A stretch of DNA of 64,000 nt from Haloplasma contractile. GTDB taxonomy: Bacteria; Bacillota_I; Bacilli_A; Haloplasmatales; Haloplasmataceae. The notes below the pieces were generated by a model. That model had not been told where the DNA came from and made no database searches. It saw only the letters and a list, made by a program, of their open reading frames with translations. The stretch covers positions 1 to 64,000 of the forward strand of contig JAENYC010000003.1 of assembly GCA_016841945.1 (NCBI GenBank). Direction: 5' to 3'. Within the stretch, counting starts at the first letter, position 1, and the number at the start of each line of letters is the position of its first letter. Of the stretch, positions 1-64,000 are shown in pieces. The translations under genes were made by a program, and so were the position numbers.

Positions 1-24
1 TTTTTCATATCAAATTTTTAAGAC

Positions 25-54
25 AATGTCAACAGTTCTTAAGTTGATGACATT
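25..54 (-). terminator. Hairpin after the McrC gene
   Basis: An imperfect inverted repeat (25-33 against 43-54, with a 3-nt bulge) lies just past the McrC stop codon. On the minus strand it is followed by a mixed A/T stretch rather than a clean T-run, so it is only a weak candidate terminator. Confidence 0.3.
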
Positions 55-74
55 GAGCGATATGCCCACATTTT

Positions 75-1247
75 TTATTTTAATAAAGAATGCATACTTT
101 CATTACTAATATAATTACTTACTACTTCTTCCATGTTTGCATAAAAAATTTGAATTGGCGAATATTCGTTATTTTCTCCCACATTTATATCACGATCAAA
201 ATGAACTCTATAATCAGATACCTCACTAATTGAGTTTGTAGGAATTATAAACCAATTCTTGTATTTATAACTATTACCATATTTCTTAAATGCTTTTGCT
301 GCATATATAAATTGCTTACTTATATCCTCATTAGTAGGCAAATTATTACGAGAATAATATTTAGCATCTATAACATTGATATTGCTAGAATTCATGAAGA
401 TAGCGTCTGGCTTTAATGGATCTAAAACTTTTATATTTTTATTTGTATTTATATTTTTGTAAGTATGCCTTATATAAAATATTTTATTTATATCGGTTTT
501 ATGTATATTACCAAAAACTTTAAAAACCATTGCTTCCCAAAAATGATGAGCTGTAGCTACAAATAAATTTGATGAAATAGCTTTGTTTTCCTTCCCAGTG
601 CTTTTAATATACTTTAATAATAATTCAATTAATTTTAGTTTTCTAGAATTAAAAGATGAATTTCTAGCCTCATTAAGTTCATAGATTGATTTCTTAGATA
701 TTACATTAACCCCATTTTCTATAGGGAGTTGTATATTAAATCCAATTAACCAACCAATTTCTTTAGCTATAGAATTAACAGCAATTTTTTGTAAGTTTCT
801 TATAATTTCTTCATCATTGACTTTTTTTACATGTGATATATATTTTAAATATATTGATCCTTGATTAGTTATTATGGGTTTGCATTTTTTTATAGTTTTA
901 GTGAAATCAATTTTACCATCTCTTTTGTATGTCTCTATTTTTTCGTATTCCATATACAAACCATTATTAACAAAATCTTCAATAATATTTAATGCTGTAT
1001 CAAAGTTATAAAACTCTTTATTTACTTCGTCGGTTGCTATTGTTATATTTTCTATCCTTTTTTGATATTTTCTCCACGCTTTAACAAGCCTTTTTAACTT
1101 TTGCTTCTCTAAGCTTGTAATATCGCAAGAACTTTCTATATTATCTAGATAATATAACGGTAATATAATTCTAGCATCCTCTTCTATAACTAAACCTATT
1201 TTATCTTGGCCACTTTTTGCATTTTCAATTACAATTGTTTTCTTCAT
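75..1247 (-). CDS. McrC/LlaJI-type restriction nuclease subunit
   Basis: This 390-aa protein is the probable nuclease partner of the AAA+ GTPase encoded just upstream. The C-terminal half carries a PD-(D/E)XK-like arrangement: LKPDAIF (PD at about 280-281) followed by INVIDAKYY (DAK at 294-296). The family is McrC/LlaJI (also like BsuMI YdjA), in which this subunit cuts DNA once the GTPase has translocated. I chose the ATG at 1247 because a GGAGAAT ribosome site precedes it and it lies 1 nt from the upstream stop codon, implying translational coupling; a longer reading frame up to 1361 overlaps the partner gene and is unlikely. The N-terminal half has no motif I recognise. Whether it is type IV (cuts modified DNA) or belongs to a type II system with methylases outside the window cannot be decided here. 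Confidence 0.82.
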   Translation of the reverse strand: MKKTIVIENAKSGQDKIGLVIEEDARIILPLYYLDNIESSCDITSLEKQKLKRLVKAWRKYQKRIENITIATDEVNKEFYNFDTALNIIEDFVNNGLYMEYEKIETYKRDGKIDFTKTIKKCKPIITNQGSIYLKYISHVKKVNDEEIIRNLQKIAVNSIAKEIGWLIGFNIQLPIENGVNVISKKSIYELNEARNSSFNSRKLKLIELLLKYIKSTGKENKAISSNLFVATAHHFWEAMVFKVFGNIHKTDINKIFYIRHTYKNINTNKNIKVLDPLKPDAIFMNSSNINVIDAKYYSRNNLPTNEDISKQFIYAAKAFKKYGNSYKYKNWFIIPTNSISEVSDYRVHFDRDINVGENNEYSPIQIFYANMEEVVSNYISNESMHSLLK

Positions 1248-1248
1248 A

Positions 1249-2973
1249 TTATTCTCCTTCAATAAATAACATAAAGGGATCAACATTACATTCAACAATG
1301 TCAGTATAAATTTCTTGATATGATTTCGACAAAATATTTTCTGTATATTTAAAAACATCATTCTTTAAATAATACATTACTTTATCTACGAATGCTCTCT
1401 TATCTTTTATATCCGTTAAACTAATAAAATATGGTGCTAATTTTTTATCTTCTGGGATAGAGGTGAACTCTTTATTAACTTCATCTATCTTTTTGTTTAC
1501 CATTATCGCAAATGTACTCCATGTTTTTCCATCAACATTATTAAAAATATTAATATTCGACTGTTCATCTAAAAGCGCCAGATATGAATTTTCTATATTT
1601 ACAGGTGAAAAATCAATTTGTAAATATAAATTTCTAAATCTTCTTCTAAAAGCAGTATCTATTACAAATACATTCTGATCTGCAGTGTTCATTGTACCTA
1701 TTATATGAAGATTTGATGGTATTAGTATTTTGTCTTTTGGTAATTTTCCTTGCAAACTAACTCCAGAATGGTTTTTAACATAATTATATATATCATTGTT
1801 TTCAATGGAATATTGTGACCAACCGTGTAGTTTGCTTTTAAAATCGTCTTTCCTGTCCAATAGTTGAAATATGTCTCCCATAACGGTTGATATATTTCCT
1901 CTATTCATTTCTTCGATAATTAAGTATATATTTGCTTTTTCATTTGATATTGCTTTAGTCAATGCTCTAGTAAAGGGACCTGGATGAAATTGATAGTCTA
2001 TTAAATCTCCTGAGCTTGATGGTTTTATATAACCAACAAAATCAGAATATGAGTAATCTGGATGAATAATAGTTCTTATGACATTATTAGTATCACACAC
2101 TCCACCAAGTATACTATTTTCGACGTAATGAGATTTACCAGTACCAGGTACACCCGATAAAACTAATTGCAAGGGTCTACTTATTGGATTCATCTGTTGG
2201 ATTTCATTTTTATATCTTTCAAAAATTGGGTTATTAAATCTTACATATTTTATACCATCACGATTTTGAACAGTTAGTAAGCCTATTTCAACAAAAAAAG
2301 CTATTAGTTTATTATCACCTACATAGTTTTGCATACCCAATTCCAATACTTTTTCCTTAGTAGTATCATACCAATCAGATTTTGTTCTTAAGGTTATTAT
2401 ATGTAGTAACGCATCATCAAAAGATTTAAACCATGCTTTATTCAAACCCCATGTTATATATACAAATTCCTCAGGTGTTATAAACTTTAATAAGTAAATT
2501 AGTTTTATTAAAGCTTTAGGTGGTTCAATATCTGATTTTGATTGTTCAACACCATCATTACATTTTCCAAAAGTATCATATAATACACTCTCAATTACAA
2601 GTTTCATAAAGACATGTTCTTTATCATTTGCAATCCTACAAACACCTTGATTTTGCACAATTATATCTGATAGTGCTTTTCCTCTTTTGGTTAATGTTAA
2701 ATCATCATATCGACTATTAGATTTTGTGAGACTAATAAATCCAAAATACCTAGGAAGCTTACTTTTATTATAAGGTGTTCTTTCATTAGTTGCTTCTAAA
2801 TAATCATTCGGTTCAACTTGTGGCATTGATGAATAACCGTGCATTAGCATTTCCATTTCTCTTTTGAAATTAAATCTTGATATTTTTCCTCCTGCATTTT
2901 TAATTATTAATATTGACTGATAAAAGCGATTCATGTCAACACTAGCTTTATCAATATTCAGGTTGCCTATCAT
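1249..2973 (-). CDS. McrB-type AAA+ GTPase of a restriction system
   Basis: This 574-aa protein is the motor and recognition subunit of an McrBC/LlaJI-like system. The AAA+ core is clear: P-loop GVPGTGKS (274-281), Walker B LIIEEMNRGN (351-360), the McrB signature NTAD (429-432) and arginine motif RRRF (443-446). The first 260 residues form a separate N-terminal region likely to hold specificity; it has no EVE, YTH or DUF3578 motif that I can recognise, and its Lys/Arg-rich start resembles the helical N-terminal domains of LlaJI/BsuMI-type proteins. It is the first gene of a two-gene minus-strand operon with the nuclease subunit. Its start is preceded by AAGGAGATTATAAA. A GTP- rather than ATP-specific reaction is inferred from the family. 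Confidence 0.85.
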   Translation of the reverse strand: MIGNLNIDKASVDMNRFYQSILIIKNAGGKISRFNFKREMEMLMHGYSSMPQVEPNDYLEATNERTPYNKSKLPRYFGFISLTKSNSRYDDLTLTKRGKALSDIIVQNQGVCRIANDKEHVFMKLVIESVLYDTFGKCNDGVEQSKSDIEPPKALIKLIYLLKFITPEEFVYITWGLNKAWFKSFDDALLHIITLRTKSDWYDTTKEKVLELGMQNYVGDNKLIAFFVEIGLLTVQNRDGIKYVRFNNPIFERYKNEIQQMNPISRPLQLVLSGVPGTGKSHYVENSILGGVCDTNNVIRTIIHPDYSYSDFVGYIKPSSSGDLIDYQFHPGPFTRALTKAISNEKANIYLIIEEMNRGNISTVMGDIFQLLDRKDDFKSKLHGWSQYSIENNDIYNYVKNHSGVSLQGKLPKDKILIPSNLHIIGTMNTADQNVFVIDTAFRRRFRNLYLQIDFSPVNIENSYLALLDEQSNINIFNNVDGKTWSTFAIMVNKKIDEVNKEFTSIPEDKKLAPYFISLTDIKDKRAFVDKVMYYLKNDVFKYTENILSKSYQEIYTDIVECNVDPFMLFIEGE

Positions 2974-3183
2974 TTTATAATCTCCTTATCCATATTTTCA
3001 ATTATATTATCGTTAAATTGTTTTGAATTTATTTATATTATATCAAAGTATATTTATCTAAACAAATTATATTTATTAAAGACTTTTAATAATTGGAACT
3101 TTTTTCATTAAAACTATACATTTATATATTAAATTACAAAATTGTAGTTATTGTATCGTTAACAAGACCCCCATAAATAAACA

Positions 3184-3212
3184 GTTCCCCCATACTCTCG
3201 GTATGAGGGAAC
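3184..3212. repeat. 12-bp-arm inverted repeat (strong hairpin)
   Basis: Arms 3184-3195 and 3201-3212 pair with a single mismatch around a 5-nt loop; it is the most GC-rich patch in the 400 nt between the McrB promoter region and the Rep remnant. No T-run follows on either strand, so it is not a classical terminator. The rest of 2974-3374 shows no gene. Confidence 0.6.
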
Positions 3213-3374
3213 ATATTTATTTCATAAATTTAGCTCTTTATTAAAATACCAATATTTTCTTACTAACAATGCGATGCTCTTTACGTGTGAAGTTTGTAGA
3301 AACAAATCCACAGATTAATCAAATTGATATGATAAACTCTTCTCAAATCATCAATATTTAGTTTAAATATTTCT

Positions 3375-3527
3375 TTATTTACAAATTGAAATTAAATTAT
3401 TTGCTATTTTAGTAATTTCATTTTTATTAATTATATTAATCCGTTTTTGTATTAAATACTTATTTATTACTTCAATATCTTTATCTTTAAAGTTTATTAA
3501 TTTAAATCCTATATTAAATAGACGTTC
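3375..3527 (-). pseudogene. Remnant of a Rep_trans initiator (C-terminal end)
   Basis: The minus-strand frame ends in about 50 residues that align with the C-terminal tail of the intact Rep at 8617-9840: RLFNIGFKLINFKDKD here against RLKNIGSKLKDFTDKD there, then INKNEITKIANNL against IDKNELKKVAASL. All upstream catalytic parts are missing; the frame opens into the 24-base repeat at 3528-3551. I read it as what remains of a second, related rolling-circle element at this locus. Confidence 0.7.
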
Positions 3528-3551
3528 TGATGTTAGAATGAATACTGGACT
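3528..3551. repeat. Left copy of 24-base flanking direct repeat
   Basis: TGATGTTAGAAT then one variable base then AATACTGGACT; the same sequence, with one difference, recurs at 17265-17288 in the same orientation, 13.7 kb away. A partial inverted copy (GTCCAGTATTA) follows at 3599-3609. It is a candidate attachment-site or element-end sequence; alternatively the end of a lost insertion sequence. Confidence 0.6.
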
Positions 3552-3711
3552 TAAAAACATAGAGTTAATATGTTAAAATAAATGAAATAAGGAGAGGTGT
3601 CCAGTATTAGTAATCGTGTAGATGTTTGTTTTCTTTTTCTGCGAAGGTTAGTGTAACAAATACTTTAAATTTATCAATATTACATCTAGCATAGTCTATT
3701 ATATAGTTATA

Positions 3712-4386
3712 TTAACGATGACAAGATCTCCTTATCTTATCACTTGTAGAAGTAGGAATTGATTCATCTAGCAGTATATACTTTAAAAGTGTATCTGAAT
3801 TTAAGTCTGTACAGTCTTCATTTAAGAGTGATTGATCGTATTTATACGCGTAATTCAATAATCTTTGATATTTATCATAATAATCTACTGGTATTGGATG
3901 TCCTAATGCTACACTTTCTTCTATAACACTTTGTTTTATTTCAGATAAATCATCATTTAGCAAATGATATTTTTCATTCTCTACAGCAAAATTATAAATT
4001 CTATCGTAATTTTTTTAATATTGTTCAATATAGTTAGATTTAAATATCCTATAATATTCTCTATTAAAAAGTAAATCATCAACATTTCAAATAAAGTGAC
4101 GAGCTTTAGAACTAATTTTAGAGTACCAATTATCAGTACCAACAGGAAGTCCTTTAAACTCTTTATACAATACGTTATGATCATATTTATAAATAGGTTT
4201 ATCATACTGAATCAGTTCGATATAATTATTTGCTAGATTTCTTCTTTTTGAATTTATTTTTATCCTAAATAATCTTATTATTGCACTTTTATAAGAAGAT
4301 GTAAATTGTTCGTTTTTAAAATATTTAAAATGACGGGGAAGGTAAATTATATCATCAGTTGATGTTGAACTATCGTGTAGTTTCAC
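3712..4386 (-). pseudogene. Nonsense-broken hypothetical gene
   Basis: A single reading frame of 225 codons is interrupted by TGA at 4087-4089 and TAA at 4015-4017, with protein-like sequence on both sides and no frameshift (for instance SSKARHFI-stop-NVDDLLF). The N-terminal piece runs MKLHDSSTSTDD to ARHFI and the C-terminal piece ends TSTSDKIRRSCHR. I recognise no family. The TGA falls where Trp would be plausible. The 83-codon piece at 3712-3963 might still be translated on its own. Confidence 0.5.
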
Positions 4387-4559
4387 ATTTCACTTCTTAG
4401 AATATTATTTTTACTATAATATGTCCTTATTGACAAGTATTACAAATATGACTTCTTGCGTATTAAATAAAATATTTACAATCTATTAATTTGATTTTAC
4501 TTCCTATATACTTTAAAATTTATTTTTAAAATACAAATTACTATAATATAAAATACTTA

Positions 4560-4775
4560 ATGTATCATACAATACTATGTGTATTATATATACATATTTC
4601 AATACATTTAATATTAAAAAATAATATCTCTTTAGATTTTTTAGTTGGAAAATCAGTAAAAAAAGTTAATGGAATTTTAGATACTATAGATATTGACGGG
4701 AGTAGATTAAATACAAATGAAATAAAAAAAATAAAAGAAATCATTAATATAATTTCAGAAAAAGCTCATAAATAA
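4560..4775 (+). CDS. Small hypothetical protein
   Basis: A 71-aa frame, the only plus-strand gene candidate in the island. It is hydrophobic at the N-terminus (CVLYIHISIHLIL) and charged at the C-terminus (about 45 residues rich in Lys, Ile, Asp). No good ribosome site precedes the ATG, so the start is doubtful; the main support is that its stop codon runs directly into a good plus-strand terminator. No family recognised. Confidence 0.4.
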   Translation: MYHTILCVLYIHISIHLILKNNISLDFLVGKSVKKVNGILDTIDIDGSRLNTNEIKKIKEIINIISEKAHK

Positions 4776-4801
4776 AAATCGATTTTAAAAATCGATTTTT
4801 T
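4774..4801 (+). terminator. Rho-independent terminator
   Basis: Arms 4774-4783 and 4791-4800 (AAAAATCGAT / ATCGATTTTT) with a 7-nt loop, ending in a T-run. It directly follows the small plus-strand gene. The stretch 4801-4962 holds nothing else I can recognise. Confidence 0.65.
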
Positions 4802-4962
4802 ATATAACAAGAAATTAAATAAATCAATATTAATTTATTGGTTGGTTTAATTTTATATTATAAATTCACTAGCTAAACTATAACATTGATAGAAAAAGAT
4901 ATTAAAGCATAAAATTTTTCATATTTTTCAAATCTAATTTGGATTTATATATGATTTCTGTT

Positions 4963-5550
4963 TTAATTATTATCCTCTAATTCAATAAATTCAATTTCTT
5001 CTTCTATTTTAAGTTTAATAAAATAAATTGCATCTTCTATATCAATAGAATATGAGTCGTCTCCCATATAATTACTATTAAATACAGCGATAAAAAATGT
5101 CCCATAATCTTTATATGTTTCATTAACAGTTAAATTAAAAGATAATGAAAATTCTTCAGAACTTTCTTTCGATATAACAAGGGAATAACTAAACTTTTTT
5201 ACTTTAATTAAATCATGAGGATATACATCAGTATCTGGATAAAAATCCTTATTTTCATCTAATAAGATGTATTGATAGTTATTAGCAAAATTTGTTTCGT
5301 CCGTAGAATTTATGTATTCTACATCAAGTTTTAAATTATTACTAAAACTATTAAATCCAATTGCTTCTTTCACTTGAGGATTTTTTAAGATAATATCTAT
5401 ATCATTCCCACCATTTATTACTATTTGATTATCATTATTTTTTTCTATTTGATTATCATCGTTAGTATTATCCTTACATCCACTCATCAATAATAATACC
5501 AATAAACTTAAAACTGAAATAAGTATTTTAAAATATTTATCCTTATTCAC
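4963..5550 (-). CDS. Putative lipoprotein of unknown function
   Basis: A 195-aa protein with a type II signal peptide: a hydrophobic stretch at 9-22 and lipobox LMSGC with Cys at about 25, followed by an Asn/Asp-rich linker. It would sit on the outer face of the membrane. The remaining 150 residues alternate short beta-like segments and acidic stretches, ending EFIELEDNN. It begins with GTG, preceded by GGGGAGAAGAG. It lies next to the broken RpoC-like gene. I recognise no family; in a phage setting it could be a superinfection-exclusion or surface protein, but that is speculation. Confidence 0.6.
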   Translation of the reverse strand: MNKDKYFKILISVLSLLVLLLMSGCKDNTNDDNQIEKNNDNQIVINGGNDIDIILKNPQVKEAIGFNSFSNNLKLDVEYINSTDETNFANNYQYILLDENKDFYPDTDVYPHDLIKVKKFSYSLVISKESSEEFSLSFNLTVNETYKDYGTFFIAVFNSNYMGDDSYSIDIEDAIYFIKLKIEEEIEFIELEDNN

Positions 5551-5631
5551 TTGTCTCTTCTCCCCTTATCAATAAATATCTGATAAATGTGTTATATAAA
5601 GCTTAATTCAATACATTATAATTTCTACATT

Positions 5632-6396
5632 TTATCTAAAATATTCATATAAATATTCGATATAACTACTTAAATTAGAATGTATATCTATATAATCTCT
5701 TTCAATATTTGTTGTATTATCACAATATCTATCTGGATAAAATCTTTTGGTTCTGTTGTAACCTATAATATTACTGTAAATATTATTTAATTGATAATAT
5801 TTCTTTCCTCCAGTAATTACATAAAATGAATCTCTATACATCAATGGAATTATTGGTAAACAACTAATTAATATACTCGAAAATTCTTTTTGATATTTTT
5901 TAAATAATTTTAGATATCTAATTTTATCTGGTAAATAGTTATTACTATCACCATGTTTTAATCTATGATTCACATTATCTATTTCTCTTTGTATATCATA
6001 ATTTTCTGATGCTCTCCCTATGCCAAACAAAGCTTTCTTCATTGTAACACCATGTATTTTTGGTAAAGTATACCCCTTTGCTCTTTCGTATTCTTGATAG
6101 GTACATACTTTGCCTACTCTATAACATCATTACTTGATTCAGTTATAATAAAATGGCCTTTCGGTGTTATACTTGAATAATTATAGTACAAATCTTTTAA
6201 CTTATTTTCATCAATTTCTAAAATCCTCAACCTGGAGGACTTTTGTGTGAGGATACCTTTGGCAAATATGAACCTCTAAACTACTGGATTTCCATTCTTT
6301 TTTAATTGGATCCCATCCTCCTGCACCTCTATACGTATATAGTTCTTTAAAATAAATTTCCCCAATTGATGAAGCCATAACATCATAAGGATTCAT
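5632..6396 (-). pseudogene. Diverged, frameshifted homologue of the RNA polymerase beta' N-terminal region
   Basis: Three minus-strand pieces in consecutive frames join into about 250 residues that follow the N-terminal third of RpoC. Piece 1 (6396 to about 6263) has ASSIGEIYFKELYTYR like RSWSYGEVKKPETINYRT. Piece 2 (about 6263-6115) has FAKGILTQKSSRLRILEID like YFKGIPSRMGLVLDMSP, then GHFIITES like SYVVTDP. Piece 3 (about 6105-5632) has CTYQEYERAKGY, then LPIIPLMYRDS, GGKKYYQLNNIYSNII and NRTKRF, like LPVIPPELRPM, GGRFATSDLNDLYRRVI and NRLKRL. The zinc-finger segment is missing, and the gene ends well before the catalytic DFDGD motif. Two frameshifts imply decay. Intermediate divergence suggests a once-functional paralogue rather than a recent copy of host rpoC. 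Exact frameshift points are uncertain. Confidence 0.62.
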
Positions 6397-6500
6397 TATA
6401 TTTTTATTAGTTCTTCTGCATTTGCACTAAAATTGAACCATTTATACCAGAATAATTGCCTTAATTCGTTAATATTACTTTCTTTACTTTCATCAATCAT
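6396..6500 (-). CDS. Small ORF preceding the RpoC-like gene
   Basis: A 34-aa frame beginning MIDESKESNINEL, with an AAGGAG ribosome site 6 nt before the ATG. Its TAA stop overlaps the ATG of the next frame (TAATG), so the two were probably coupled or were once one gene. It is rich in aromatic residues (FWYKWFNF). Function unknown. Confidence 0.4.
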   Translation of the reverse strand: MIDESKESNINELRQLFWYKWFNFSANAEELIKI

Positions 6501-6733
6501 ATTAATTCTCCTTAAATTTTTATTCGAAACAATTTATTAAAATACTCTCTTCAATTAATATAGTATATAAAGAAATACGTATTTTTAAATTCTTAACCTT
6601 ATTCTCTTTACTTTTTTATCCAATTTTTATCTTCTATATTCTTTATATATTTTAATTTTAATACAAATGGCGCGATTTTTCAACATATATTTATTAAATT
6701 AACCTTCTATATAAATAAAAACAGGATTGTTTT

Positions 6734-6844
6734 GGGCGTTCCGGTAAACCGTCGGGCTATACGGCTTACTTCCAGACTAATTAATACATAATGTTTTCGT
6801 TAAAATACGTCAGATTTTTTTATGATGAGTCTGGAAGAACGCTC
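6734..6844. other. Structured origin-like region (nested inverted repeats)
   Basis: Two nested inverted repeats enclose this stretch: 6768-6778 pairs with 6828-6837 (ACTTCCAGACT / AGTCTGGAAG) and 6734-6741 pairs with 6837-6844. Inside are short hairpins such as CCGT(N8)ACGG at 6749-6764. It is unusually GC-rich for the island, non-coding, and its right half is duplicated at 8104-8166. Single-stranded DNA phages carry such structures at their replication origin and packaging signal; that role is inferred. The stretch 6501-6733 shows no gene. Confidence 0.5.
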
Positions 6845-7095
6845 TCCTATCCCTAACGCATTCTTTGATTCAAAAACAATAACATATTAAATATGAGAAA
6901 CTAAAATCACAACTCTTTAAAACAAAAAAAATGCTAACAAATCTAAAAAATATAAACGTTGATAATGTTACAAATATCAAAAAAGGTTGAACATGTTCAA
7001 CAAATAATCATAATATAATTCATTATAAATAAAAAAAGATTATGATATAATCACCATAATTGGTAAATCTCTCACAATCAAAATTGGTAAGTTTA
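6784..7095. repeat. Intergenic repeat, copy 1
   Basis: Matches 8081-8303 in two strongly conserved blocks. Block X (6807-6872) contains CGCTCTCCTATCCCTAACGC. Block Y (7052-7095) contains ACCATAATTGGT, CTCTCACAATCAAAATTGG and two copies of AATTGGTAA. Block Y differs from its partner at only two positions. The spacing between blocks differs (180 against 94 nt). Probably a duplicated origin or regulatory region of the phage element. Confidence 0.75.
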
Positions 7096-7118
7096 TTACT
7101 ATTGACATTATCAACTTT

Positions 7119-7682
7119 TCATAATTTTTCTCCATATTCTAGTTTTAAATTCTTAAAAATATATTCTAAGCCATCCTTTCCTTTAATATTGAAATGTAAT
7201 CTTTCTAATCTGTATAGCATATACTCATCGAAATTATTATTTGTTTTTTCTTCTATTATTTGTTTACATATATCTAAACTATTGCCACTATAAATATAAG
7301 CATTATATTTTAACATCTCTTCATATAACTCAATGTCTAGACTGTTACTTGTTAGTTCGTTATATAGTTTCATTGAAGCAAGTTCAAATTTCAGTTTGGA
7401 AGCATAACAAATATAAAACATTAAACAAAGAATTAATATCCATATTAAATCAACTGAGGATCCATTGGATATTAAAGTTGCAAAAAAATATGGAATTCCA
7501 AGAATAACAAGAAATATAATAAAAAATAATAAATTACCTATCCAATTAGGTAAATTATTAAATTTCTCATACATTAGATTTAACAAAGAATATATATAAC
7601 TACGTTCTATTTCTCTTGCATAAAAAATATCCTTATATTTTTTCATAATCTCCCTGCTTTCTATAGAAATATTAGAAGACAA
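7119..7682 (-). CDS. Hypothetical two-span membrane protein
   Basis: A 187-aa protein with two membrane segments (about 47-70 and 77-96) and long charged, probably cytoplasmic, ends; the C-terminal half looks helical. It lies between the two copies of the origin-like repeat and has its own upstream region. The sequence 5' of it (7683-7850) contains TGTCGAA (7791-7797), identical to the core of a Spo0A box, but that motif is short enough to occur by chance. No family recognised. Confidence 0.55.
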   Translation of the reverse strand: MSSNISIESREIMKKYKDIFYAREIERSYIYSLLNLMYEKFNNLPNWIGNLLFFIIFLVILGIPYFFATLISNGSSVDLIWILILCLMFYICYASKLKFELASMKLYNELTSNSLDIELYEEMLKYNAYIYSGNSLDICKQIIEEKTNNNFDEYMLYRLERLHFNIKGKDGLEYIFKNLKLEYGEKL

Positions 7683-8080
7683 TTTTCAGTTGGTCTTCAA
7701 ATAATTTATTCATACATATAATTAATTATATTATTCAACATTAAAATTGTCAAATTTATGAGTTAACTTAAAATATATAAGGATTACTTGTGTCGAACGA
7801 AAGCATTAGTAATGTTTAAAAAAATCCTAGATATAATCTAAGATTTTCTGGTTCTATAATTAATGGGACTATAAATAATTATTAGGGCTATTAGCGAATA
7901 CAAATAAATATTATAACATTAAACTGAACTCATATAGTTTTTTTTCTAAACCTCAAAAATATTTTTCAAACAATGTTTTTTATCAATTAATCCATATTAA
8001 TAAAAATAATATGTTTCTCTATTTCTTTGTTACTATATATTGTATTTAATAATGTCATTCTTTTTTAAACAGAATAATAA

Positions 8081-8303
8081 ATACATGAAATTATTGTAAA
8101 TTTACGTCTGTTTTATTTATGATTAGTCTGGAAAACGCTCTCCTATCCCTAACGCATTTTGATTCATCGTATATTCAGCACAAAGTTAATTAACTCTATA
8201 GATATTATTATCTCTTATGAGTAATTCCAATATAAATCTTAACTCTTTAATTTACTATACACCATAATTGGTGAATCTCTCACAATCAAAATTGGTAAAT
8301 TTA
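8081..8303. repeat. Intergenic repeat, copy 2
   Basis: Second copy of the origin-like blocks (block X 8104-8166, block Y 8260-8303), directly downstream of the rep gene and its small partner. It lacks the left arm of the large inverted repeat found with copy 1. The interval 7683-8080 holds no gene that I can support. Confidence 0.75.
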
Positions 8304-8378
8304 CTATTAATATTATCATTAGCTAATAACAATATAATTTTTTTTAGTCCTTTACAGATTTTATAAATAAAAAGATTT

Positions 8379-8603
8379 CTATTTCTTATTTTTCATTTTA
8401 TTTATATAATTATTTAAGAAAAAAAGATATAAGTAATATCTTCTTTTCCAATGATTAAATTTTTTAGTTAGTGATATTTTTTTATTTATATTATTTTCTT
8501 CATTAATACTTTGATTATATCCCTGAGTTATTTTCAATGCATGAATAACATATTTGTTTAAAATTCTATAATGATGCGTTTTAATAATATCTGAATATTT
8601 CAT
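8379..8603 (-). CDS. Small basic protein downstream of rep
   Basis: A 74-aa, strongly basic protein (LTKKFNHWKRRYYLY, NKMKNKK at the end) starting 13 nt after the rep stop codon. Filamentous phages encode a small DNA-binding protein near the replication gene, so a single-stranded-DNA-binding role is possible, but there is no sequence signature for it. Confidence 0.5.
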   Translation of the reverse strand: MKYSDIIKTHHYRILNKYVIHALKITQGYNQSINEENNINKKISLTKKFNHWKRRYYLYLFFLNNYINKMKNKK

Positions 8604-8616
8604 ATAATCATCCTAT

Positions 8617-9840
8617 CTATTTATAATTTTTGTATTCTATGTTTTCACTATTTTCTTCCTCTATTTCCTCGGAAGGTGCTAATGATGCAGCAACTTTTTT
8701 TAATTCATTCTTATCTATTGCTTTTAATCCATTACTTTTTAAATCCTTATTAACTTCTGCTAAATCCTTATCAGTAAAATCTTTTAATTTACTACCTATA
8801 TTTTTTAATCTATCTAATAAAAAATTCTGTCTAGTTAGATATAATTTTGCTAATGTTTTGTCGACGTTTCGTTCAACCCATTTTTCTTTTTTTTCTATTG
8901 TTTTCTCTGGCTTGAATTCATTAACGATTTTCAATTTTTTAACTTGATTTAAAAACTCTATCCACATTGGTGCGGTTTTCCAGCGATTCTTATTAGAATC
9001 ATTCGAGTCCCTTATTTTTACATCGAGTACACCATATAAACACTCAAAGGCAAAATTATTAAAATCTTCTTGTGATTTTAAAAGATTGATTAGAAAGTTT
9101 TTCATTATAGTCGTAGCTTTTCCACCAGCGTATCGAATTTCATAACGATACCATACACTAAAATCAAAGACCGGTTTATTTTGAGCTTCTCTTTCTAACT
9201 TCTTATCATAAATTAATAGTTGATTAGAACCCCGTCGGCCGAAATATATTCCGAAACCTGTGAATGTTTCGAGCCTATTATTTTTAGGCATCATAGGGTT
9301 ATGATCATGGAATGTTGAGGTGTAATTACAAGGATCAATATAATTTTCCCATAAGTCATAAATGTCACATATTTCACCTGATGTATCATCAATCGCTAAG
9401 TCAAATCGAGTGCATTTTGCATCCCATTCAATCATTAGTTTAATTAAGTCTGTAAAACTTCCATTACGTTCTAAAAACTCTCTACAAGCAGAACCAGATA
9501 AGTCAATCATGGATGTGTTATAACCTTTAGCATTTTTTGGACCATATAAAAACACTCTAATATATTCTCCAATCACAATACAATTTTTATAACCATGCAT
9601 GCCAAATATTTTTTGATAATCGTACCAATTTTTATCTGCTGTCAAAATACTAAATAACTGATCTATAAATTTTAATGACTCTTCCTGAATTGTAATAGAT
9701 GAATGACTTTTATATGTATATCGGATTTTATCAAATGTACATTTAAAATAATCTATTGAAGCCTTAACATGTTCGTTTTGGTCTTGGTTTGTATAAGTTG
9801 GGTGGGTTATACCTAACCCACCCGGTTCTGAACTTTTCAT
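8617..9840 (-). CDS. Rolling-circle replication initiator (Rep_trans family)
   Basis: This 407-aa protein matches the Rep_trans/replication initiation factor family (pT181 RepC, Tn916 Orf20, CTX phage RstA), which nicks one strand at the origin through a tyrosine. Family landmarks are CTRFDLAIDD (143-152), GIYFGRRGSNQLLIYDKK (197-214, with the candidate catalytic Tyr 211) and YRYEIRYAGG (231-240). The C-terminal 90 residues are charged and helical; the same tail occurs in the remnant at 3375-3527. It lies immediately downstream of the Zot-like ATPase, as rep and assembly genes do in filamentous phages. The start has a weak GGAGG-type site (AATGGAGGTTAAAATATG). Relatives of this family also sit on conjugative elements, but no conjugation genes are present here. 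Confidence 0.88.
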   Translation of the reverse strand: MKSSEPGGLGITHPTYTNQDQNEHVKASIDYFKCTFDKIRYTYKSHSSITIQEESLKFIDQLFSILTADKNWYDYQKIFGMHGYKNCIVIGEYIRVFLYGPKNAKGYNTSMIDLSGSACREFLERNGSFTDLIKLMIEWDAKCTRFDLAIDDTSGEICDIYDLWENYIDPCNYTSTFHDHNPMMPKNNRLETFTGFGIYFGRRGSNQLLIYDKKLEREAQNKPVFDFSVWYRYEIRYAGGKATTIMKNFLINLLKSQEDFNNFAFECLYGVLDVKIRDSNDSNKNRWKTAPMWIEFLNQVKKLKIVNEFKPEKTIEKKEKWVERNVDKTLAKLYLTRQNFLLDRLKNIGSKLKDFTDKDLAEVNKDLKSNGLKAIDKNELKKVAASLAPSEEIEEENSENIEYKNYK

Positions 9841-9957
9841 ATTTTAACCTCCATTTTTAGATTTAAAAATTAGTTTAGTTCTTCAAAATCAAAGACGTAA
9901 AACAGATTAAAAAGTCATAGTAAGGCGAAAAGAGTAACGGCTAACACAGTTTCGCCG

Positions 9958-11982
9958 TTATAATTCTTTTTCGCCTTTACTTACTGGTTCATAAGCTTTT
10001 TTAATAAATCTCATGTTAGTTTTAAGTTCTTCTTCAGTCGAAGGATCTACATGAGAGAAACAAGGTAAATCTTGATATTTTAATTGACTTGCTTTGTTTA
10101 GTTCTGCATATGATTTTCTTAAAAAATCACTTTTAAAGATATCATTTTTAAATATGTCTGTTGTTCGAAATCTTAGGATTTGTTTTTTCCCTTTTTTAGT
10201 TTTAATTTCATCTTCTTCTGTATGAATTTTAAAACAAACCTTTACATAACAATGAAAGAAAATATATTCTTTTATTTTTTGACATGTATGGCCAATTGAT
10301 AATAATAAATGTTTAAATAAAGTTTGATCAATCCGATATTCGCTATATCGTTTTTTTAATTTATTTACAATATTAAGTATTAGGTCATTAATTTTATCTG
10401 GAAACCAAAAAATCCCTTTTGTAACTTTAAGCTTTTTTTGTAAAGTGAAGAACTGGTCTTGAATTTGTTTTATACGACCCACAGTTTGATTAATACTTTG
10501 TTGATCTGTTAATATCTTACCTTTTCTTTCAACTGCGTGAGAAAAAACAGATCTAGATTCAAAATGTCCTTCTTCATTTAAAACTTTCTTATCATTACCG
10601 GATTTATAAGCATGAGCATTTTGTTCATGACTATATTCACTAATAAGTATTATTGTATAAGGTTCATATGGGTTTTCACTTTTATCTGTATTTAATCTAA
10701 TATATTTTCGTAAGTGGTCCATATTGAATATTCTACTATAAGTTTCAAAAGATTTACTTTTAACTGGATAATTAGAATGAATCATTGTTCCTCGATATAC
10801 TATATGGTAAACATTCTCTAGATACTTTCTGAACATTTTTTTAATATCTAAATGATTTAAAAAATTATTATAAGTTAATGAAGAATAAAGATGTGTAATA
10901 GGATAATTAAGATATGTTTCTTCAACACCTGCACGACCATAGGCTTCTATATTCTTATTTAGTAAATGAAGTACTTCTTCAAAATTTATTTTGTTAAGCT
11001 GATTCTCTAACCTTACTAAATCCTCTACCATTTCATCAATATAACAAACTTCAGCCCAGCGGCCTAAACCAGTTAATAATACGGTTTTTCCATATCCTGG
11101 ACGACCTTGTATCATGACGTTATTTTCAACTTTATTGTTAATAAAGTCAATTAATCTAGTCTCATTGCGCTTTTCTTTTTTCTTTAAATGATTTTTAAGT
11201 ATACTTAACAAAATAATAATGACTAAGACAATATATGGCCATGTGTTAAATCTCGTTAAATAAGGAGTCAAAAAAACAAGTAAGGATATAAAATTATAAG
11301 AAATTATAGGGCCAGCGTTGAAATGATAAACAAAAGGTAAATATATAAGAATTTGAATTATTAATTCGATTAAGATCATGATTATTACCCCGTTAACTAT
11401 GAATGTATAAATTATAAGATGTTTAATTATTAATGAGTTCGTTGTAATAAATTTTTTAATAGGAATAATAAGATAGTTTCTAAGTAATAAAGATAATTGA
11501 TACAGGCTAAATTTTATTTTATTATAATATTTTAATGGAATACTTCTATAATTATAGTCTTTGTAAAATTTACCTGTTATTGGATCTCTTTTATCGGTAA
11601 AATAGACTGTATTAATTAATATATAAATAAGTAAACTGTAAAAAAATATATTTAAACCAATTTTAATAATGTTAATATTCAAATTTAAGAAATAATGAAT
11701 TATATCTAATTGTTTAGTAGATTGAAAATGATAGATATAATCAATCGGTTGTTGTATAGGTTCTATTACAACTTCATTAAAATGAGTTTTCAAATGATCC
11801 AGTGTAAATACATTTTTATAAATATAATCATAATAATATGGAGTTATATCACCTTTAGTAATCATCTTGATTAAGTTATTTATAATTTTTGTATATATGT
11901 CATTTAAATTGCTTCTATAAAAAATTATTAATATAAGTGTATAAATAAGATAAATATATATTTTTTTCATGTTTTTTTTCAT
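9958..11982 (-). CDS. Membrane-anchored Zot/pI-like assembly ATPase
   Basis: A 674-aa protein with several membrane segments in the first 265 residues (about 8-21, 105-125, 186-220 and 228-262), then a cytoplasmic ATPase: P-loop GRPGYGKT (293-300), Walker B-like YTIILISEYS (442-451), and KGKILTDQQSINQTVGRI (487-504) where Zot/pI proteins have a conserved polar sensor region followed by Arg. In filamentous phages this ATPase drives virion extrusion through the membrane. The inovirus reading rests on this motif pattern plus the neighbours: secreted anchored proteins upstream and a Rep_trans gene downstream. An FtsK/HerA-type conjugation ATPase is the main alternative, but the large multi-span N-terminus and the lack of other transfer genes argue against it. 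The start lies 5 nt after the upstream stop. Confidence 0.7.
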   Translation of the reverse strand: MKKNMKKIYIYLIYTLILIIFYRSNLNDIYTKIINNLIKMITKGDITPYYYDYIYKNVFTLDHLKTHFNEVVIEPIQQPIDYIYHFQSTKQLDIIHYFLNLNINIIKIGLNIFFYSLLIYILINTVYFTDKRDPITGKFYKDYNYRSIPLKYYNKIKFSLYQLSLLLRNYLIIPIKKFITTNSLIIKHLIIYTFIVNGVIIMILIELIIQILIYLPFVYHFNAGPIISYNFISLLVFLTPYLTRFNTWPYIVLVIIILLSILKNHLKKKEKRNETRLIDFINNKVENNVMIQGRPGYGKTVLLTGLGRWAEVCYIDEMVEDLVRLENQLNKINFEEVLHLLNKNIEAYGRAGVEETYLNYPITHLYSSLTYNNFLNHLDIKKMFRKYLENVYHIVYRGTMIHSNYPVKSKSFETYSRIFNMDHLRKYIRLNTDKSENPYEPYTIILISEYSHEQNAHAYKSGNDKKVLNEEGHFESRSVFSHAVERKGKILTDQQSINQTVGRIKQIQDQFFTLQKKLKVTKGIFWFPDKINDLILNIVNKLKKRYSEYRIDQTLFKHLLLSIGHTCQKIKEYIFFHCYVKVCFKIHTEEDEIKTKKGKKQILRFRTTDIFKNDIFKSDFLRKSYAELNKASQLKYQDLPCFSHVDPSTEEELKTNMRFIKKAYEPVSKGEKEL

Positions 11983-11987
11983 TTGAA

Positions 11988-13037
11988 TTATTTTCGTCTA
12001 AAACGGTCTGATTTATTTTGAAAAGTTGTTGTTACTTTTTTTGCAATTTTAACTCCTTTACCAATACTTTTAATTATTATAATCAATTTGAATACTAGAT
12101 AAAAAATAACTATACAAATAACAATTAAAGAAATATACATTAATACTTTTAGAAATGAAGAACTACCTTCTGTTACACTTGAGATTAATTCATTAATCGC
12201 TTCAATTGGTGATGTGATTAAATTAGTCAAATTACCTATAGCATTTTTCATAGAATTTATAGGAGACATTAAAGTATTGTATATACTTGATTGTAGATTT
12301 TCAATTGCTTTTTTTATTTGATCAATAGGATTAAATTTGTCTAATATATCATCTATTAGAGATGAATCTTCATCATCATCAGGACTGATATAACCATTTA
12401 TACCATCAATACCAAGATATTGAGTAAGATTTATAGTCGGATCTATTATTATTGAACTTTGACTAGTTTCTGGTACAGCTTTAAAATAGGGAACGTTAGT
12501 ATAAAAAAGTTGAAATGTACATTCATCCGTTAAATCAACATAATCATCATCATATATAGGATCATATACTCCATCAAAAGGAGAACCTTCATAAGTAACT
12601 TCCATTGTAAAAAGATCAATATCAAATCTACCAACATAAGGCCCAATACCTTCTACTAAACCATCGTTATTTCCATCATCTAGTAATATATAATCAGAAT
12701 TATCTGGATTATATAATTGCAATACTTGAATATCATGAACATCTTCGCGATGTAACGAATCATAATAATTTGAATAAAGAAGGATAAAAGGCTCATTTAA
12801 GTCAACAGAACTCTGATTATAGTTATATATAAATTCAACAACTTCTTTTCTACTTACTAATATATCATCTCCATTAGCAACCGGAATAATTAAGTCATCA
12901 TTAGTAACGGTAAAAAGACAATTTGTTGTGTTATAGCATGGATTAGTAACAACATCTAGACTCTCAGCTCTTGCATTTAAACTAATTCCAAAACATACTA
13001 TTAATGTTAAGATCAAAAAAAATAACAAACGTTTCAT
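11988..13037 (-). CDS. Secreted, C-terminally anchored protein (candidate phage adsorption protein)
   Basis: A 349-aa protein with a signal peptide (cleavage likely after NARA, residue 24), an Asp/Asn/Tyr-rich extracellular part with two pairs of Cys (NPCYNTTNC near 32-40), a helical amphipathic stretch (QIKKAIENLQSSIYNTL onward, about 236-285), one membrane segment (about 297-322) and a basic tail ending DRFRRK. This is the layout of filamentous-phage minor coat proteins (pIII-like). It sits in one transcription unit with the similar upstream gene and the Zot-like ATPase. No sequence family recognised. Confidence 0.6.
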   Translation of the reverse strand: MKRLLFFLILTLIVCFGISLNARAESLDVVTNPCYNTTNCLFTVTNDDLIIPVANGDDILVSRKEVVEFIYNYNQSSVDLNEPFILLYSNYYDSLHREDVHDIQVLQLYNPDNSDYILLDDGNNDGLVEGIGPYVGRFDIDLFTMEVTYEGSPFDGVYDPIYDDDYVDLTDECTFQLFYTNVPYFKAVPETSQSSIIIDPTINLTQYLGIDGINGYISPDDDEDSSLIDDILDKFNPIDQIKKAIENLQSSIYNTLMSPINSMKNAIGNLTNLITSPIEAINELISSVTEGSSSFLKVLMYISLIVICIVIFYLVFKLIIIIKSIGKGVKIAKKVTTTFQNKSDRFRRK

Positions 13038-13049
13038 TTTATCCCCCTT

Positions 13050-14129
13050 TTACCGTTTATATCGTTCTTTTGAACGATTATTTTTACGTTTTGAGTAATT
13101 TTTCTTACCTAAAGAAAAGATATAGATAAAAAATTTAAATAATATAAATACTATGATAATGCCAATAATACCTAATGTACTTATAACCAACCAATTTGAT
13201 TCTCCATTTTCATTAGTAAATAAATTCAAGTCTTGAATATCATCCTCTAGATTGTAAAAAAACTCTTTAATATTATCGAAAAATATGTTATCATTGTCAT
13301 CTTCAGCTACTGCAAAACGATCAGTAATAGTAATTGTTGCTATTACTGATGAAGTATTTAAATCCTCATCAGTTACACATATTTTATAATCATAAGTTCC
13401 TACCTTATCCCAAATTACCTCAGTTAAATCAAATAATGGAACGATTTCTGTTCTATTTTGATAATCTTTCACAGTAACATTAAGTTGTAAATCTAGAAGA
13501 GTTGGCATTTGATCATTTAAATCATAAATATAATTACTAAAGTTCAATGTAATTTCAGGCTCTTCTACATTTAATAAATCATTTTTTATAAAAGCAAGTG
13601 AGTCGTTAGGATAATTAGGATTAATAACATCAGAGTTTATTAATTCAGTATCAATAATAATAGGAATAGTAGAATAAAAGATATAACATGTTGTTTCATA
13701 ACAGTTTACAGGAGAAGCTATACTTAGACTTCCTCCACTTGTTTTTAACTGTAAAGTATTAGAATCAAATGTAGAATAATAACTATATGATCCAATTGTA
13801 TTAATACTATTTGACTCAAAAAAGTTTGATAGTTTTACTTCATCATACATAGATTGGTATATACTAAATTCATTCTTATTAACTTTGTATACTATAAAGT
13901 AAGGCTTATTTGTATGAATATTAGGTGAATTATCAACAATCGATTTTATTAAAGAGCTACGATTATGTTCTTCAATAAATTCATTGTTACTAATATAAAT
14001 ATGACCAATAGTAGTATCATCAATTTCACTGGCTGATATCGATTCTGCTTTAACATCTATTGTGTTATTAAAAACAATAGTAATAAATAAGACAAGAGAG
14101 AAAACTAATAATAAAATTATTTTTTTCAT
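13050..14129 (-). CDS. Second secreted, C-terminally anchored protein with an Ig-like domain
   Basis: A 359-aa protein with a signal peptide (to about residue 28, VKA), an extracellular region whose part at about 185-272 resembles a bacterial Ig/cadherin-like fold (ending VGTYDYKICVTDEDLN, then TITITD), one membrane segment (about 310-335) and a Lys/Arg/Asn-rich tail ending SKERYKR. Topology matches the next gene downstream, suggesting duplication of function or paired virion-tip proteins. An AGGAGG ribosome site lies inside the 3' end of the preceding small gene, implying coupled translation. Confidence 0.6.
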   Translation of the reverse strand: MKKIILLLVFSLVLFITIVFNNTIDVKAESISASEIDDTTIGHIYISNNEFIEEHNRSSLIKSIVDNSPNIHTNKPYFIVYKVNKNEFSIYQSMYDEVKLSNFFESNSINTIGSYSYYSTFDSNTLQLKTSGGSLSIASPVNCYETTCYIFYSTIPIIIDTELINSDVINPNYPNDSLAFIKNDLLNVEEPEITLNFSNYIYDLNDQMPTLLDLQLNVTVKDYQNRTEIVPLFDLTEVIWDKVGTYDYKICVTDEDLNTSSVIATITITDRFAVAEDDNDNIFFDNIKEFFYNLEDDIQDLNLFTNENGESNWLVISTLGIIGIIIVFILFKFFIYIFSLGKKNYSKRKNNRSKERYKR

Positions 14130-14131
14130 AT

Positions 14132-14299
14132 TTACCTCCTATTTTTTTTGCATAATGGATTCTTTTTTGTAAGATATTCTAAGGCTCCAGTTACAGCATG
14201 ATATTCTTTTTTTTCTTTAGCTTTACGATAAGCAAAGCTGCTAGCTCTTTTATAAAACTGATTATTTTTAAGTGTCTCTTTCTTAACCTTTCTCATCAT
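14132..14299 (-). CDS. Small basic protein
   Basis: A 55-aa frame, MMRKVKKETLKNN to CKKNRR, with about 20 Lys/Arg and no membrane segment. Its ATG overlaps the stop of the upstream gene (TAATG) and its last codons contain the AGGAGG site of the next gene, so it is embedded in a tightly packed operon and probably translated. A nucleic-acid-binding role is suggested by charge only. Confidence 0.5.
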   Translation of the reverse strand: MMRKVKKETLKNNQFYKRASSFAYRKAKEKKEYHAVTGALEYLTKKNPLCKKNRR

Positions 14300-14499
14300 T
14301 AGGACTCCCTTCTATCTTTAAAAGCTTGATGACTCTTTATTAACCCAAACAACAAAAGAAAAATAATTAAGAAATATTTCTTTAATAGTTTAATAATGTT
14401 CTTAAAGAATAAGATAATCGCATCAATCAAAAATGGAATAACTTTTATACTAATAATTTTTAATGTATTTGGAATGGCTTTTAATATAAAATTGATCAT
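14299..14499 (-). CDS. Small hydrophobic protein (candidate major coat protein)
   Basis: A 66-aa protein consisting of two hydrophobic stretches (about 1-28 and 38-56) and a short charged tail ending FKDRRES. I chose the ATG at 14499 because GAGGTG lies 9 nt upstream; a GTG start 4 codons earlier overlaps that site. Size and position ahead of the anchored virion-tip candidates fit a filamentous-phage major or minor coat protein, although it lacks a typical signal peptide plus acidic N-terminus. Confidence 0.5.
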   Translation of the reverse strand: MINFILKAIPNTLKIISIKVIPFLIDAIILFFKNIIKLLKKYFLIIFLLLFGLIKSHQAFKDRRES

Positions 14500-14542
14500 C
14501 TTATAAATCACCTCATTTTCTTTAACTGCTTAGATACAATTT

Positions 14543-14908
14543 TTATTTACAATAATTTAAATATTTTAATTTTAATGCATTTAAAACAATCATCTTATTA
14601 TCTTTGTCTAAATTAGTAAATAAATCATCAATAGAAAATTTACATTTATAATAATAATTATAAAAATGTAAGGCCAAAGTAATTAACATTTGTTCACTTT
14701 TAGAAAAAGGCATCATCATTTTTATAATTTCGTCTCCATGAACATTACCACAACAAACATAATTTAATAAATCGAATTTATATGTAGCAGAAGCTAAATA
14801 GCAAAAAGTTATCCCATATCGGTCTGTAATATTTAATTTTGTCATGAGAGCCTTATACAAGCTCTCATGATTTTCATTTTTATACTGTAATTGAACCACA
14901 ATATTCAC
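14543..14908 (-). CDS. Hypothetical protein of the phage-like operon
   Basis: A 121-aa protein that starts with GTG 1 nt after the upstream stop (TAG-A-GTG), so probably translated by reinitiation. Soluble, helical in the second half, with four Cys (FCYLAS, VCCGNVHG, KCKFS). No recognisable family. It is in the stretch where filamentous phages keep early or regulatory genes. Confidence 0.5.
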   Translation of the reverse strand: MNIVVQLQYKNENHESLYKALMTKLNITDRYGITFCYLASATYKFDLLNYVCCGNVHGDEIIKMMMPFSKSEQMLITLALHFYNYYYKCKFSIDDLFTNLDKDNKMIVLNALKLKYLNYCK

Positions 14909-14909
14909 T

Positions 14910-15403
14910 CTATTCTGAATAATCTAACTGTAGATTTTCAATTTTTTCTGGTCTATTCTCAAATTTAATTACTTTAGATAAAAGAGCATTTATTAATTCA
15001 ATCTCATCACTTTTAAAGAAACCAGATTCATATAATCCAAGAGCTAATATTATCTCATATTGGTAATAAATAGATTCGTCAACTCTTAAACCTTTTACAA
15101 ACCGGATTGGAACTCTTAAAGTTTCTTCTGCTTTTTTAAAATCTAGTTTAAGTTTGATTTTTAATAAATTATAACGTGTTTCTGTCAACCTGATTTTTAC
15201 TTTAAGTAATTCATGTAATCTAACCTCAATCTCATAATTAATAAATTTAGTTCTTCGATTTTCTGTTTTTCGTATAATTATTGAGACTCTTAACAATTTA
15301 GAAATGTCATCTTCTGTAAGTTCAGATAGATTTTTGAAAATTGTTGTTTGACTTTGAATGACTTCTTTTTTAATGATTTTGATTCATTTTTTTTAGGTTC
15401 CAT
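14910..15403 (-). CDS. Hypothetical protein apparently made by -1 frameshifting
   Basis: The ATG at 15403 opens a frame (MEPKKNESKSLKK...) that stops after 37 codons at 15290. The -1 frame is open from before 15370 to 14910 and is clearly protein-like (KNLSELTEDDISKLLRVS, then 120 more residues). The frames meet at TTA AAA AAG, an in-frame A AAA AAG slippery heptamer (15365-15371); slipping there gives a 164-aa product. Without it, the long frame would have to start at a TTG near 15296 with no ribosome site. A plain indel in the A-run is the alternative explanation, since neighbouring genes are broken. Function unknown; the C-terminal half is helical and acidic. Confidence 0.5.
15365..15371 (-). 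other. Candidate -1 programmed frameshift site
   Basis: The minus-strand sequence A AAA AAG is in the correct zero-frame phase (TTA AAA AAG), and the following codons in the -1 frame (GAA GTC ATT) continue a long open frame. This is the same heptamer used in bacterial dnaX. I see no obvious strong downstream stem or upstream Shine-Dalgarno-like stimulator. Confidence 0.45.
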
Positions 15404-15432
15404 TTTTATACCTACCCTTTCTTAAAATATAA

Positions 15433-15942
15433 CTAAGAAAAATCTTTTATAAATAATTCTTTTTCTAATGCTTTTACACCTTTTTTTATAGCATCAATGT
15501 GATTAAGACCTTGAGATCTTTCAAAATAATAACATTGGCGATAGTAATCTTTTCTAAATAAATAGTCTTTAAAGAGATTACTTAAAACATTAAAAGCTCT
15601 TTTTGTAAATGTAAACCAACAACAATATGGTATATTTGAAGATGTATTGATACGGTACTCAAATTGAAATACATTATTGTCATAAAGCGCTGATGCTATT
15701 TTATAAGCATTCTCTTCTAATAATTGATTAAATTTTTCTGAATAATATTTTTCTTTATCTTCTTGAGTATATAGCTGAATAATATCACCATCATTTCAGT
15801 TTAATTTATCTTAGATATTTTTCATACTATATTGCAGTATATTTTTGTTGTATATAGCAAAGATTTGTTTATCGCTAAATCTTGTCCAACGATAGAAGAA
15901 ACCATATTTTTCTAATGCATTAATCATCATCTTTCTATCCAT
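15433..15942 (-). pseudogene. Nonsense-broken hypothetical gene
   Basis: A 170-codon frame with a good start (GGAGG, 5 nt, ATG at 15942) is interrupted by TAA (15811-15813) and TGA (15796-15798) only five codons apart, with coherent sequence on both sides (MDRKMMINALEKYGFFYRW before; DGDIIQLYTQEDKEKYYSE and IPYCCWFTFTKRAFNVL after). No family recognised. The TGA lies at KLN-stop-NDGD, where Trp would be plausible. Confidence 0.55.
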
Positions 15943-16083
15943 ATTAACCTCCATTCTTAAAAAATAAGTATATAAATAGGTGGATCATTATTATTCAATT
16001 TATCCCTCCTGTTCTGTTGTCATATATTTTTACGCCAACATTCTACTAATTTTGAAATTAATTAAACAGTAAGACTAAAAACA

Positions 16084-16111
16084 TAAAAAAAAGTAGCAAA
16101 TAAATTGCTAC
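16084..16111 (-). terminator. Rho-independent terminator
   Basis: On the minus strand GTAGCAA, 5-nt loop, TTGCTAC, then a run of eight T. It closes the transcript of the Spo0A-like gene. The stretch 16112-16269 before it holds only scraps of broken frame (for example SISFPEELRP between stops). Confidence 0.75.
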
Positions 16112-16269
16112 AAAATTAAAATATATTAAATTACATATTAAACCTAGTCATTCAAACTAAGGTCTTAATTCTTCTGGAAAACTAATACTATTCCCTTATA
16201 ATCCATCCTCACCATTACTAGTTATATTTTGTTGCTTTATTATAAATATTAATTATATATATCATATAT

Positions 16270-16641
16270 CTAATATTCTTTTAAAATTTTTACAAAAGAG
16301 CTAAGAAATTCATAATTAGACGGATGTTTACCTTTTTGTTTTAGATTTAAAATATTTATTTTATTCTCTCTTTTTTTTGTGCTCCAAATTTTATGAATCG
16401 AATATCTAATACACCTTTCTATTTTTGAAGGAGTAGAATTAAATTTTTTTGAGAGAGGAAAATAAAGATTTTTATATATATTATCTAAATTTTCGATTTT
16501 TATATAAGCCATATACACTGCTTCTCTAATATATATATATCCTTTTAATCTTTCTGTAATTCCTAGATTATATAAGATTTGACTAATTTTTTGAATTAGG
16601 ATGATTCTTTCATCTTTTAAATCTCTCAAATTAAGGTTCAT
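16270..16641 (-). CDS. Stand-alone Spo0A-type DNA-binding domain protein
   Basis: A 123-aa protein whose whole length matches the C-terminal effector domain of the sporulation master regulator Spo0A: LKGYIYIREAVYMAY (32-46) like IKGYLYLREAISMVY, then LYFPLSKKFNSTPSKIERCI (59-78) like LYPDIAKKFNTTASRVERAI, then HPSNYEFLSS like KPTNSEFIAM. The HTH recognition helix is about 69-82. There is no receiver domain, so it cannot be controlled by phosphorylation of the usual Asp. GGAGG precedes the ATG at 16641. It is followed by its own terminator, so it is a separate unit at the head of the element, where a phage repressor or activator would be. Target sites are unknown; it could read host Spo0A boxes or element-specific ones. 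Confidence 0.82.
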   Translation of the reverse strand: MNLNLRDLKDERIILIQKISQILYNLGITERLKGYIYIREAVYMAYIKIENLDNIYKNLYFPLSKKFNSTPSKIERCIRYSIHKIWSTKKRENKINILNLKQKGKHPSNYEFLSSFVKILKEY

Positions 16642-16763
16642 TATTTTATACCTCCACATAAAAATATAATAATTAATAGATCTTATAATTTGATGTTATC
16701 ATATAAATTAACTTATATCTACATATATGTTTATAAACCATGATTCTATGATTGTATATACAA

Positions 16764-16788
16764 TAAAAAAAGCAGATTTTTCATCCGC
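16764..16788 (-). terminator. Rho-independent terminator
   Basis: Minus strand: GCGGAT, short loop, ATCTGC, then seven T. It lies just after the stop codon of the 42-aa gene at 16806-16934 and ahead of the promoter region of the Spo0A-like gene. Confidence 0.7.
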
Positions 16789-16805
16789 GATTTTATCAGA
16801 ATACT

Positions 16806-16934
16806 TTATTTTTTTGATAAGATAGTAAATAGTTCATTTTTATTATAGTTTCTAATTACCGTTATTAATAACCATTGCTTGATTTCATGTAACATATCAA
16901 TGGATATTTGATTGTAATCATTATTCTTATACAT
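16806..16934 (-). CDS. Very small protein with its own terminator
   Basis: A 42-aa frame starting MYKNNDYNQISIDMLHEIK, with an AGGAG site 7 nt before the ATG and a good terminator 18 nt after the stop. It is mostly helical, with a hydrophobic WLLITVI segment. The small size and isolated unit next to a Spo0A-like regulator invite comparison with Spo0E-type or phage regulatory peptides, but the Spo0E signature (SxxLD) is absent. Function unknown. Confidence 0.5.
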   Translation of the reverse strand: MYKNNDYNQISIDMLHEIKQWLLITVIRNYNKNELFTILSKK

Positions 16935-17105
16935 ATAAATCTCCTAATCTATATTTTGTTATTACTTTATCCGTGTTATTATTCCTTTGATCCCTCGTAA
17001 TTAAATACTCTATTTTAAAGCTATTTACTAAAAAAATAAAATATGATAAATGAAAATTTAAGATATGATAGTCAAATAATATTTATTTAATATTAGTTTA
17101 TTAAA

Positions 17106-17130
17106 TTAAAAAAGGATAAAAAATTATCCT
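17106..17130 (-). terminator. Rho-independent terminator
   Basis: Minus strand: AGGATAA, 4-nt loop, TTATCCT, then six T. The stem overlaps the stop codon of the gene remnant at 17124-17262. The interval 16935-17105 shows nothing I recognise. Confidence 0.7.
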
Positions 17131-17262
17131 CTTCTTATGATTTTTAGATTCCAATGCTTATCTTTAGATCATACTGGAATATAATATATTTTTTCATTAT
17201 GTTTATCATCGCGTTCTTTTGGATTAAGCGAATTTAAAGAGTTTGAACAAAAAAATAATACT
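17124..17262 (-). pseudogene. C-terminal remnant of an unknown gene
   Basis: About 45 codons of protein-like sequence (NPKERDDKHNEKIYYIPV, a TGA at 17169-17171, then SKDKHWNLKIIRRG) end at a TAA directly followed by a terminator, as a real gene end would. The 5' part is cut off by the flanking repeat at 17265-17288. Family not recognised. Confidence 0.4.
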
Positions 17263-17264
17263 TA

Positions 17265-17288
17265 TGATGTTAGAATTAATACTGGACT
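17265..17288. repeat. Right copy of 24-base flanking direct repeat
   Basis: Identical to 3528-3551 except for one base. It lies about 90 nt downstream of the point where dacF loses homology, so it marks the right edge of the accessory island or the edge of a deletion. Confidence 0.6.
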
Positions 17289-17328
17289 AAACAAGGTATA
17301 ACCAATTGATACAAAAAAATAATAAAAC

Positions 17329-18051
17329 TTAAATATATATATAAAAATTATTAGATAATTTTTTGGTAGTTTTTATGAATACTAATTTATTGGTATTAAC
17401 TAGCCAAAACTTTTCATTGGTATCTTCTCTAATATAGTCTTCGTATATACTTGAATATTTGACTGTTATATCTTCATATCTTAATAATAAATCTTTTGCC
17501 AACATTGCCATATCATATGCACTAGAGTAATGTCCTTCATCAAAATCAGATAGCCCTGTCGGGTCTACAAAATGAGTATTTTCAAGTCCTAATGCTTCCA
17601 CTCTTTCATTCATTTGTTGAACGAATAATTCTTCACTTCCAGCGACTAATTCAGCTAGTGCAACCGTTGCATCATTGGCACTTACAATAACCATACATTT
17701 AAATAAGTCTTCCACAGACATCTGTTCTCCTGTTTCTAACCAAACTTGAGAACCACCATAACTCGCTGCATGCTCTGAAATCGTCACAATATCATCCCAT
17801 TTGATTTGTCCTTTATCAATTGCTTCTAATACTAATGTTATCGCTAAAATTTTAGTCATAGACGCAGGGGCTCTTTTTTCATGTTCATTTTTTTGATATA
17901 AGACATCGCCTGTATGTAACTCTATTAATATCGCTGATTTCGCATTTTTCACAAGATCATTCGTTTCAGTAGCCGAAACATCTTTTTTTACATAACCCAT
18001 TAAAAATAAAATAAAAATAACTAAAAATAAGAATAAACTTTTTTTTCTCAT
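17329..18051 (-). pseudogene. dacF: Truncated D-alanyl-D-alanine carboxypeptidase (DacF type)
   Basis: The first 225 residues are a good class A low-molecular-weight PBP: signal peptide, SxxK in PASMTKILA, SxN in VSANDATVAL, and the conserved HFVDPTGLSDFDEGHYSSA and VNTNKLV. After NTNKLV the sequence turns into an unrelated AT-rich tail (FIKTTKKLSNNFYIYI) and stops, so the KTG triad motif and the C-terminal domain are missing; normal length is about 380-400. The product should be inactive. The ATG at 18051 follows GAGGTG. Its place behind pdp is usual for Firmicutes. The break lies next to the island's right repeat, so island insertion or a later deletion is the likely cause. Confidence 0.82.
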
Positions 18052-18132
18052 AAACCACACCTCGATAAAATAATATGTGAAATAATAATTTATATAACTA
18101 ATAATTGACAAAATTTATTAATTTTATAAAAA

Positions 18133-18154
18133 AAACTACACAATTGTGTAGTTT
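18133..18154. terminator. Bidirectional terminator-like palindrome
   Basis: AAACTACACAATTGTGTAGTTT is flanked by A-run and T-run; on the minus strand it ends in eight T and closes the pdp/177-aa transcript. Confidence 0.7.
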
Positions 18155-18172
18155 TCTTCCTATCATAAACAT

Positions 18173-18652
18173 TTATGCTAAATGATAATGATAATCTGGA
18201 TTATATTCTTTATGTAAATCTCTTAAAAACTGTATTTGCTTTGTGGTATCCTTTTCAATATGTTTTAAGATTCTCTCTAAATCACGTGTGATTTTAACAA
18301 TGGTATATCTGTCAATATTTAATTTATTATACAAGACTTTTAAATGACCTAATGATAATTTTTGTTTCTTTATATATTTAATATTCTTTCTAGTTTTCTT
18401 TGTTAGAATATCTCTATACTTTTTTAATAAATCACGAATCATCTTTTTTTCATGTCTATCTAATTTATGATCATCATGATAACTAAGCGCAATTGTGGTT
18501 GCGATGATTCCAGCAATATAAGATTCTTGATTTTTTGTCACATCTAATTTTTCTTCATTAAAACGATCTTTTGAAGTTTTTCCGACACCATCATATGATG
18601 CTTCAAATATTCCTATAATAACCTCTAATACAAATTCAACTAATTCTTCCAT
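18173..18652 (-). CDS. Hypothetical helical protein
   Basis: A 159-aa protein from the ATG at 18652 (GAGAGGG 8 nt upstream), starting MEELVEFVLEVIIGIFEA. Residues 50-85 (SYIAGIIATTIALSYHDDHK then LDRHEKKMI) recall the TerB-like helical fold with acidic/His residues, but this is only a resemblance. The C-terminal half is very Lys-rich and helical, ending in a Tyr/His-rich tail. It lies between pdp and the terminator, probably cotranscribed with pdp. Confidence 0.6.
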   Translation of the reverse strand: MEELVEFVLEVIIGIFEASYDGVGKTSKDRFNEEKLDVTKNQESYIAGIIATTIALSYHDDHKLDRHEKKMIRDLLKKYRDILTKKTRKNIKYIKKQKLSLGHLKVLYNKLNIDRYTIVKITRDLERILKHIEKDTTKQIQFLRDLHKEYNPDYHYHLA

Positions 18653-18727
18653 ATTAAAATCCCTCTCTATGATTAAATGATTTGTGTTTATTATATCATA
18701 AATCATTTAAAAAAAGAGGGATTTTTT

Positions 18728-20029
18728 TTATTTTACAACATCTAATATCAATGTTCTTTTATCTATTTTTTCATGAGTTAAGACAAATATTTTTCTAAAC
18801 TCATTTAAACTTTCATCACTTAATTCCTCATTACTATAAATTATACCAAGTGTTGAATCGTTATCGACATAATCGCCAATTTTCTTTTTCATTTTTAATC
18901 CAACCGCTAAATCAATGTCAGATTCCTTTGTCGCTCTGCCAGCACCTAGTTTAGATGCATAAACACCAACAGCTAGCGCATTAATCGATTGAATATATCC
19001 TTTATTTTCTGATTTTACTTCATAGACATATTTAGCTTGTGGTAGACGCTTATAATCTTCAACAACTAAATCATCTCCGCCTTGTGCTTTAATAAATTCT
19101 CTAAATTTATTAAGTCCTTCACGATTATCGATTTGTGTTTTTAATACTCCAATCGCTTCTCTAATCGTTTCAGCTTCACCTGCATTAACTAATATATGGG
19201 CTCCTAAATGGAGTACCAATTCTTCAAAATCCTTTGGTCCATTCCCCTTTAGTGTTTCAATTGCTTCTATTATTTCTAAACTATTTCCTACCGCTTCACC
19301 TAAAGGTTCGTCCATATTAGTAATTAGCGCTGATACATTCCGATTAAATTTCTTTCCAATTTCAACCATTGTTTCTGATAAATCCTTCGCATGAGTTAAG
19401 TCCTTCATAAATGCGCCTGAACCTACTTTAACATCTAATACAATTGTTTTTGCGCCTGATGCAATCTTTTTCCCCATAATAGATGACGCGATCAATGGAA
19501 CTGATTCAACTGTGCCGGTCACATCACGTAAGGCATATAATTTTTTATCGGCAGGACATAAATTTTTAGTCTGTCCAATAATCGCAATGCCTATATCATT
19601 CATTTGTTTTATAAAATCAACATCTGATAGTTCAATGCTAAAACCTGGTATTGATTCTAACTTATCTAATGTTCCACCTGTATGTCCTAAACCTCTTCCA
19701 CTCATTTTTGCAAGTTTTACATTACAACTCGCTATTAATGGTCCTAAAGCTAGGGAGGTTTTATCTCCCACACCCCCTGTTGAATGTTTATCAACTGTTT
19801 TACCATCTACTTCAGATAAATCAATAGTATCCCCACTTAAAACCATTGCTTTTGTAAGATGAAAGGCTTCTTCATCGGTCATATCTTGAATACATATCGC
19901 CATTAATAAACTAGACATTTGATAATCCGGAATATTACCCTCAGTGTAAGCTTGAATCAGCCAGTTTATTTCTTCTTCGTTTAATGCCTCTTTGTTCCGC
20001 TTTTTTAAAATCAAGTCGACCATTCTCAT
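18728..20029 (-). CDS. pdp: Pyrimidine-nucleoside phosphorylase
   Basis: A 433-aa protein, full length for the thymidine/pyrimidine phosphorylase family, which splits thymidine, deoxyuridine and uridine with phosphate to base and (deoxy)ribose-1-phosphate in salvage. Landmarks: the helical N-terminal domain with IQAYTEGNIPDYQMSSLLMA, phosphate-binding KHSTGGVGDKTSL (about 81-93), and the family signature SGRGLGHTGGTLDKLES (about 110-126). GGAGATGA precedes the ATG. It heads a short minus-strand unit with the 159-aa protein; dacF follows beyond a terminator. Confidence 0.95.
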   Translation of the reverse strand: MRMVDLILKKRNKEALNEEEINWLIQAYTEGNIPDYQMSSLLMAICIQDMTDEEAFHLTKAMVLSGDTIDLSEVDGKTVDKHSTGGVGDKTSLALGPLIASCNVKLAKMSGRGLGHTGGTLDKLESIPGFSIELSDVDFIKQMNDIGIAIIGQTKNLCPADKKLYALRDVTGTVESVPLIASSIMGKKIASGAKTIVLDVKVGSGAFMKDLTHAKDLSETMVEIGKKFNRNVSALITNMDEPLGEAVGNSLEIIEAIETLKGNGPKDFEELVLHLGAHILVNAGEAETIREAIGVLKTQIDNREGLNKFREFIKAQGGDDLVVEDYKRLPQAKYVYEVKSENKGYIQSINALAVGVYASKLGAGRATKESDIDLAVGLKMKKKIGDYVDNDSTLGIIYSNEELSDESLNEFRKIFVLTHEKIDKRTLILDVVK

Positions 20030-20222
20030 ATAAATTCATCTCCTTTTTTAAAGTGCGTTATTATTATATCATGTTTTTATAAAAACATTAAGTATAAGTT
20101 TAATATTGAGAAAAAAAGATGAACTAAATCTAATCGGCACAAAGTTTATTTAAGTTAAAACAATAAAATATTTGTATGAAAAAGATATTCAATCAAAAAA
20201 TATACTTAACAGGTGATAAAAT

Positions 20223-21638
20223 ATGAAACAATATTTATTTATTTTCTCTTTTAGTATTTTTATTCTACTTGGTTCAAATGTAAAAGCAACTTTTGATTAT
20301 CATATCATTGATATACCTGATAATAATCTTGAAACTTCCGTTCGTACTTTACTAAGAAAACCAAATGGTGATTTAAAAATTGAAGATTTAGAAAGAATTA
20401 AAAAACTCACCATCAATCATAAAAATATTAAAAATATAGATGGTATTCAATATATGAAGAATCTTATAGAACTTGATTTAAGTCATAATAAAATAGAGGA
20501 TATATCTTACTTACAAGACTTAAACAACTTAACCCATCTTAAATTAAACTACAACAATATTAGAAATATAAGCCCCTTAAATAATCTAATGAAACTAAAG
20601 TTATTAGGACTTGACCATAATGGTTTAAAAGATATAACACCGTTAAATCATCTTATTCATCTAAAATCTCTATCTTTAAGTTTTAATCAAATCAGTGATA
20701 TAACGCCTCTTAAACCTCTATCAAAATTAATTTACCTCAATTTATATGATAATGAAATAGAAAATATTAATACAATAGGGAATTTAAATGCACTTATAAA
20801 ACTATCACTTGGTAAAAATCAAATTATAAATATAGATGCTTTAAGTCAATTAAATTCTTTATTATCTTTAGAATTAAAAGAAAATAAAATTGATAATATA
20901 TCTCCTATATATACATTAATGAAGTTAAGATACCTTTATCTATATCATAATCAAATAAAAGAAATAAATTTTACAGAATTAGAAAATTTAGTTTTTTTAG
21001 ATTTATCATCTAATCAAATTGAAACAATTGATAGTATAAAAAACCTTACTCATTTGAAAAAACTTCATCTAAATCATAATAAAATTCAGGATATTAAAGG
21101 GATAAACAATTTAAAACAATTAACTAATCTGTCTATATCTCATAATAAAATAATGAATATTTTTCCTTTAAATCAGTTAAAGCAATTAGAAAAATTGTAT
21201 TTAAGTCATAATAAAATAAAAGAAGTCTTTGCATTATCTGATTGTAAAAATTTAAGATATATCGATATTTCTTATAATCAAATAACAGATATTACACCAT
21301 TACGACAAATCGATTACCTACCGTTAACTTCAATCAACATTCATCATAACCCTTTACCCGATTATGTATTTTCTGATTATGATACCCATCTTTATGTATT
21401 AAATCAATTACAAGATGACATCATAAAAGCGATAAAAAACTATTATGGTGAGAATAGACAATATATGAATGCTGGTATATTAAAAACTAAATTAAATCAT
21501 TCATCATATGAGATTATGATTAAACTTGAAACATTTAAAGGGCCACATAACCCCCCCTATGGATTAGATATTATTACTTTTGTTTCAGACTATAATCAAA
21601 TAACGATTAAAAAATATGACCATCATGATATAAATTAA
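20223..21638 (+). CDS. Secreted leucine-rich-repeat protein
   Basis: A 471-aa protein with a signal peptide (to about residue 23) and some 14 consecutive 22-residue repeats (about 60-380) of the internalin/SDS22 type, such as LIELDLSHNKIEDISYLQDL. This fold makes a curved binding surface for a protein partner; there is no LPXTG or transmembrane anchor, so it would be released or held by other means. The last 90 residues are a separate, non-repeat domain. AGGTGATAAAAT precedes the ATG. The stop lies 12 nt before the flavoenzyme gene, so the two are probably cotranscribed. A C7 tract at 21551-21557, near the 3' end, could cause slippage. Confidence 0.85.
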   Translation: MKQYLFIFSFSIFILLGSNVKATFDYHIIDIPDNNLETSVRTLLRKPNGDLKIEDLERIKKLTINHKNIKNIDGIQYMKNLIELDLSHNKIEDISYLQDLNNLTHLKLNYNNIRNISPLNNLMKLKLLGLDHNGLKDITPLNHLIHLKSLSLSFNQISDITPLKPLSKLIYLNLYDNEIENINTIGNLNALIKLSLGKNQIINIDALSQLNSLLSLELKENKIDNISPIYTLMKLRYLYLYHNQIKEINFTELENLVFLDLSSNQIETIDSIKNLTHLKKLHLNHNKIQDIKGINNLKQLTNLSISHNKIMNIFPLNQLKQLEKLYLSHNKIKEVFALSDCKNLRYIDISYNQITDITPLRQIDYLPLTSINIHHNPLPDYVFSDYDTHLYVLNQLQDDIIKAIKNYYGENRQYMNAGILKTKLNHSSYEIMIKLETFKGPHNPPYGLDIITFVSDYNQITIKKYDHHDIN

Positions 21639-21649
21639 GGAGGAAAAAA

Positions 21650-23161
21650 ATGCATCATTCACTATGGTTAGATCAATACAATATGAAAGGTTTTCCCGAA
21701 CTAAATAATGATTTAGAAGTTGATATATTAGTTGTAGGAGGTGGTATTACGGGTATCACCTCAGCCCTACTTTTAGTTGAAGAAGGGTTTAAAGTTGCAA
21801 TCGTTGAAAAATTTAAACTCATGCATGGAACAACAGGGCATACAACCGCTAAAGTCACCATTCAACATGGTATCGTGTATCAAGATTTAATTAAACGATT
21901 TGGAGTTAACAATACACAACTGTATGTTGATTCTAACATAAAAGCCCATGAACTAATAAAGGAAAATATTAAAACCTTAGAGATAGATTGTGATTATGAA
22001 GAAGTCACAAGTTTTATTTACACACAAAAAACAAACAAACTTAAAAAAATTGAAAATGAATATAAAGCAGCACTAAAACTAAACATTGATAGTTTTCTTA
22101 CTGATCAATTAAAATTACCATTTGATGTAAAAGGTGCAATTGGATTTAAAAATCAAGCGCATTTTAATGTAACAAAATATCTACACAAATTAATCGAAGA
22201 ATTTGATAGAAATGATGATAGTTATATCTTTGAACATTCTAAAGTTATGAAAGTGACAGAAGAAGATGATAAATGTATTAGTTATTTAGATAATGGTGTG
22301 AAAGTTAAATCACGATTTGTTGTGATGGCATCCCATTATCCCGTTAATTGTACCTACAATATGTACTTTTCTAAATTAAAACCATCCATCACCTATTTGA
22401 TTGCCGCAAAACACCATGTCCCATTAGATAATGGTGACTACATCAATGTTGAAAAACCAACCCGTTCTTTAAGGACTCAAGTCTATCATGATGACCGATT
22501 ATTACTCATCGCAGGAGAAAATCATCAAACGGGCCATAAATCAGATAATCTCTCCCATTTTGATAACTTAGAAATATTTGGTCGTGAATATTTTAAAATT
22601 GAAAAACCTCTCTATCGTTTTTCTACACAAGATTATTACACATTTGACAAACTTCCTTATATTGGTCGTCTAAATTTAAAATCACCGCATATCATTGTTG
22701 CCACTGGTTATAAAAAATGGGGGATGACAACGAGTCATGTTGCCGCTATTTTAGCAAGAGATTTAATTACCAACAAAAAAACAGCATATGAAGATTTATA
22801 TGACCCTATTAGATTAAGTGATAAGATCAACTGTAAGTACTTTATGTATAATTTAAAAAGCATTAAATGTTTTATCACTGATCGTATAAAATCAAAAGAA
22901 AGAGAATTTGATGTAGAAAAAGGAATGGGAAAAGTAGTGTCATATAAGGGCAAAAAATATGGTGTTTATAAAGATGATGAAGGAAAAACTTATATTGTTG
23001 ATGTTGTTTGCCCACATTTAAAATGTATTTTATCTTTTAATCCTGATCATAAAACCTATGATTGTCCTTGTCATGGTTCTCGTTTTACTTACAAAGGAAA
23101 ATATATTGATGGTCCATCGATAAAAGATTTAAAACGAATAAATTTTAAAGATATTAACTAG
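21650..23161 (+). CDS. FAD oxidoreductase with a C-terminal Rieske domain (YhfW-like)
   Basis: A 503-aa protein combining a DAO-type flavoprotein domain (FAD-binding VGGGITGITSALLLVEEGF near 29-47; HGTTGHTTAKVT; GYKKWGMTTSH near the end of the domain) with a Rieske [2Fe-2S] domain (CPHLKC and CPCHGSRF, about 448-480, supplying the Cys-His / Cys-His ligands). B. subtilis YhfW has the same layout; the substrate is not established. Start preceded by AAGGAGGAAAAAA. It lies between the LRR protein and an amine-oxidase-like flavoenzyme, suggesting a small redox unit. Confidence 0.88.
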   Translation: MHHSLWLDQYNMKGFPELNNDLEVDILVVGGGITGITSALLLVEEGFKVAIVEKFKLMHGTTGHTTAKVTIQHGIVYQDLIKRFGVNNTQLYVDSNIKAHELIKENIKTLEIDCDYEEVTSFIYTQKTNKLKKIENEYKAALKLNIDSFLTDQLKLPFDVKGAIGFKNQAHFNVTKYLHKLIEEFDRNDDSYIFEHSKVMKVTEEDDKCISYLDNGVKVKSRFVVMASHYPVNCTYNMYFSKLKPSITYLIAAKHHVPLDNGDYINVEKPTRSLRTQVYHDDRLLLIAGENHQTGHKSDNLSHFDNLEIFGREYFKIEKPLYRFSTQDYYTFDKLPYIGRLNLKSPHIIVATGYKKWGMTTSHVAAILARDLITNKKTAYEDLYDPIRLSDKINCKYFMYNLKSIKCFITDRIKSKEREFDVEKGMGKVVSYKGKKYGVYKDDEGKTYIVDVVCPHLKCILSFNPDHKTYDCPCHGSRFTYKGKYIDGPSIKDLKRINFKDIN

Positions 23162-23248
23162 ATTACTAGCCACTGGCTAGTTTCTTTTTTTTGTTGGAAT
23201 ATGTCAAGTCTCCTATATAAAATGCATATGATTTAATAGGTGATAAAA

Positions 23249-24847
23249 ATGGTATATTTGCCTAATAATCCTAGCGATGAAGATCGCTACCACATTCTAA
23301 AAAAAGATTTAAAGGCACTTAACAGGTTAGAAGATTTTCCTTATATTATTCAGTATACAAAACCACCCCTTTCAATAAACAATATTTTACCTAAAAATTG
23401 TTTAAAGGGTAAAAGAGTAGGTGTTATCGGTGCTGGTCTTGCTGGTCTTAGTAGTAGTTATGAATTAAGTAAATTAGGCTGTGATATTACAATATTAGAA
23501 GCCAATCCAAAACGTATTGGAGGAAGAATTTATACTTACTTTTTTGAACATGATTTATATGGTGAATTAGGTGCGATGAGAATACCCATTTCTCATGAAA
23601 GTTCTTGGCACTATATAAAAGAATTTAAGCTCTCTACTAATCCCTTTATTCAAACGAGTGAAAATAATGTATTATATGTAAAAAATAAACGATTTTTCGG
23701 TTTAGACATTGATGATGATGTGAAAAAATACTTATATCCTTTATTTCATTTAAAACCTAATGAGCAAAAGATACCCTTAACAGAATTGATAGAATATGTT
23801 TATAATCAACCCCTTTATAATACACCTGTTGAATTAAGACCCCTTATCATCGCTATTAGAAAGAAATACCCAAAAGAAATCAAACAATTTGATCAAATCA
23901 CATTTAGGAAAAATTGTGAATTATTAGGATTATCTCGAAACGCAATCGATTTAGTAAACCGTGTAATCGGTACTGATAGTGGTGTCTTTTATTATAATTT
24001 TTTAGAAATACTAAAAGAAACCTATCCCGTAAGTACTTACAATCTATATGAAATAACTGGAGGATTTTATAAATTAGTAGATGCTTTTAAAAATGCATTA
24101 GAAGCGAAAAATGTTGAAATAAGGATGGGACAACGTGTATTAGGTATTTATGATCAACACAATCATATACTAATCAAAGCATTTAACACCCATCATCAGA
24201 TATATGAAAATCATGAATTTGACTACCTCATCTGCGCCATTCCATTTTCAACATTAAGATTAATTGATATAAATCCGTTGTTTTCTAATGAAAAAATGTC
24301 TGCGATTAGAGAAATAAACTATAGTCCAGCGCAAAAAACCATTCTTTTATTCAATGAACGCTTTTGGGAAAGAAGCATCAACAATCAAATCGTATTAGGA
24401 GGAAAACTCATTACAGACCTTCCAATAACGACTGCTTGGTTTCCATCTCATCGTTTCAAAGAAAATAAAGGAGTGTTAGTCGCCTCATATAACATGAGCT
24501 TAGATAGCACACGATTAACTAATGTAAATGAAGAATATACAATATATGAAATATTACGTCAACTCGAATCCTGTTACGGATTACCAATGGGTTATCTCAA
24601 TGATAAAGTACTTGATTATAAAATTCTAAATTGGAATAAATACTCTTATACATTAGGTGCTTTTGCAAAATACTATACTGAACAAAATGAACTTTTTGCC
24701 TATTCTTCATATGTTCCCGAATATCGTCATAAAATCTATTTTGCAGGTGAACACATCAGTCCATTTCATGGCTGGGTACAGGGTGCCCTACAAAGTGGCA
24801 TGATGGCAGCTAATTTATTAGCTTCATGGGTAAAAAAAACACGTTAA
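23249..24847 (+). CDS. Flavin-containing amine oxidase family protein
   Basis: A 532-aa protein with an FAD-binding Rossmann motif VGVIGAGLAGLSSSYEL (about 52-68), the GG-doublet RIGGRI, a C-terminal FAD motif IYFAGEHISPFHGWVQGAL (about 497-515) typical of monoamine oxidase-like enzymes, and an unusual 50-residue N-terminal extension. It probably oxidises an amine or amino acid, giving H2O2, but the substrate is unknown. The ATG at 23249 follows AGGTGATAAAA; a GTG 9 nt upstream is part of that ribosome site. It ends in a shared terminator facing cysE. Confidence 0.85.
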   Translation: MVYLPNNPSDEDRYHILKKDLKALNRLEDFPYIIQYTKPPLSINNILPKNCLKGKRVGVIGAGLAGLSSSYELSKLGCDITILEANPKRIGGRIYTYFFEHDLYGELGAMRIPISHESSWHYIKEFKLSTNPFIQTSENNVLYVKNKRFFGLDIDDDVKKYLYPLFHLKPNEQKIPLTELIEYVYNQPLYNTPVELRPLIIAIRKKYPKEIKQFDQITFRKNCELLGLSRNAIDLVNRVIGTDSGVFYYNFLEILKETYPVSTYNLYEITGGFYKLVDAFKNALEAKNVEIRMGQRVLGIYDQHNHILIKAFNTHHQIYENHEFDYLICAIPFSTLRLIDINPLFSNEKMSAIREINYSPAQKTILLFNERFWERSINNQIVLGGKLITDLPITTAWFPSHRFKENKGVLVASYNMSLDSTRLTNVNEEYTIYEILRQLESCYGLPMGYLNDKVLDYKILNWNKYSYTLGAFAKYYTEQNELFAYSSYVPEYRHKIYFAGEHISPFHGWVQGALQSGMMAANLLASWVKKTR

Positions 24848-24870
24848 CAAAATTAAAATGTTAACGTGTT
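24838..24870. terminator. Bidirectional terminator
   Basis: Arms 24838-24849 and 24859-24870 (AACACGTTAACA / TGTTAACGTGTT) between the converging amine oxidase and cysE genes; it overlaps both stop codons. Confidence 0.85.
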
Positions 24871-25382
24871 TTTATCTCTTTTATAACCGCTGGAATCCCA
24901 ACCGCAGTAGAATGGGGTGGTACATCACGAAGTACAACAGCATTTGCGCCAATTTTACTATTTTCACCAATGATGACCGGTCCTAGTATTTTGGCACCTG
25001 CACCTATTGTGACATGATCTTTTACCGTTGGATGTCTTTTCCCATGGTGTTTTCCTGTTCCACCTAAAGTAACACCATGATAAATCATCACGTCATTTCC
25101 TATTTCAGTTGTTTCACCAATCACAACCCCCGTTCCATGATCGATAAAAAATCTTTTTCCTATTTTGGCAGCTGGATGTATCTCTATATTTAATAGATTT
25201 CTTACCATATACATGATAAAGAACGCCATGAGTTTTAATTTAATATGATATAGAAAATGCGCTATCCGATAGATAAAAATTGCTTGAACACCGGGATAGA
25301 ACAGAATAATCTGCAAGAAATTTCTTGCGGCAGGGTCTTTTTCTTTCACAAATTCGATATACGACTTCTCCTTCTCAGACAT
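24861..25382 (-). CDS. cysE: Serine O-acetyltransferase
   Basis: A 173-aa CysE of the short Gram-positive type: N-terminal helices, then a left-handed beta-helix of hexapeptide repeats with [16 protein letters not shown] (about 88-103) and [18 protein letters not shown] (about 108-125), the acetyl-CoA/serine site. It makes O-acetylserine for cysteine synthesis. It starts 7 nt downstream of cysK, its pathway partner, so the two form an operon. Confidence 0.95.
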
Positions 25383-25389
25383 ATTTACT

Positions 25390-26304
25390 CTACTCTCCTA
25401 CTTCATATAATGTTGTAGATAAATATCTTTCTCCGTTATCTGGGGCCATGACGACAACACGTTTACCTTTTCCTAATTTCTTCGCAACTTGTATGGCTGC
25501 ATAAACACTAGCACCAGAAGAACCACCAATTAGTAGTCCATATTCTTTCGCTAACTTTCTAGCAGTTTGAAAGGCATCATCTAATGAAACCCTCATCACT
25601 TCATCATAAATATCTATATCTAAAACCTTGGGAATAAACCCCGCACCAATGCCTTGTATTTTATGAGGACCTGGTTTACCACCTGATAATACAGGAGAAT
25701 CAATGGGTTCTACCGCTACAAAATGAATAGGATATTTCTTCTTTAGGATATTTCCTACCCCAGTAATTGTCCCACCGGTTCCAACACCAGCAACAAATAC
25801 ATCAAACCCTTCTTTAAAGTCATTAAGCAATTCCTTAGCGGTTGTTTCTTCATGAGCCTTTACATTATTTTCATTCTCAAACTGCCTTAAAATATAATAT
25901 CCATTTTCTTTGGCAAGTTGTTCGGCCTTATCAATTGCGCCCTTCATTCCTTTTGCACCTTCAGTTAATACAAGCTCAGCTCCGTATGCTTTCATAATTT
26001 TTTGACGTTCCATACTCATCGTATCTGGCATCACAATTATCACTTTATATCCTCTTGCAGCTCCTACCATGGCAACCCCTATTCCTGTATTACCACTGGT
26101 AGGTTCTATTAACGTGTCTCCTAACTTTATTTTTCCTGATTCTTCAGCTGCCTCAATCATTTTTAACGCAATTCTATCTTTAACAGAACCTCCTGGATTA
26201 AAATATTCTAGCTTGACATATACATCAGCATACTCATTAGGTAATTTATTTAGTTTGACAATGGGTGTATTGCCAATTAATTGATCAATTTGATTGACTA
26301 TCAT
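25390..26304 (-). CDS. cysK: Cysteine synthase (O-acetylserine sulfhydrylase)
   Basis: A 304-aa PLP enzyme of the CysK family. PLP lysine is in [11 protein letters not shown] (about 35-45), the substrate loop is PTSGNTGIG (about 68-76), and the phosphate-binding loop is GTGGTITG (about 174-181). It converts O-acetylserine and sulfide to cysteine. First gene of the cysK-cysE operon. AGGAT(GG)-type ribosome site before the ATG. No T-box or SAM riboswitch is visible upstream. Confidence 0.95.
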
Positions 26305-26603
26305 TTAAACCATCCTTTCTTATTGATATTATAAATGATTCCCTGAATTCTGCAATTAATATGATAATATAGTTTGTATTATTATATGTCATTTCTAATA
26401 CTTTGATAAATTTTATATAGAAAAAAATGACATATATTTAAACAAAGGGGGGGGGTGGATTTTTCCCAATAATTAACAAACTCTTATTTTAATAAGATAT
26501 ATCATGATAATCTATGATTGGATAATGTTGACTGTTTAAGGTATCAAAATAATATGTTATGATGCTTTTGTATCTTTAAAATATGTATTAGGGAGGTATT
26601 AAA
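26305..26603. promoter_or_regulatory. Divergent cysK / amidase intergenic region
   Basis: Contains a perfect 12-bp inverted repeat (26383-26394 and 26425-26436, TATATGTCATTT / AAATGACATATA) and a G9 tract (26447-26455). The repeat could be an operator for cysK. TTGACT at 26528-26533 is a possible -35 box for the amidase gene. No RNA element recognised. Confidence 0.45.
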
Positions 26604-27560
26604 ATGGGAAAAAAACAACAAATTATTTTTGCCTATTTATTATTATTACTCGTTATTCTAACCTTTCAAATGAAAAGAACACCTGATATTGTATCAGTTA
26701 AGCATATAAATTCAGAAAACACAACAATAGATAATAAGACAACAACTGAAAAAGAAAAGACAGAAAATTCTACAACAACAGAAGAACAAAATCCATTATT
26801 AAATCTAACATTTGATAGTGGAGTATCAATCGATGATTATATCAGATTAGATAATGCATATGTCGCAATTGGAGAAAAAAATCATTATCCATATATGCAA
26901 ATGATTTACGTTGAAAATAATCAGATTATAAAAAAAGGACTACCTTATGTATTTACAGATAGTGTTGGAAAAATTACGAATATAAAAACAAATGGATATT
27001 TCATCACAACAACTGTTGAAAATGAAACAAGCATATATACGCAAGATTTTATTGAGTACAATGATGAATTCATTCCATTTTATAAGAAACAAATTCAGTA
27101 CAACTATAACGAAGGTATTACAATAGAACCTGAATATTTAGTGATTCATGAAACTGCAAATACAGCAGTAGGTGCTGATGCCAATGCACATTACCGCTAT
27201 TGGAATAATAATCCAACAGCCTATGCATCAACTCATTTTGTAGTTGATAGTAATGAAATATATCAAATGCTTGAACTCAATCAAAGTGCATGGCATGTTG
27301 GTGATAATGATGGACATTCTGATATCACAAATTTAAACTCAATTGGCATTGAAGTAGCAGTGAATGCTGATGGTGATTTTAGCGCTGCACGTCAAAATGC
27401 GATTAATCTAACAATTAATATCATGAATACATTAGACATGGATATTTCACAATTAAAACGACATTATGATGCAAGTGGAAAATATTGTCCAACTAATATG
27501 CTTCAAGAGCCTGAGTTGTGGACTGATTTTGTCAATCAAGTTGAAGATGGGTTAGAATAA
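26604..27560 (+). CDS. Membrane-anchored N-acetylmuramoyl-L-alanine amidase (Amidase_2)
   Basis: A 318-aa protein with an uncleaved N-terminal membrane anchor (about 8-24), a Thr/Glu-rich linker, a middle domain (about 68-165) and a C-terminal Amidase_2/PGRP-type catalytic domain. Zinc ligands are the His of LVIHETANT (about 187), His of KRHYDASGK (about 289) and Cys of KYCP (about 296-297); STHFVVD and AWHVGD are also conserved. It would cut the bond between MurNAc and the stem peptide outside the membrane. GGAGG precedes the ATG. Monocistronic, ending in a strong terminator. Confidence 0.9.
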   Translation: MGKKQQIIFAYLLLLLVILTFQMKRTPDIVSVKHINSENTTIDNKTTTEKEKTENSTTTEEQNPLLNLTFDSGVSIDDYIRLDNAYVAIGEKNHYPYMQMIYVENNQIIKKGLPYVFTDSVGKITNIKTNGYFITTTVENETSIYTQDFIEYNDEFIPFYKKQIQYNYNEGITIEPEYLVIHETANTAVGADANAHYRYWNNNPTAYASTHFVVDSNEIYQMLELNQSAWHVGDNDGHSDITNLNSIGIEVAVNADGDFSAARQNAINLTINIMNTLDMDISQLKRHYDASGKYCPTNMLQEPELWTDFVNQVEDGLE

Positions 27561-27565
27561 ATCAT

Positions 27566-27604
27566 AAAAAGAAGACTTTTAAATATAAGAAGTCTTCTTT
27601 TTTT
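27566..27604 (+). terminator. Rho-independent terminator
   Basis: AAAGAAGACTT and AAGTCTTCTTT with a 10-nt loop and a T-run follow the amidase gene. Confidence 0.85.
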
Positions 27605-27667
27605 ATTGTTGTATTATCTTACTATATTTGTCAAAATATAATAAGGATAATATTTTAGGAGGAAAAA

Positions 27668-30175
27668 ATGAAGAAAATCATAATTGTTGGTGGTGTTGCA
27701 GGTGGCGCAACAGCTGCAGCTAGATTAAGACGAATATCTGAAAAAGATCAAATTATCCTATTTGAAAAAGACGAGTTTATTTCATTTGCGAATTGTGGAT
27801 TACCATATTATATTGGTGATGTCATCAAAGACCGTCATAAATTACTCGTACAAACAGTAGAAGGCATGTCAAAACGTTTTAATTTAGATATACGAAATTT
27901 ATCAGAAGTGATTGATATTGATAAAAACAATAAAGTGGTACACGTTAAAAATCATCAAACAAATGAAGAATATGAAGAAACTTACGATACTTTAATCCTG
28001 TCACCCGGTGCTAAAGCAATTACCTTCAAAATTCCAGGTTTAGATAATGCAGAAAATGTTTTCACATTGAGAAATATTCCTGATACTGACACCATTAGAA
28101 GTTTTGTGGATGATAGAAAGCCTAAAACAGCGGTCATTGTTGGTGGCGGTTTTATTGGTTGCGAGATGGCTGAAAATTTGGTTGGACGTGATGTAAATGT
28201 GACATTAGTTGATTTGGCGAATCAAGTGATGGCGCCGCTAGATTTCGAAATGGCTCAGATGGTACATGAAGAAATTATCAATCAAGGAGTGAATCTAATT
28301 CTAGAAGATGCGGTGAGCGAATTTAAGAATAAAGGAACAACATTAGTTTTAAAAAGTGGTAAAACCTTACAAGCTGATATGGTCATTATGGCAATTGGAG
28401 TTACACCTGAAAATGAACTCGCTAAAAAATGTGGTTTAAAGCTTGGAAAACGCGGTCATATCGTAACAACAAAAACACTTCAAACCATCGACGAAGAAAC
28501 CAATATTACCATACCAGATATATATGCCATTGGAGATGCGATAGAAGTATTTGATTACATTGATGACAAAAAAACAGCTATATCTTTGGCTTGGCCTGCT
28601 AATCGTCAAGGACGATTAGTTGCTGACCACATTAATGGAATGGATGTATCTTATAAAGGAACACTAGGTTCTTCTGTTGCGAAAATATTTGATTTAACCG
28701 TTGCATCAACTGGTAATAATGAAAAACTTCTAAAACAAAAAGGAATGGCATATAAAGCTATTCACATACATCGCGGTAATCATGCTGGATATTTCCCTAA
28801 TGCTAAAAACATATGTATAAAATTAATTTTTGATGTAAATGATGGGAAAATACTAGGCGCACAAGCCATCGGTGGCGAAGGAACAGAAAAGCGCATAGAT
28901 GTAATCGCAACTGCGATTAAAGGAAACCTGAGGGTTCTGGATTTACCAGACTTAGAACTCTGTTATGCACCACCTTTTTCATCAGCCAAAGACCCTGTCA
29001 ATATCGCAGGTTATGTTGCTTCTAATGTATACCAAAAAGTATACAAAGTCATTCATTGGAATGAAATTGATGATATTATAAAGAATGATGGTTATTTACT
29101 TGATGTCCGAACCGAAATGGAATATCAGTTAGGACATATTGAAGGAGCTGTTAATATCCCAATCGATGAATTAAGACAGAGAATTAATGAAATCAATCTA
29201 ACCAAAGACAAGCCCATCTATATCAACTGTCAAGTCGGTTTACGGGCCTATCTAGCAGTTCGCATATTACAAGAACATGGTTTTACAAATGTATATAACT
29301 TATCCGGTGGTTATAAAACCTACTTTACTGCGACTCGTTCGATAGATGATTTTAATCAACCTAAATCTCATATTAATAAAGACATTGACACACAAAATCT
29401 AAATGAAGAACAAAATGATGAAATAGAAATGGTAAAAGGTGATAAAATTGTAGCTACAGTTAAAATTGATGCTTGTGGTCTACAGTGTCCGGGTCCTATC
29501 ATGCAAACCTATCAAGCAGTAGAAGAAGCAAAGGAAAGCGATGTCATTCACGTTACTTCAACTGATAGTGGTTTTGCCAAAGATATAGAAAAATGGTGTG
29601 AAAAAACTGGAAATATTTTATTAAACATAGAAAAAGAAAACATTATTTACAATGCTTATATCCAAAAAGGTAAAAAAGAAAAAAATCCTGTCAGGCCACA
29701 TACAAATGAAAATACAACGATTGTATTATTTAGTGGTGATATGGATAAAGCCATGGCGTCAATGATCATTGCTCAAGGTTCTGCTTCTATGGGTAAAAAT
29801 GTCACTGTCTTTTGTACGTTTTGGGGACTAAATTTATTAAGAAAACAACAAAAAATAAGCGTAAACAAAACAAGTATGGAAAGAATGTTTGGACGTATGA
29901 TGCCAAAAGGGCCTAACAAAATGGGTATTTCAAAAATGAATTTTTATGGCATGGGGGCTAGAATGATGAAACGCATCATGAAAAAGAAAAATGTGGATTC
30001 ATTAGAAAATCTAGTTAAAAATGCTCAGGCTACCGGTGTAAAATTAATTGCTTGTACAATGAGCATGGATGTCATGGGTATAAAAAAAGAAGAACTTATT
30101 GATGGTATTGATTATGCTGGTGTTGCAACTTATCTAGCAGAAAGTGAGACAGCTGGTGTTACTTTATTTATATAA
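27668..30175 (+). CDS. Four-module CoA-disulfide reductase-like protein (reductase-rhodanese-TusA-DsrE)
   Basis: An 835-aa fusion. Residues 1-445 are a CoA-disulfide/NADH-dependent persulfide reductase of the two-dinucleotide fold: FAD site IIVGGVAGGATAAARLRR, redox Cys 43 in FANCGLPYY, NAD site VGGGFIGCEMAENL. Residues about 460-555 are a rhodanese domain with catalytic Cys in NCQVGLRAYLA. About 595-670 is a TusA/SirA-like domain with CGLQCPGP. About 680-835 is a DsrE-like domain (TTIVLFSGDMDKAMASMI). All four handle protein- or CoA-bound persulfide sulfur, so the protein probably moves and reduces sulfane sulfur. The family with this architecture is known in Firmicutes. AGGAGG precedes the ATG. 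Confidence 0.9.
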   Translation: MKKIIIVGGVAGGATAAARLRRISEKDQIILFEKDEFISFANCGLPYYIGDVIKDRHKLLVQTVEGMSKRFNLDIRNLSEVIDIDKNNKVVHVKNHQTNEEYEETYDTLILSPGAKAITFKIPGLDNAENVFTLRNIPDTDTIRSFVDDRKPKTAVIVGGGFIGCEMAENLVGRDVNVTLVDLANQVMAPLDFEMAQMVHEEIINQGVNLILEDAVSEFKNKGTTLVLKSGKTLQADMVIMAIGVTPENELAKKCGLKLGKRGHIVTTKTLQTIDEETNITIPDIYAIGDAIEVFDYIDDKKTAISLAWPANRQGRLVADHINGMDVSYKGTLGSSVAKIFDLTVASTGNNEKLLKQKGMAYKAIHIHRGNHAGYFPNAKNICIKLIFDVNDGKILGAQAIGGEGTEKRIDVIATAIKGNLRVLDLPDLELCYAPPFSSAKDPVNIAGYVASNVYQKVYKVIHWNEIDDIIKNDGYLLDVRTEMEYQLGHIEGAVNIPIDELRQRINEINLTKDKPIYINCQVGLRAYLAVRILQEHGFTNVYNLSGGYKTYFTATRSIDDFNQPKSHINKDIDTQNLNEEQNDEIEMVKGDKIVATVKIDACGLQCPGPIMQTYQAVEEAKESDVIHVTSTDSGFAKDIEKWCEKTGNILLNIEKENIIYNAYIQKGKKEKNPVRPHTNENTTIVLFSGDMDKAMASMIIAQGSASMGKNVTVFCTFWGLNLLRKQQKISVNKTSMERMFGRMMPKGPNKMGISKMNFYGMGARMMKRIMKKKNVDSLENLVKNAQATGVKLIACTMSMDVMGIKKEELIDGIDYAGVATYLAESETAGVTLFI

Positions 30176-30212
30176 AAAAAAGGTTAAGAATTAATTAGTT
30201 CTTAACCTTTTC
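30176..30212. terminator. Bidirectional terminator
   Basis: AGGTTAAGAA (30181-30190) and TTCTTAACCT (30199-30208) with A-run before and T-run after, between converging genes. Confidence 0.85.
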
Positions 30213-30213
30213 A

Positions 30214-30384
30214 TTATTTAAATATATTTTTTATTTCACTCGCTATCACATTTAATATATCTTCACCCGTTATTGCTGTTTGTTGTTCAGTATCATCTGT
30301 TTTACTAGATTGATTTTCTTCAATCTCATCACAACTTGTAAGTAAGAATCCCATAAACAATAAACAAAATAAAATTTTCTTCAT
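30214..30384 (-). CDS. Small putative lipoprotein
   Basis: A 56-aa precursor from the ATG at 30384 (AAGGAG 9 nt upstream). A hydrophobic stretch ends in lipobox LLTSC (Cys about residue 18), then a short acidic, Gln/Thr-rich tail. It starts 1 nt past the stop of the upstream secreted-protein gene, in a three-gene unit with the PAP2 gene. Function unknown. Confidence 0.6.
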   Translation of the reverse strand: MKKILFCLLFMGFLLTSCDEIEENQSSKTDDTEQQTAITGEDILNVIASEIKNIFK

Positions 30385-30385
30385 C

Positions 30386-30940
30386 TTATTCCACTCCTTC
30401 ATATGCTGAAATAACAATATTTAAATTGTCTTCAACTACAAAAGATCCATCTACCATTTGATAAGCTGTGTCTTGATTATCAACAAATTGATAAACAGAA
30501 TTTTCTTCAATGATTCCAGCTGAATATGCATTGTCATCAACGGTCTTTACAACACCAACTGTTGGGTCAATCGTAATATGGGAACTATAATAAGCATTAA
30601 AGCCATTCTCTGTAACAGTGTAGCTATTAATTAACCATCTTGCTATATCTGTACCCGCTTCATTTGTGACAATAATAATTGATTCACTTGCTAAAACCTC
30701 TGCTCCATCATACATGTATTTTAATTGCCCTACATAGATCGTTACCATCTCTCCAGCTTCTACATGCCCATTTAGAAACGATGATTCATTAGGTATTTCA
30801 TTAATTTCTACGTTAAATTTATAAGCACTCGTAATCGTAACCGAATCAAATGGATAGGATATCGTTTCTTCAGCATTTGTTGAAATACCTGTAAATACAA
30901 ACATCATGATAAAACACGTCAATATAAAAAATCTTTTCAA
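30386..30940 (-). CDS. Secreted protein of unknown function
   Basis: A 184-aa protein with a signal peptide (cleavage likely after STNA, residue 23). The mature part is beta-rich, with repeated VT/VV patterns such as GEMVTIYVGQLKYMYDG, and has no Cys. Middle gene of the PAP2-secreted protein-lipoprotein unit. GGAGATG precedes the ATG. No family recognised. Confidence 0.65.
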   Translation of the reverse strand: MKRFFILTCFIMMFVFTGISTNAEETISYPFDSVTITSAYKFNVEINEIPNESSFLNGHVEAGEMVTIYVGQLKYMYDGAEVLASESIIIVTNEAGTDIARWLINSYTVTENGFNAYYSSHITIDPTVGVVKTVDDNAYSAGIIEENSVYQFVDNQDTAYQMVDGSFVVEDNLNIVISAYEGVE

Positions 30941-30966
30941 AATAGTTCATCTCCTTTTGATATTTT

Positions 30967-31536
30967 TTACTTTGAAGAAACTTTTTTTCGGTTTAATACT
31001 CTTCTTTCTTGAAAAGTCTTATAATGATTAAATAATAAAATCGCTAACATACTACAAATAAAGCCCATTAATATACCTGCTATAATATCGGATGTAAAAT
31101 GAACATATAGATATATTCTTGAAAATGCGATAAGAGATGCTAACACATAAGTTAATATCGCATATGGCTTTTTAAAATACTTCCCAAAAACAAATGCTGC
31201 CGCAAATGATGAAGAAGTATGACCAGAGGGGAATGAAAAAGATGTTGGTTCATCAATCAATAAATTAATATGATTTAACCCAATAAAAGGTCTATCTCTT
31301 CTAATCACATTCTTTAATATATTATCGTTAATAATTAAACTGAATAATAACGCAAAAAGTGCGATAAATCCAATATATCTTGTTTTAGGACTAATTAATA
31401 ATATAGCACATATAATTATCCAAATGATTCCATGGTCACCAAGGGTTGTTAAAAACACCATGATTTTATCCATAAATGGTGAGGATAAAACATCTTGTAT
31501 AAAATCTAGTACTGCATAATCTAATTCTCTTATCAT
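30967..31536 (-). CDS. PAP2-family membrane phosphatase
   Basis: A 189-aa protein with six predicted membrane spans and the three phosphatase motifs: KNVIRRDRP (C1), PSGHTS (C2) and SRIYLYVHFTSD (C3, catalytic His and Asp). It probably removes phosphate from phosphatidic acid, phosphatidylglycerol phosphate or undecaprenyl pyrophosphate on the outer membrane face; the sequence does not tell which. The ATG at 31536 (MIRELDY) has GGAGG 9 nt upstream and is preferred to an earlier start. Confidence 0.9.
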   Translation of the reverse strand: MIRELDYAVLDFIQDVLSSPFMDKIMVFLTTLGDHGIIWIIICAILLISPKTRYIGFIALFALLFSLIINDNILKNVIRRDRPFIGLNHINLLIDEPTSFSFPSGHTSSSFAAAFVFGKYFKKPYAILTYVLASLIAFSRIYLYVHFTSDIIAGILMGFICSMLAILLFNHYKTFQERRVLNRKKVSSK

Positions 31537-31768
31537 AAGTATTACCTCCATATATACTAGGTTTATTATAATATATATTCAATTCCTTTACTAGTTAATT
31601 CCATTATTTCTTCATATTTTTATAAAAAATGAGTAAAGTTCCCACTTTACTCATCTTTATAAAACCACAAGATATCAGTTACATTCTATTATATGCGATT
31701 AAAATATCATGGTTACAATATTATGAATACTTACCATATTATGTCATACACTAACAACTGGTGATAAG

Positions 31769-32251
31769 ATGAAAAGAAGAGAATTATATGAAAACCTCAT
31801 CCATATAAATGAGACATATTCAATGCAGGTTGATAAAGACAATGATGAATATGTTAATATTTATAAACATCATACTTTGCTAGAACAATTTAAATTAAAT
31901 CGAAAAATATATACTTTATTTAAAATCCTTCAAGATTATATTCAAGAAGATGATTATATCATTGTAGAAGATAATCAGGCTAAAATCTATGGAAAAGAAA
32001 TCTATTTATATGAAGATATTTACATGAGAATAAATGCTTCTAGAGCTTGTTTAACCCTTGATTTCTATCATAAGATAAATGAACAAGAGATAAAATTAAT
32101 CTATCTCACAAAATTAATCTATACCAGTCAAAAATTATTTCATATGATGTTAATTCCTAAAAAGTTAGAAAAAACACCCAGCTACTATGTCACAAATGTA
32201 TTTAAATTTTTAGATATGATTGAACTTCTTCGGTATGAGAATAGTTCTTAA
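31769..32251 (+). CDS. Hypothetical protein, first of a tandem pair
   Basis: A 160-aa soluble protein with no Cys-rich or membrane segments. It is about 40 percent similar to the next gene along its whole length: shared blocks include YSMQVDKD/YSMQIDPN, EQFKLNRKIYTLFK/EQFSLKRRIFTLFK, YGKEI, and SQKLFHMMLIPKK/TQKLFHNMLIPKK. The start follows GGTGATAAG. Function unknown. Confidence 0.7.
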   Translation: MKRRELYENLIHINETYSMQVDKDNDEYVNIYKHHTLLEQFKLNRKIYTLFKILQDYIQEDDYIIVEDNQAKIYGKEIYLYEDIYMRINASRACLTLDFYHKINEQEIKLIYLTKLIYTSQKLFHMMLIPKKLEKTPSYYVTNVFKFLDMIELLRYENSS

Positions 32252-32277
32252 TGCAAATAATAAAAGATGGTGATAAA

Positions 32278-32751
32278 ATGAAAAAAAGAGATTTATTTCT
32301 AGATAAAATACAAATTGATGACATCTATTCCATGCAAATTGATCCAAATACTTTAGAAACGGTGAATATATATGAGAACAATCAATTAATTGAACAATTT
32401 TCTTTAAAAAGAAGAATTTTTACGCTATTTAAGACCTTACAAAAATATATCAATAGTGATGATTCTATCTTAGATAAAGAGAGAAATATAAAACTATATG
32501 GAAAAGAAATACCTATTAAAGAAGATATCTTTATGAAAGTAAGTGATGAACATAAAGAATTAATTGTTAAGTTTTATCATAAGCAAGATGAAAAGAATGT
32601 ACTCTATTTAACAAAGATGAATTATATGACACAGAAATTATTTCACAATATGTTAATCCCTAAAAAAGTGATTGAAAATCCGAAATATCAACTTCTAAAT
32701 CCAAAGGAATTTAAAGATTTAATGGATATATTGAGTGTCATCAAAATATAA
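32278..32751 (+). CDS. Hypothetical protein, second of a tandem pair
   Basis: A 157-aa paralogue of the preceding gene, from the ATG at 32278 (GGTGATAAA just upstream; an upstream in-frame ATG at 32251 overlaps the first gene's stop and lacks a ribosome site). Conserved blocks with its twin suggest a small alpha/beta domain with a C-terminal helical LFH-MLIPKK motif. Cotranscribed with its twin; a terminator follows at once. Confidence 0.7.
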   Translation: MKKRDLFLDKIQIDDIYSMQIDPNTLETVNIYENNQLIEQFSLKRRIFTLFKTLQKYINSDDSILDKERNIKLYGKEIPIKEDIFMKVSDEHKELIVKFYHKQDEKNVLYLTKMNYMTQKLFHNMLIPKKVIENPKYQLLNPKEFKDLMDILSVIKI

Positions 32752-32776
32752 AAAATCTCCACATGGAGATTTTTTA
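32750..32776. terminator. Bidirectional terminator
   Basis: AAAAAATCTCC, ACAT loop, GGAGATTTTTT between converging genes. Confidence 0.9.
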
Positions 32777-33169
32777 GTTCTTATTTAATATATCATATGC
32801 TTTTTTTGAATGCATATATAGTTTCATTGAAAAGGATAAATTCTTATTATCTAAATCAGTCGTTAAATGATCATAATTAATTCTCTTAGATAAAAGTAGT
32901 GACAAACACTTATCTTTGTCATATTGATAGTTAGTCAATATCCATTGATATTGCTTATATAAATAAATACCATATATAGATTCTGATAAAAACACAATAA
33001 TTAATAAAATGTTAAAAATAACAATCCCTAAATACTTTTCATCAAAATCTTTTATCAATAGAAAAATAAGTAAACTGAAGAAAAAAAGAGTAGAATAAAG
33101 GGTATATTTAAATAATTTCCTTGCTAATTTTATTAATTCTTCAACATGATGTTCAAATTGTTTATTCAT
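32774..33169 (-). CDS. Hypothetical two-span membrane protein
   Basis: A 131-aa protein with a charged N-terminus, two adjacent membrane segments (about 22-42 and 50-73) and a soluble helical C-terminal half. It starts 4 nt after the stop of the DHH phosphoesterase gene, so they are cotranscribed. No family recognised. Confidence 0.65.
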   Translation of the reverse strand: MNKQFEHHVEELIKLARKLFKYTLYSTLFFFSLLIFLLIKDFDEKYLGIVIFNILLIIVFLSESIYGIYLYKQYQWILTNYQYDKDKCLSLLLSKRINYDHLTTDLDNKNLSFSMKLYMHSKKAYDILNKN

Positions 33170-33173
33170 TATA

Positions 33174-34115
33174 TTACCTCATTTCTTTTAGATAGTTATC
33201 TAAGTCCTTAACGAGCTTGTCGACAATATCAAAGTCATTCACAATCACACCGCATGCAAACTTGTGACCTCCACCTCCATATTTTTCAGCATACTGATTT
33301 ATCGGTATACCGTTCGAGCGTAAGCTAATGCGGATTCGATTTGTTTTATAATCAAATATAGCCACGAAATATATTTTTACAAGGGTTGTATTAGATAAAG
33401 TATTTACTAATACATTTGATATACTTGAATCAACTAAATATTTATCACATAATTTTTTATCTATTTTTATATATCCTACACCATGTGAAGTACAAGTAAA
33501 ATTAGAAGCAACATAACCTCTTAACCTAGTGATGTTTAATGCTTCATCATAAATTGAATGATAGATTTCACTTTTATTAAACTTGTATTCAAGTAATATA
33601 GAAGCCAAAGATAAAGTACGGTGGTTAACTGCTTCTGTTTTAAAACGATTGGTATCTGTGATGATTCCATAGTACAACACCTTAGCACCACTAGCAGTCA
33701 ATGTTAATTCTTCTTTATTTTGAAGATAAAAATCCACAATCATTTCACAACAGGAAGCATAACCCGTATCAATCCATTCTAAAGAACAAGTATTCTCAAT
33801 TTTAGGATGATGGTCAATTTTTATAAGTTCATTTCCTTTTCTATATCGATTATCAGAGATTCTTTCAACATTGGCAACATCAAGTATAAAAACCAAGGCA
33901 TTTTCATACTGTTCATCGCGAATATGATCCATTCTTCCTAATGCATAAAATTCTGTTGTTTCTTCTCCGACTGCAAACACTTTTTTTTCTGGAAAAGAGG
34001 CTTTAATGATATCTTTTAACCCTAATTGGCTTCCTATACAATCTCCATCAGGTCTTATATGTCTATGTATTATAATTGTATCATAGTCTTTTATTTTATT
34101 TAATATAAAATCCAT
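33174..34115 (-). CDS. DHH/DHHA1 phosphoesterase (NrnA-like)
   Basis: A 313-aa protein of the bifunctional oligoribonuclease / pAp phosphatase NrnA family. DHH motifs: RHIRPDGDCIGS (motif I, about 18-29), VFILDVAN (II), IDHHP (III, DHH), IITDTNRF (IV), and the DHHA1 glycine-rich GGGGHKFACGV near the C-terminus for substrate binding. Such enzymes degrade nanoRNAs, pAp or pApA from c-di-AMP breakdown. The ATG at 34115 is preceded by GGAGG at 5 nt. It lies back to back with a BusR-like gene, which fits a c-di-AMP theme. Confidence 0.88.
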   Translation of the reverse strand: MDFILNKIKDYDTIIIHRHIRPDGDCIGSQLGLKDIIKASFPEKKVFAVGEETTEFYALGRMDHIRDEQYENALVFILDVANVERISDNRYRKGNELIKIDHHPKIENTCSLEWIDTGYASCCEMIVDFYLQNKEELTLTASGAKVLYYGIITDTNRFKTEAVNHRTLSLASILLEYKFNKSEIYHSIYDEALNITRLRGYVASNFTCTSHGVGYIKIDKKLCDKYLVDSSISNVLVNTLSNTTLVKIYFVAIFDYKTNRIRISLRSNGIPINQYAEKYGGGGHKFACGVIVNDFDIVDKLVKDLDNYLKEMR

Positions 34116-34163
34116 GTGTTCCTCCACATACTTTTTAAATATTATAACACATGTCTTTATTTC

Positions 34164-34193
34164 TTAACATAGATATCTTTAAAAAAATATGAT
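34164..34193 (+). promoter_or_regulatory. Putative sigma-A promoter for the BusR-like gene
   Basis: TTAACA (34164-34169), 18-nt spacer, TATGAT (34188-34193), 35 nt before the start codon. Confidence 0.4.
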
Positions 34194-34227
34194 AAGATAT
34201 AGTTAATAAAAATAAGGAGTTACTGAT

Positions 34228-34854
34228 ATGCGGTTAAAAGAGTTTTCCAGATTTAATAAAATTGCTTTAGATATTGCCTATCGAATTCAAAATAATGAAC
34301 TCGTTGAAGGGATGAAAATAAAAGGTCGTTCACAATTATCTAGTGAATATAATGTATCTTCTGAGACAATCAGAAGAGCCATTAGTGTTTTAAAAGAATC
34401 TGATGTTGTTGAAGTCATTGAAAAAAGCGGTGTCATTATTAAGAGTAAGCAAAATGCGTTAAAATTCATAAGAACCTATGATATGTATATCGATTTAAAC
34501 AACAAGCAAAAAGAATTACATCAATTATTAGAACAGAAAAAAAGAGTAGATAAAGAGATTGAGGAACACTTTTTTGAAATAATAGATATTTCATCTAAAT
34601 TAAAACATAAAGATGAGATTCCCTATTATCATTGTGATATCCAAAAGCATTCCCATTTAATTAATCAATCATTAAAACACACACATTTTTATCAACACAC
34701 CAACGCTACGATTATCGCAATAAAAAGGGACGAAGAAGTATTTATTTCTGTTCATAAGGATTTTATTTTTGAATATAAGGATATCATCTATTTTGTATGT
34801 AAAAATGAAGATTATAACAAAACCATACAATTTATAAAAAAAAGCACTTCATAA
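34228..34854 (+). CDS. GntR-type regulator with RCK_C domain (BusR-like)
   Basis: A 208-aa protein with a GntR winged HTH (about 1-75; GRSQLSSEYNVSSETIRRAIS), a coiled-coil linker (about 85-125) and a C-terminal RCK_C/TrkA_C domain (about 140-205; NATIIAIKRDEEVFISVHKDF). This is the architecture of BusR of lactic acid bacteria, which represses compatible-solute or potassium uptake genes when bound to c-di-AMP. The ligand here is inferred. AAGGAG precedes the ATG. A KtrA-type K+ regulator lies at 61.3-61.9 kb. Monocistronic, sharing a terminator with ftsZ. Confidence 0.8.
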   Translation: MRLKEFSRFNKIALDIAYRIQNNELVEGMKIKGRSQLSSEYNVSSETIRRAISVLKESDVVEVIEKSGVIIKSKQNALKFIRTYDMYIDLNNKQKELHQLLEQKKRVDKEIEEHFFEIIDISSKLKHKDEIPYYHCDIQKHSHLINQSLKHTHFYQHTNATIIAIKRDEEVFISVHKDFIFEYKDIIYFVCKNEDYNKTIQFIKKSTS

Positions 34855-34866
34855 AAGTGCTTTTTC
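34838..34866. terminator. Bidirectional terminator
   Basis: AAAGCACTT (34841-34849) and AAGTGCTTT (34855-34863) with flanking A- and T-runs between the converging regulator and ftsZ genes. Confidence 0.85.
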
Positions 34867-34867
34867 T

Positions 34868-35974
34868 TTATTTAAAGCGACGTCTAAAGAATGCAGGTAC
34901 TTCAATGTCTTCCTCATCATCTTCGTCATTATCTTCTTTATCAATATTAATTTCAATCGGTTTTGTATCTTTAAGATGGGTATTGGCTTTTAATGATTTT
35001 AAATCAGTAGGTTTTGTATTTAAGAAGTCAAACCCAGTTGCGATAACAGTTACGATGATTTCATCATCTAAATCAGTATTTATCGCTGCACCGTGAATGA
35101 CATTTATATCTGAATTGGCAGCGTTTTGAATCGCGTTAACCGCATCATTAATTTCATAAAGGGTTAATGATGTACCACCCGTTATATTAATAATAGCATC
35201 TGTGGCACCATCTATATCTGTTTCCAATAATGGACTGTTAATCGCTCTCATGGCTGCTTCTACTGCACGGTTCTCACCACTTGCAATACCAATTCCCATT
35301 AAAGCAGTCCCTTTATTTGCCATAACAGTTTTAATATCAGCAAAGTCAAGGTTAATAAGTCCAGGAATAGCGACTATCTCAGCAATTCCTTGTACACCTT
35401 GGCGTAAAACATTATCTGCTTCTCTAAAAGCTTCTAACATAGGTGTATTTCGCTCAACAATTTGAAGTAAGCGATCATTTGGAATCACAATCATCGTATC
35501 CACATTTTGACGCAATTCTTCTAACCCTTGATTAGCGTGGGTCAATCTCTTTTTACCCTCAAAAGTAAATGGCTTAGTGACGATACCTACGGTTAATGCA
35601 CCCGCTTCTCTTGCAATTCTTGCAATAATTGGTGCTGCACCCGTTCCAGTGCCACCACCTAATCCAGCAGTTATAAACACCATATCGGCGCCATCTAACA
35701 TTTCTTCTATTTCGCCAATGCTTTCTTCTGCAGCTTTTTTTCCAATCACAGGGTCTGCGCCTGCTCCTAGACCTCTTGTCAATTCTTTTCCAAGTTGTAC
35801 CCTTGTTTCTGCTTTAGACAAACGCAATACTTGTGCATCTGTATTACATACGATAAACTCAACACCTTGTACTTCATTCTCTATCATTCGATCAACAGCG
35901 TTTGAGCCCCCGCCACCAACACCGATAACTTTTATTTTAGGCATTTGGTCAAATTCATTATCAAACCCAAACAT
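34868..35974 (-). CDS. ftsZ: Cell division GTPase FtsZ
   Basis: A 368-aa tubulin-like GTPase that forms the division ring. Visible: [15 protein letters not shown] (about 16-30), tubulin signature [10 protein letters not shown] (about 104-113), T7-loop region [11 protein letters not shown] (about 203-213), an acidic linker, and the C-terminal peptide [11 protein letters not shown] that binds FtsA and other partners. AAGGAGG precedes the ATG. Last gene of the minus-strand cluster, 87 nt after ftsA. Confidence 0.97.
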
Positions 35975-36061
35975 CGTACCTTCCTCCTTCTACAGTACTA
36001 TATATCATTATATAGGATATTTCTTTTTTTTGCATTATAAATTTAAATTTCTTTTAAAATA

Positions 36062-37234
36062 CTATTTCTTATCAAAAACAACCATTTCGTAGTGTTCTTC
36101 AAATAATTTTTCAAGATATAAAATATTATATTGTCCGCTGATAATAGAAGAATACTTCGGATGTCTTGTTCCAACCAAGTAAGGGGTTCTAATACTAGCT
36201 TTTTCACCAAAATTATTTTTAAATAAGGTTTCAAAATTTTCTATCGCAACGCCACCACCAATTAGGACATATTGACTAATTTTATTTTTAAGCCCTATTT
36301 CTAATAAATATCTCCTAATGACACGAATAATTTCTAAATATTTTTCTTCAATTATTTTCGCTATAAATTCATTGGTAATATAAGTGATTGATCCATCTGA
36401 AAAACGTTTTTCAAATACGATTTCTTCCGTTGCTTCTTTTGCTAAACAGTTTCCATGAGTCATCTTAAAATCTTCACAATCTTCATAAGATAATCCTAAT
36501 GATTCTTGTATCGCTTCTGTCACAATATTTGACCCAATCTTAAATGTTTCACTTTTTTTGATCATATAATTACTAAATATCGTAATCGTAGTAGTTGAAG
36601 CCCCAATATCAACAACAGAGGTGTAATTTAACATTTCATCCTTCGTAAGAAGTGATTTCTTATAACCCACAACATTAGGCATAATCTCTATTACTTCTAT
36701 TCCTAATTGTTCCAAAACAGATACAAAATCGATAATAATTTGTTGATTTTCATAAACGATTTCTAAACTTGCAAAAATCTGTCTTGTTATCTGTCCAACA
36801 GGATTATCTATCCTACGTTTCATTTTGACCGAAGTGAAACTATTGGGATAAATATATGCGATTTCTCCTTTTCTATCAGATGAAGTCATTTCTTCAGTAT
36901 AAACTTTATTGAATAGATTTTTTATATGTTTACCCTTTACTTTATTATCAGGAATAGTGATATCATAATTCACTTCCTTAGTGTGCAAATCAACACTTGG
37001 TAACATCAAGACAACAGAATTAATTTTTGTATGAAGAAATTTTTCACATTTCGTTATTAATTTCTTTACATCATGATATACTAGTGATTTATCAATAATT
37101 TCGCCAATTCTTATTCCCGATGTGTGCTCCTCATCGATAAACAATATATTTTGTTTTTCTTCATAAAATTCTGAAACTAGTAGTTTTATAGAATGAGTTC
37201 CAAATTCAATTGATGCATATATATTTCGTTCCAT
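36062..37234 (-). CDS. ftsA: Cell division protein FtsA
   Basis: About 390 aa, actin-fold ATPase that tethers FtsZ to the membrane: phosphate-1 IEFGTHSIKLLV near the N-terminus, the SHS2 (1C) insertion with VLMLPSVDLHTKEV, phosphate-2 VVDIGASTTTITIF, and adenosine motif YVLIGGGVAIENFE. The C-terminal end (YLEKLFEEHYEMVVFDKK) is a weak version of the amphipathic membrane-targeting helix. Two adjacent ATGs (37237, 37234) are both possible. It has its own upstream region after a murB terminator. Confidence 0.93.
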   Translation of the reverse strand: MERNIYASIEFGTHSIKLLVSEFYEEKQNILFIDEEHTSGIRIGEIIDKSLVYHDVKKLITKCEKFLHTKINSVVLMLPSVDLHTKEVNYDITIPDNKVKGKHIKNLFNKVYTEEMTSSDRKGEIAYIYPNSFTSVKMKRRIDNPVGQITRQIFASLEIVYENQQIIIDFVSVLEQLGIEVIEIMPNVVGYKKSLLTKDEMLNYTSVVDIGASTTTITIFSNYMIKKSETFKIGSNIVTEAIQESLGLSYEDCEDFKMTHGNCLAKEATEEIVFEKRFSDGSITYITNEFIAKIIEEKYLEIIRVIRRYLLEIGLKNKISQYVLIGGGVAIENFETLFKNNFGEKASIRTPYLVGTRHPKYSSIISGQYNILYLEKLFEEHYEMVVFDKK

Positions 37235-37365
37235 CATCTCACCATCTTTCAATAAAGCACATTTACTACATTTTACACTATTTTAACATATAAAAAAAGT
37301 TATTTTTAGGATAATATTGTAAATTATATATTCTATTATAGCACATATTATTTTAACATAAAAAT

Positions 37366-37412
37366 AATTCTCATATTTTTTAGAATAATTTCTAAATATA
37401 TGAGAATTTGTA
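37366..37412 (-). terminator. Terminator after murB
   Basis: An inverted repeat (AATTCTCATAT at about 37369 against ATATGAGAATT near 37409) with an internal second stem lies between the murB stop and ftsA, followed on the minus strand by an A/T-rich run. The interval 37253-37365 contains the presumed ftsA promoter but no clear boxes. Confidence 0.55.
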
Positions 37413-37413
37413 T

Positions 37414-38322
37414 TTAATCCCAATTAAAAAATTCAATCTCAGGTTGTAATTTAACACCTGTTACTTGATAGACTTTTTCTATTGTATATTCAACTAAATC
37501 TTTTACATCTTTACTTTTTGCTTTTTCAACATTAATGATAAAGTTACAATGTTTTTCACTGATTTTTGCACCACCCATTTGATATCCTCTTAAACCTGCT
37601 TTATCAATTAAGAGATAAGCATGCGTTCCTATCGGATTTCTAAAGGTAGAACCACCACTTGGAAACTTCAAAGGTTGTGTATTTATCCTTCTTTTTCTTC
37701 GCTTTTCTAATAGATTTCTAATTATTTCGCTACTTCCTTTTTTTAGTTTTAATTTAGCTTCAATAATTAATAACGGCTTTTCATATTGAAGAATTGATTT
37801 TCGATAAGCATATTGTAAATCTTCTTTATGATAGGTTAGAAACTCACCCTTATGATTAATCAATAAGATTTCTTTTACAACATCTTTCATTTCTTTATTA
37901 TATGCACCTGCATTCATAAAAACAGCGCCACCTATTGTACCAGGTATTCCCCCTATAAATTCTAAGCCTTCTAATTCATATTGAATCATATCATATGCTA
38001 ATTTTACAAGGGAATATCCAGCACCAACAATAACTTCTCTGTCTTTTACTTCCAAGTAATTTAAAGCTTGATTTGTTTTAATAATGATACCTTCATATAT
38101 TTTATCAGAGGGTAATAAATTAGAACCATTTCCTATGACTTTAAAAGGCATGTTTTTTAATTTTAAATATTCTACCAAACTAATCAATTGCTTCTTTGTT
38201 TCTGGTGTTACAACAAACCTTGCAATCCCTCCAACTTGAAACGTGGTGTGGTTTGAAAGTGGTTCATTAATCTTAAAGTTTTTAAAGTTATTTTCACTAA
38301 GATAGCTCTCCACTTCAATCAT
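37414..38322 (-). CDS. murB: UDP-N-acetylenolpyruvoylglucosamine reductase
   Basis: A 302-aa FAD enzyme that reduces the enolpyruvyl group to make UDP-MurNAc. Visible: NHTTFQVGGIARF (about 23-35), FAD-binding VIGNGSNLLPSD (about 61-72), GGIPGTIGGAVFMNAGAY (about 123-140), catalytic Ser/proton-donor motif GGSTFRNPIGTHA (about 222-234) and PEIEFF at the end. It is a short Gram-positive (type II) MurB. AAGGTGATTAT precedes the ATG. Second-last gene of the ftsW-murG-murB run. Confidence 0.95.
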   Translation of the reverse strand: MIEVESYLSENNFKNFKINEPLSNHTTFQVGGIARFVVTPETKKQLISLVEYLKLKNMPFKVIGNGSNLLPSDKIYEGIIIKTNQALNYLEVKDREVIVGAGYSLVKLAYDMIQYELEGLEFIGGIPGTIGGAVFMNAGAYNKEMKDVVKEILLINHKGEFLTYHKEDLQYAYRKSILQYEKPLLIIEAKLKLKKGSSEIIRNLLEKRRKRRINTQPLKFPSGGSTFRNPIGTHAYLLIDKAGLRGYQMGGAKISEKHCNFIINVEKAKSKDVKDLVEYTIEKVYQVTGVKLQPEIEFFNWD

Positions 38323-38336
38323 ATAATCACCTTTAA

Positions 38337-39425
38337 TTAAATTAACAGTTTAATCAACTCAATGAATTTATCACAACTATTAGGAATACCAAATTTTTTA
38401 TTATTTATTCTTAATAAGCGCAATTGATAAGTATCTTGAACTAAATCAAAGATTTGTTTAACTAGCATTTCTTTGTTTAAATCTTTTTCTTCTATCATAA
38501 TTGCACCCCCGATATTCACTAAATCCAATGCATTCTTCTTCTGATGTTGATTGGTAACATACGGAGATGGAACCAAGATCACCGGTATTCCTATTGCAGA
38601 AATTTCTGAAATTGTTGTTGCACCTGCTCGACTGATAATTAAATCAGCATGTAGATAATACTGCGGCATATTATCAACATAAGCTTTGATAAAGACATTT
38701 TTATTTAAATTAAATTGTTTGACTTCACTTATTATATTATCATAATGAAGCTTACCTGTGACAAAAACAATCTCAATCTTCAAATCTTTTGTTAGTAGTG
38801 GTAATGCTTGTATGATTGTTTGATTGACATATTTAGCACCTTGTGACCCCATAAAAATTAGAATAAGTTTTTTATTCTTTTGTAATCCCAATTGTTCTTT
38901 AGGTACTTTCTCCGTATTCAGGACCTCTTGTGCTCTAGGATTGCCAGTTATAACCGTTTTAGTCTCATCAAAAAAAGATTGGCTCGTTGGAAAACTAATC
39001 GCAATCTTATCAGCATAACGAGATAACATTTTATTTGTCAAACCAGGAATACTGTTTTGTTCATGTATAATGGTTTTTATCTTTTTTTTATATCCTGCAT
39101 ACACAACCGGTGCACAAACATATCCACCTGTTCCTATGATGATATCTGGTTTAAATTTTTTAATCATTTGTTTTACCTTATAATAAGCTTTTATAAACTC
39201 ATACACTGTTAATATATTTTTTAAGGTAAATCTACGATAAAAATAACGCACATTAATGCCTATAAAGGGAATATTTTCTTTTTCGCATATCCTTTCTTCT
39301 TCTGCACCAATTTTACCGATATACAATATCTCTATATTATTTCCATTTTTTTTAAGATGTTTAATTAAGGCAATGGCAGGATAAATATGACCACCTGTAC
39401 CACCACCACTAAAGATTAGTTTCAT
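38337..39425 (-). CDS. murG: Lipid II-forming GlcNAc transferase MurG
   Basis: A 362-aa GT-B glycosyltransferase adding GlcNAc to lipid I at the inner membrane face. Visible: SGGGTGGHIYPAIAL (about 5-19), GTGGYVCAPV, and the donor site MGSQGAKYVNQTI plus ISRAGATTISEISAIGIPVILVP. The ATG at 39425 follows AGAGGTGATAAT and is preferred over a start 14 codons upstream that overlaps ftsW. Confidence 0.95.
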   Translation of the reverse strand: MKLIFSGGGTGGHIYPAIALIKHLKKNGNNIEILYIGKIGAEEERICEKENIPFIGINVRYFYRRFTLKNILTVYEFIKAYYKVKQMIKKFKPDIIIGTGGYVCAPVVYAGYKKKIKTIIHEQNSIPGLTNKMLSRYADKIAISFPTSQSFFDETKTVITGNPRAQEVLNTEKVPKEQLGLQKNKKLILIFMGSQGAKYVNQTIIQALPLLTKDLKIEIVFVTGKLHYDNIISEVKQFNLNKNVFIKAYVDNMPQYYLHADLIISRAGATTISEISAIGIPVILVPSPYVTNQHQKKNALDLVNIGGAIMIEEKDLNKEMLVKQIFDLVQDTYQLRLLRINNKKFGIPNSCDKFIELIKLLI

Positions 39426-39463
39426 ATTATCACCTCTAATAGATTGGACTTTTTTTATCTCTT

Positions 39464-40567
39464 TCATACCTCATCATCGTTTTGATACTTACTGATGTTT
39501 AATATGATGCCAACACCTAACAATGTAACCGTTAAACTAGAACCACCATAACTTAAAAAAGGTAAGGTAATACCCGTAACAGGTAATAACCCAATGACAA
39601 CCCCGATATTTATAAAAAACTGTATAAATATCGTCAATGTAATACCTAGAGCTAAAAATTTTCCAAATAAATCCTTGGCTTTATAACTAATTTGTAAACT
39701 GGTGATTAAAAAGGTTGTATATAATATCAAAATAGCCACCCCACCGATAAATCCTAATTCTTCAATAATAATCGCAAATATAAAATCAGTTTGAGGTTCT
39801 GGTAAATAGAAGTATTTTTGTATACTATTTCCAAAACCCACACCAAATAATCCACCTGGTGCAATCGCATATAAGGATTGAATAATTTGAAAACCAGCAC
39901 CCAAAGGATCACTCCAAGGATCCAAATAAGCAAATATTCTTTGGAGACGATAAGGTGCAGAAATAATGAGAAGTGTTATGCCACCAAGTCCTGCTAGAAT
40001 TAAATATAAAAAGTAAGATAAATCAACCCCAGATACAAAAAGCATAACAATAACAGTTGCAACTATCACCATACCAGTACCAAAATCAGGTTGAAGCATA
40101 ACAAGACCAAAAACAAGAAGCAGTACACATAGCAGTAATAGTACATACTTTATTTTTTTCATATCATGATAGTAATCTGACAAATATTTACTCACTAGCA
40201 TGATACAAGCGATTTTCATGAATTCAGAAGGTTGAATAGAAAATGTTCCAATCCCAATCCAACTTCTAGCACCACCTCTAACAATTCCAATTCCAGGTAA
40301 TAATACCATAATCAATAGACCTAACCCTACTAAAAAAATAAATGATGCATTTTTTTTATATATTTGATAATCAATTTTTGAAATTATATACATCCCTAAT
40401 AAACCAATTGACGCAAATATTAACTGTCTCCACAAATAATAATACCTGTCATTAAACTTAAATTCTGCCCATATTTGACTTGCACTATAAACCATGATGA
40501 CGCCAATTAATGTTAAAAGAATCGTTGTCACAAATAATAAAATATTCATTTGTTTTTCTTGTTTCAT
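39464..40567 (-). CDS. ftsW: SEDS-family peptidoglycan polymerase FtsW
   Basis: A 367-aa protein with about ten membrane spans and SEDS motifs (RSWIGIGTFSIQPSEFMKIA, QPDFGTGM, PEPQTDFIFAIIIEELGF, LPFLSYGGSS). It polymerises lipid II with a partner class B PBP, presumably the one encoded at 44.8 kb. By position between murD and murG it is the FtsW/SpoVE type rather than RodA. The ATG at 40567 follows GAGGTG. Its leader carries two near-identical hairpins. Confidence 0.93.
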   Translation of the reverse strand: MKQEKQMNILLFVTTILLTLIGVIMVYSASQIWAEFKFNDRYYYLWRQLIFASIGLLGMYIISKIDYQIYKKNASFIFLVGLGLLIMVLLPGIGIVRGGARSWIGIGTFSIQPSEFMKIACIMLVSKYLSDYYHDMKKIKYVLLLLCVLLLVFGLVMLQPDFGTGMVIVATVIVMLFVSGVDLSYFLYLILAGLGGITLLIISAPYRLQRIFAYLDPWSDPLGAGFQIIQSLYAIAPGGLFGVGFGNSIQKYFYLPEPQTDFIFAIIIEELGFIGGVAILILYTTFLITSLQISYKAKDLFGKFLALGITLTIFIQFFINIGVVIGLLPVTGITLPFLSYGGSSLTVTLLGVGIILNISKYQNDDEV

Positions 40568-40639
40568 ATAAAAACACCTCAATATAAATATATTGAAGAT
40601 GTTTATTAATTATTATCAAACTTATCATTTCTTTAAAAA

Positions 40640-40666
40640 AGGACTTTAGAAAAGATCTAAAGTCCT
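40640..40666 (-). terminator. Hairpin A between murD and ftsW
   Basis: AGGACTTTAGA and TCTAAAGTCCT around a 5-nt loop, followed on the minus strand by six T. It is nearly identical to hairpin B. It lies about 70 nt upstream of ftsW and could be a terminator or an attenuator. Confidence 0.75.
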
Positions 40667-40667
40667 T

Positions 40668-40828
40668 AGTAATATGGTTTCGCATAAATTTACTATTAAA
40701 CTGTTACTTATTAACGAGTAATATATTCACATATATTTAATAGTAAACTGCTACTTTATTACCACTATTATTTTTCCATCAAAACATAAATTTATACACA
40801 TTTTTATAAAAATTTTTGCTTAAAGAAA
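40668..40828. repeat. Intergenic segment with short direct repeats
   Basis: Between hairpins A and B: related blocks at 40692-40713 and 40739-40761 (core TAAACTGTTACTT / TAAACTGCTACTT). Together with the duplicated hairpins this suggests a local duplication. No gene. Confidence 0.5.
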
Positions 40829-40829
40829 A

Positions 40830-40855
40830 AGGACTTTAGGAGAACCTAAAGTCCT
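40830..40855 (-). terminator. Hairpin B between murD and ftsW
   Basis: AGGACTTTAGG and CCTAAAGTCCT around a 4-nt loop, followed on the minus strand by five T; 91 nt past the murD stop. Likely the murD terminator. Confidence 0.8.
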
Positions 40856-40945
40856 TAGTAATGTATAACATAAGTTATACTAACAAGGAGTTAATAAAAC
40901 AAGTTATACGATTACCATTAATAGATTGTGTCAAAATCTTAAAAA

Positions 40946-42283
40946 TTATACATTATTTTCGATATTTATTACATAATCTATAAAATGATTTCCTCTATCT
41001 TCATAGTCTTTAAATTGATCCCAACTTGCACTTGCAGGAGAAAATAATACGATGTCATCTTGTTTTTTTATCTTTTGTGTCAACTTAACTGCTTCTTGTA
41101 AATCCTGACAAACAAAACAAGTATTATTAAGTGCTATGCAACGACTTAAAATCCTTTCCTTTGTTTCTCCGTAGGTGATAATGGTTTTAATGTTTTGATG
41201 TTTTAAAACATCGGTAAAATCCTGTTTGCGATCTGACCCACCTAATATTAACACTACTTCCTCATGGAATGCATTTAATGCGCAAATTGTTGATTTTACA
41301 TTGGTAGATTTAGAATCATTATAATAACTCACACCATTCACTTTTTTAACAAATTGAATACGATGTGGTAAACTTTCAAAATTTTTCAGAGTATTCTCAA
41401 TGAATTGATTTTCTATATAAAAGACTTTTCCTGCGGTAATCGCGGCTAAAACATTATATAAATTGTGTTCACCAAGTATTTTTATATCATCTTTTTTAAT
41501 AATCGATTGCCCGTTGTATTTTATCCTATCATTTTCTATATATGTATCAACACGTGTATCAGTTAATGAAAAACTATACTTACTGCATTTCACTTTTTTA
41601 GATTTTTTTCTAACCAGTTTATCATCCCGATTAAATATGAGATAACAATCATGATTCATTTGCTTTAGTAAATTCGTTTTCGCATTTACATAATGGTCAA
41701 ATGTATGGTGATAATCTAAATGCGCTTCACTAATATTAAGCAATATTCCAATATGAGGTCTAAAATAGATAATATCTAATAATTGAAATGAAGATAATTC
41801 AACCACATAAACATCGCATGGTATTTGGTCTACAACTGCGTCTGATAATGAATACCCATAATTTCCTACACTAACAGCATCAATATTACTATCCTTTAAA
41901 ATTTGTGTGATTAAAGCGGTTGTGGTTGTTTTTCCATTGGTTCCTGTAATACCTACTATGACCTTTGTTTTGTCGATAAAATGATAGGCAAGTTCTATTT
42001 CTGAAATGACTTGTATTTTTTTATTTTTTGCCTTTCTTAATATCTCAATGTCATAAGGAATCCCTGGGCTTTTTACAATAATATCAAGTTCATGTAAATA
42101 ATCGATCACTTTTTCATAAGGGATAAAAATTGTCTCTTTAAATATATCCTCTTCTTGATTCGGATGGATATTTTTATCTGATACGAATATTTCAACATTT
42201 AAAGTTTTTAGTAATCGAATCGCGGCCTTTCCACTTTTTTTTAGACCTAAAACTAAAATCTTCTTATGATTGAACTCGATCAT
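40946..42283 (-). CDS. murD: UDP-MurNAc-L-alanine:D-glutamate ligase
   Basis: A 445-aa Mur ligase. Visible: N-terminal uracil-binding VLGLKKSGKAAIRLL, ATP loop GITGTNGKTTTTALI (about 109-123), central-domain NISEAHLDYHHTFDHYV, NDSKSTNVKST and a C-terminal GGSDRKQDF. It adds D-Glu to the stem peptide in the cytoplasm. The ATG at 42283 follows GGGGAG. The terminator-like hairpins after it separate it from ftsW, which is unusual for this cluster. Confidence 0.95.
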   Translation of the reverse strand: MIEFNHKKILVLGLKKSGKAAIRLLKTLNVEIFVSDKNIHPNQEEDIFKETIFIPYEKVIDYLHELDIIVKSPGIPYDIEILRKAKNKKIQVISEIELAYHFIDKTKVIVGITGTNGKTTTTALITQILKDSNIDAVSVGNYGYSLSDAVVDQIPCDVYVVELSSFQLLDIIYFRPHIGILLNISEAHLDYHHTFDHYVNAKTNLLKQMNHDCYLIFNRDDKLVRKKSKKVKCSKYSFSLTDTRVDTYIENDRIKYNGQSIIKKDDIKILGEHNLYNVLAAITAGKVFYIENQFIENTLKNFESLPHRIQFVKKVNGVSYYNDSKSTNVKSTICALNAFHEEVVLILGGSDRKQDFTDVLKHQNIKTIITYGETKERILSRCIALNNTCFVCQDLQEAVKLTQKIKKQDDIVLFSPASASWDQFKDYEDRGNHFIDYVINIENNV

Positions 42284-42316
42284 AGCACTCCCCTTTGTCA
42301 ACTGACTAAAATACTA

Positions 42317-43309
42317 CTAATTGGTGATCAAAACAATACACACACCAATCAAACTAAAAATAAATCCAAAAATATAAAATAATAACACAACAGATGACTC
42401 TCTAAAGCCGCTTAATTCAAAATGATGATGTAGTGGTGCCATTTTAAATAGGCGTTTCCCTTTTGTTTTTTTAAAATAAATCACTTGAATAATATCAGAT
42501 AGTGTTTCAATCACAAACACACCACCGACAATGATCAATAACAGTTCATATTTTGTCAGAATCGCCATTGTCGCCATAGCCGCGCCTAATGTGAGTGAAC
42601 CTGTATCACCCATAAATATACGGGCTGGATGCGCATTGAATATTAAAAATCCTAATATTGAACCTAATAAAGCAGCACCAAACAACATCAAATCATATTG
42701 ACCATTTAAATAAGCAATAAAAGTGAAGGTAGATATCGCAAAACTAGATAAACCAGCAGCTAAACCATCTAATCCATCGGTTAGATTGACCGCATTTGTA
42801 CCACCTACTAACATAAAGAAAGTTAATATACCATAAAACCATTTTAAATCCAATGATATCTCTGTAGTTAGATATATCTCTGTTTCATAACCTTGTCTTA
42901 AATACAGATAGAAAAACAATCCCGCAATGAAAATTTGAAGTATGAATTTAAGTTTAGGTGATAATCCATTATTATTTTTTCTTACCACAATGAGGTAATC
43001 ATCGACAAAGCCAATAAAAGCATATCCGAATAATGTCACAAATAATAATATCCAATTTTTAACATTAAAATCTATTAAACCACGATTATAAAACTGATAA
43101 AATAAAAGAACGGTAATGGCAGTGACAATACTAAATACAACACCACCCATCGTTGGCGTTCCAGATTTTATATGATGTGATAAAGGACCTTCTTTGCGAA
43201 TCGACTGTCCAAATTTCAATCGTTTCATATATGGGATGATGATTGGAATGATGAGTATCGTTAAAATAAGCGATACAAACATCCCAAAATAAATAATTTT
43301 TAAAGTCAT
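42317..43309 (-). CDS. mraY: Phospho-MurNAc-pentapeptide transferase
   Basis: A 330-aa, ten-span membrane enzyme that forms lipid I on undecaprenyl phosphate. Visible: SHHIKSGTPTMGGVVF, the Asp-rich FVDDYL and NLTDGLDGLAAG motifs, NAHPARIFMGDTGSL and the cytoplasmic MAPLHHHFELSG loop. AAGGAG precedes the ATG; 5 nt after murE. Confidence 0.97.
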   Translation of the reverse strand: MTLKIIYFGMFVSLILTILIIPIIIPYMKRLKFGQSIRKEGPLSHHIKSGTPTMGGVVFSIVTAITVLLFYQFYNRGLIDFNVKNWILLFVTLFGYAFIGFVDDYLIVVRKNNNGLSPKLKFILQIFIAGLFFYLYLRQGYETEIYLTTEISLDLKWFYGILTFFMLVGGTNAVNLTDGLDGLAAGLSSFAISTFTFIAYLNGQYDLMLFGAALLGSILGFLIFNAHPARIFMGDTGSLTLGAAMATMAILTKYELLLIIVGGVFVIETLSDIIQVIYFKKTKGKRLFKMAPLHHHFELSGFRESSVVLLFYIFGFIFSLIGVCIVLITN

Positions 43310-43313
43310 ATGC

Positions 43314-44798
43314 TTACTCCTTAAATCGTCGGTTTATATATTTCCTCACTTCATCATAATCACTAAAATAGACTCTTTGATTTCCTATAACCTGATAATT
43401 TTCATGACCTTTTCCTAATATGACCAAGACATCATCTAATGCCATCGTATCAATCGCATAACCAATCGCCTCACTTCTGTTTTCAATCACGATATACTTT
43501 TGACTACTAGTGCCTTGAATGATGTCATGAATGATACTAGATGCATCTTCATATCTCGGATTATCCGTTGTAAAAATCACTTCATCCGCTAGACTAGTTG
43601 TCATTTTACCAATAATCGGACGTTTCAATGCATCCCTGTCACCACCACAACCAATGACACAAATAATTTTCTTTTTCGTAATCATTTTTATTTCATTAAG
43701 GATACGATAAACACTATCAGGTGTATGAGCATAATCAATAAATACATTTAAATCATATGGGTTGTTTACCTTTTCCATCCTTCCCTTTACACCTTTTAAT
43801 TGTGGAAGCATACGAAAAATCTCTTCCATATTAAAATGATTAATATAAAAATATGAAATCGCAGATAATAAATTATACACATTAAAAAAACCAAAGATAT
43901 TATTAGTATTGACTGAACCTATGAAATCATTAAAACAATAAAAATCAAAGGATATTTTCGATACATCGCAAATGATATTTCGTGCTTGAAAATCATTTTC
44001 ACCATCTATTCCATAGGTATAGGTTTCTACATTCGCTAGACGGATAAATTTTCTGAAATATTTACAGTCCCCATTAAATAATACTTTTTTATCATTAAAA
44101 AAATTACCTAAATATGCAAATAATAATCCTTTTGAATAAAAATAATCATCAAATGTCTTGTGATAGTCTAGATGATCATGAGAAAAATTCGTATAAATGA
44201 CCGTATTAAAGTCTAATTGTGCCACTCTTTCCTGTTTTATCGCATGACTTGACACTTCCATTACAACCTGATTGATTCCTTTTTGAATAGAATCATGAAG
44301 AATTTTTTGAATGATTAAGTTTGATGGGGTTGTATTAAGACTCTCAATTGCTTCATTACCTATTTTAATACCATTTGTACCAATTAATGTACATTTTTTA
44401 TCTAACAATCTATAAATATGATGAATCATAGATGAGACAGTGGTCTTTCCATTTGTCCCTGTTACCCCAACTAAATGAACCTGAAAAGATGGCATATGAT
44501 AATAATAGTGAGATAAAATGGCAAGTGTTTTTTTCGAATCATGAACCTTTATCATATTAATGTGATCATAAGTCAAGTAATCATAATATTTATCCTCGTA
44601 TATTATTGTTTTTATATTTTGATTAATCGCATCTATGATATAATCATGACCATCACTTTCTTCACCTTTTATGGCGATGAATATATCATTTGTTTCAATT
44701 TTTCTAGAATCGTCGACGATTTTATGAATGGGATGGTTTATAATTCTATTTTTATCGTAATGAAGTTTGCTTTTATCTAATAATTGATATAAATCCAT
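43314..44798 (-). CDS. murE: UDP-MurNAc-tripeptide synthetase
   Basis: A 494-aa Mur ligase adding the third residue. Visible: ATP loop GVTGTNGKTTVSSMI (about 109-123), NTTPSN, NFSHDHLDYHKTFDDY, and the amino-acid-selecting motif TDNPRYED (about 406-413). DNPR is the meso-diaminopimelate signature, so the wall is probably of the mDAP type. Gap of 4 nt to the PBP gene upstream. Confidence 0.95.
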   Translation of the reverse strand: MDLYQLLDKSKLHYDKNRIINHPIHKIVDDSRKIETNDIFIAIKGEESDGHDYIIDAINQNIKTIIYEDKYYDYLTYDHINMIKVHDSKKTLAILSHYYYHMPSFQVHLVGVTGTNGKTTVSSMIHHIYRLLDKKCTLIGTNGIKIGNEAIESLNTTPSNLIIQKILHDSIQKGINQVVMEVSSHAIKQERVAQLDFNTVIYTNFSHDHLDYHKTFDDYFYSKGLLFAYLGNFFNDKKVLFNGDCKYFRKFIRLANVETYTYGIDGENDFQARNIICDVSKISFDFYCFNDFIGSVNTNNIFGFFNVYNLLSAISYFYINHFNMEEIFRMLPQLKGVKGRMEKVNNPYDLNVFIDYAHTPDSVYRILNEIKMITKKKIICVIGCGGDRDALKRPIIGKMTTSLADEVIFTTDNPRYEDASSIIHDIIQGTSSQKYIVIENRSEAIGYAIDTMALDDVLVILGKGHENYQVIGNQRVYFSDYDEVRKYINRRFKE

Positions 44799-44802
44799 CC
44801 TC

Positions 44803-46719
44803 TCACTCCCTTGATAAATAAATTAAAATGGTTCCACCCTCTGTGACTTTTTCTCCTGGACGAGGACTTTGATATTTCACCACATTTCCTTCACCGAAAA
44901 ATTCATATTTATAATAATAGACTGGTGGTAGTTCTTTTCTTTTTAATCCAATTAAATTGGGTACGGTATAATATTTAGTATCCCATCCCCATCGGAGTTC
45001 TTTTTCGATTTGATCAGCTTGTTTTGGAATCCCTAATATTGGCAGGGCTTCTTGAAGAATTTCTTTTACAATCGGCGCTGCAACAACTCCCCCGTATTGT
45101 ATAGTGTTCTTTGGATTATCAATGGCAACATAAACCACAATTTGTGGGTCATTCATGGGAGCAGCACCAATAAATGAAACAATATAATTATTATCTAAAT
45201 AGACACCATCCACTGCTTTTTGCGCAGTACCTGTTTTTCCTCCTACACGATAGCCATCAATAAATGCATTTCTCCCCGTCCCTTTTGCCACAACACTTTC
45301 AAGGGCATATCGCATGACATCAGATGTTTCTTCACTAATGACTCGCCTTACCGCATTCTTTTTCTTTTCATATATTAAGTCATTCGTAATTGGCATGCGA
45401 ATTTCTTTTAACACATAAGGTTGATAGAGGATGCCCCCATTAATCGCTGCAGATACTGCGGTAACAAGTTGAATAGGTGTTACTGAATTTCCCTGACCAA
45501 AGGATGAGGTTGCAAGTTCTACAGGGCCTACATCTTCTAAATCAAATACTATCCCTTTTGACTCACCTAATAAGTCAATGCCTGTTTTCTTTCCAAACCC
45601 ATATAAATCAATGTATTTAAATAAGTTTTCAGCACCTAGTCTTCTCCCTATTTCCATAAATCCAGGGTTACATGAATTTTGTATCACTTCAAGAAAGGTT
45701 TGATCCCCATGTCCTCCAGCTTTCCAATCCTTAATCCGAGTCCCATCGACAATGGTGTATCCAGGGTCATAAAAATGTTCATCTAATTCAAAAACCCCTT
45801 CTTCAATTCCCGCTGAATATGTAACAATTTTAAAAGTAGACCCTGGTTCATAACTCATCCAGATGGGTAAATTACGATTATAAATTTCTTGATCGTATTT
45901 TTGATATTCTGTTGGATTATAAGAAGGATAACTTGCCATTGCGAGTATCTCACCATTTTTAGGATTCATCGCTAAACCAAGAATTTGATCAGGATTATAT
46001 CTTGCATTTGTATTTTCTAAGACACGTTCAAGTAATATTTGTATATCCATATCAATCGTTAAATAAATATCCATTCCTTTAGTTGGTGCTTCATATAAAC
46101 CATACAACTGTGATAAAGCATTACCTTTTGCATCAGTAAAATACTTACTACTTCCACTATTCCCCATTAAATAATCATCATAAATATATTCAATTCCTGT
46201 AATTCCTTGATTATCAATACCAACAAAACCCAATACATGTGCTAAATAATCATTATATAAATAATTTCGTGTTGTATCTCCAACTAAATAGACACCTCTG
46301 TAATTCTTATCAATTATTCTTTTGGCCTGTTCAAGTGATAATTTTCTTCCTTCTGGTTTAATTAATTCTACAGACACATGCTTTGATACATGTTTATACG
46401 CCTCTTCATAACTGACCTCTAAAACATCACTTAAAAATGAAGCAACTTCCTCTTTGTTTTCAATCTGTCTTGGAATTAAGGCAACACTTGGAGATAACTT
46501 ATTATTAACAATTGGTTTACCGTTACGATCATATATAATACCTCTTTGTCCTTCTACTGGTATATTTCGACTCCATAAGGCATAAGCCTTATCAGTAATA
46601 TCACTTCCATTAACAAATTGTACAAAAGCTAATCGAAATATTAAAACGATAATCAATAAAGAAAATAAGACCATGAGAAATTTTAATCTCTTTTGCATGA
46701 TGAGGATAAAATCATTCAT
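44803..46719 (-). CDS. Class B penicillin-binding protein with PASTA domain
   Basis: A 638-aa septal or sporulation-type transpeptidase (PbpB/SpoVD family). An N-terminal membrane anchor (about 14-35), a dimerisation domain with GQRGIIYDRNG, and a transpeptidase domain with SxxK in EPGSTFKIV (about 292-300), SxN-type NSCNPGF and KTG in GGKTGTAQ (about 493-500), then one PASTA domain (about 577-638, YTVPNLIGL onward). It would cross-link stem peptides outside the membrane with FtsW. First gene of the murE-side unit; its normal upstream partners rsmH and ftsL lie 4 kb away behind an inserted block. Confidence 0.93.
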   Translation of the reverse strand: MNDFILIMQKRLKFLMVLFSLLIIVLIFRLAFVQFVNGSDITDKAYALWSRNIPVEGQRGIIYDRNGKPIVNNKLSPSVALIPRQIENKEEVASFLSDVLEVSYEEAYKHVSKHVSVELIKPEGRKLSLEQAKRIIDKNYRGVYLVGDTTRNYLYNDYLAHVLGFVGIDNQGITGIEYIYDDYLMGNSGSSKYFTDAKGNALSQLYGLYEAPTKGMDIYLTIDMDIQILLERVLENTNARYNPDQILGLAMNPKNGEILAMASYPSYNPTEYQKYDQEIYNRNLPIWMSYEPGSTFKIVTYSAGIEEGVFELDEHFYDPGYTIVDGTRIKDWKAGGHGDQTFLEVIQNSCNPGFMEIGRRLGAENLFKYIDLYGFGKKTGIDLLGESKGIVFDLEDVGPVELATSSFGQGNSVTPIQLVTAVSAAINGGILYQPYVLKEIRMPITNDLIYEKKKNAVRRVISEETSDVMRYALESVVAKGTGRNAFIDGYRVGGKTGTAQKAVDGVYLDNNYIVSFIGAAPMNDPQIVVYVAIDNPKNTIQYGGVVAAPIVKEILQEALPILGIPKQADQIEKELRWGWDTKYYTVPNLIGLKRKELPPVYYYKYEFFGEGNVVKYQSPRPGEKVTEGGTILIYLSRE

Positions 46720-46912
46720 TTTCTATCACCACATTTATTTAATCTATCTTTTCTATAAATATTCGTCATAACTACAAAATATTATCTTTTACAAAAAGAT
46801 AATGAAAATAAACAAAAATTAACAAAATTTAACAAAAACATAAGAAATCACTAGTAAATAGAAAATGATTCGTTTATAATATAATAGAGATAATTAAAAA
46901 GTAGGGATCATA

Positions 46913-47827
46913 ATGAAAAGAGCACGAATTATATATAACCCATCTTCTGGTAGAGAACTTGTTAGAAAACAACTACCCTATATTTTAGAACGCCTAGAAC
47001 AAGCAGGATATGAAACAAGCGCCCATGCAACGACGGGGGAAGGCTGCGCACGAAAAGCGGCCGAAATCGCAGTTAGACGAAAATACGACCTTGTGATTGC
47101 CGCTGGTGGTGATGGTACGGTATTTGAAGTCATCAATGGTCTAGCCGAAAAAGAATATCGTCCGACATTAGGCATTATACCTGCAGGAACCACAAATGAT
47201 TTTGCAAGAGCATTGGGAATACCCCGTAACATTAAAAAAAATTGTGATATATTATGTGGGGATTACACAAGATTCATTGATATAGGAAAAGCCAATGAAA
47301 AATACTTTATTAATGTGGCCGCTGGAGGTGCTTTTACCGAATTAACCTACCAAGTACCTAGTAAATTAAAAACCATTTTTGGTCGTCTTGCCTATTTCAT
47401 CAAAGGTTTCGAAAAATTAGCTTATATCAAAACAAAAACAGTACGTTTTGAGTATGACAACAAAGTCTATGAAGGAGATGTTTTATTTTTTTTAATTTGT
47501 AATTCAACATCCGTTGGTGGCTTTGAGCGAATAGCACTACGGTCTAAAATTGATGATGGTTTATTTGATTTAATTATTGTAGAGAAAATGAACATACCAA
47601 AACTTGTCGGTGCTGGTATTCAAACCTTAAGTGGTAAACATTTGAAAAACGCAAAAATAAAATACTATCAAGCAAAAAATATAAAAGTATCAGTCAAAGA
47701 TGGCACACCTCTTAATTTAGATGGTGAATATGGTGGAGAATTTCCATGTGAGTTTACAAACTTAAATAAACATTTTAAACTTTTGGTACCAAAACCAAAA
47801 AATATGATTAAAACCTCTAAAAAATAG
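46913..47827 (+). CDS. dgkB: Diacylglycerol kinase (DgkB/YerQ type)
   Basis: A 304-aa soluble lipid kinase: IIYNPSSGRE at the N-terminus, nucleotide loop AAGGDGTVFEVINGL (about 60-74) and PAGTTNDFARALGIP (about 86-100), and DGEYGGEFP near the C-terminus. It recycles diacylglycerol to phosphatidic acid, needed when lipoteichoic acid is made from phosphatidylglycerol. First of three plus-strand genes inserted in the wall cluster. TATAAT at 46875-46880 is a likely -10 box. Confidence 0.93.
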   Translation: MKRARIIYNPSSGRELVRKQLPYILERLEQAGYETSAHATTGEGCARKAAEIAVRRKYDLVIAAGGDGTVFEVINGLAEKEYRPTLGIIPAGTTNDFARALGIPRNIKKNCDILCGDYTRFIDIGKANEKYFINVAAGGAFTELTYQVPSKLKTIFGRLAYFIKGFEKLAYIKTKTVRFEYDNKVYEGDVLFFLICNSTSVGGFERIALRSKIDDGLFDLIIVEKMNIPKLVGAGIQTLSGKHLKNAKIKYYQAKNIKVSVKDGTPLNLDGEYGGEFPCEFTNLNKHFKLLVPKPKNMIKTSKK

Positions 47828-47841
47828 AAGAGGTTTTTTTA
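47812..47841 (+). terminator. Rho-independent terminator
   Basis: AACCTCT and AGAGGTT around a 10-nt loop with a seven-T run; overlaps the dgkB stop. Confidence 0.8.
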
Positions 47842-47930
47842 TTTTCCATAAATTGTCAACTGTAATGCTAGAAATTAACATAATTTTTCTATATAATGAA
47901 GAAGTAAATTAATATTAATTGAGGTATGAT

Positions 47931-49157
47931 ATGAAGAAATTAAATCAAGCAACAACTATCTATTATATCTACTGTGGTGTTACAGCACTACTTTTTATCA
48001 TGATGAAAACAGTGAGAGAAATTTATCGTGTTGATATTGCAGAGTTCAATGCATTTCAAATCGTGATAGTCGGGACGACATTAGAAATCACGCACTTACT
48101 TTTTGAAGTCCCTACAGGCATTATTGCTGATAAATATAGTCGGAAACTGTCAATAATAATAGGACTGGTATTAATAGGAAGTGCTATTTTACTAGAAGGA
48201 TTATTACCTATCTTTTTACTCATTTTAGGAACACAACTCTTTTTAGGAATTGGAGATACATTTACAAGTGGAGCAGATGAGGCTTGGATAGCTGATGAAT
48301 TAAATGGAGAAAATATGACACCCGTCTTTTTAAAAGGCGCTCAAATTGGACAATTTCTTTCAATCTTCGGTACCATTTTAGGGATCATTTTTGGCTATCA
48401 CTATATTCGATTACCTTATTTTATAAGCGGTAGTATATTTATATTACTGGCGCTCTTTTTACTCATTTTTATGAAAGAAATCAATTTTAAAAAAGAAAAA
48501 TCAACACTTTCCCATTTTCATCATATGAAACAGTCACTCACCCTCGTTATTTCATTGATTAAACAGAAAAAAGTATTGGTTTTTATGGTCGTGATAACCT
48601 TTATGCACGGTTTGTACAGTGAAGGTATCGATAGACTTTGGACACCTCATTTTAAATATCAATTTAATTTACCCGATAAAGATGATGTTTTATGGATCGG
48701 TTCTATTTCATTATGTGCGATGTCACTCAGTATCATCGCGGTACAATATATCAAAAAAAGACTTGCTAGAACCAATAAACTAGATCGTGTTTGGTTACTA
48801 TTTATCATCAATTTATTGATGGTCGTCACTTTATTTAGTTTTGCGATGACTAAACACTTCTATATCTCAGCAAGTTTATACATCATTTTTTACACTGTAA
48901 GACGAATTAATCGTCCAATATATAGAGCTTGGATGAATGAATACATCCCATCAAATATTCGAGCAACGGTATTATCGAGTTATGGTCAATTAGATTCAAT
49001 TGGTCAAATCATCGGTGGACCAATCATTGGCTTAATCGCGGTCAACACATCTTATTCATTTGGAATATTATTTGCATCAATCCTTTTAACACCCGTTGTT
49101 TTTATTTACTTATACTTTATAAAAAGAGTTATAAAGTATAAAGAAGACGCATTATAA
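47931..49157 (+). CDS. MFS transporter
   Basis: A 408-aa protein with about twelve membrane spans. The motif A-like loop is IIADKYSRKLSIIIG (about 60-74), and TSGADEAWIADEL is typical of a drug/sugar efflux subgroup seen in many Firmicutes. The substrate cannot be told. The ATG at 47931 follows GAGGTATGAT; an in-frame ATG 12 nt upstream overlaps that site. Confidence 0.85.
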   Translation: MKKLNQATTIYYIYCGVTALLFIMMKTVREIYRVDIAEFNAFQIVIVGTTLEITHLLFEVPTGIIADKYSRKLSIIIGLVLIGSAILLEGLLPIFLLILGTQLFLGIGDTFTSGADEAWIADELNGENMTPVFLKGAQIGQFLSIFGTILGIIFGYHYIRLPYFISGSIFILLALFLLIFMKEINFKKEKSTLSHFHHMKQSLTLVISLIKQKKVLVFMVVITFMHGLYSEGIDRLWTPHFKYQFNLPDKDDVLWIGSISLCAMSLSIIAVQYIKKRLARTNKLDRVWLLFIINLLMVVTLFSFAMTKHFYISASLYIIFYTVRRINRPIYRAWMNEYIPSNIRATVLSSYGQLDSIGQIIGGPIIGLIAVNTSYSFGILFASILLTPVVFIYLYFIKRVIKYKEDAL

Positions 49158-49242
49158 TCATTAAAATAACAATATTTACTATCATGAAAAAAGTTAGCTA
49201 ATCTAATAATAATAAGGAATGATATTATTAGAGGTGGCAACA

Positions 49243-50571
49243 ATGAAAATAAAGAAAAAATATGGATTATGGACATCTATTGCGATGGTTGTTGGCGTTG
49301 TGATTGGTTCTGGTGTCTTTTTTAAAGCCGATGATGTCTTAGCACTAACAAATGGGAACTTAATTCTTGCTTTATTAGCATGGATAATCGGTGCATTCTC
49401 TATGATATTTGGTGCATTGGTTTTTTCTGATTTTGCCCATAGAATTCAATATGTAAATGGTGTTGTTGATTATTCTGAAGTGGCCTACGGTAAAAAGATA
49501 GGATACATTGTAGGCTGGTTTAAGTGGACTGTTTATTACTCGCCACTTTCTGCCATATTGGCTTGGGTATCAGCTATGTATACGCTCATACTATTTAATC
49601 ATCACAATCCAGCTAATTCTTATTTTACTTGGTTATTAGCGTTCATATATTTAACATTAGGTTATGTAATGAATTACTATTCACCACTTTTAGCTGGTAA
49701 ATTTCAAGTCACAACAACCATTATAAAACTCATTCCACTGACGTTAATCGCGATAGTAGGGATAATCGTTGGTTTACATAATGACATATTAATCAATCAT
49801 ATCACGACTGCTGTTACTACTGTCCAAAATAAAACTGGTTCCTTAACTTCAGCAGTTGTATCAACAGCCTTTGCCTATGAAGGATGGATTGTTGCTACAA
49901 CGATTAATCATGAGATAATAGATTCCAAAAAAAATTTACCAAAAGCATTGGTAATGGGTACGATGATTGTCTTCATCGTTTATGTCACTTATTTTTTAGG
50001 GATTGCGGCTGTATTATCACCTGATATAATTCTCATAGAAGGAGACAACGCGATAAAATTGGCGGCGAAAACTTTATTTGGAAATATTGCCTCTGTTTTA
50101 ATCACCTCATTTGTGGTGGTTTCATGTTTAGGTACTTTAAATGGTCTTATCATATCTTCTATTAGAACACCACTATCATTAGCGATTAGGAATCAAGGAA
50201 TAAAACCTAAACTACTGGCAATCATTCATCCCAAAACAACCATGCCTCCTATTTCAACTCTTTTTGCCCTCATATTTTCATCTTTATATTTATTCATTTG
50301 GTATGGGAGTTTAAACAACTGGTTTGGTCAATTTATCGCCATTGATGAAATACCCATTGTATTAATCTATGGCCTATACATATTTTTATACGTATGGTAT
50401 ATAAAAACATATAAAGAATTAAGTATTTTAAAACGATATATTATTCCAATTCTTGCGATATTCGGTTCAATCATCATTTTATACGGAGGTATCACAAATC
50501 CAAGTATCGGTTATTATCTCATCATCTCTATCGTCATTATTCTATTAGGTTTAATATTTTATCGTGAATAA
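49243..50571 (+). CDS. APC-family amino acid permease
   Basis: A 442-aa, twelve-span transporter. The N-terminal substrate loop WTSIAMVVGVVIGSGVFFK (about 9-27) with the unwound G-S-G motif and the span with STAFAYEGWIVATTIN identify the APC superfamily (LAT-like exchangers or serine/threonine type). Specificity is unknown. The ATG at 49243 follows AGAGGTGG. Followed by a weak hairpin (GAAG...CTTC, 50573-50596). Confidence 0.88.
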   Translation: MKIKKKYGLWTSIAMVVGVVIGSGVFFKADDVLALTNGNLILALLAWIIGAFSMIFGALVFSDFAHRIQYVNGVVDYSEVAYGKKIGYIVGWFKWTVYYSPLSAILAWVSAMYTLILFNHHNPANSYFTWLLAFIYLTLGYVMNYYSPLLAGKFQVTTTIIKLIPLTLIAIVGIIVGLHNDILINHITTAVTTVQNKTGSLTSAVVSTAFAYEGWIVATTINHEIIDSKKNLPKALVMGTMIVFIVYVTYFLGIAAVLSPDIILIEGDNAIKLAAKTLFGNIASVLITSFVVVSCLGTLNGLIISSIRTPLSLAIRNQGIKPKLLAIIHPKTTMPPISTLFALIFSSLYLFIWYGSLNNWFGQFIAIDEIPIVLIYGLYIFLYVWYIKTYKELSILKRYIIPILAIFGSIIILYGGITNPSIGYYLIISIVIILLGLIFYRE

Positions 50572-50603
50572 AAAGAAGTCATAAAATGGCTTCTTTTCAT
50601 TTA

Positions 50604-50747
50604 TTAATTAGACACTATTTTATATTGTAAATATAGGATGATGCTAACACTCAATATAAAAAGAATAATCCATAATCTCATAAAAAACAAAATGCGAAAA
50701 TGAGATTGTTTTTTATGTTTTTCTATTTTATATTGTATGAGTTTCAT
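50604..50747 (-). CDS. Very short FtsL-like membrane protein
   Basis: A 47-aa frame, MKLIQYKIEKHKKQSH, a single membrane span (about 19-41), then QYKIVSN and stop. It begins 4 nt after the rsmH stop (TGATGATATG), exactly where ftsL sits in Firmicutes wall clusters, and shows ftsL topology (basic cytoplasmic N-terminus, one span) but lacks the extracellular coiled coil. It is either a minimal divisome protein or an ftsL cut short by the inserted plus-strand genes. Confidence 0.5.
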   Translation of the reverse strand: MKLIQYKIEKHKKQSHFRILFFMRLWIILFILSVSIILYLQYKIVSN

Positions 50748-50751
50748 ATCA

Positions 50752-51690
50752 TCACTTTTCTTTCACTTTTTGTACAATTCGAAGTTTAGCTGAATGAGCA
50801 CGATTGTTTTCTTCTAATTCTTCATTACTAGGAATAATGACTTTCCGATTGATGCGTTTTAAAATAGGTCTTTCTAAATCCTTAGGGAGTATAGGAAGTC
50901 CACGGGGTACATCAGGGGTTTTGGAATATTTTTTAAAGATATCTTTGACAATCCTATCTTCTAATGAATGAAAACTTATCACACAAATTCTTCCGTCAAC
51001 ATCAAGTAAGTCTATCGCTTTTTCTAATGCCTCTGGTAATACCTCTAACTCTCTATTAGTTTCTATCCGGAGTGCTTGAAAGGTTCTTTTTGCGGGATGT
51101 TTTCCACGTAAACTTTTAGCTGGAACTGACTTTTTAATAATATCAACAAGTTCAAATGTTGTTTCAATCGCTTTTTTTTCCCTTGCTTTTTCAATCCCTC
51201 TTGCGATATTTTTAGCATATCTTTCTTCTCCATAACGGGAAATAATGCGAAATAAATCTTGAAAGGCATAATGATTAACGATATCATAAGCACTTAATGA
51301 CTGATTCACATCCATTCGCATATCAAGTTTTGCCTCTTTTTGATAACTAAACCCACGCTTCCCTTGGTCAAATTGAGGAGATGATACACCTAAATCAAAT
51401 AATATACCATTAACTTTACAAACATTTCTGTGATTTAATTCTTCTTTTAAATCCTTAAAATTACGCTGTATGATTTCATAACGTCGACTTATTCTTTTTA
51501 ATCTTGTATTCGCTGCGATAATGGCTTCTTCATCTTGGTCAAAACAATACAAAAAACCTTTATCCAATCGTTTTAAGATTTCACTGCTGTGTCCTCCACC
51601 ACCTAAAGTACAGTCTACATATATTCCATTGGGATTTATATTTAAGCCCTCTATTGATTCCTTTAATAATACACTTTCATGATGAAACAT
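50752..51690 (-). CDS. rsmH: 16S rRNA m4C1402 methyltransferase RsmH (MraW)
   Basis: A 312-aa SAM-dependent methyltransferase acting on the ribosomal decoding centre. Visible: N-terminal HHESVLLKESIEGL, SAM loop VDCTLGGGGHSSEIL (about 24-38), ILFDLGVSSPQFD (about 97-109), GFSYQ, and C-terminal FHSLEDRIVK. Ordinarily the second gene of the dcw cluster (after mraZ, which is not next to it here). GGAGG precedes the ATG. Confidence 0.97.
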   Translation of the reverse strand: MFHHESVLLKESIEGLNINPNGIYVDCTLGGGGHSSEILKRLDKGFLYCFDQDEEAIIAANTRLKRISRRYEIIQRNFKDLKEELNHRNVCKVNGILFDLGVSSPQFDQGKRGFSYQKEAKLDMRMDVNQSLSAYDIVNHYAFQDLFRIISRYGEERYAKNIARGIEKAREKKAIETTFELVDIIKKSVPAKSLRGKHPAKRTFQALRIETNRELEVLPEALEKAIDLLDVDGRICVISFHSLEDRIVKDIFKKYSKTPDVPRGLPILPKDLERPILKRINRKVIIPSNEELEENNRAHSAKLRIVQKVKEK

Positions 51691-51726
51691 AGATACCTCC
51701 AGCTTTTTTATCCATTATAACATATT

Positions 51727-53373
51727 TTAGAAGTAATTCGTTACATATTTATTTCGTAATCCCAAAATCATATCCCTTAGATTAAACTCCTTATCTGCTA
51801 ATACATCTAATAAACCTGTTAGATAACTAATGAGTAAGTACAAGATAAGGTAGATAAGCGCATTAATACTAAGAAAGAGGAAACAATACATTCGACTATA
51901 ATAGTTGATGGTAATTTGTATAATATTGAAATTCACAAAATAGAAAATAATTCCTAGGATAATATTTATGCCAAATATCACAAGTAATCTTCTCACAATG
52001 AAGAAATGGTTATATCTTATTTTATAAACCATTGTGACGAGATTAACGATAATTGTAGTCATTAGTCCAATGGTAGTGGCCAATATTGCGCCATTATATC
52101 CAAGACTTGTAATTAATGTTTCATTATATAAATATTTTAAGCTAACACCTAATGTCATCGAAATTAATAATATGCGTTGTTGATTAATACCCTGCATCAC
52201 CGCACTTGTGATATGATTAAAACACAATAAAATCGCGATTGGTGCATATGACAACAATACATTAGGACCATAGGTATTACCGGCTTGATAAAATAGACTG
52301 TAGACCGCCTGTTGAAATATCATCATCAAAACGATGATCGGAACGATTAAATAGGTACATGTTTGTAGTGCTTTATTGATTTGTTTATTAATCGACTTAT
52401 AGTATTTCTTTGTATAAGATTCAGAAATATATATTAACATTGATACGCCTAACCCCATCCCTAAACTAACGGGTATCATAATTAACTTATTGATTTCAAA
52501 AGCATATGTTCCAAAGATGATCTCTGAATTTTCTCCCCCCCTTAATAAGTACCCTTTATTGAAAGTCATGGTATCGATAAACAAATAGAGACTTGTGACT
52601 AGTCCAAACATCGCAATAGGCAGTGCATATTTAAACAACTCTTTGAATAGATGAACCGTTGGTTTTTCAACAGGAGGATTACTTCTTTTCAATAAATGAT
52701 TGAGCCTTTTGTAAAACTTATGTAGATGAACCCGCAGTAAGATATACGCTGAAACCGCCGCAATCGTAGCACTACTGACCGCAAAATATATCGCAACTGT
52801 ATACTCTAACTTCAATATTCGTACTATAAAAAAAGATGTAATAATAATAAATAAAACCCGTGTCAATTGTTCAATAATCTGACTCATTGCGGTTGGTCTT
52901 GCCATCTTAAACCCTTGAAAAAAACCTCTTAACAAGGCAATAGAAGGCACGACGATAAGGGCAGTCGAAATCACACGAATGACCAACGTCACATCTTCTA
53001 CTTCATTAATCAGTTTTGTCTTTCCTCCTAAGACTTGATAAGCAATTGGTTTTGATAAAAGAAACATGATAAGAAACATTGAAAAACCAATAATGAGCAT
53101 CATAATGGTTGATTTTTTAAATATTTTATAACTGGTTTGGTAATCGTTTTGCGCATTATAAATAGAAATAAACTTAGAGACCCCGAGTGGTACGCCTAAA
53201 GTTGCTAAATCAATAAAAATAATATAGGGAACATAGGCATATGAAAATAATGCTTGTCCTTCTTGACCCACTAACCAAGCAAATGGAAAGACATAGATAA
53301 GACCTAAAAAACGAGAGATGATATTACCTGCGGTTAAAATAAATGCTTGTTTTAACATTGCTTTTTCACTCAA
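51727..53373 (-). CDS. MOP-family flippase (MurJ/SpoVB-like)
   Basis: A 548-aa protein with about fourteen membrane spans, of the polysaccharide-biosynthesis/MurJ superfamily. LKQAFILTAGNIISRFLGLIYVFPF at the start is characteristic of the Gram-positive YtgP/SpoVB group, which flips lipid II or related lipid-linked precursors outward. TTG start with GGAAGGTGATT upstream. A G7 tract lies in the coding strand (52535-52541). It is immediately upstream of rsmH. Confidence 0.82.
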   Translation of the reverse strand: MSEKAMLKQAFILTAGNIISRFLGLIYVFPFAWLVGQEGQALFSYAYVPYIIFIDLATLGVPLGVSKFISIYNAQNDYQTSYKIFKKSTIMMLIIGFSMFLIMFLLSKPIAYQVLGGKTKLINEVEDVTLVIRVISTALIVVPSIALLRGFFQGFKMARPTAMSQIIEQLTRVLFIIITSFFIVRILKLEYTVAIYFAVSSATIAAVSAYILLRVHLHKFYKRLNHLLKRSNPPVEKPTVHLFKELFKYALPIAMFGLVTSLYLFIDTMTFNKGYLLRGGENSEIIFGTYAFEINKLIMIPVSLGMGLGVSMLIYISESYTKKYYKSINKQINKALQTCTYLIVPIIVLMMIFQQAVYSLFYQAGNTYGPNVLLSYAPIAILLCFNHITSAVMQGINQQRILLISMTLGVSLKYLYNETLITSLGYNGAILATTIGLMTTIIVNLVTMVYKIRYNHFFIVRRLLVIFGINIILGIIFYFVNFNIIQITINYYSRMYCFLFLSINALIYLILYLLISYLTGLLDVLADKEFNLRDMILGLRNKYVTNYF

Positions 53374-53429
53374 TTTTAATCACCTTCCTTATTATATTTT
53401 CTGTTTTTTTTATAAATCTATCATTATTT

Positions 53430-53458
53430 TTGTCAAATTTTAACAATTCTATTATAAT
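53430..53458 (+). promoter_or_regulatory. Sigma-A-type promoter
   Basis: TTGTCA (53430-53435), 17-nt spacer, TATAAT (53453-53458), 34 nt before the carbonic-anhydrase-like gene. Confidence 0.75.
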
Positions 53459-53491
53459 AAAACTAAATTCTAAAAAAGAAAGTGTGATAAA

Positions 53492-54001
53492 ATGATAAAA
53501 TCCTATCAAAAAAGAGAACCTCATATTCATAACACCTGTCTCATACTAGATGGTGCCATGATTATTGGAGATGTCACATTAGAAGAAGGTGTCTCGATAT
53601 GGTTCAATAGTGTGATTCGAGCTGATTTAGATACAATTACGATTGGACAGTATACTAATATTCAAGATTTAGTGATGATTCATACCGATTTAAATCAACC
53701 GACAATAATTGGGCATCATTGTACCATCGGTCATCAGGTTATCCTTCATGGATGTAAAGTTGGCAATGAATCACTCATTGGAATGGGCACCACCATTTTA
53801 AATGGTGCATCTATTGGTAATCATTGTATCATTGGTGCCAATAGTTTAGTAACCGCTCATACTATTATCCCTGATTATCACCTTGCCTATGGAAATCCGG
53901 CAAAAGTCATCCGAAAACTCACAGATAAAGAAATCAAACAAATAAAAGAAAACACCCATCATTATGTTCAATTAAGTGGTACATATAACCTAAAGGCATA
54001 A
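53492..54001 (+). CDS. Gamma-carbonic anhydrase-like hexapeptide protein
   Basis: A 169-aa left-handed beta-helix protein (PaaY/YrdA/CaiE group). Repeats such as NSVIRADLDTITIGQYTNIQD and His residues in MIHTD, GHHCTIGH and LHGC (about 69-92) are the likely metal ligands at the trimer interface. Enzyme activity is often undetermined in this family. Monocistronic, with a clear promoter. Confidence 0.9.
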   Translation: MIKSYQKREPHIHNTCLILDGAMIIGDVTLEEGVSIWFNSVIRADLDTITIGQYTNIQDLVMIHTDLNQPTIIGHHCTIGHQVILHGCKVGNESLIGMGTTILNGASIGNHCIIGANSLVTAHTIIPDYHLAYGNPAKVIRKLTDKEIKQIKENTHHYVQLSGTYNLKA

Positions 54002-54112
54002 GTACAATTTTTTAAATCATAATTGAAACAATGACATTTTTCATAGGACACTCATAATATTTAATAGATGACTTAGAATGGGTCATTAATTTTTAGAGGA
54101 GTGAAACGTGTG

Positions 54113-54637
54113 ATGAATGATTACCAGTCAATTTGGACTGAAAAACCATTTATGTGCCCAGATGATGATGATTTCGATATGATGTCTTATTTTATGAAAC
54201 CAAAAACCAAAATGATGAAGTATGATGACATGGATGAAATGTGTGACTATATGTATCAAAGTCCACATCAAAAAATGGTTCAACCTCCATATTATAAGAT
54301 GTTTGATACAACAAAACAATTAAATCAAGCGCTCATCAATCAAGTCAATGAATGCGCACTAACCTGTCATAGAATGATTAATATGTTAGTTGACATGGAC
54401 TGTGACAAGAGAAGAAGACAAATCAGATTACTTCATGATTGTGCTAGAGTCTGTACACAACAAACCATCTACCTAGTGACAAACAGTATGTTTTCAAAAC
54501 AACACGCAAGTTTATGTGCAATAATTTGTGAAACCTGCGGAAAAGAATGTGCTAGATTTTCAGACCCTCAATCACAACATTGTGCTAGAATCTGTCTAGA
54601 ATGTGCTAAAGCTTGTTTTGAATATGCTAGAATGTAA
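54113..54637 (+). CDS. Cysteine-rich four-helix protein (Csp/DUF326-like)
   Basis: A 174-aa protein. The first 60 residues are Met/Asp/Tyr-rich (DDDDFDMMSYFMKPK). The last 110 carry Cys in CxxxC and CxxC spacing (NECALTCHRM, DCARVCTQQ, CAIICETCGKECARF, CARICLECAKACFEYA), the pattern of DUF326/Csp copper-storage proteins, whose Cys line the core of a four-helix bundle and bind many Cu(I). Cu(I) storage is inferred. GAGGAG lies 11 nt before the ATG; a GTG 3 nt earlier is an alternative start. Confidence 0.78.
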   Translation: MNDYQSIWTEKPFMCPDDDDFDMMSYFMKPKTKMMKYDDMDEMCDYMYQSPHQKMVQPPYYKMFDTTKQLNQALINQVNECALTCHRMINMLVDMDCDKRRRQIRLLHDCARVCTQQTIYLVTNSMFSKQHASLCAIICETCGKECARFSDPQSQHCARICLECAKACFEYARM

Positions 54638-54669
54638 AAAAAAGCTACCTCTTTTTGAGGTAGCTTTAA
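54638..54669. terminator. Bidirectional terminator
   Basis: AAAGCTACCTC (54641-54651) and GAGGTAGCTTT (54657-54667); the T-run is stronger for the minus strand, closing the Bax inhibitor gene. Confidence 0.85.
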
Positions 54670-54674
54670 GTTTA

Positions 54675-55430
54675 TTAATCTCTAAAAAAACTTGATAGAA
54701 TGAGTAATAGGCGTAAAACTTCAATATATAACCAAACCAATGATACTAAAAGTCCTAATGATAAATACCACTCATAACGACTTGGCACACCATTTTCTAC
54801 TGAAATTTTACAATTATCAAAATCAATTAATAAACTAAATGATGCTAATATGACCATTCCTAATGTTAAAGCAATTAAAATACCAGGATTATTAATCTGT
54901 ATTAAAGTAACACCAAACATACCTAAAACAAAGTATAATAAATAAAATATAACAATGCTAAAGAGTGCTGTGTAGAATATCTTTCTAAATCTAAATCCCA
55001 CTTTAAAGATACCAGTTGCATAAGCAATCAATAAGAATGCAAAAATCGCAAAGGTAATAAGTATGGCATCAGCCACAATACCTGGGTAGGCCAGATTAAA
55101 GACCAAAGAGATGGTACCAAGGACTGCTCCTTCACTTACGGCATATAAGACTGCAAAAAATGGGGATAGGCGTCTTGATACTCCCGCTCCAATCACTGAT
55201 ATAAAACCAACGATAACACCACCAATTAAAAGAGGCATAATGTAGTTTCCGATGGTTTCAATATTGGTCCATATAATTAATGATACTGCAAATATGATTG
55301 ATAATAAGATACCAGTTTTAGTCGCAATACCAGAGAATGTAGCAGTTCTACCAGTTACATAATCGTAACTTTGATTTTTTGTATTTGATTCAACTCTATT
55401 TAATACCGGGTTTCTTGAATTAAATTCCAT
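54675..55430 (-). CDS. Bax inhibitor-1/YccA family membrane protein
   Basis: A 251-aa protein with seven predicted membrane spans after a 40-residue N-terminal segment (NPVLNR, a family hallmark of the bacterial BaxI_1 type). Related proteins are pH-dependent calcium-leak channels (YetJ) or modulators of FtsH (YccA). The central FSLLIDFDNCKISVENG and EWYLSLGLLVSLVWLYIEVL are typical. Monocistronic. AGGAGG precedes the ATG. Confidence 0.9.
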   Translation of the reverse strand: MEFNSRNPVLNRVESNTKNQSYDYVTGRTATFSGIATKTGILLSIIFAVSLIIWTNIETIGNYIMPLLIGGVIVGFISVIGAGVSRRLSPFFAVLYAVSEGAVLGTISLVFNLAYPGIVADAILITFAIFAFLLIAYATGIFKVGFRFRKIFYTALFSIVIFYLLYFVLGMFGVTLIQINNPGILIALTLGMVILASFSLLIDFDNCKISVENGVPSRYEWYLSLGLLVSLVWLYIEVLRLLLILSSFFRD

Positions 55431-55523
55431 ATTTTAACAACCTCCTATTTTATATTATTATTATAGCACTAACTATATTATACCACAAGGATATAAATTC
55501 ACTATTTTTTATGCCTATTTTGT

Positions 55524-58500
55524 TTATAAATCAAATAAAGATATTTGATTTGTTTCTTTTAAATGATTTAAACATCCTAAATCTGACAGCCGTTCAATTA
55601 GCGTCTTTGATAGACTTGTGCGATTTGATAAATCTTCTTTTGACATAAATGGCTTTTTATCTCTTGCTTCAACAATTGATTGCGCTACATTATCTCCTAA
55701 ACCATCGATGGCTTTAAATGGAATGATTAATCCTTTTTGATCTTCAGTAATCCCAAACTCTTTCGCTTTAGATTGATCTAAATCTACCTGTTTGAAGTAA
55801 AAACCTCGCTCAGTCATTTCAAGTCCAATTTCTAACTCTGTAATTAAACTTTTCTCTTTATCCGAAGCGTCATAGCCTTTTTCATTAATCTCTAATATTT
55901 TTTGTCTAATCGCCTCATTACCTCTTGGAAAGACGTTGACATCAAATGTATCAGCACGTTTAGAAAAATAAGCAGCATAATAATAAATTGGCATATTCAC
56001 TTTAAACCAAGCAATTCGAATCGCCATTAAAACATAAGCAGTTGCATGTGCTTTAGGGAACATGTATTTAATTTGTCCGCAGGACCAAATAAACCAATCC
56101 GGTACATCATGTTGTCCCATGATTTCTTTGTATGTTTCCCATTTTTCTTTTTGAATACTGGCTTTACCCTTACGAACGAATTCCATGATATCAAAAGCAT
56201 CTTTAGGCTCTAATCCATGATACATTAAATACACCATGATATCATCGCGACATCCGATGAGGGATTTAAAATCAATTTCTCCAAACTCTGGATATTTTTG
56301 ATTCACTAAATCTTGGGCATTATTTGCCCACACATCATTCCCATGAGATAATCCAGATATTTTCACCAGTTCAGCAAATGTTTTTGGTCGTGTTTCTTCT
56401 AACATCCTTCTAACAAACACTGTACCAAATTCAGGTACACCACAACTAGCCGTTTTAGATAATATTCTATCTGGTTTAACACCTAATGACTCAGTGGAAT
56501 AAAACAACTGATAGACCTTAGGATCATCAATAGGGATATCACTTGGTTTTATCCCTGTCAAATCTTCAAGATAACGAAGCATGGTAGGGTCATCATGTCC
56601 TAAAATATCTAATTTTAACAAATTATCGTGGATGGAATGAAAATCAAAATGTGTCGTTCTAAAAGTAGATTCTATATTATCAGCCGGATATTGAATCGGG
56701 GTAATATCGTATATATCCATATAATCTGGTACGACAATAATCCCACCTGGATGCTGACCTGTTGTTCTTTTTACGCCTTGACATGAGCTTGCGATACGTC
56801 TAATTTCGGGTTCTCGTTTCAATATACCACGTTTTTCAAAATATCCTCGAACATAACCAAAGGCAGTTTTTTCAGCGACTGTACCAATGGTTCCTGCCCT
56901 AAATGCGTAATCTTCCCCAAAAACTTCTTGACAATACCGATGCGCGATTGGTTGGTATTCCCCTGAAAAGTTTAAATCTATATCTGGTACCTTATCACCT
57001 TCAAAACCTAAGAAGGTTTCAAATGGAATATCATGTCCATCCTTCTTAAGAGGGGTATGACATTTTGGACAACTTCTATCTGGTAAATCATATCCTGAAT
57101 CTATTTTATCTAATATCTGTTGTAATGCTTTCTCATTATCATTTATAAAATACTTTTTCTTTTCTTCATCATTCATTTTAAATGAACTAAAATTACAGTT
57201 CGGACATCTGTAATGAGGAGACAGTGGATTGACTTCAGTAATATCTAGTAATGTCGCAACAAAACTAGAGCCTACTGATCCTCTAGAACCCACCACATAA
57301 CCATCATCTAAGGATTTCTTAACCAACATATGTGAAATATAATAGATAACTGCATATCCATGTTTAATGATACTATTTAATTCTTTATCCAAACGGTCCT
57401 TTACATATTGTGGTAAAGGGTCTCCATATAAATATTTGGCTCTTTCAAAGCACTGTTTCTTTAATTGTTCATCAATACTTTCAATGCCTCTATTTCTTAA
57501 AAAATCATCCTCAGGTGTATATAACTTATCTTTAAGTGCTTTGATAGGTTCTATGAGATTTGCGATTTTTTTAGGATTGTCTATCACGATTTCCTTGGCA
57601 AGGTCTATTGGTAAGAAATCAAAATCATTCATCATTTCATCCGTTGTTCTAAAATGCATCGATGGTATCTCTTTAATAGACGTATCAGCTAGGGGATGTA
57701 ACCCTCCACCGATTTGAGGGGTATCAATATAAATCTCACGATATAGTTTATCTTCTCTTCTCAGATGATGAACATCACCGGTTGCAACAACTGGTATTTT
57801 TAATTCATTTCCTACACGAATAATCATTTTAATGGTTTCTATAATATAATCCTTTGTCTTTTCATCACCACTTTTATCGACTAAATATTGATAAACCTCA
57901 GGTGGCTGAACTTCTAAATAATCATAATACTTCGCCACTTTTTTTAAGTCTTCATAATTTTTCTCAAAAGCAGTTTTAAACACTTCACCAGTACTACATG
58001 AACTACCAATCAGTAGATTATGACGAAGTTCATTTAAGATAGAGCGTGTAACTCTTGGTTCTTTATAAAAATGAACAGTGTGACTATCAGAAATAATTTT
58101 AAACATGTTTTTTAGACCTTTTTCATTCTTTGCTAATAGGGTCACATGTTTTGGAATTTGAAATTTATAAGCTTCATTTTGGCCGACAAGGTGATTAATT
58201 TCATTATGTTTATATATGCCTATTTTTTCCATATCCCGAAGAAGATGTAGAAAAATCTCACCCGTTGCTTTAGCATCATAAATGGCACGATGATGTTTGG
58301 TTAATTCCACTTTAAAGAATTTGCTCAAAGCTTTTAAGTTAAAACGTTTAAGATTATCCCCATAACGATTACGTACATATTCTAAAGTATCGATAACCGG
58401 ATTCTGACAAGACCCCAATCCATATTTATCGTATGCATTTTCAATATGGGACATATCAAAACTAGCATTATGGGCAACCAATATCGCATCACCACAAAAT

Positions 58501-60008
58501 GATTTAAATGCTTGTAAAACATCTGGTATTTCCTTAGCATCCATTAAATCAGTATCCGTAATATTGGTTAATTCAATTGTTATGGCACTCAGTTTTCGAT
58601 GGGGATTACAAAACTCACTAAATAGATCAATTTGCGTCCCATTTTTATATTTTACCGCAGATATTTCAATAATATCATCAAAATTTACTGAAAATCCCGT
58701 CGTTTCTATATCAAAAACTACATAGGTTGCATCCCGTAATACAACAGGTGATTCATTCCAAGCTATTTTTGCCTGATCCTCAACCAAATTAACTTCTACC
58801 CCATAAATCGGTTTAATGTTTTTATTTTTCGTCGCATGATAAAACTCAGGTAATGCATAACAGCCATGATGATCGGTTAAAGCGATTGCCTCATGCCCAT
58901 ATTCCAACGCTTTTTCAACATAACTCGTAATAGAGGTCACACTATCCATATTAGACATATTGGTATGAACATGTAATTCTATTCTCTTTTCATTTTGATA
59001 ACCTTTATCCTCGATTTTCTTATCAAATTGTTTATGATCTAATACTTCTCCACTATTAGCAAATAAGGTCACTTCTTTACGATATTCATCATACTTTGGA
59101 TTTCCTTTTAATTTTACATAATTACCCTTTTTAAACACAGCATCATAATATTTAATCAATTCCTTATTTTTGACAAATACTTTGACTGATATTGAATCAT
59201 TATAATCGGTAATAGAAATATCAATCATATGTGTTCCTTTTGCAGTGGTTCTTGTATTACATTCAAATATATACCCCTCAATGGTATATTCTACTTTTGC
59301 TTTTTGTAGTGCTTCTTGTGTGACAGGAATATTTTCAATGGACTCACTAATTCCTCTAATGGGTTTCCCCACGCGTTTTTCATCATAATTAGATTTTCTT
59401 CTATTTTGATGATTTGATTTTACTTCACTTTGACCTTTACTTTTTTCATGTAATTGTTTTTGAAATAAATAATCTTGTTCTTCTTTTCTTTTATCTATCT
59501 CTTCTATTGTACAATGGCCATTCTCATTTAAAAGAACAGAAAACTCAATGTGTAATCCAATTGCACGATACATCTTTTCAATGGCTTCCTTAAATTGTGT
59601 TTCTAGTAATTGTTGTTGTGATTCAGTTTTAATTTCGATATACAACAAATTACCCTCACACTTTACTTGATAATTTTCAATGGCTTTAAAAGATGAATCA
59701 TAAATGCATAATAATTCCTTAACAACCTCAAAATAATCATATATATCAACCGCGTTATTTTCTAAATCTGTAGTAAAATAAACTTTATTAATTCCCTTTA
59801 TTAAAGAAAATTCCATTATTAATCGTTTATAAAATTTTAAGCAAAACTCTTTTTCTAATATTTTAGGCATATGTAAATAAAAGTGATAAACTCCATCACT
59901 TTTTATAATCTCTAATCCTTTTAATTGACATCCTTCGAATTGATTTTTTTCTTCTGATAAATTTAGTTGTTCTAACAATATAGCGAACTTGCGATCCAAA
60001 ACTAACAC
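55524..60008 (-). CDS. polC: DNA polymerase III alpha subunit, PolC type
   Basis: A 1494-aa replicative polymerase of low-GC Gram-positive bacteria (B. subtilis PolC is 1437). Domains in order: N-terminal and OB-fold region (to about 330; IEGYIFECNTR), PHP domain part 1 (HVHTNMSNMDSV), DEDD proofreading exonuclease (VVFDIETTGF, then NASFDM and HRAIYDA), PHP part 2, palm and fingers (GSRGSVGSSF; Zn-binding CPNC and CPKC; catalytic DIDLNFSG), and the C-terminal beta-clamp peptide QISLFDL. It starts with GTG after AAGGGAT. Its presence is the best single marker of the low-GC Gram-positive or Mollicute lineage. Confidence 0.97.
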   Translation of the reverse strand: MLVLDRKFAILLEQLNLSEEKNQFEGCQLKGLEIIKSDGVYHFYLHMPKILEKEFCLKFYKRLIMEFSLIKGINKVYFTTDLENNAVDIYDYFEVVKELLCIYDSSFKAIENYQVKCEGNLLYIEIKTESQQQLLETQFKEAIEKMYRAIGLHIEFSVLLNENGHCTIEEIDKRKEEQDYLFQKQLHEKSKGQSEVKSNHQNRRKSNYDEKRVGKPIRGISESIENIPVTQEALQKAKVEYTIEGYIFECNTRTTAKGTHMIDISITDYNDSISVKVFVKNKELIKYYDAVFKKGNYVKLKGNPKYDEYRKEVTLFANSGEVLDHKQFDKKIEDKGYQNEKRIELHVHTNMSNMDSVTSITSYVEKALEYGHEAIALTDHHGCYALPEFYHATKNKNIKPIYGVEVNLVEDQAKIAWNESPVVLRDATYVVFDIETTGFSVNFDDIIEISAVKYKNGTQIDLFSEFCNPHRKLSAITIELTNITDTDLMDAKEIPDVLQAFKSFCGDAILVAHNASFDMSHIENAYDKYGLGSCQNPVIDTLEYVRNRYGDNLKRFNLKALSKFFKVELTKHHRAIYDAKATGEIFLHLLRDMEKIGIYKHNEINHLVGQNEAYKFQIPKHVTLLAKNEKGLKNMFKIISDSHTVHFYKEPRVTRSILNELRHNLLIGSSCSTGEVFKTAFEKNYEDLKKVAKYYDYLEVQPPEVYQYLVDKSGDEKTKDYIIETIKMIIRVGNELKIPVVATGDVHHLRREDKLYREIYIDTPQIGGGLHPLADTSIKEIPSMHFRTTDEMMNDFDFLPIDLAKEIVIDNPKKIANLIEPIKALKDKLYTPEDDFLRNRGIESIDEQLKKQCFERAKYLYGDPLPQYVKDRLDKELNSIIKHGYAVIYYISHMLVKKSLDDGYVVGSRGSVGSSFVATLLDITEVNPLSPHYRCPNCNFSSFKMNDEEKKKYFINDNEKALQQILDKIDSGYDLPDRSCPKCHTPLKKDGHDIPFETFLGFEGDKVPDIDLNFSGEYQPIAHRYCQEVFGEDYAFRAGTIGTVAEKTAFGYVRGYFEKRGILKREPEIRRIASSCQGVKRTTGQHPGGIIVVPDYMDIYDITPIQYPADNIESTFRTTHFDFHSIHDNLLKLDILGHDDPTMLRYLEDLTGIKPSDIPIDDPKVYQLFYSTESLGVKPDRILSKTASCGVPEFGTVFVRRMLEETRPKTFAELVKISGLSHGNDVWANNAQDLVNQKYPEFGEIDFKSLIGCRDDIMVYLMYHGLEPKDAFDIMEFVRKGKASIQKEKWETYKEIMGQHDVPDWFIWSCGQIKYMFPKAHATAYVLMAIRIAWFKVNMPIYYYAAYFSKRADTFDVNVFPRGNEAIRQKILEINEKGYDASDKEKSLITELEIGLEMTERGFYFKQVDLDQSKAKEFGITEDQKGLIIPFKAIDGLGDNVAQSIVEARDKKPFMSKEDLSNRTSLSKTLIERLSDLGCLNHLKETNQISLFDL

Positions 60009-60069
60009 ATCCCTTAACTATTGAAATCAAGTCTAATTATAACATAAATTCACAAATTTTTTTCAATAT

Positions 60070-60097
60070 TTTACAATAAAATGTGATATGATATAAT
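60070..60097 (+). promoter_or_regulatory. Sigma-A-type promoter
   Basis: TTTACA (60070-60075), 16-nt spacer, TATAAT (60092-60097), 20 nt before the membrane-protein gene. Confidence 0.65.
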
Positions 60098-60116
60098 AGA
60101 TAGGCGAGGTGATAAA

Positions 60117-60617
60117 ATGTTTTTTGAACTATTTTTTAAATTCATTGCGGTAGTTTTTCTTGTATTATTTCTAGTTAAATTATTTAATCCCAAAATCTTT
60201 CCTTTTATCAAAAAAGGATTTCAAACTACCCTTGATTTTTTTGGTTATACATTTAAACTATTAATCAAAAGTTCATTATATACCATACATTTACTTTTTT
60301 CTAGAACGGTCTATGTCATCGGTTTAGATATTGTATTTGCTTTATTATTAAATATCATTCTAACAATTATTATTTATCCCCATTTTGATTTAAATATTTG
60401 GTTAACGATTTTTAAAAACAACTTATTTAATGTCTATGTTTTATCATTTTTCATCTTTACTTATTTAATAGGATTATATGAATACTTAAAGGTTAAAAAT
60501 AATTTAAGCATAAAATTTACTCATTTTTTAAAAAACAAATTTTTCATTAAAAAGGACCCTGATGGTCATTATACCTATGATGAAAAATCAAATCAATATA
60601 TTTTTCATGATGAATAA
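60117..60617 (+). CDS. Hypothetical membrane protein
   Basis: A 166-aa protein with about four hydrophobic spans (3-21, 40-60, 66-88 and 102-122) and a charged C-terminal tail containing DPDGHYTYDEKSNQYIFHDE. GAGGTGATAAA precedes the ATG. It is followed 18 nt later by a second small membrane protein, probably in the same unit. No family recognised. Confidence 0.7.
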   Translation: MFFELFFKFIAVVFLVLFLVKLFNPKIFPFIKKGFQTTLDFFGYTFKLLIKSSLYTIHLLFSRTVYVIGLDIVFALLLNIILTIIIYPHFDLNIWLTIFKNNLFNVYVLSFFIFTYLIGLYEYLKVKNNLSIKFTHFLKNKFFIKKDPDGHYTYDEKSNQYIFHDE

Positions 60618-60635
60618 ATTAGAAAGGAATAATAT

Positions 60636-60833
60636 ATGGAAACACTATTATATATCATATTAGGCTTAATTCCACTAGGTGTTTTAGTATTAATTATCTA
60701 TGTCATTATCACCTTATTATTACGTCGTAATAAAGGAAATATGAACTATGGAAACTCTTCTTTAAACATTTTAGATAATGACACCGCACATGAAGATGAT
60801 GATATGAATCAAACCAATGAAAAAGGACTATAA
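60636..60833 (+). CDS. Small single-span membrane protein
   Basis: A 65-aa protein with an N-terminal membrane span (about 4-28), the basic LLRRNKGN, and an acidic tail (NDTAHEDDDMN). AGAAAGGAAT precedes the ATG. Cotranscribed with the gene before it. Function unknown. Confidence 0.65.
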   Translation: METLLYIILGLIPLGVLVLIIYVIITLLLRRNKGNMNYGNSSLNILDNDTAHEDDDMNQTNEKGL

Positions 60834-60851
60834 AATTTAGTCCTTTTTTAA
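60820..60851. terminator. Bidirectional terminator
   Basis: AAAAGGACTA (60821-60830) and TAGTCCTTTT (60838-60847) with flanking A- and T-runs, overlapping the stop codons of the converging small genes. Confidence 0.8.
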
Positions 60852-61061
60852 AATCTTACAATAACTCGCTAAAATCGCTAATGAACGAATATAAGCCTTT
60901 GAATCTCTAATTTCTGCTTCCATTGATTCTATAGCTTTTTGATAGTCTTTCTTTTGATTTAGACGAATACCTGTATTAATTAAAGCTTCACGACATAAAT
61001 CAACCATATGATAAATATCACCATTTGCTTTACTAATATCTACAATTGGTTTTTCTAACAT
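60837..61061 (-). CDS. Small hypothetical protein
   Basis: A 74-aa helical protein (MLEKPIVDISKANGDIYHM to ASYCKILKKD) with a good GAGGTG site before the ATG. Its pattern of helices resembles small adaptor proteins of unknown function. Single gene with its own terminator. No family recognised. Confidence 0.6.
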   Translation of the reverse strand: MLEKPIVDISKANGDIYHMVDLCREALINTGIRLNQKKDYQKAIESMEAEIRDSKAYIRSLAILASYCKILKKD

Positions 61062-61211
61062 ATGTTCACCTCTTTTTATTATTATTTATATATTTTAATC
61101 ATTCATGCATTTTAAACTTAATACTAAAAAACAACAGATTAATTTTTAGAATGTGACCGTTAGAATAAAACAAAAACTTCTATATGAGTTAGAAAATATG
61201 TATAAATAAAA

Positions 61212-61242
61212 AAAGTGTAAAGATTTTTTAAATCTTTACCTT
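61212..61242 (-). terminator. Terminator after the ktrA-like gene
   Basis: Minus strand: GTAAAGATTT, short loop, AAATCTTTAC, then a T-run. The rest of 61062-61266 shows no gene. Confidence 0.75.
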
Positions 61243-61266
61243 TTTTATGAAAAGAATGGAACTGTC

Positions 61267-61929
61267 TTATGATATTAAATATTTTTCAAATTTTTCAATC
61301 GAAAAATTACTTCCAACAATAATGATAATATCATTTTCTTTTATGTAATCATCTGCTTCCGGAATAAGAATATCATCATTTCTTTTTAAAGCAACAATAT
61401 TAATCCCTAATTTATTCCGTAAATTTAATTCAATGAGTTTTTTATTTATAATCTTATCTGTTGCCTTTAACTCAACTAAACTGTATTTTTTAGATAATTC
61501 TAAAGTATCAGAAATAAATCTCGAAGAGATACGACGTGCAATTCTTTTTCCCATATCTTGTTCAGGATGGATAATATCCGTTATTCCAATTTTCTTTAGT
61601 ACTCTTTCATGATAATCATTTTGTGCCTTGACAGTAATTTCTTCTACATTTAATTCCTTCAATATTAAAGATGTTAATATACTCGCTTGTACATTATCAC
61701 CAATTGCGACAACAACATGATCAATGTTTTTAATCCCAATATTAACTAATGCGTCTTCATCAGTTGTATCACATATAATCGAATGACTCGCTATATTTGA
61801 AACTTCATTAACTCTTTCATCATTTATATCAATGGCTAGGACTTCATTATCTAATTCAATTAATTCATTCAAGACACTTGTTCCAAAACGTCCTAATCCA
61901 ATAACCGCAAATGTTTTTTTTCTTGCCAT
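61267..61929 (-). CDS. ktrA: Potassium uptake regulatory subunit (KtrA/TrkA type)
   Basis: A 220-aa RCK protein that forms a ring gating a KtrB-type K+ channel. RCK_N domain with nucleotide loop FAVIGLGRFGTSVLNEL (about 6-22), acidic end of strand 2 (LAIDIND) and ICDTTDEDAL; RCK_C domain from about 135 (VELKATDKIINKKLIELNL), the usual c-di-AMP-binding part. The ATG at 61929 follows AAAGG at 9 nt; an ATG 3 codons earlier overlaps it. No ktrB gene is adjacent. Confidence 0.9.
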   Translation of the reverse strand: MARKKTFAVIGLGRFGTSVLNELIELDNEVLAIDINDERVNEVSNIASHSIICDTTDEDALVNIGIKNIDHVVVAIGDNVQASILTSLILKELNVEEITVKAQNDYHERVLKKIGITDIIHPEQDMGKRIARRISSRFISDTLELSKKYSLVELKATDKIINKKLIELNLRNKLGINIVALKRNDDILIPEADDYIKENDIIIIVGSNFSIEKFEKYLIS

Positions 61930-62109
61930 AGTACTCATCCTTTCTTACCTCATCATTACTATGATATTACTAAATCATTGTTTTAGTCAAGTATTATTTA
62001 TTAATCATTTAGTTTAATAAAGTAAGTTTAAATAAATAAAAAACTATATTTATTGTAAATGTTTTAAATATAAGTATATTATTTAAGATTTTATTTCTAT
62101 TTTATAAAT

Positions 62110-62137
62110 TTGACTTGAAAAATAATAGTGCTAAAAT
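62110..62137 (+). promoter_or_regulatory. Sigma-A-type promoter for the ABC exporter
   Basis: TTGACT (62110-62115), 16-nt spacer, TAAAAT (62132-62137), 53 nt before the start codon. The interval 61939-62109 contains nothing else recognised. Confidence 0.6.
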
Positions 62138-62189
62138 AGTATAGGTGAGAATATATAAAATTTAGTTAAATATTATGAGGAGTAGTGTT

Positions 62190-63923
62190 ATGAAGAGTTT
62201 TATCAAGATCTTAAAATTTTTAAAACCCTATTGGTTTATCGCGTTATTAGCACCCATATTTCTAGTGGGCGAAGTGACCTTTTTACTTTTAATACCTAAT
62301 ACAGCAGGTAATATTGTGGATATCGCTATTAAAGAAGCAGATTTAAATAAAGTGGGACACATGAGTTTAATGATGCTTTTATATACCCTATTAAGTGTCT
62401 TATTTGCTTTCTTAAGTAATTTCTTTGCCAATTGGGCTAGTAATGAAATGTCAAATGATTTACGAATTGAAACCTTTACAAAATCATTAAATATGTCTTT
62501 TACAAATTTAGATGAATATAAAATCGGTAAAGTTATTACCCGGGTCACATCAGACACAAATATGTTACGATGGATGACAAGAAGCTTTCTTAGAGCGATT
62601 TTTAGAGCACCCTATCTAATATTTGGCGCTATCTTTATGATTATCATGTTGAGTCCAAAACTAGCTTTCACATTAGTTTTAGGCATACCTGTGATTTTTA
62701 TCGCGAATTATTTCATTGTGAAAAAGTCCTATCCTAAATATAAAGAAGTACAGGAAAAATTAGAAAACATTAATACTTATACCCAAGAAAACTTAGAAAA
62801 TATACGGGTCGTAAAAGCATTTAATCGTTCAAAATACGCCAATGATCATTTTGACTATTATATTGATGAATTACAAGAGTCAACGATAAAAGCCAATATC
62901 ATCACCGCTTTTAATGCCCCTGTATTTATGTTTGTGATGAATATGTGCATTGTAGCGGTCTTATATATTGGTGGTCAAGATGTCATTAGTGGCAAATATG
63001 AAGCCGGTAATATTGTTGCCTTCTTAGGTTATTTAGGTCAAATATCAATGGCACTTCATATGATTAATTTCCTTATTCGTATGTTACCAAGGGCTGGGGC
63101 ATCATCTCAGCGACTGATTGAACTCTTTGAAGTAGAATCAGAATTAAAACAAAAGGAAAATCCAATAACAAATAATGATATTAAAGGAAAAATAGAGTTT
63201 AAAAATGTAACCTTTGCCTATCATCATCAACCCCCAGTTTTACATCAAGTATCTTTTAAAGTAGAGCCTGGTGAAAAACTTGGGATACTTGGAACAACCG
63301 GTTCTGGTAAAACATCACTAATCAATTTAATTCCTCGTTTTTATGATGTTATAGAAGGTGAAGTATTAATTGATGATATAAATGTAAAAGATTACGACAT
63401 TCACACTTTAAGAAGTCAAATCAGTACGGTGATGCAACGGGCATTATTATTTGCCGGTACCATAGAAGACAATATTAAATTTGGAGCGATGGATAAGGAT
63501 GAAGAAGAGGTATACTTTGCATCTAAAAATGCAGAAGCTTATGAATTCATCAATTCATTTTCTAATGGTTACGATACGATTTTAGGAGAACGGGGTATTA
63601 ACCTATCAGGTGGACAAAAACAACGACTCAGTATGTCTCGTTCAATTATCACAGACCCTAAAATATTAATTTTTGATGATAGTACAAGCGCTGTAGATAT
63701 GACGACTGAACGGAAAATTTTAAAGAAGTTAAATAAACATATAAGCGATTGTACAACCATCATTATTGCACAAAGAATACGCTCTGTTATGAATGCTGAT
63801 AAAATATTAATATTAGAAAACGGTAAAGTCACTGGATTTGGCACACATGAAGAACTATTGAAAGATAATCCACTTTATCAATCAATATACGAGACCCAAA
63901 TAGGAAGTGATGAAAATGAGTAA
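62190..63923 (+). CDS. ABC exporter half-transporter, first subunit
   Basis: A 577-aa protein with a six-span exporter domain (about 1-310) and an ATPase domain: Walker A GTTGSGKTS (about 364-372), Q-loop STVMQRALLF, signature LSGGQKQR (about 474-481), Walker B ILIFDDSTSAVD (about 492-503) and a switch position with Gln (IIAQRIRS) instead of His. The Asp after the Walker B aspartate and the missing switch His mark a degenerate ATP site, as in one subunit of heterodimers such as BmrCD/LmrCD/YheHI. The substrate may be a drug or lipid. GAGGAG precedes the ATG at 62190. Overlaps the next subunit by 8 nt. Confidence 0.92.
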   Translation: MKSFIKILKFLKPYWFIALLAPIFLVGEVTFLLLIPNTAGNIVDIAIKEADLNKVGHMSLMMLLYTLLSVLFAFLSNFFANWASNEMSNDLRIETFTKSLNMSFTNLDEYKIGKVITRVTSDTNMLRWMTRSFLRAIFRAPYLIFGAIFMIIMLSPKLAFTLVLGIPVIFIANYFIVKKSYPKYKEVQEKLENINTYTQENLENIRVVKAFNRSKYANDHFDYYIDELQESTIKANIITAFNAPVFMFVMNMCIVAVLYIGGQDVISGKYEAGNIVAFLGYLGQISMALHMINFLIRMLPRAGASSQRLIELFEVESELKQKENPITNNDIKGKIEFKNVTFAYHHQPPVLHQVSFKVEPGEKLGILGTTGSGKTSLINLIPRFYDVIEGEVLIDDINVKDYDIHTLRSQISTVMQRALLFAGTIEDNIKFGAMDKDEEEVYFASKNAEAYEFINSFSNGYDTILGERGINLSGGQKQRLSMSRSIITDPKILIFDDSTSAVDMTTERKILKKLNKHISDCTTIIIAQRIRSVMNADKILILENGKVTGFGTHEELLKDNPLYQSIYETQIGSDENE

Positions 63924-64000
63924 TGAAAAACGAAAATCAAGAATTGAGCTATATAAACGTTCAACCTATAGAAGAAGAAATGAAAAACCTGAAAATGGCA
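63916..64000 (+). CDS. ABC exporter second subunit (5' end only)
   Basis: The ATG lies inside the 3' end of the first subunit (8-nt overlap), giving MSNEKRKSRIELYKRSTYRR and a few more codons before the window ends. The basic N-terminus is typical of the partner half-transporters of this heterodimeric class. Identity is inferred from position. Confidence 0.6.
   Translation, partial: MSNEKRKSRIELYKRSTYRRRNEKPENG

Follow-up and report, generated by a model that had tools for sequence, protein, structure and literature searches.

FtsL and DivIC/FtsB are usually held to act through their extracellular parts. In B. subtilis, DivIB and DivIC reportedly work solely through their external domains, as the title of a 1999 paper has it; this makes the half retained at the locus described here surprising, and it speaks against easy extrapolation. 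The two parts of E. coli FtsL have different targets: the cytoplasmic one recruits FtsW, the periplasmic one acts on FtsI (PMC7733951). In the P. aeruginosa complex, FtsL contacts TM1 of FtsW in the membrane and is paired with FtsB along the whole of its length, with FtsI bound outside (PMC7614612). In C. difficile, two-hybrid assays showed an interaction between SpoVD and FtsL, and the work there indicates that FtsL and FtsB can be restricted to sporulation (PMC10693644).

The window analysed here is a 64,000-nucleotide stretch of the Haloplasma contractile genome, designated G000. Its short ftsL product, mini-FtsL, shares with FtsL of the DivIB-FtsL-DivIC (FtsQLB) complex (TIGR02209) the place after rsmH, a single span and a basic tail of about 18-20 residues, and it resembles the membrane segment of the FtsL of a relative, G006. 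In contrast to FtsL, it is without an extracellular coiled coil or C-terminal region, and DivIB, PBP2B and a full DivIC, which complete the known system, were not found in its genome. A second ORF type, mini-DivIC, has in common with DivIC/FtsB (PF04977) its location between yabQ and spoIIE, one span and a strongly basic tail, but carries 6-21 residues outside the membrane versus 66 and is not recognised by PF04977. As in the polar divisome of C. difficile, dcw-encoded SpoVE-SpoVD occurs with an FtsL homologue and a putative FtsB homologue, and without a canonical FtsW-FtsI pair; unlike G000, where DivIB and a second SEDS gene were not found, C. difficile possesses FtsQ as well as a RodA-PBP2 pair (PMC10693644). 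Peptidoglycan remodelling, inferred in another study for the Haloplasmatales ancestor, fits this picture (PMC10868615). Among open-licence papers, no published account of FtsL in Haloplasma was found.

The short gene after rsmH

An earlier note on this DNA had placed a 47-aa, single-span ORF at the canonical ftsL position, 4 nt past rsmH. This was borne out, and its conservation makes it a real gene. The ORF starts with ATG, 4 nt past the rsmH stop, and comprises 47 codons plus the stop. Hydropathy revealed a single hydrophobic stretch, whose best 21-residue window (residues 19-39) averages 2.49 on the Kyte-Doolittle scale. It is preceded by 18 residues with a net charge of +5 and followed by 8 residues. 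Together with the charge bias, this predicts one span with a cytoplasmic N-terminus. The earlier note had counted three to six residues outside the membrane; the short exterior was confirmed, and the count was corrected to 8 past the best 21-residue window, a figure that varies with the helix boundary chosen. No extracellular coiled-coil domain is present: after these residues come the stop and then a hairpin.

Searches of mini-FtsL against Pfam and NCBIfam, including TIGR02209, gave no family match. Under an order-1 Markov null with the window's composition, a start no further than 10 nt away with 47 or more open codons behind it arose in 468 of 40,000 draws. As such ORFs are not rare in this A+T-rich window, the bare ORF is weak evidence and relatives are needed.

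The hairpin had a z value of −5.74 when folded on the minus strand; a scan of the region found one hairpin (listed on the plus strand) against 1.5 expected in shuffles. A hairpin lies directly past the short-ftsL stop in all four genomes tested (G000, G001, G002 and G007). A coiled coil concealed downstream in another frame was considered, and was ruled out in these four genomes by the hairpin after the stop and in G000 also by the convergent gene.

Table 1. Features of the locus and of its putative partner (window coordinates unless indicated).
Feature	Position	Strand	Remarks
ftsA-like gene	36062..37252	-	PF14450 over cut-off; TIGR01174 150.9, below cut-off 175.85
SEDS gene, SpoVE/FtsW type	39464..40567	-	ftsW 406.3 (cut-off 337.5); spoVE 442.1 (cut-off 448.8)
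spoVD	44803..46719	-	TIGR02214 709.8 bits (cut-off 688)
Three plus-strand genes	46913..50571	+	occupy the place of pbpB in G006; presumably lipid-kinase-like, MFS-like and amino-acid-permease-like
Terminator-like hairpin	50571..50597	.	directly past the mini-FtsL stop; common to the convergent plus-strand gene
Short ftsL (mini-FtsL)	50604..50747	-	47 aa; a single span between a basic tail and 8 outer residues
rsmH	50752..51690	-	312 aa; upstream neighbour of mini-FtsL; presumed identity, named as in the earlier note
mini-DivIC	G000:C4:17464-17619, outside window		assigned from its slot between yabQ and spoIIE

Of 40 related genomes, 37 had relatives of rsmH. The order sample comprised eight genomes (G000-G007), all of one family, Haloplasmataceae. 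A single-span ORF of 47-59 aa lies directly 3' of rsmH in five of the eight, representing three genera; its length is 47 aa in G000, 48 in G001, 49 in G002 and G007, and 59 in G005, counted from an inner ATG (a TTG start would give 63). The most divergent relative, G006, has a 113-aa FtsL after rsmH, then a 703-aa PBP. An unrelated 79-aa ORF follows rsmH in G004, and in G003 an FtsL start stops after 17 codons, as read from the DNA by eye.

Across 22 loci outside the family, a post-rsmH ORF of 94-117 aa, read as FtsL, was present in 10; the rest had shorter ORFs, other genes or nothing. In two genomes of other families, G013 and G035 (loci L036 and L024), rsmH is followed by single-span ORFs of 73 and 75 aa, and no PBP comes next; these ORFs are possibly further shortened FtsL forms. 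In G021 (locus L031), a SpoVD-like PBP directly follows rsmH, with no FtsL ORF between.

Used as a single query, mini-FtsL matched the post-rsmH places of G001 (E 5.8e-11), G002 (2.8e-4) and G007 (5.1e-4); the places in G005 (E 0.25) and the full ftsL of G006 (0.3) were weaker and stood among other weak matches elsewhere. Combined into a profile, the five short sequences recovered their five source places in the eight genomes at E <=1e-20, as expected for profile members, and nothing elsewhere better than E 0.008. A survey of 395 genomes of the class returned the five family members together with weak matches in G227 (E 5.7e-5, internal stop) and G305 (E 8.2e-4).

The divIC slot and the reduced divisome

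Between genes taken to be yabQ and spoIIE, G006 encodes a full DivIC (112 aa, PF04977 49 bits). In G000, G001, G002, G007 and G005, this slot holds a single-span ORF of 52-59 aa that overlaps the end of yabQ and has neither a PF04977 match nor an extracellular coiled coil. A profile of the five members found its own five places and a stretch of G003 with two in-frame stops (E 4.7e-5), whereas G004 has only 33 nt between yabQ and the next gene. The first 75 bases of the G003 contig C29 (L143), just before this remnant, presumably resemble antisense SPFH/stomatin sequence, and the contig end is probably chimeric.

Selection on mini-DivIC was significant for G002-G007 (p 0.0085, or 0.0011 when only the part beyond the yabQ overlap is counted) and not for G000-G001 (p 0.46, or 0.08 beyond the overlap). 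The hhalign comparison with the DivIC of G006 was weak (probability 8%), and one of 134 background segments scored as high. We infer, mainly from its position, that the ORF descends from DivIC, and mini-FtsL is probably partnered with this likewise shortened protein. A full-length FtsL or DivIC elsewhere in G000 was also considered and rejected: matches to the DivIC family there all stayed below threshold, the best reaching 18 bits against a cut-off of 28.9 and lying within a 947-aa frame. DivIC-like profile matches outside the places named above were taken as chance, given their E-values and long host frames.

FtsL and DivIC are jointly truncated at the same structural point. The residues past the best 21-residue window, for FtsL and DivIC respectively, number 8 and 7 in G000, 8 and 11 in G001, 10 and 6 in G002, 9 and 6 in G007, and 18 and 21 in G005, compared with 62 and 66 in G006. 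Because ftsL and divIC lie at different loci, one deletion cannot explain both truncations. G003 retains remnants of both genes and G004 has neither. In a tree of four dcw proteins with two outgroups, these two genomes were not sisters (98/98 branch between them) and the presence pattern needs two changes; joint loss thus amounts to only two events, with G003 possibly affected by assembly. The order of G005 and G006, supported at 90/90 in an earlier tree whose outgroup rows included several wrong paralogues, was not resolved in the two-outgroup tree.

The DivIC and POTRA (DivIB) families were over cut-off in one of the eight genomes, G006, where DivIB adjoins murB. In G000, divIB was expected between the ftsA-like gene and murB (37414-38322), and only 161 nt separate them. 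For class-B PBPs, G000 yielded a single candidate, SpoVD. The rsmH-spoVD interval was seen whole in G000 to G006, and a second class-B PBP lay in it only in G006; the best NCBIfam scores of that 703-aa protein were below cut-off, and its position is the reason for naming it PBP2B. The G007 contig does not span the whole interval, and the three transpeptidase matches of this genome comprise one SpoVD-like protein and two others. Transpeptidase matches of this other kind are presumably class A PBPs, judging by length.

A single SEDS match was found in seven of the eight genomes, that of G000 being the gene in Table 1. G006 has two, the second scoring below cut-off for both FtsW (286.8) and RodA (278.8). 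Since these seven genomes combine a single SEDS protein with a single SpoVD-type PBP, one synthase may serve all septal or spore-wall work. Completeness was 85% for G005 and 91% for G007, so absences there are weaker.

Selection and descent

Within genera, NG86 estimates for the short ftsL were dS 1.05 and dN 0.26 for G000-G001 (Fisher p 0.0012, dN/dS about 0.25) and dS 2.11 and dN 0.31 for G002-G007 (p 5e-6, dN/dS about 0.15). The gene is under purifying selection in both testable within-genus pairs. Values between genera (dS 0.85-1.91, dN 0.50-0.79) approach saturation and carry less weight. When neutral change was simulated at d 1.05 with no indels, 511 of 20,000 sequences stayed open, and none of the 20,000 was both open and identical at 29 or more of the 47 positions.

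The FtsL of G006 scored 30.0 against TIGR02209 (E 3.5e-7), below the curated cut-off of 42.45. Aligned with its membrane segment by hhalign, the short family scored 30.9 (probability 79%); 134 background membrane segments from the examined loci scored at most 20.1, and the DivIC of G006 12.8. Against a mixed profile of 15 FtsL members, the probability was 29%. In the G006 genome, the short-FtsL profile ranked ftsL third (E 0.21). Among solved structures, the short profile had no convincing counterpart, its matches being 10 sequences of a solute carrier at E 0.49-0.61, and 15 FtsL sequences likewise gave nothing at E 0.01. Position and sequence together make it very likely that mini-FtsL descends from full-length FtsL, and we are confident in describing it as a conserved, shortened FtsL.

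Of the two origins proposed in the earlier note, use of a minimal FtsL by the divisome gained support, with the short form in five genomes of three genera and purifying selection in both tested pairs. The other, that insertion of the plus-strand genes cut ftsL, did not hold: downstream content varies among the short-form genomes, and the diacylglycerol-kinase-like gene is missing from one of them, G005. The note had also reasoned that a relative with a full coiled-coil FtsL would indicate simple truncation. G006 is such a relative and truncation did occur, but the shortening is an old truncation retained under selection rather than fresh damage. The objection that binding to DivIC requires the coil of FtsL was answered in an unexpected way, as the divIC-slot ORF likewise has no coil.

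Proposed role of the helix pair

We lean towards a mechanism in which a coil-free FtsL-DivIC helix pair is kept for one SpoVE-SpoVD synthase. In this model, mini-FtsL would retain the cytoplasmic tail and membrane helix of FtsL, its extracellular coiled coil having been lost, and its helix would still pair with that of mini-DivIC within the membrane. The pair may dock onto the lone SEDS polymerase, of the SpoVE/FtsW type, that works with the transpeptidase SpoVD, and would recruit or steady this synthase in vegetative division, sporulation or both. The outer halves of FtsL and DivIC would have become dispensable once PBP2B and DivIB were lost. By analogy with the systems described above, the retained half may be the one facing SEDS, and the lost half the one facing the lost partners. 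Only tentatively, at rather less than even chances, do we extend this to a fuller scenario: the ectodomains of FtsL and DivIC would have disappeared together, as would DivIB, PBP2B and the second SEDS enzyme, leaving a co-selected helix pair to recruit or activate one SpoVE-SpoVD synthase for all septa. The stub pair is not indispensable, since G003 and G004 do without both.

Alternative readings differ in how far they depart from this one. A role in sporulation only, with the pair serving the polar septum or cortex together with SpoVE-SpoVD and class A PBPs making the vegetative septum, overlaps with the preferred mechanism; the timing of the pair's action is the sole difference. In all eight family genomes SpoIVA passes the cut-off, yabP-yabQ adjoin the divIC place, SpoVD is the only class-B PBP candidate, and FtsL, FtsQ and FtsB of C. 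difficile offer a model (PMC10693644). We nevertheless consider it unlikely, as G003 and G004 retain SpoIVA, yabQ and SpoVD but are without the pair.

It is less probable still that the short genes are functionless remnants decaying after the loss of PBP2B, DivIB and the ectodomains. Losses in two lineages, the decayed remnants of both genes in G003 and the longer tails of G005, as in stepwise erosion, would agree with such decay; purifying selection in both within-genus pairs, the rarity with which an unconstrained ORF stayed open in the neutral simulation, the hairpin directly past the stop in four of four tested genomes and the joint retention of both genes in five genomes argue against it. 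An unrelated small membrane protein that follows rsmH by chance is very improbable. Short hydrophobic sequences are easily alike, mini-FtsL matches no family and the short profile ranks ftsL only third within G006, but the score of 30.9 to the G006 FtsL exceeds the background maximum of 20.1 (n = 134), and the place, the start after rsmH and the joint pattern with the divIC slot are the same among the genomes.

If the preferred coil-free pair works, it would provide a minimal system for testing the intramembrane role alone. A lineage keeping the inner half would separate two jobs, SEDS contact in the membrane and transpeptidase control outside, and the family shows what goes together when a divisome simplifies on the way to wall-less bacteria.

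Among the neighbouring genes, the lipid-kinase-like gene (window 46913-47827) lies antiparallel before spoVD in G000, G001, G002, G004 and G007, and G006 has pbpB there. Elsewhere in the window, positions 8617-14129 carry genes that we take to resemble a Rep/FtsK-type integrative element, and those at 75-2973 presumably resemble an McrBC-like restriction system.
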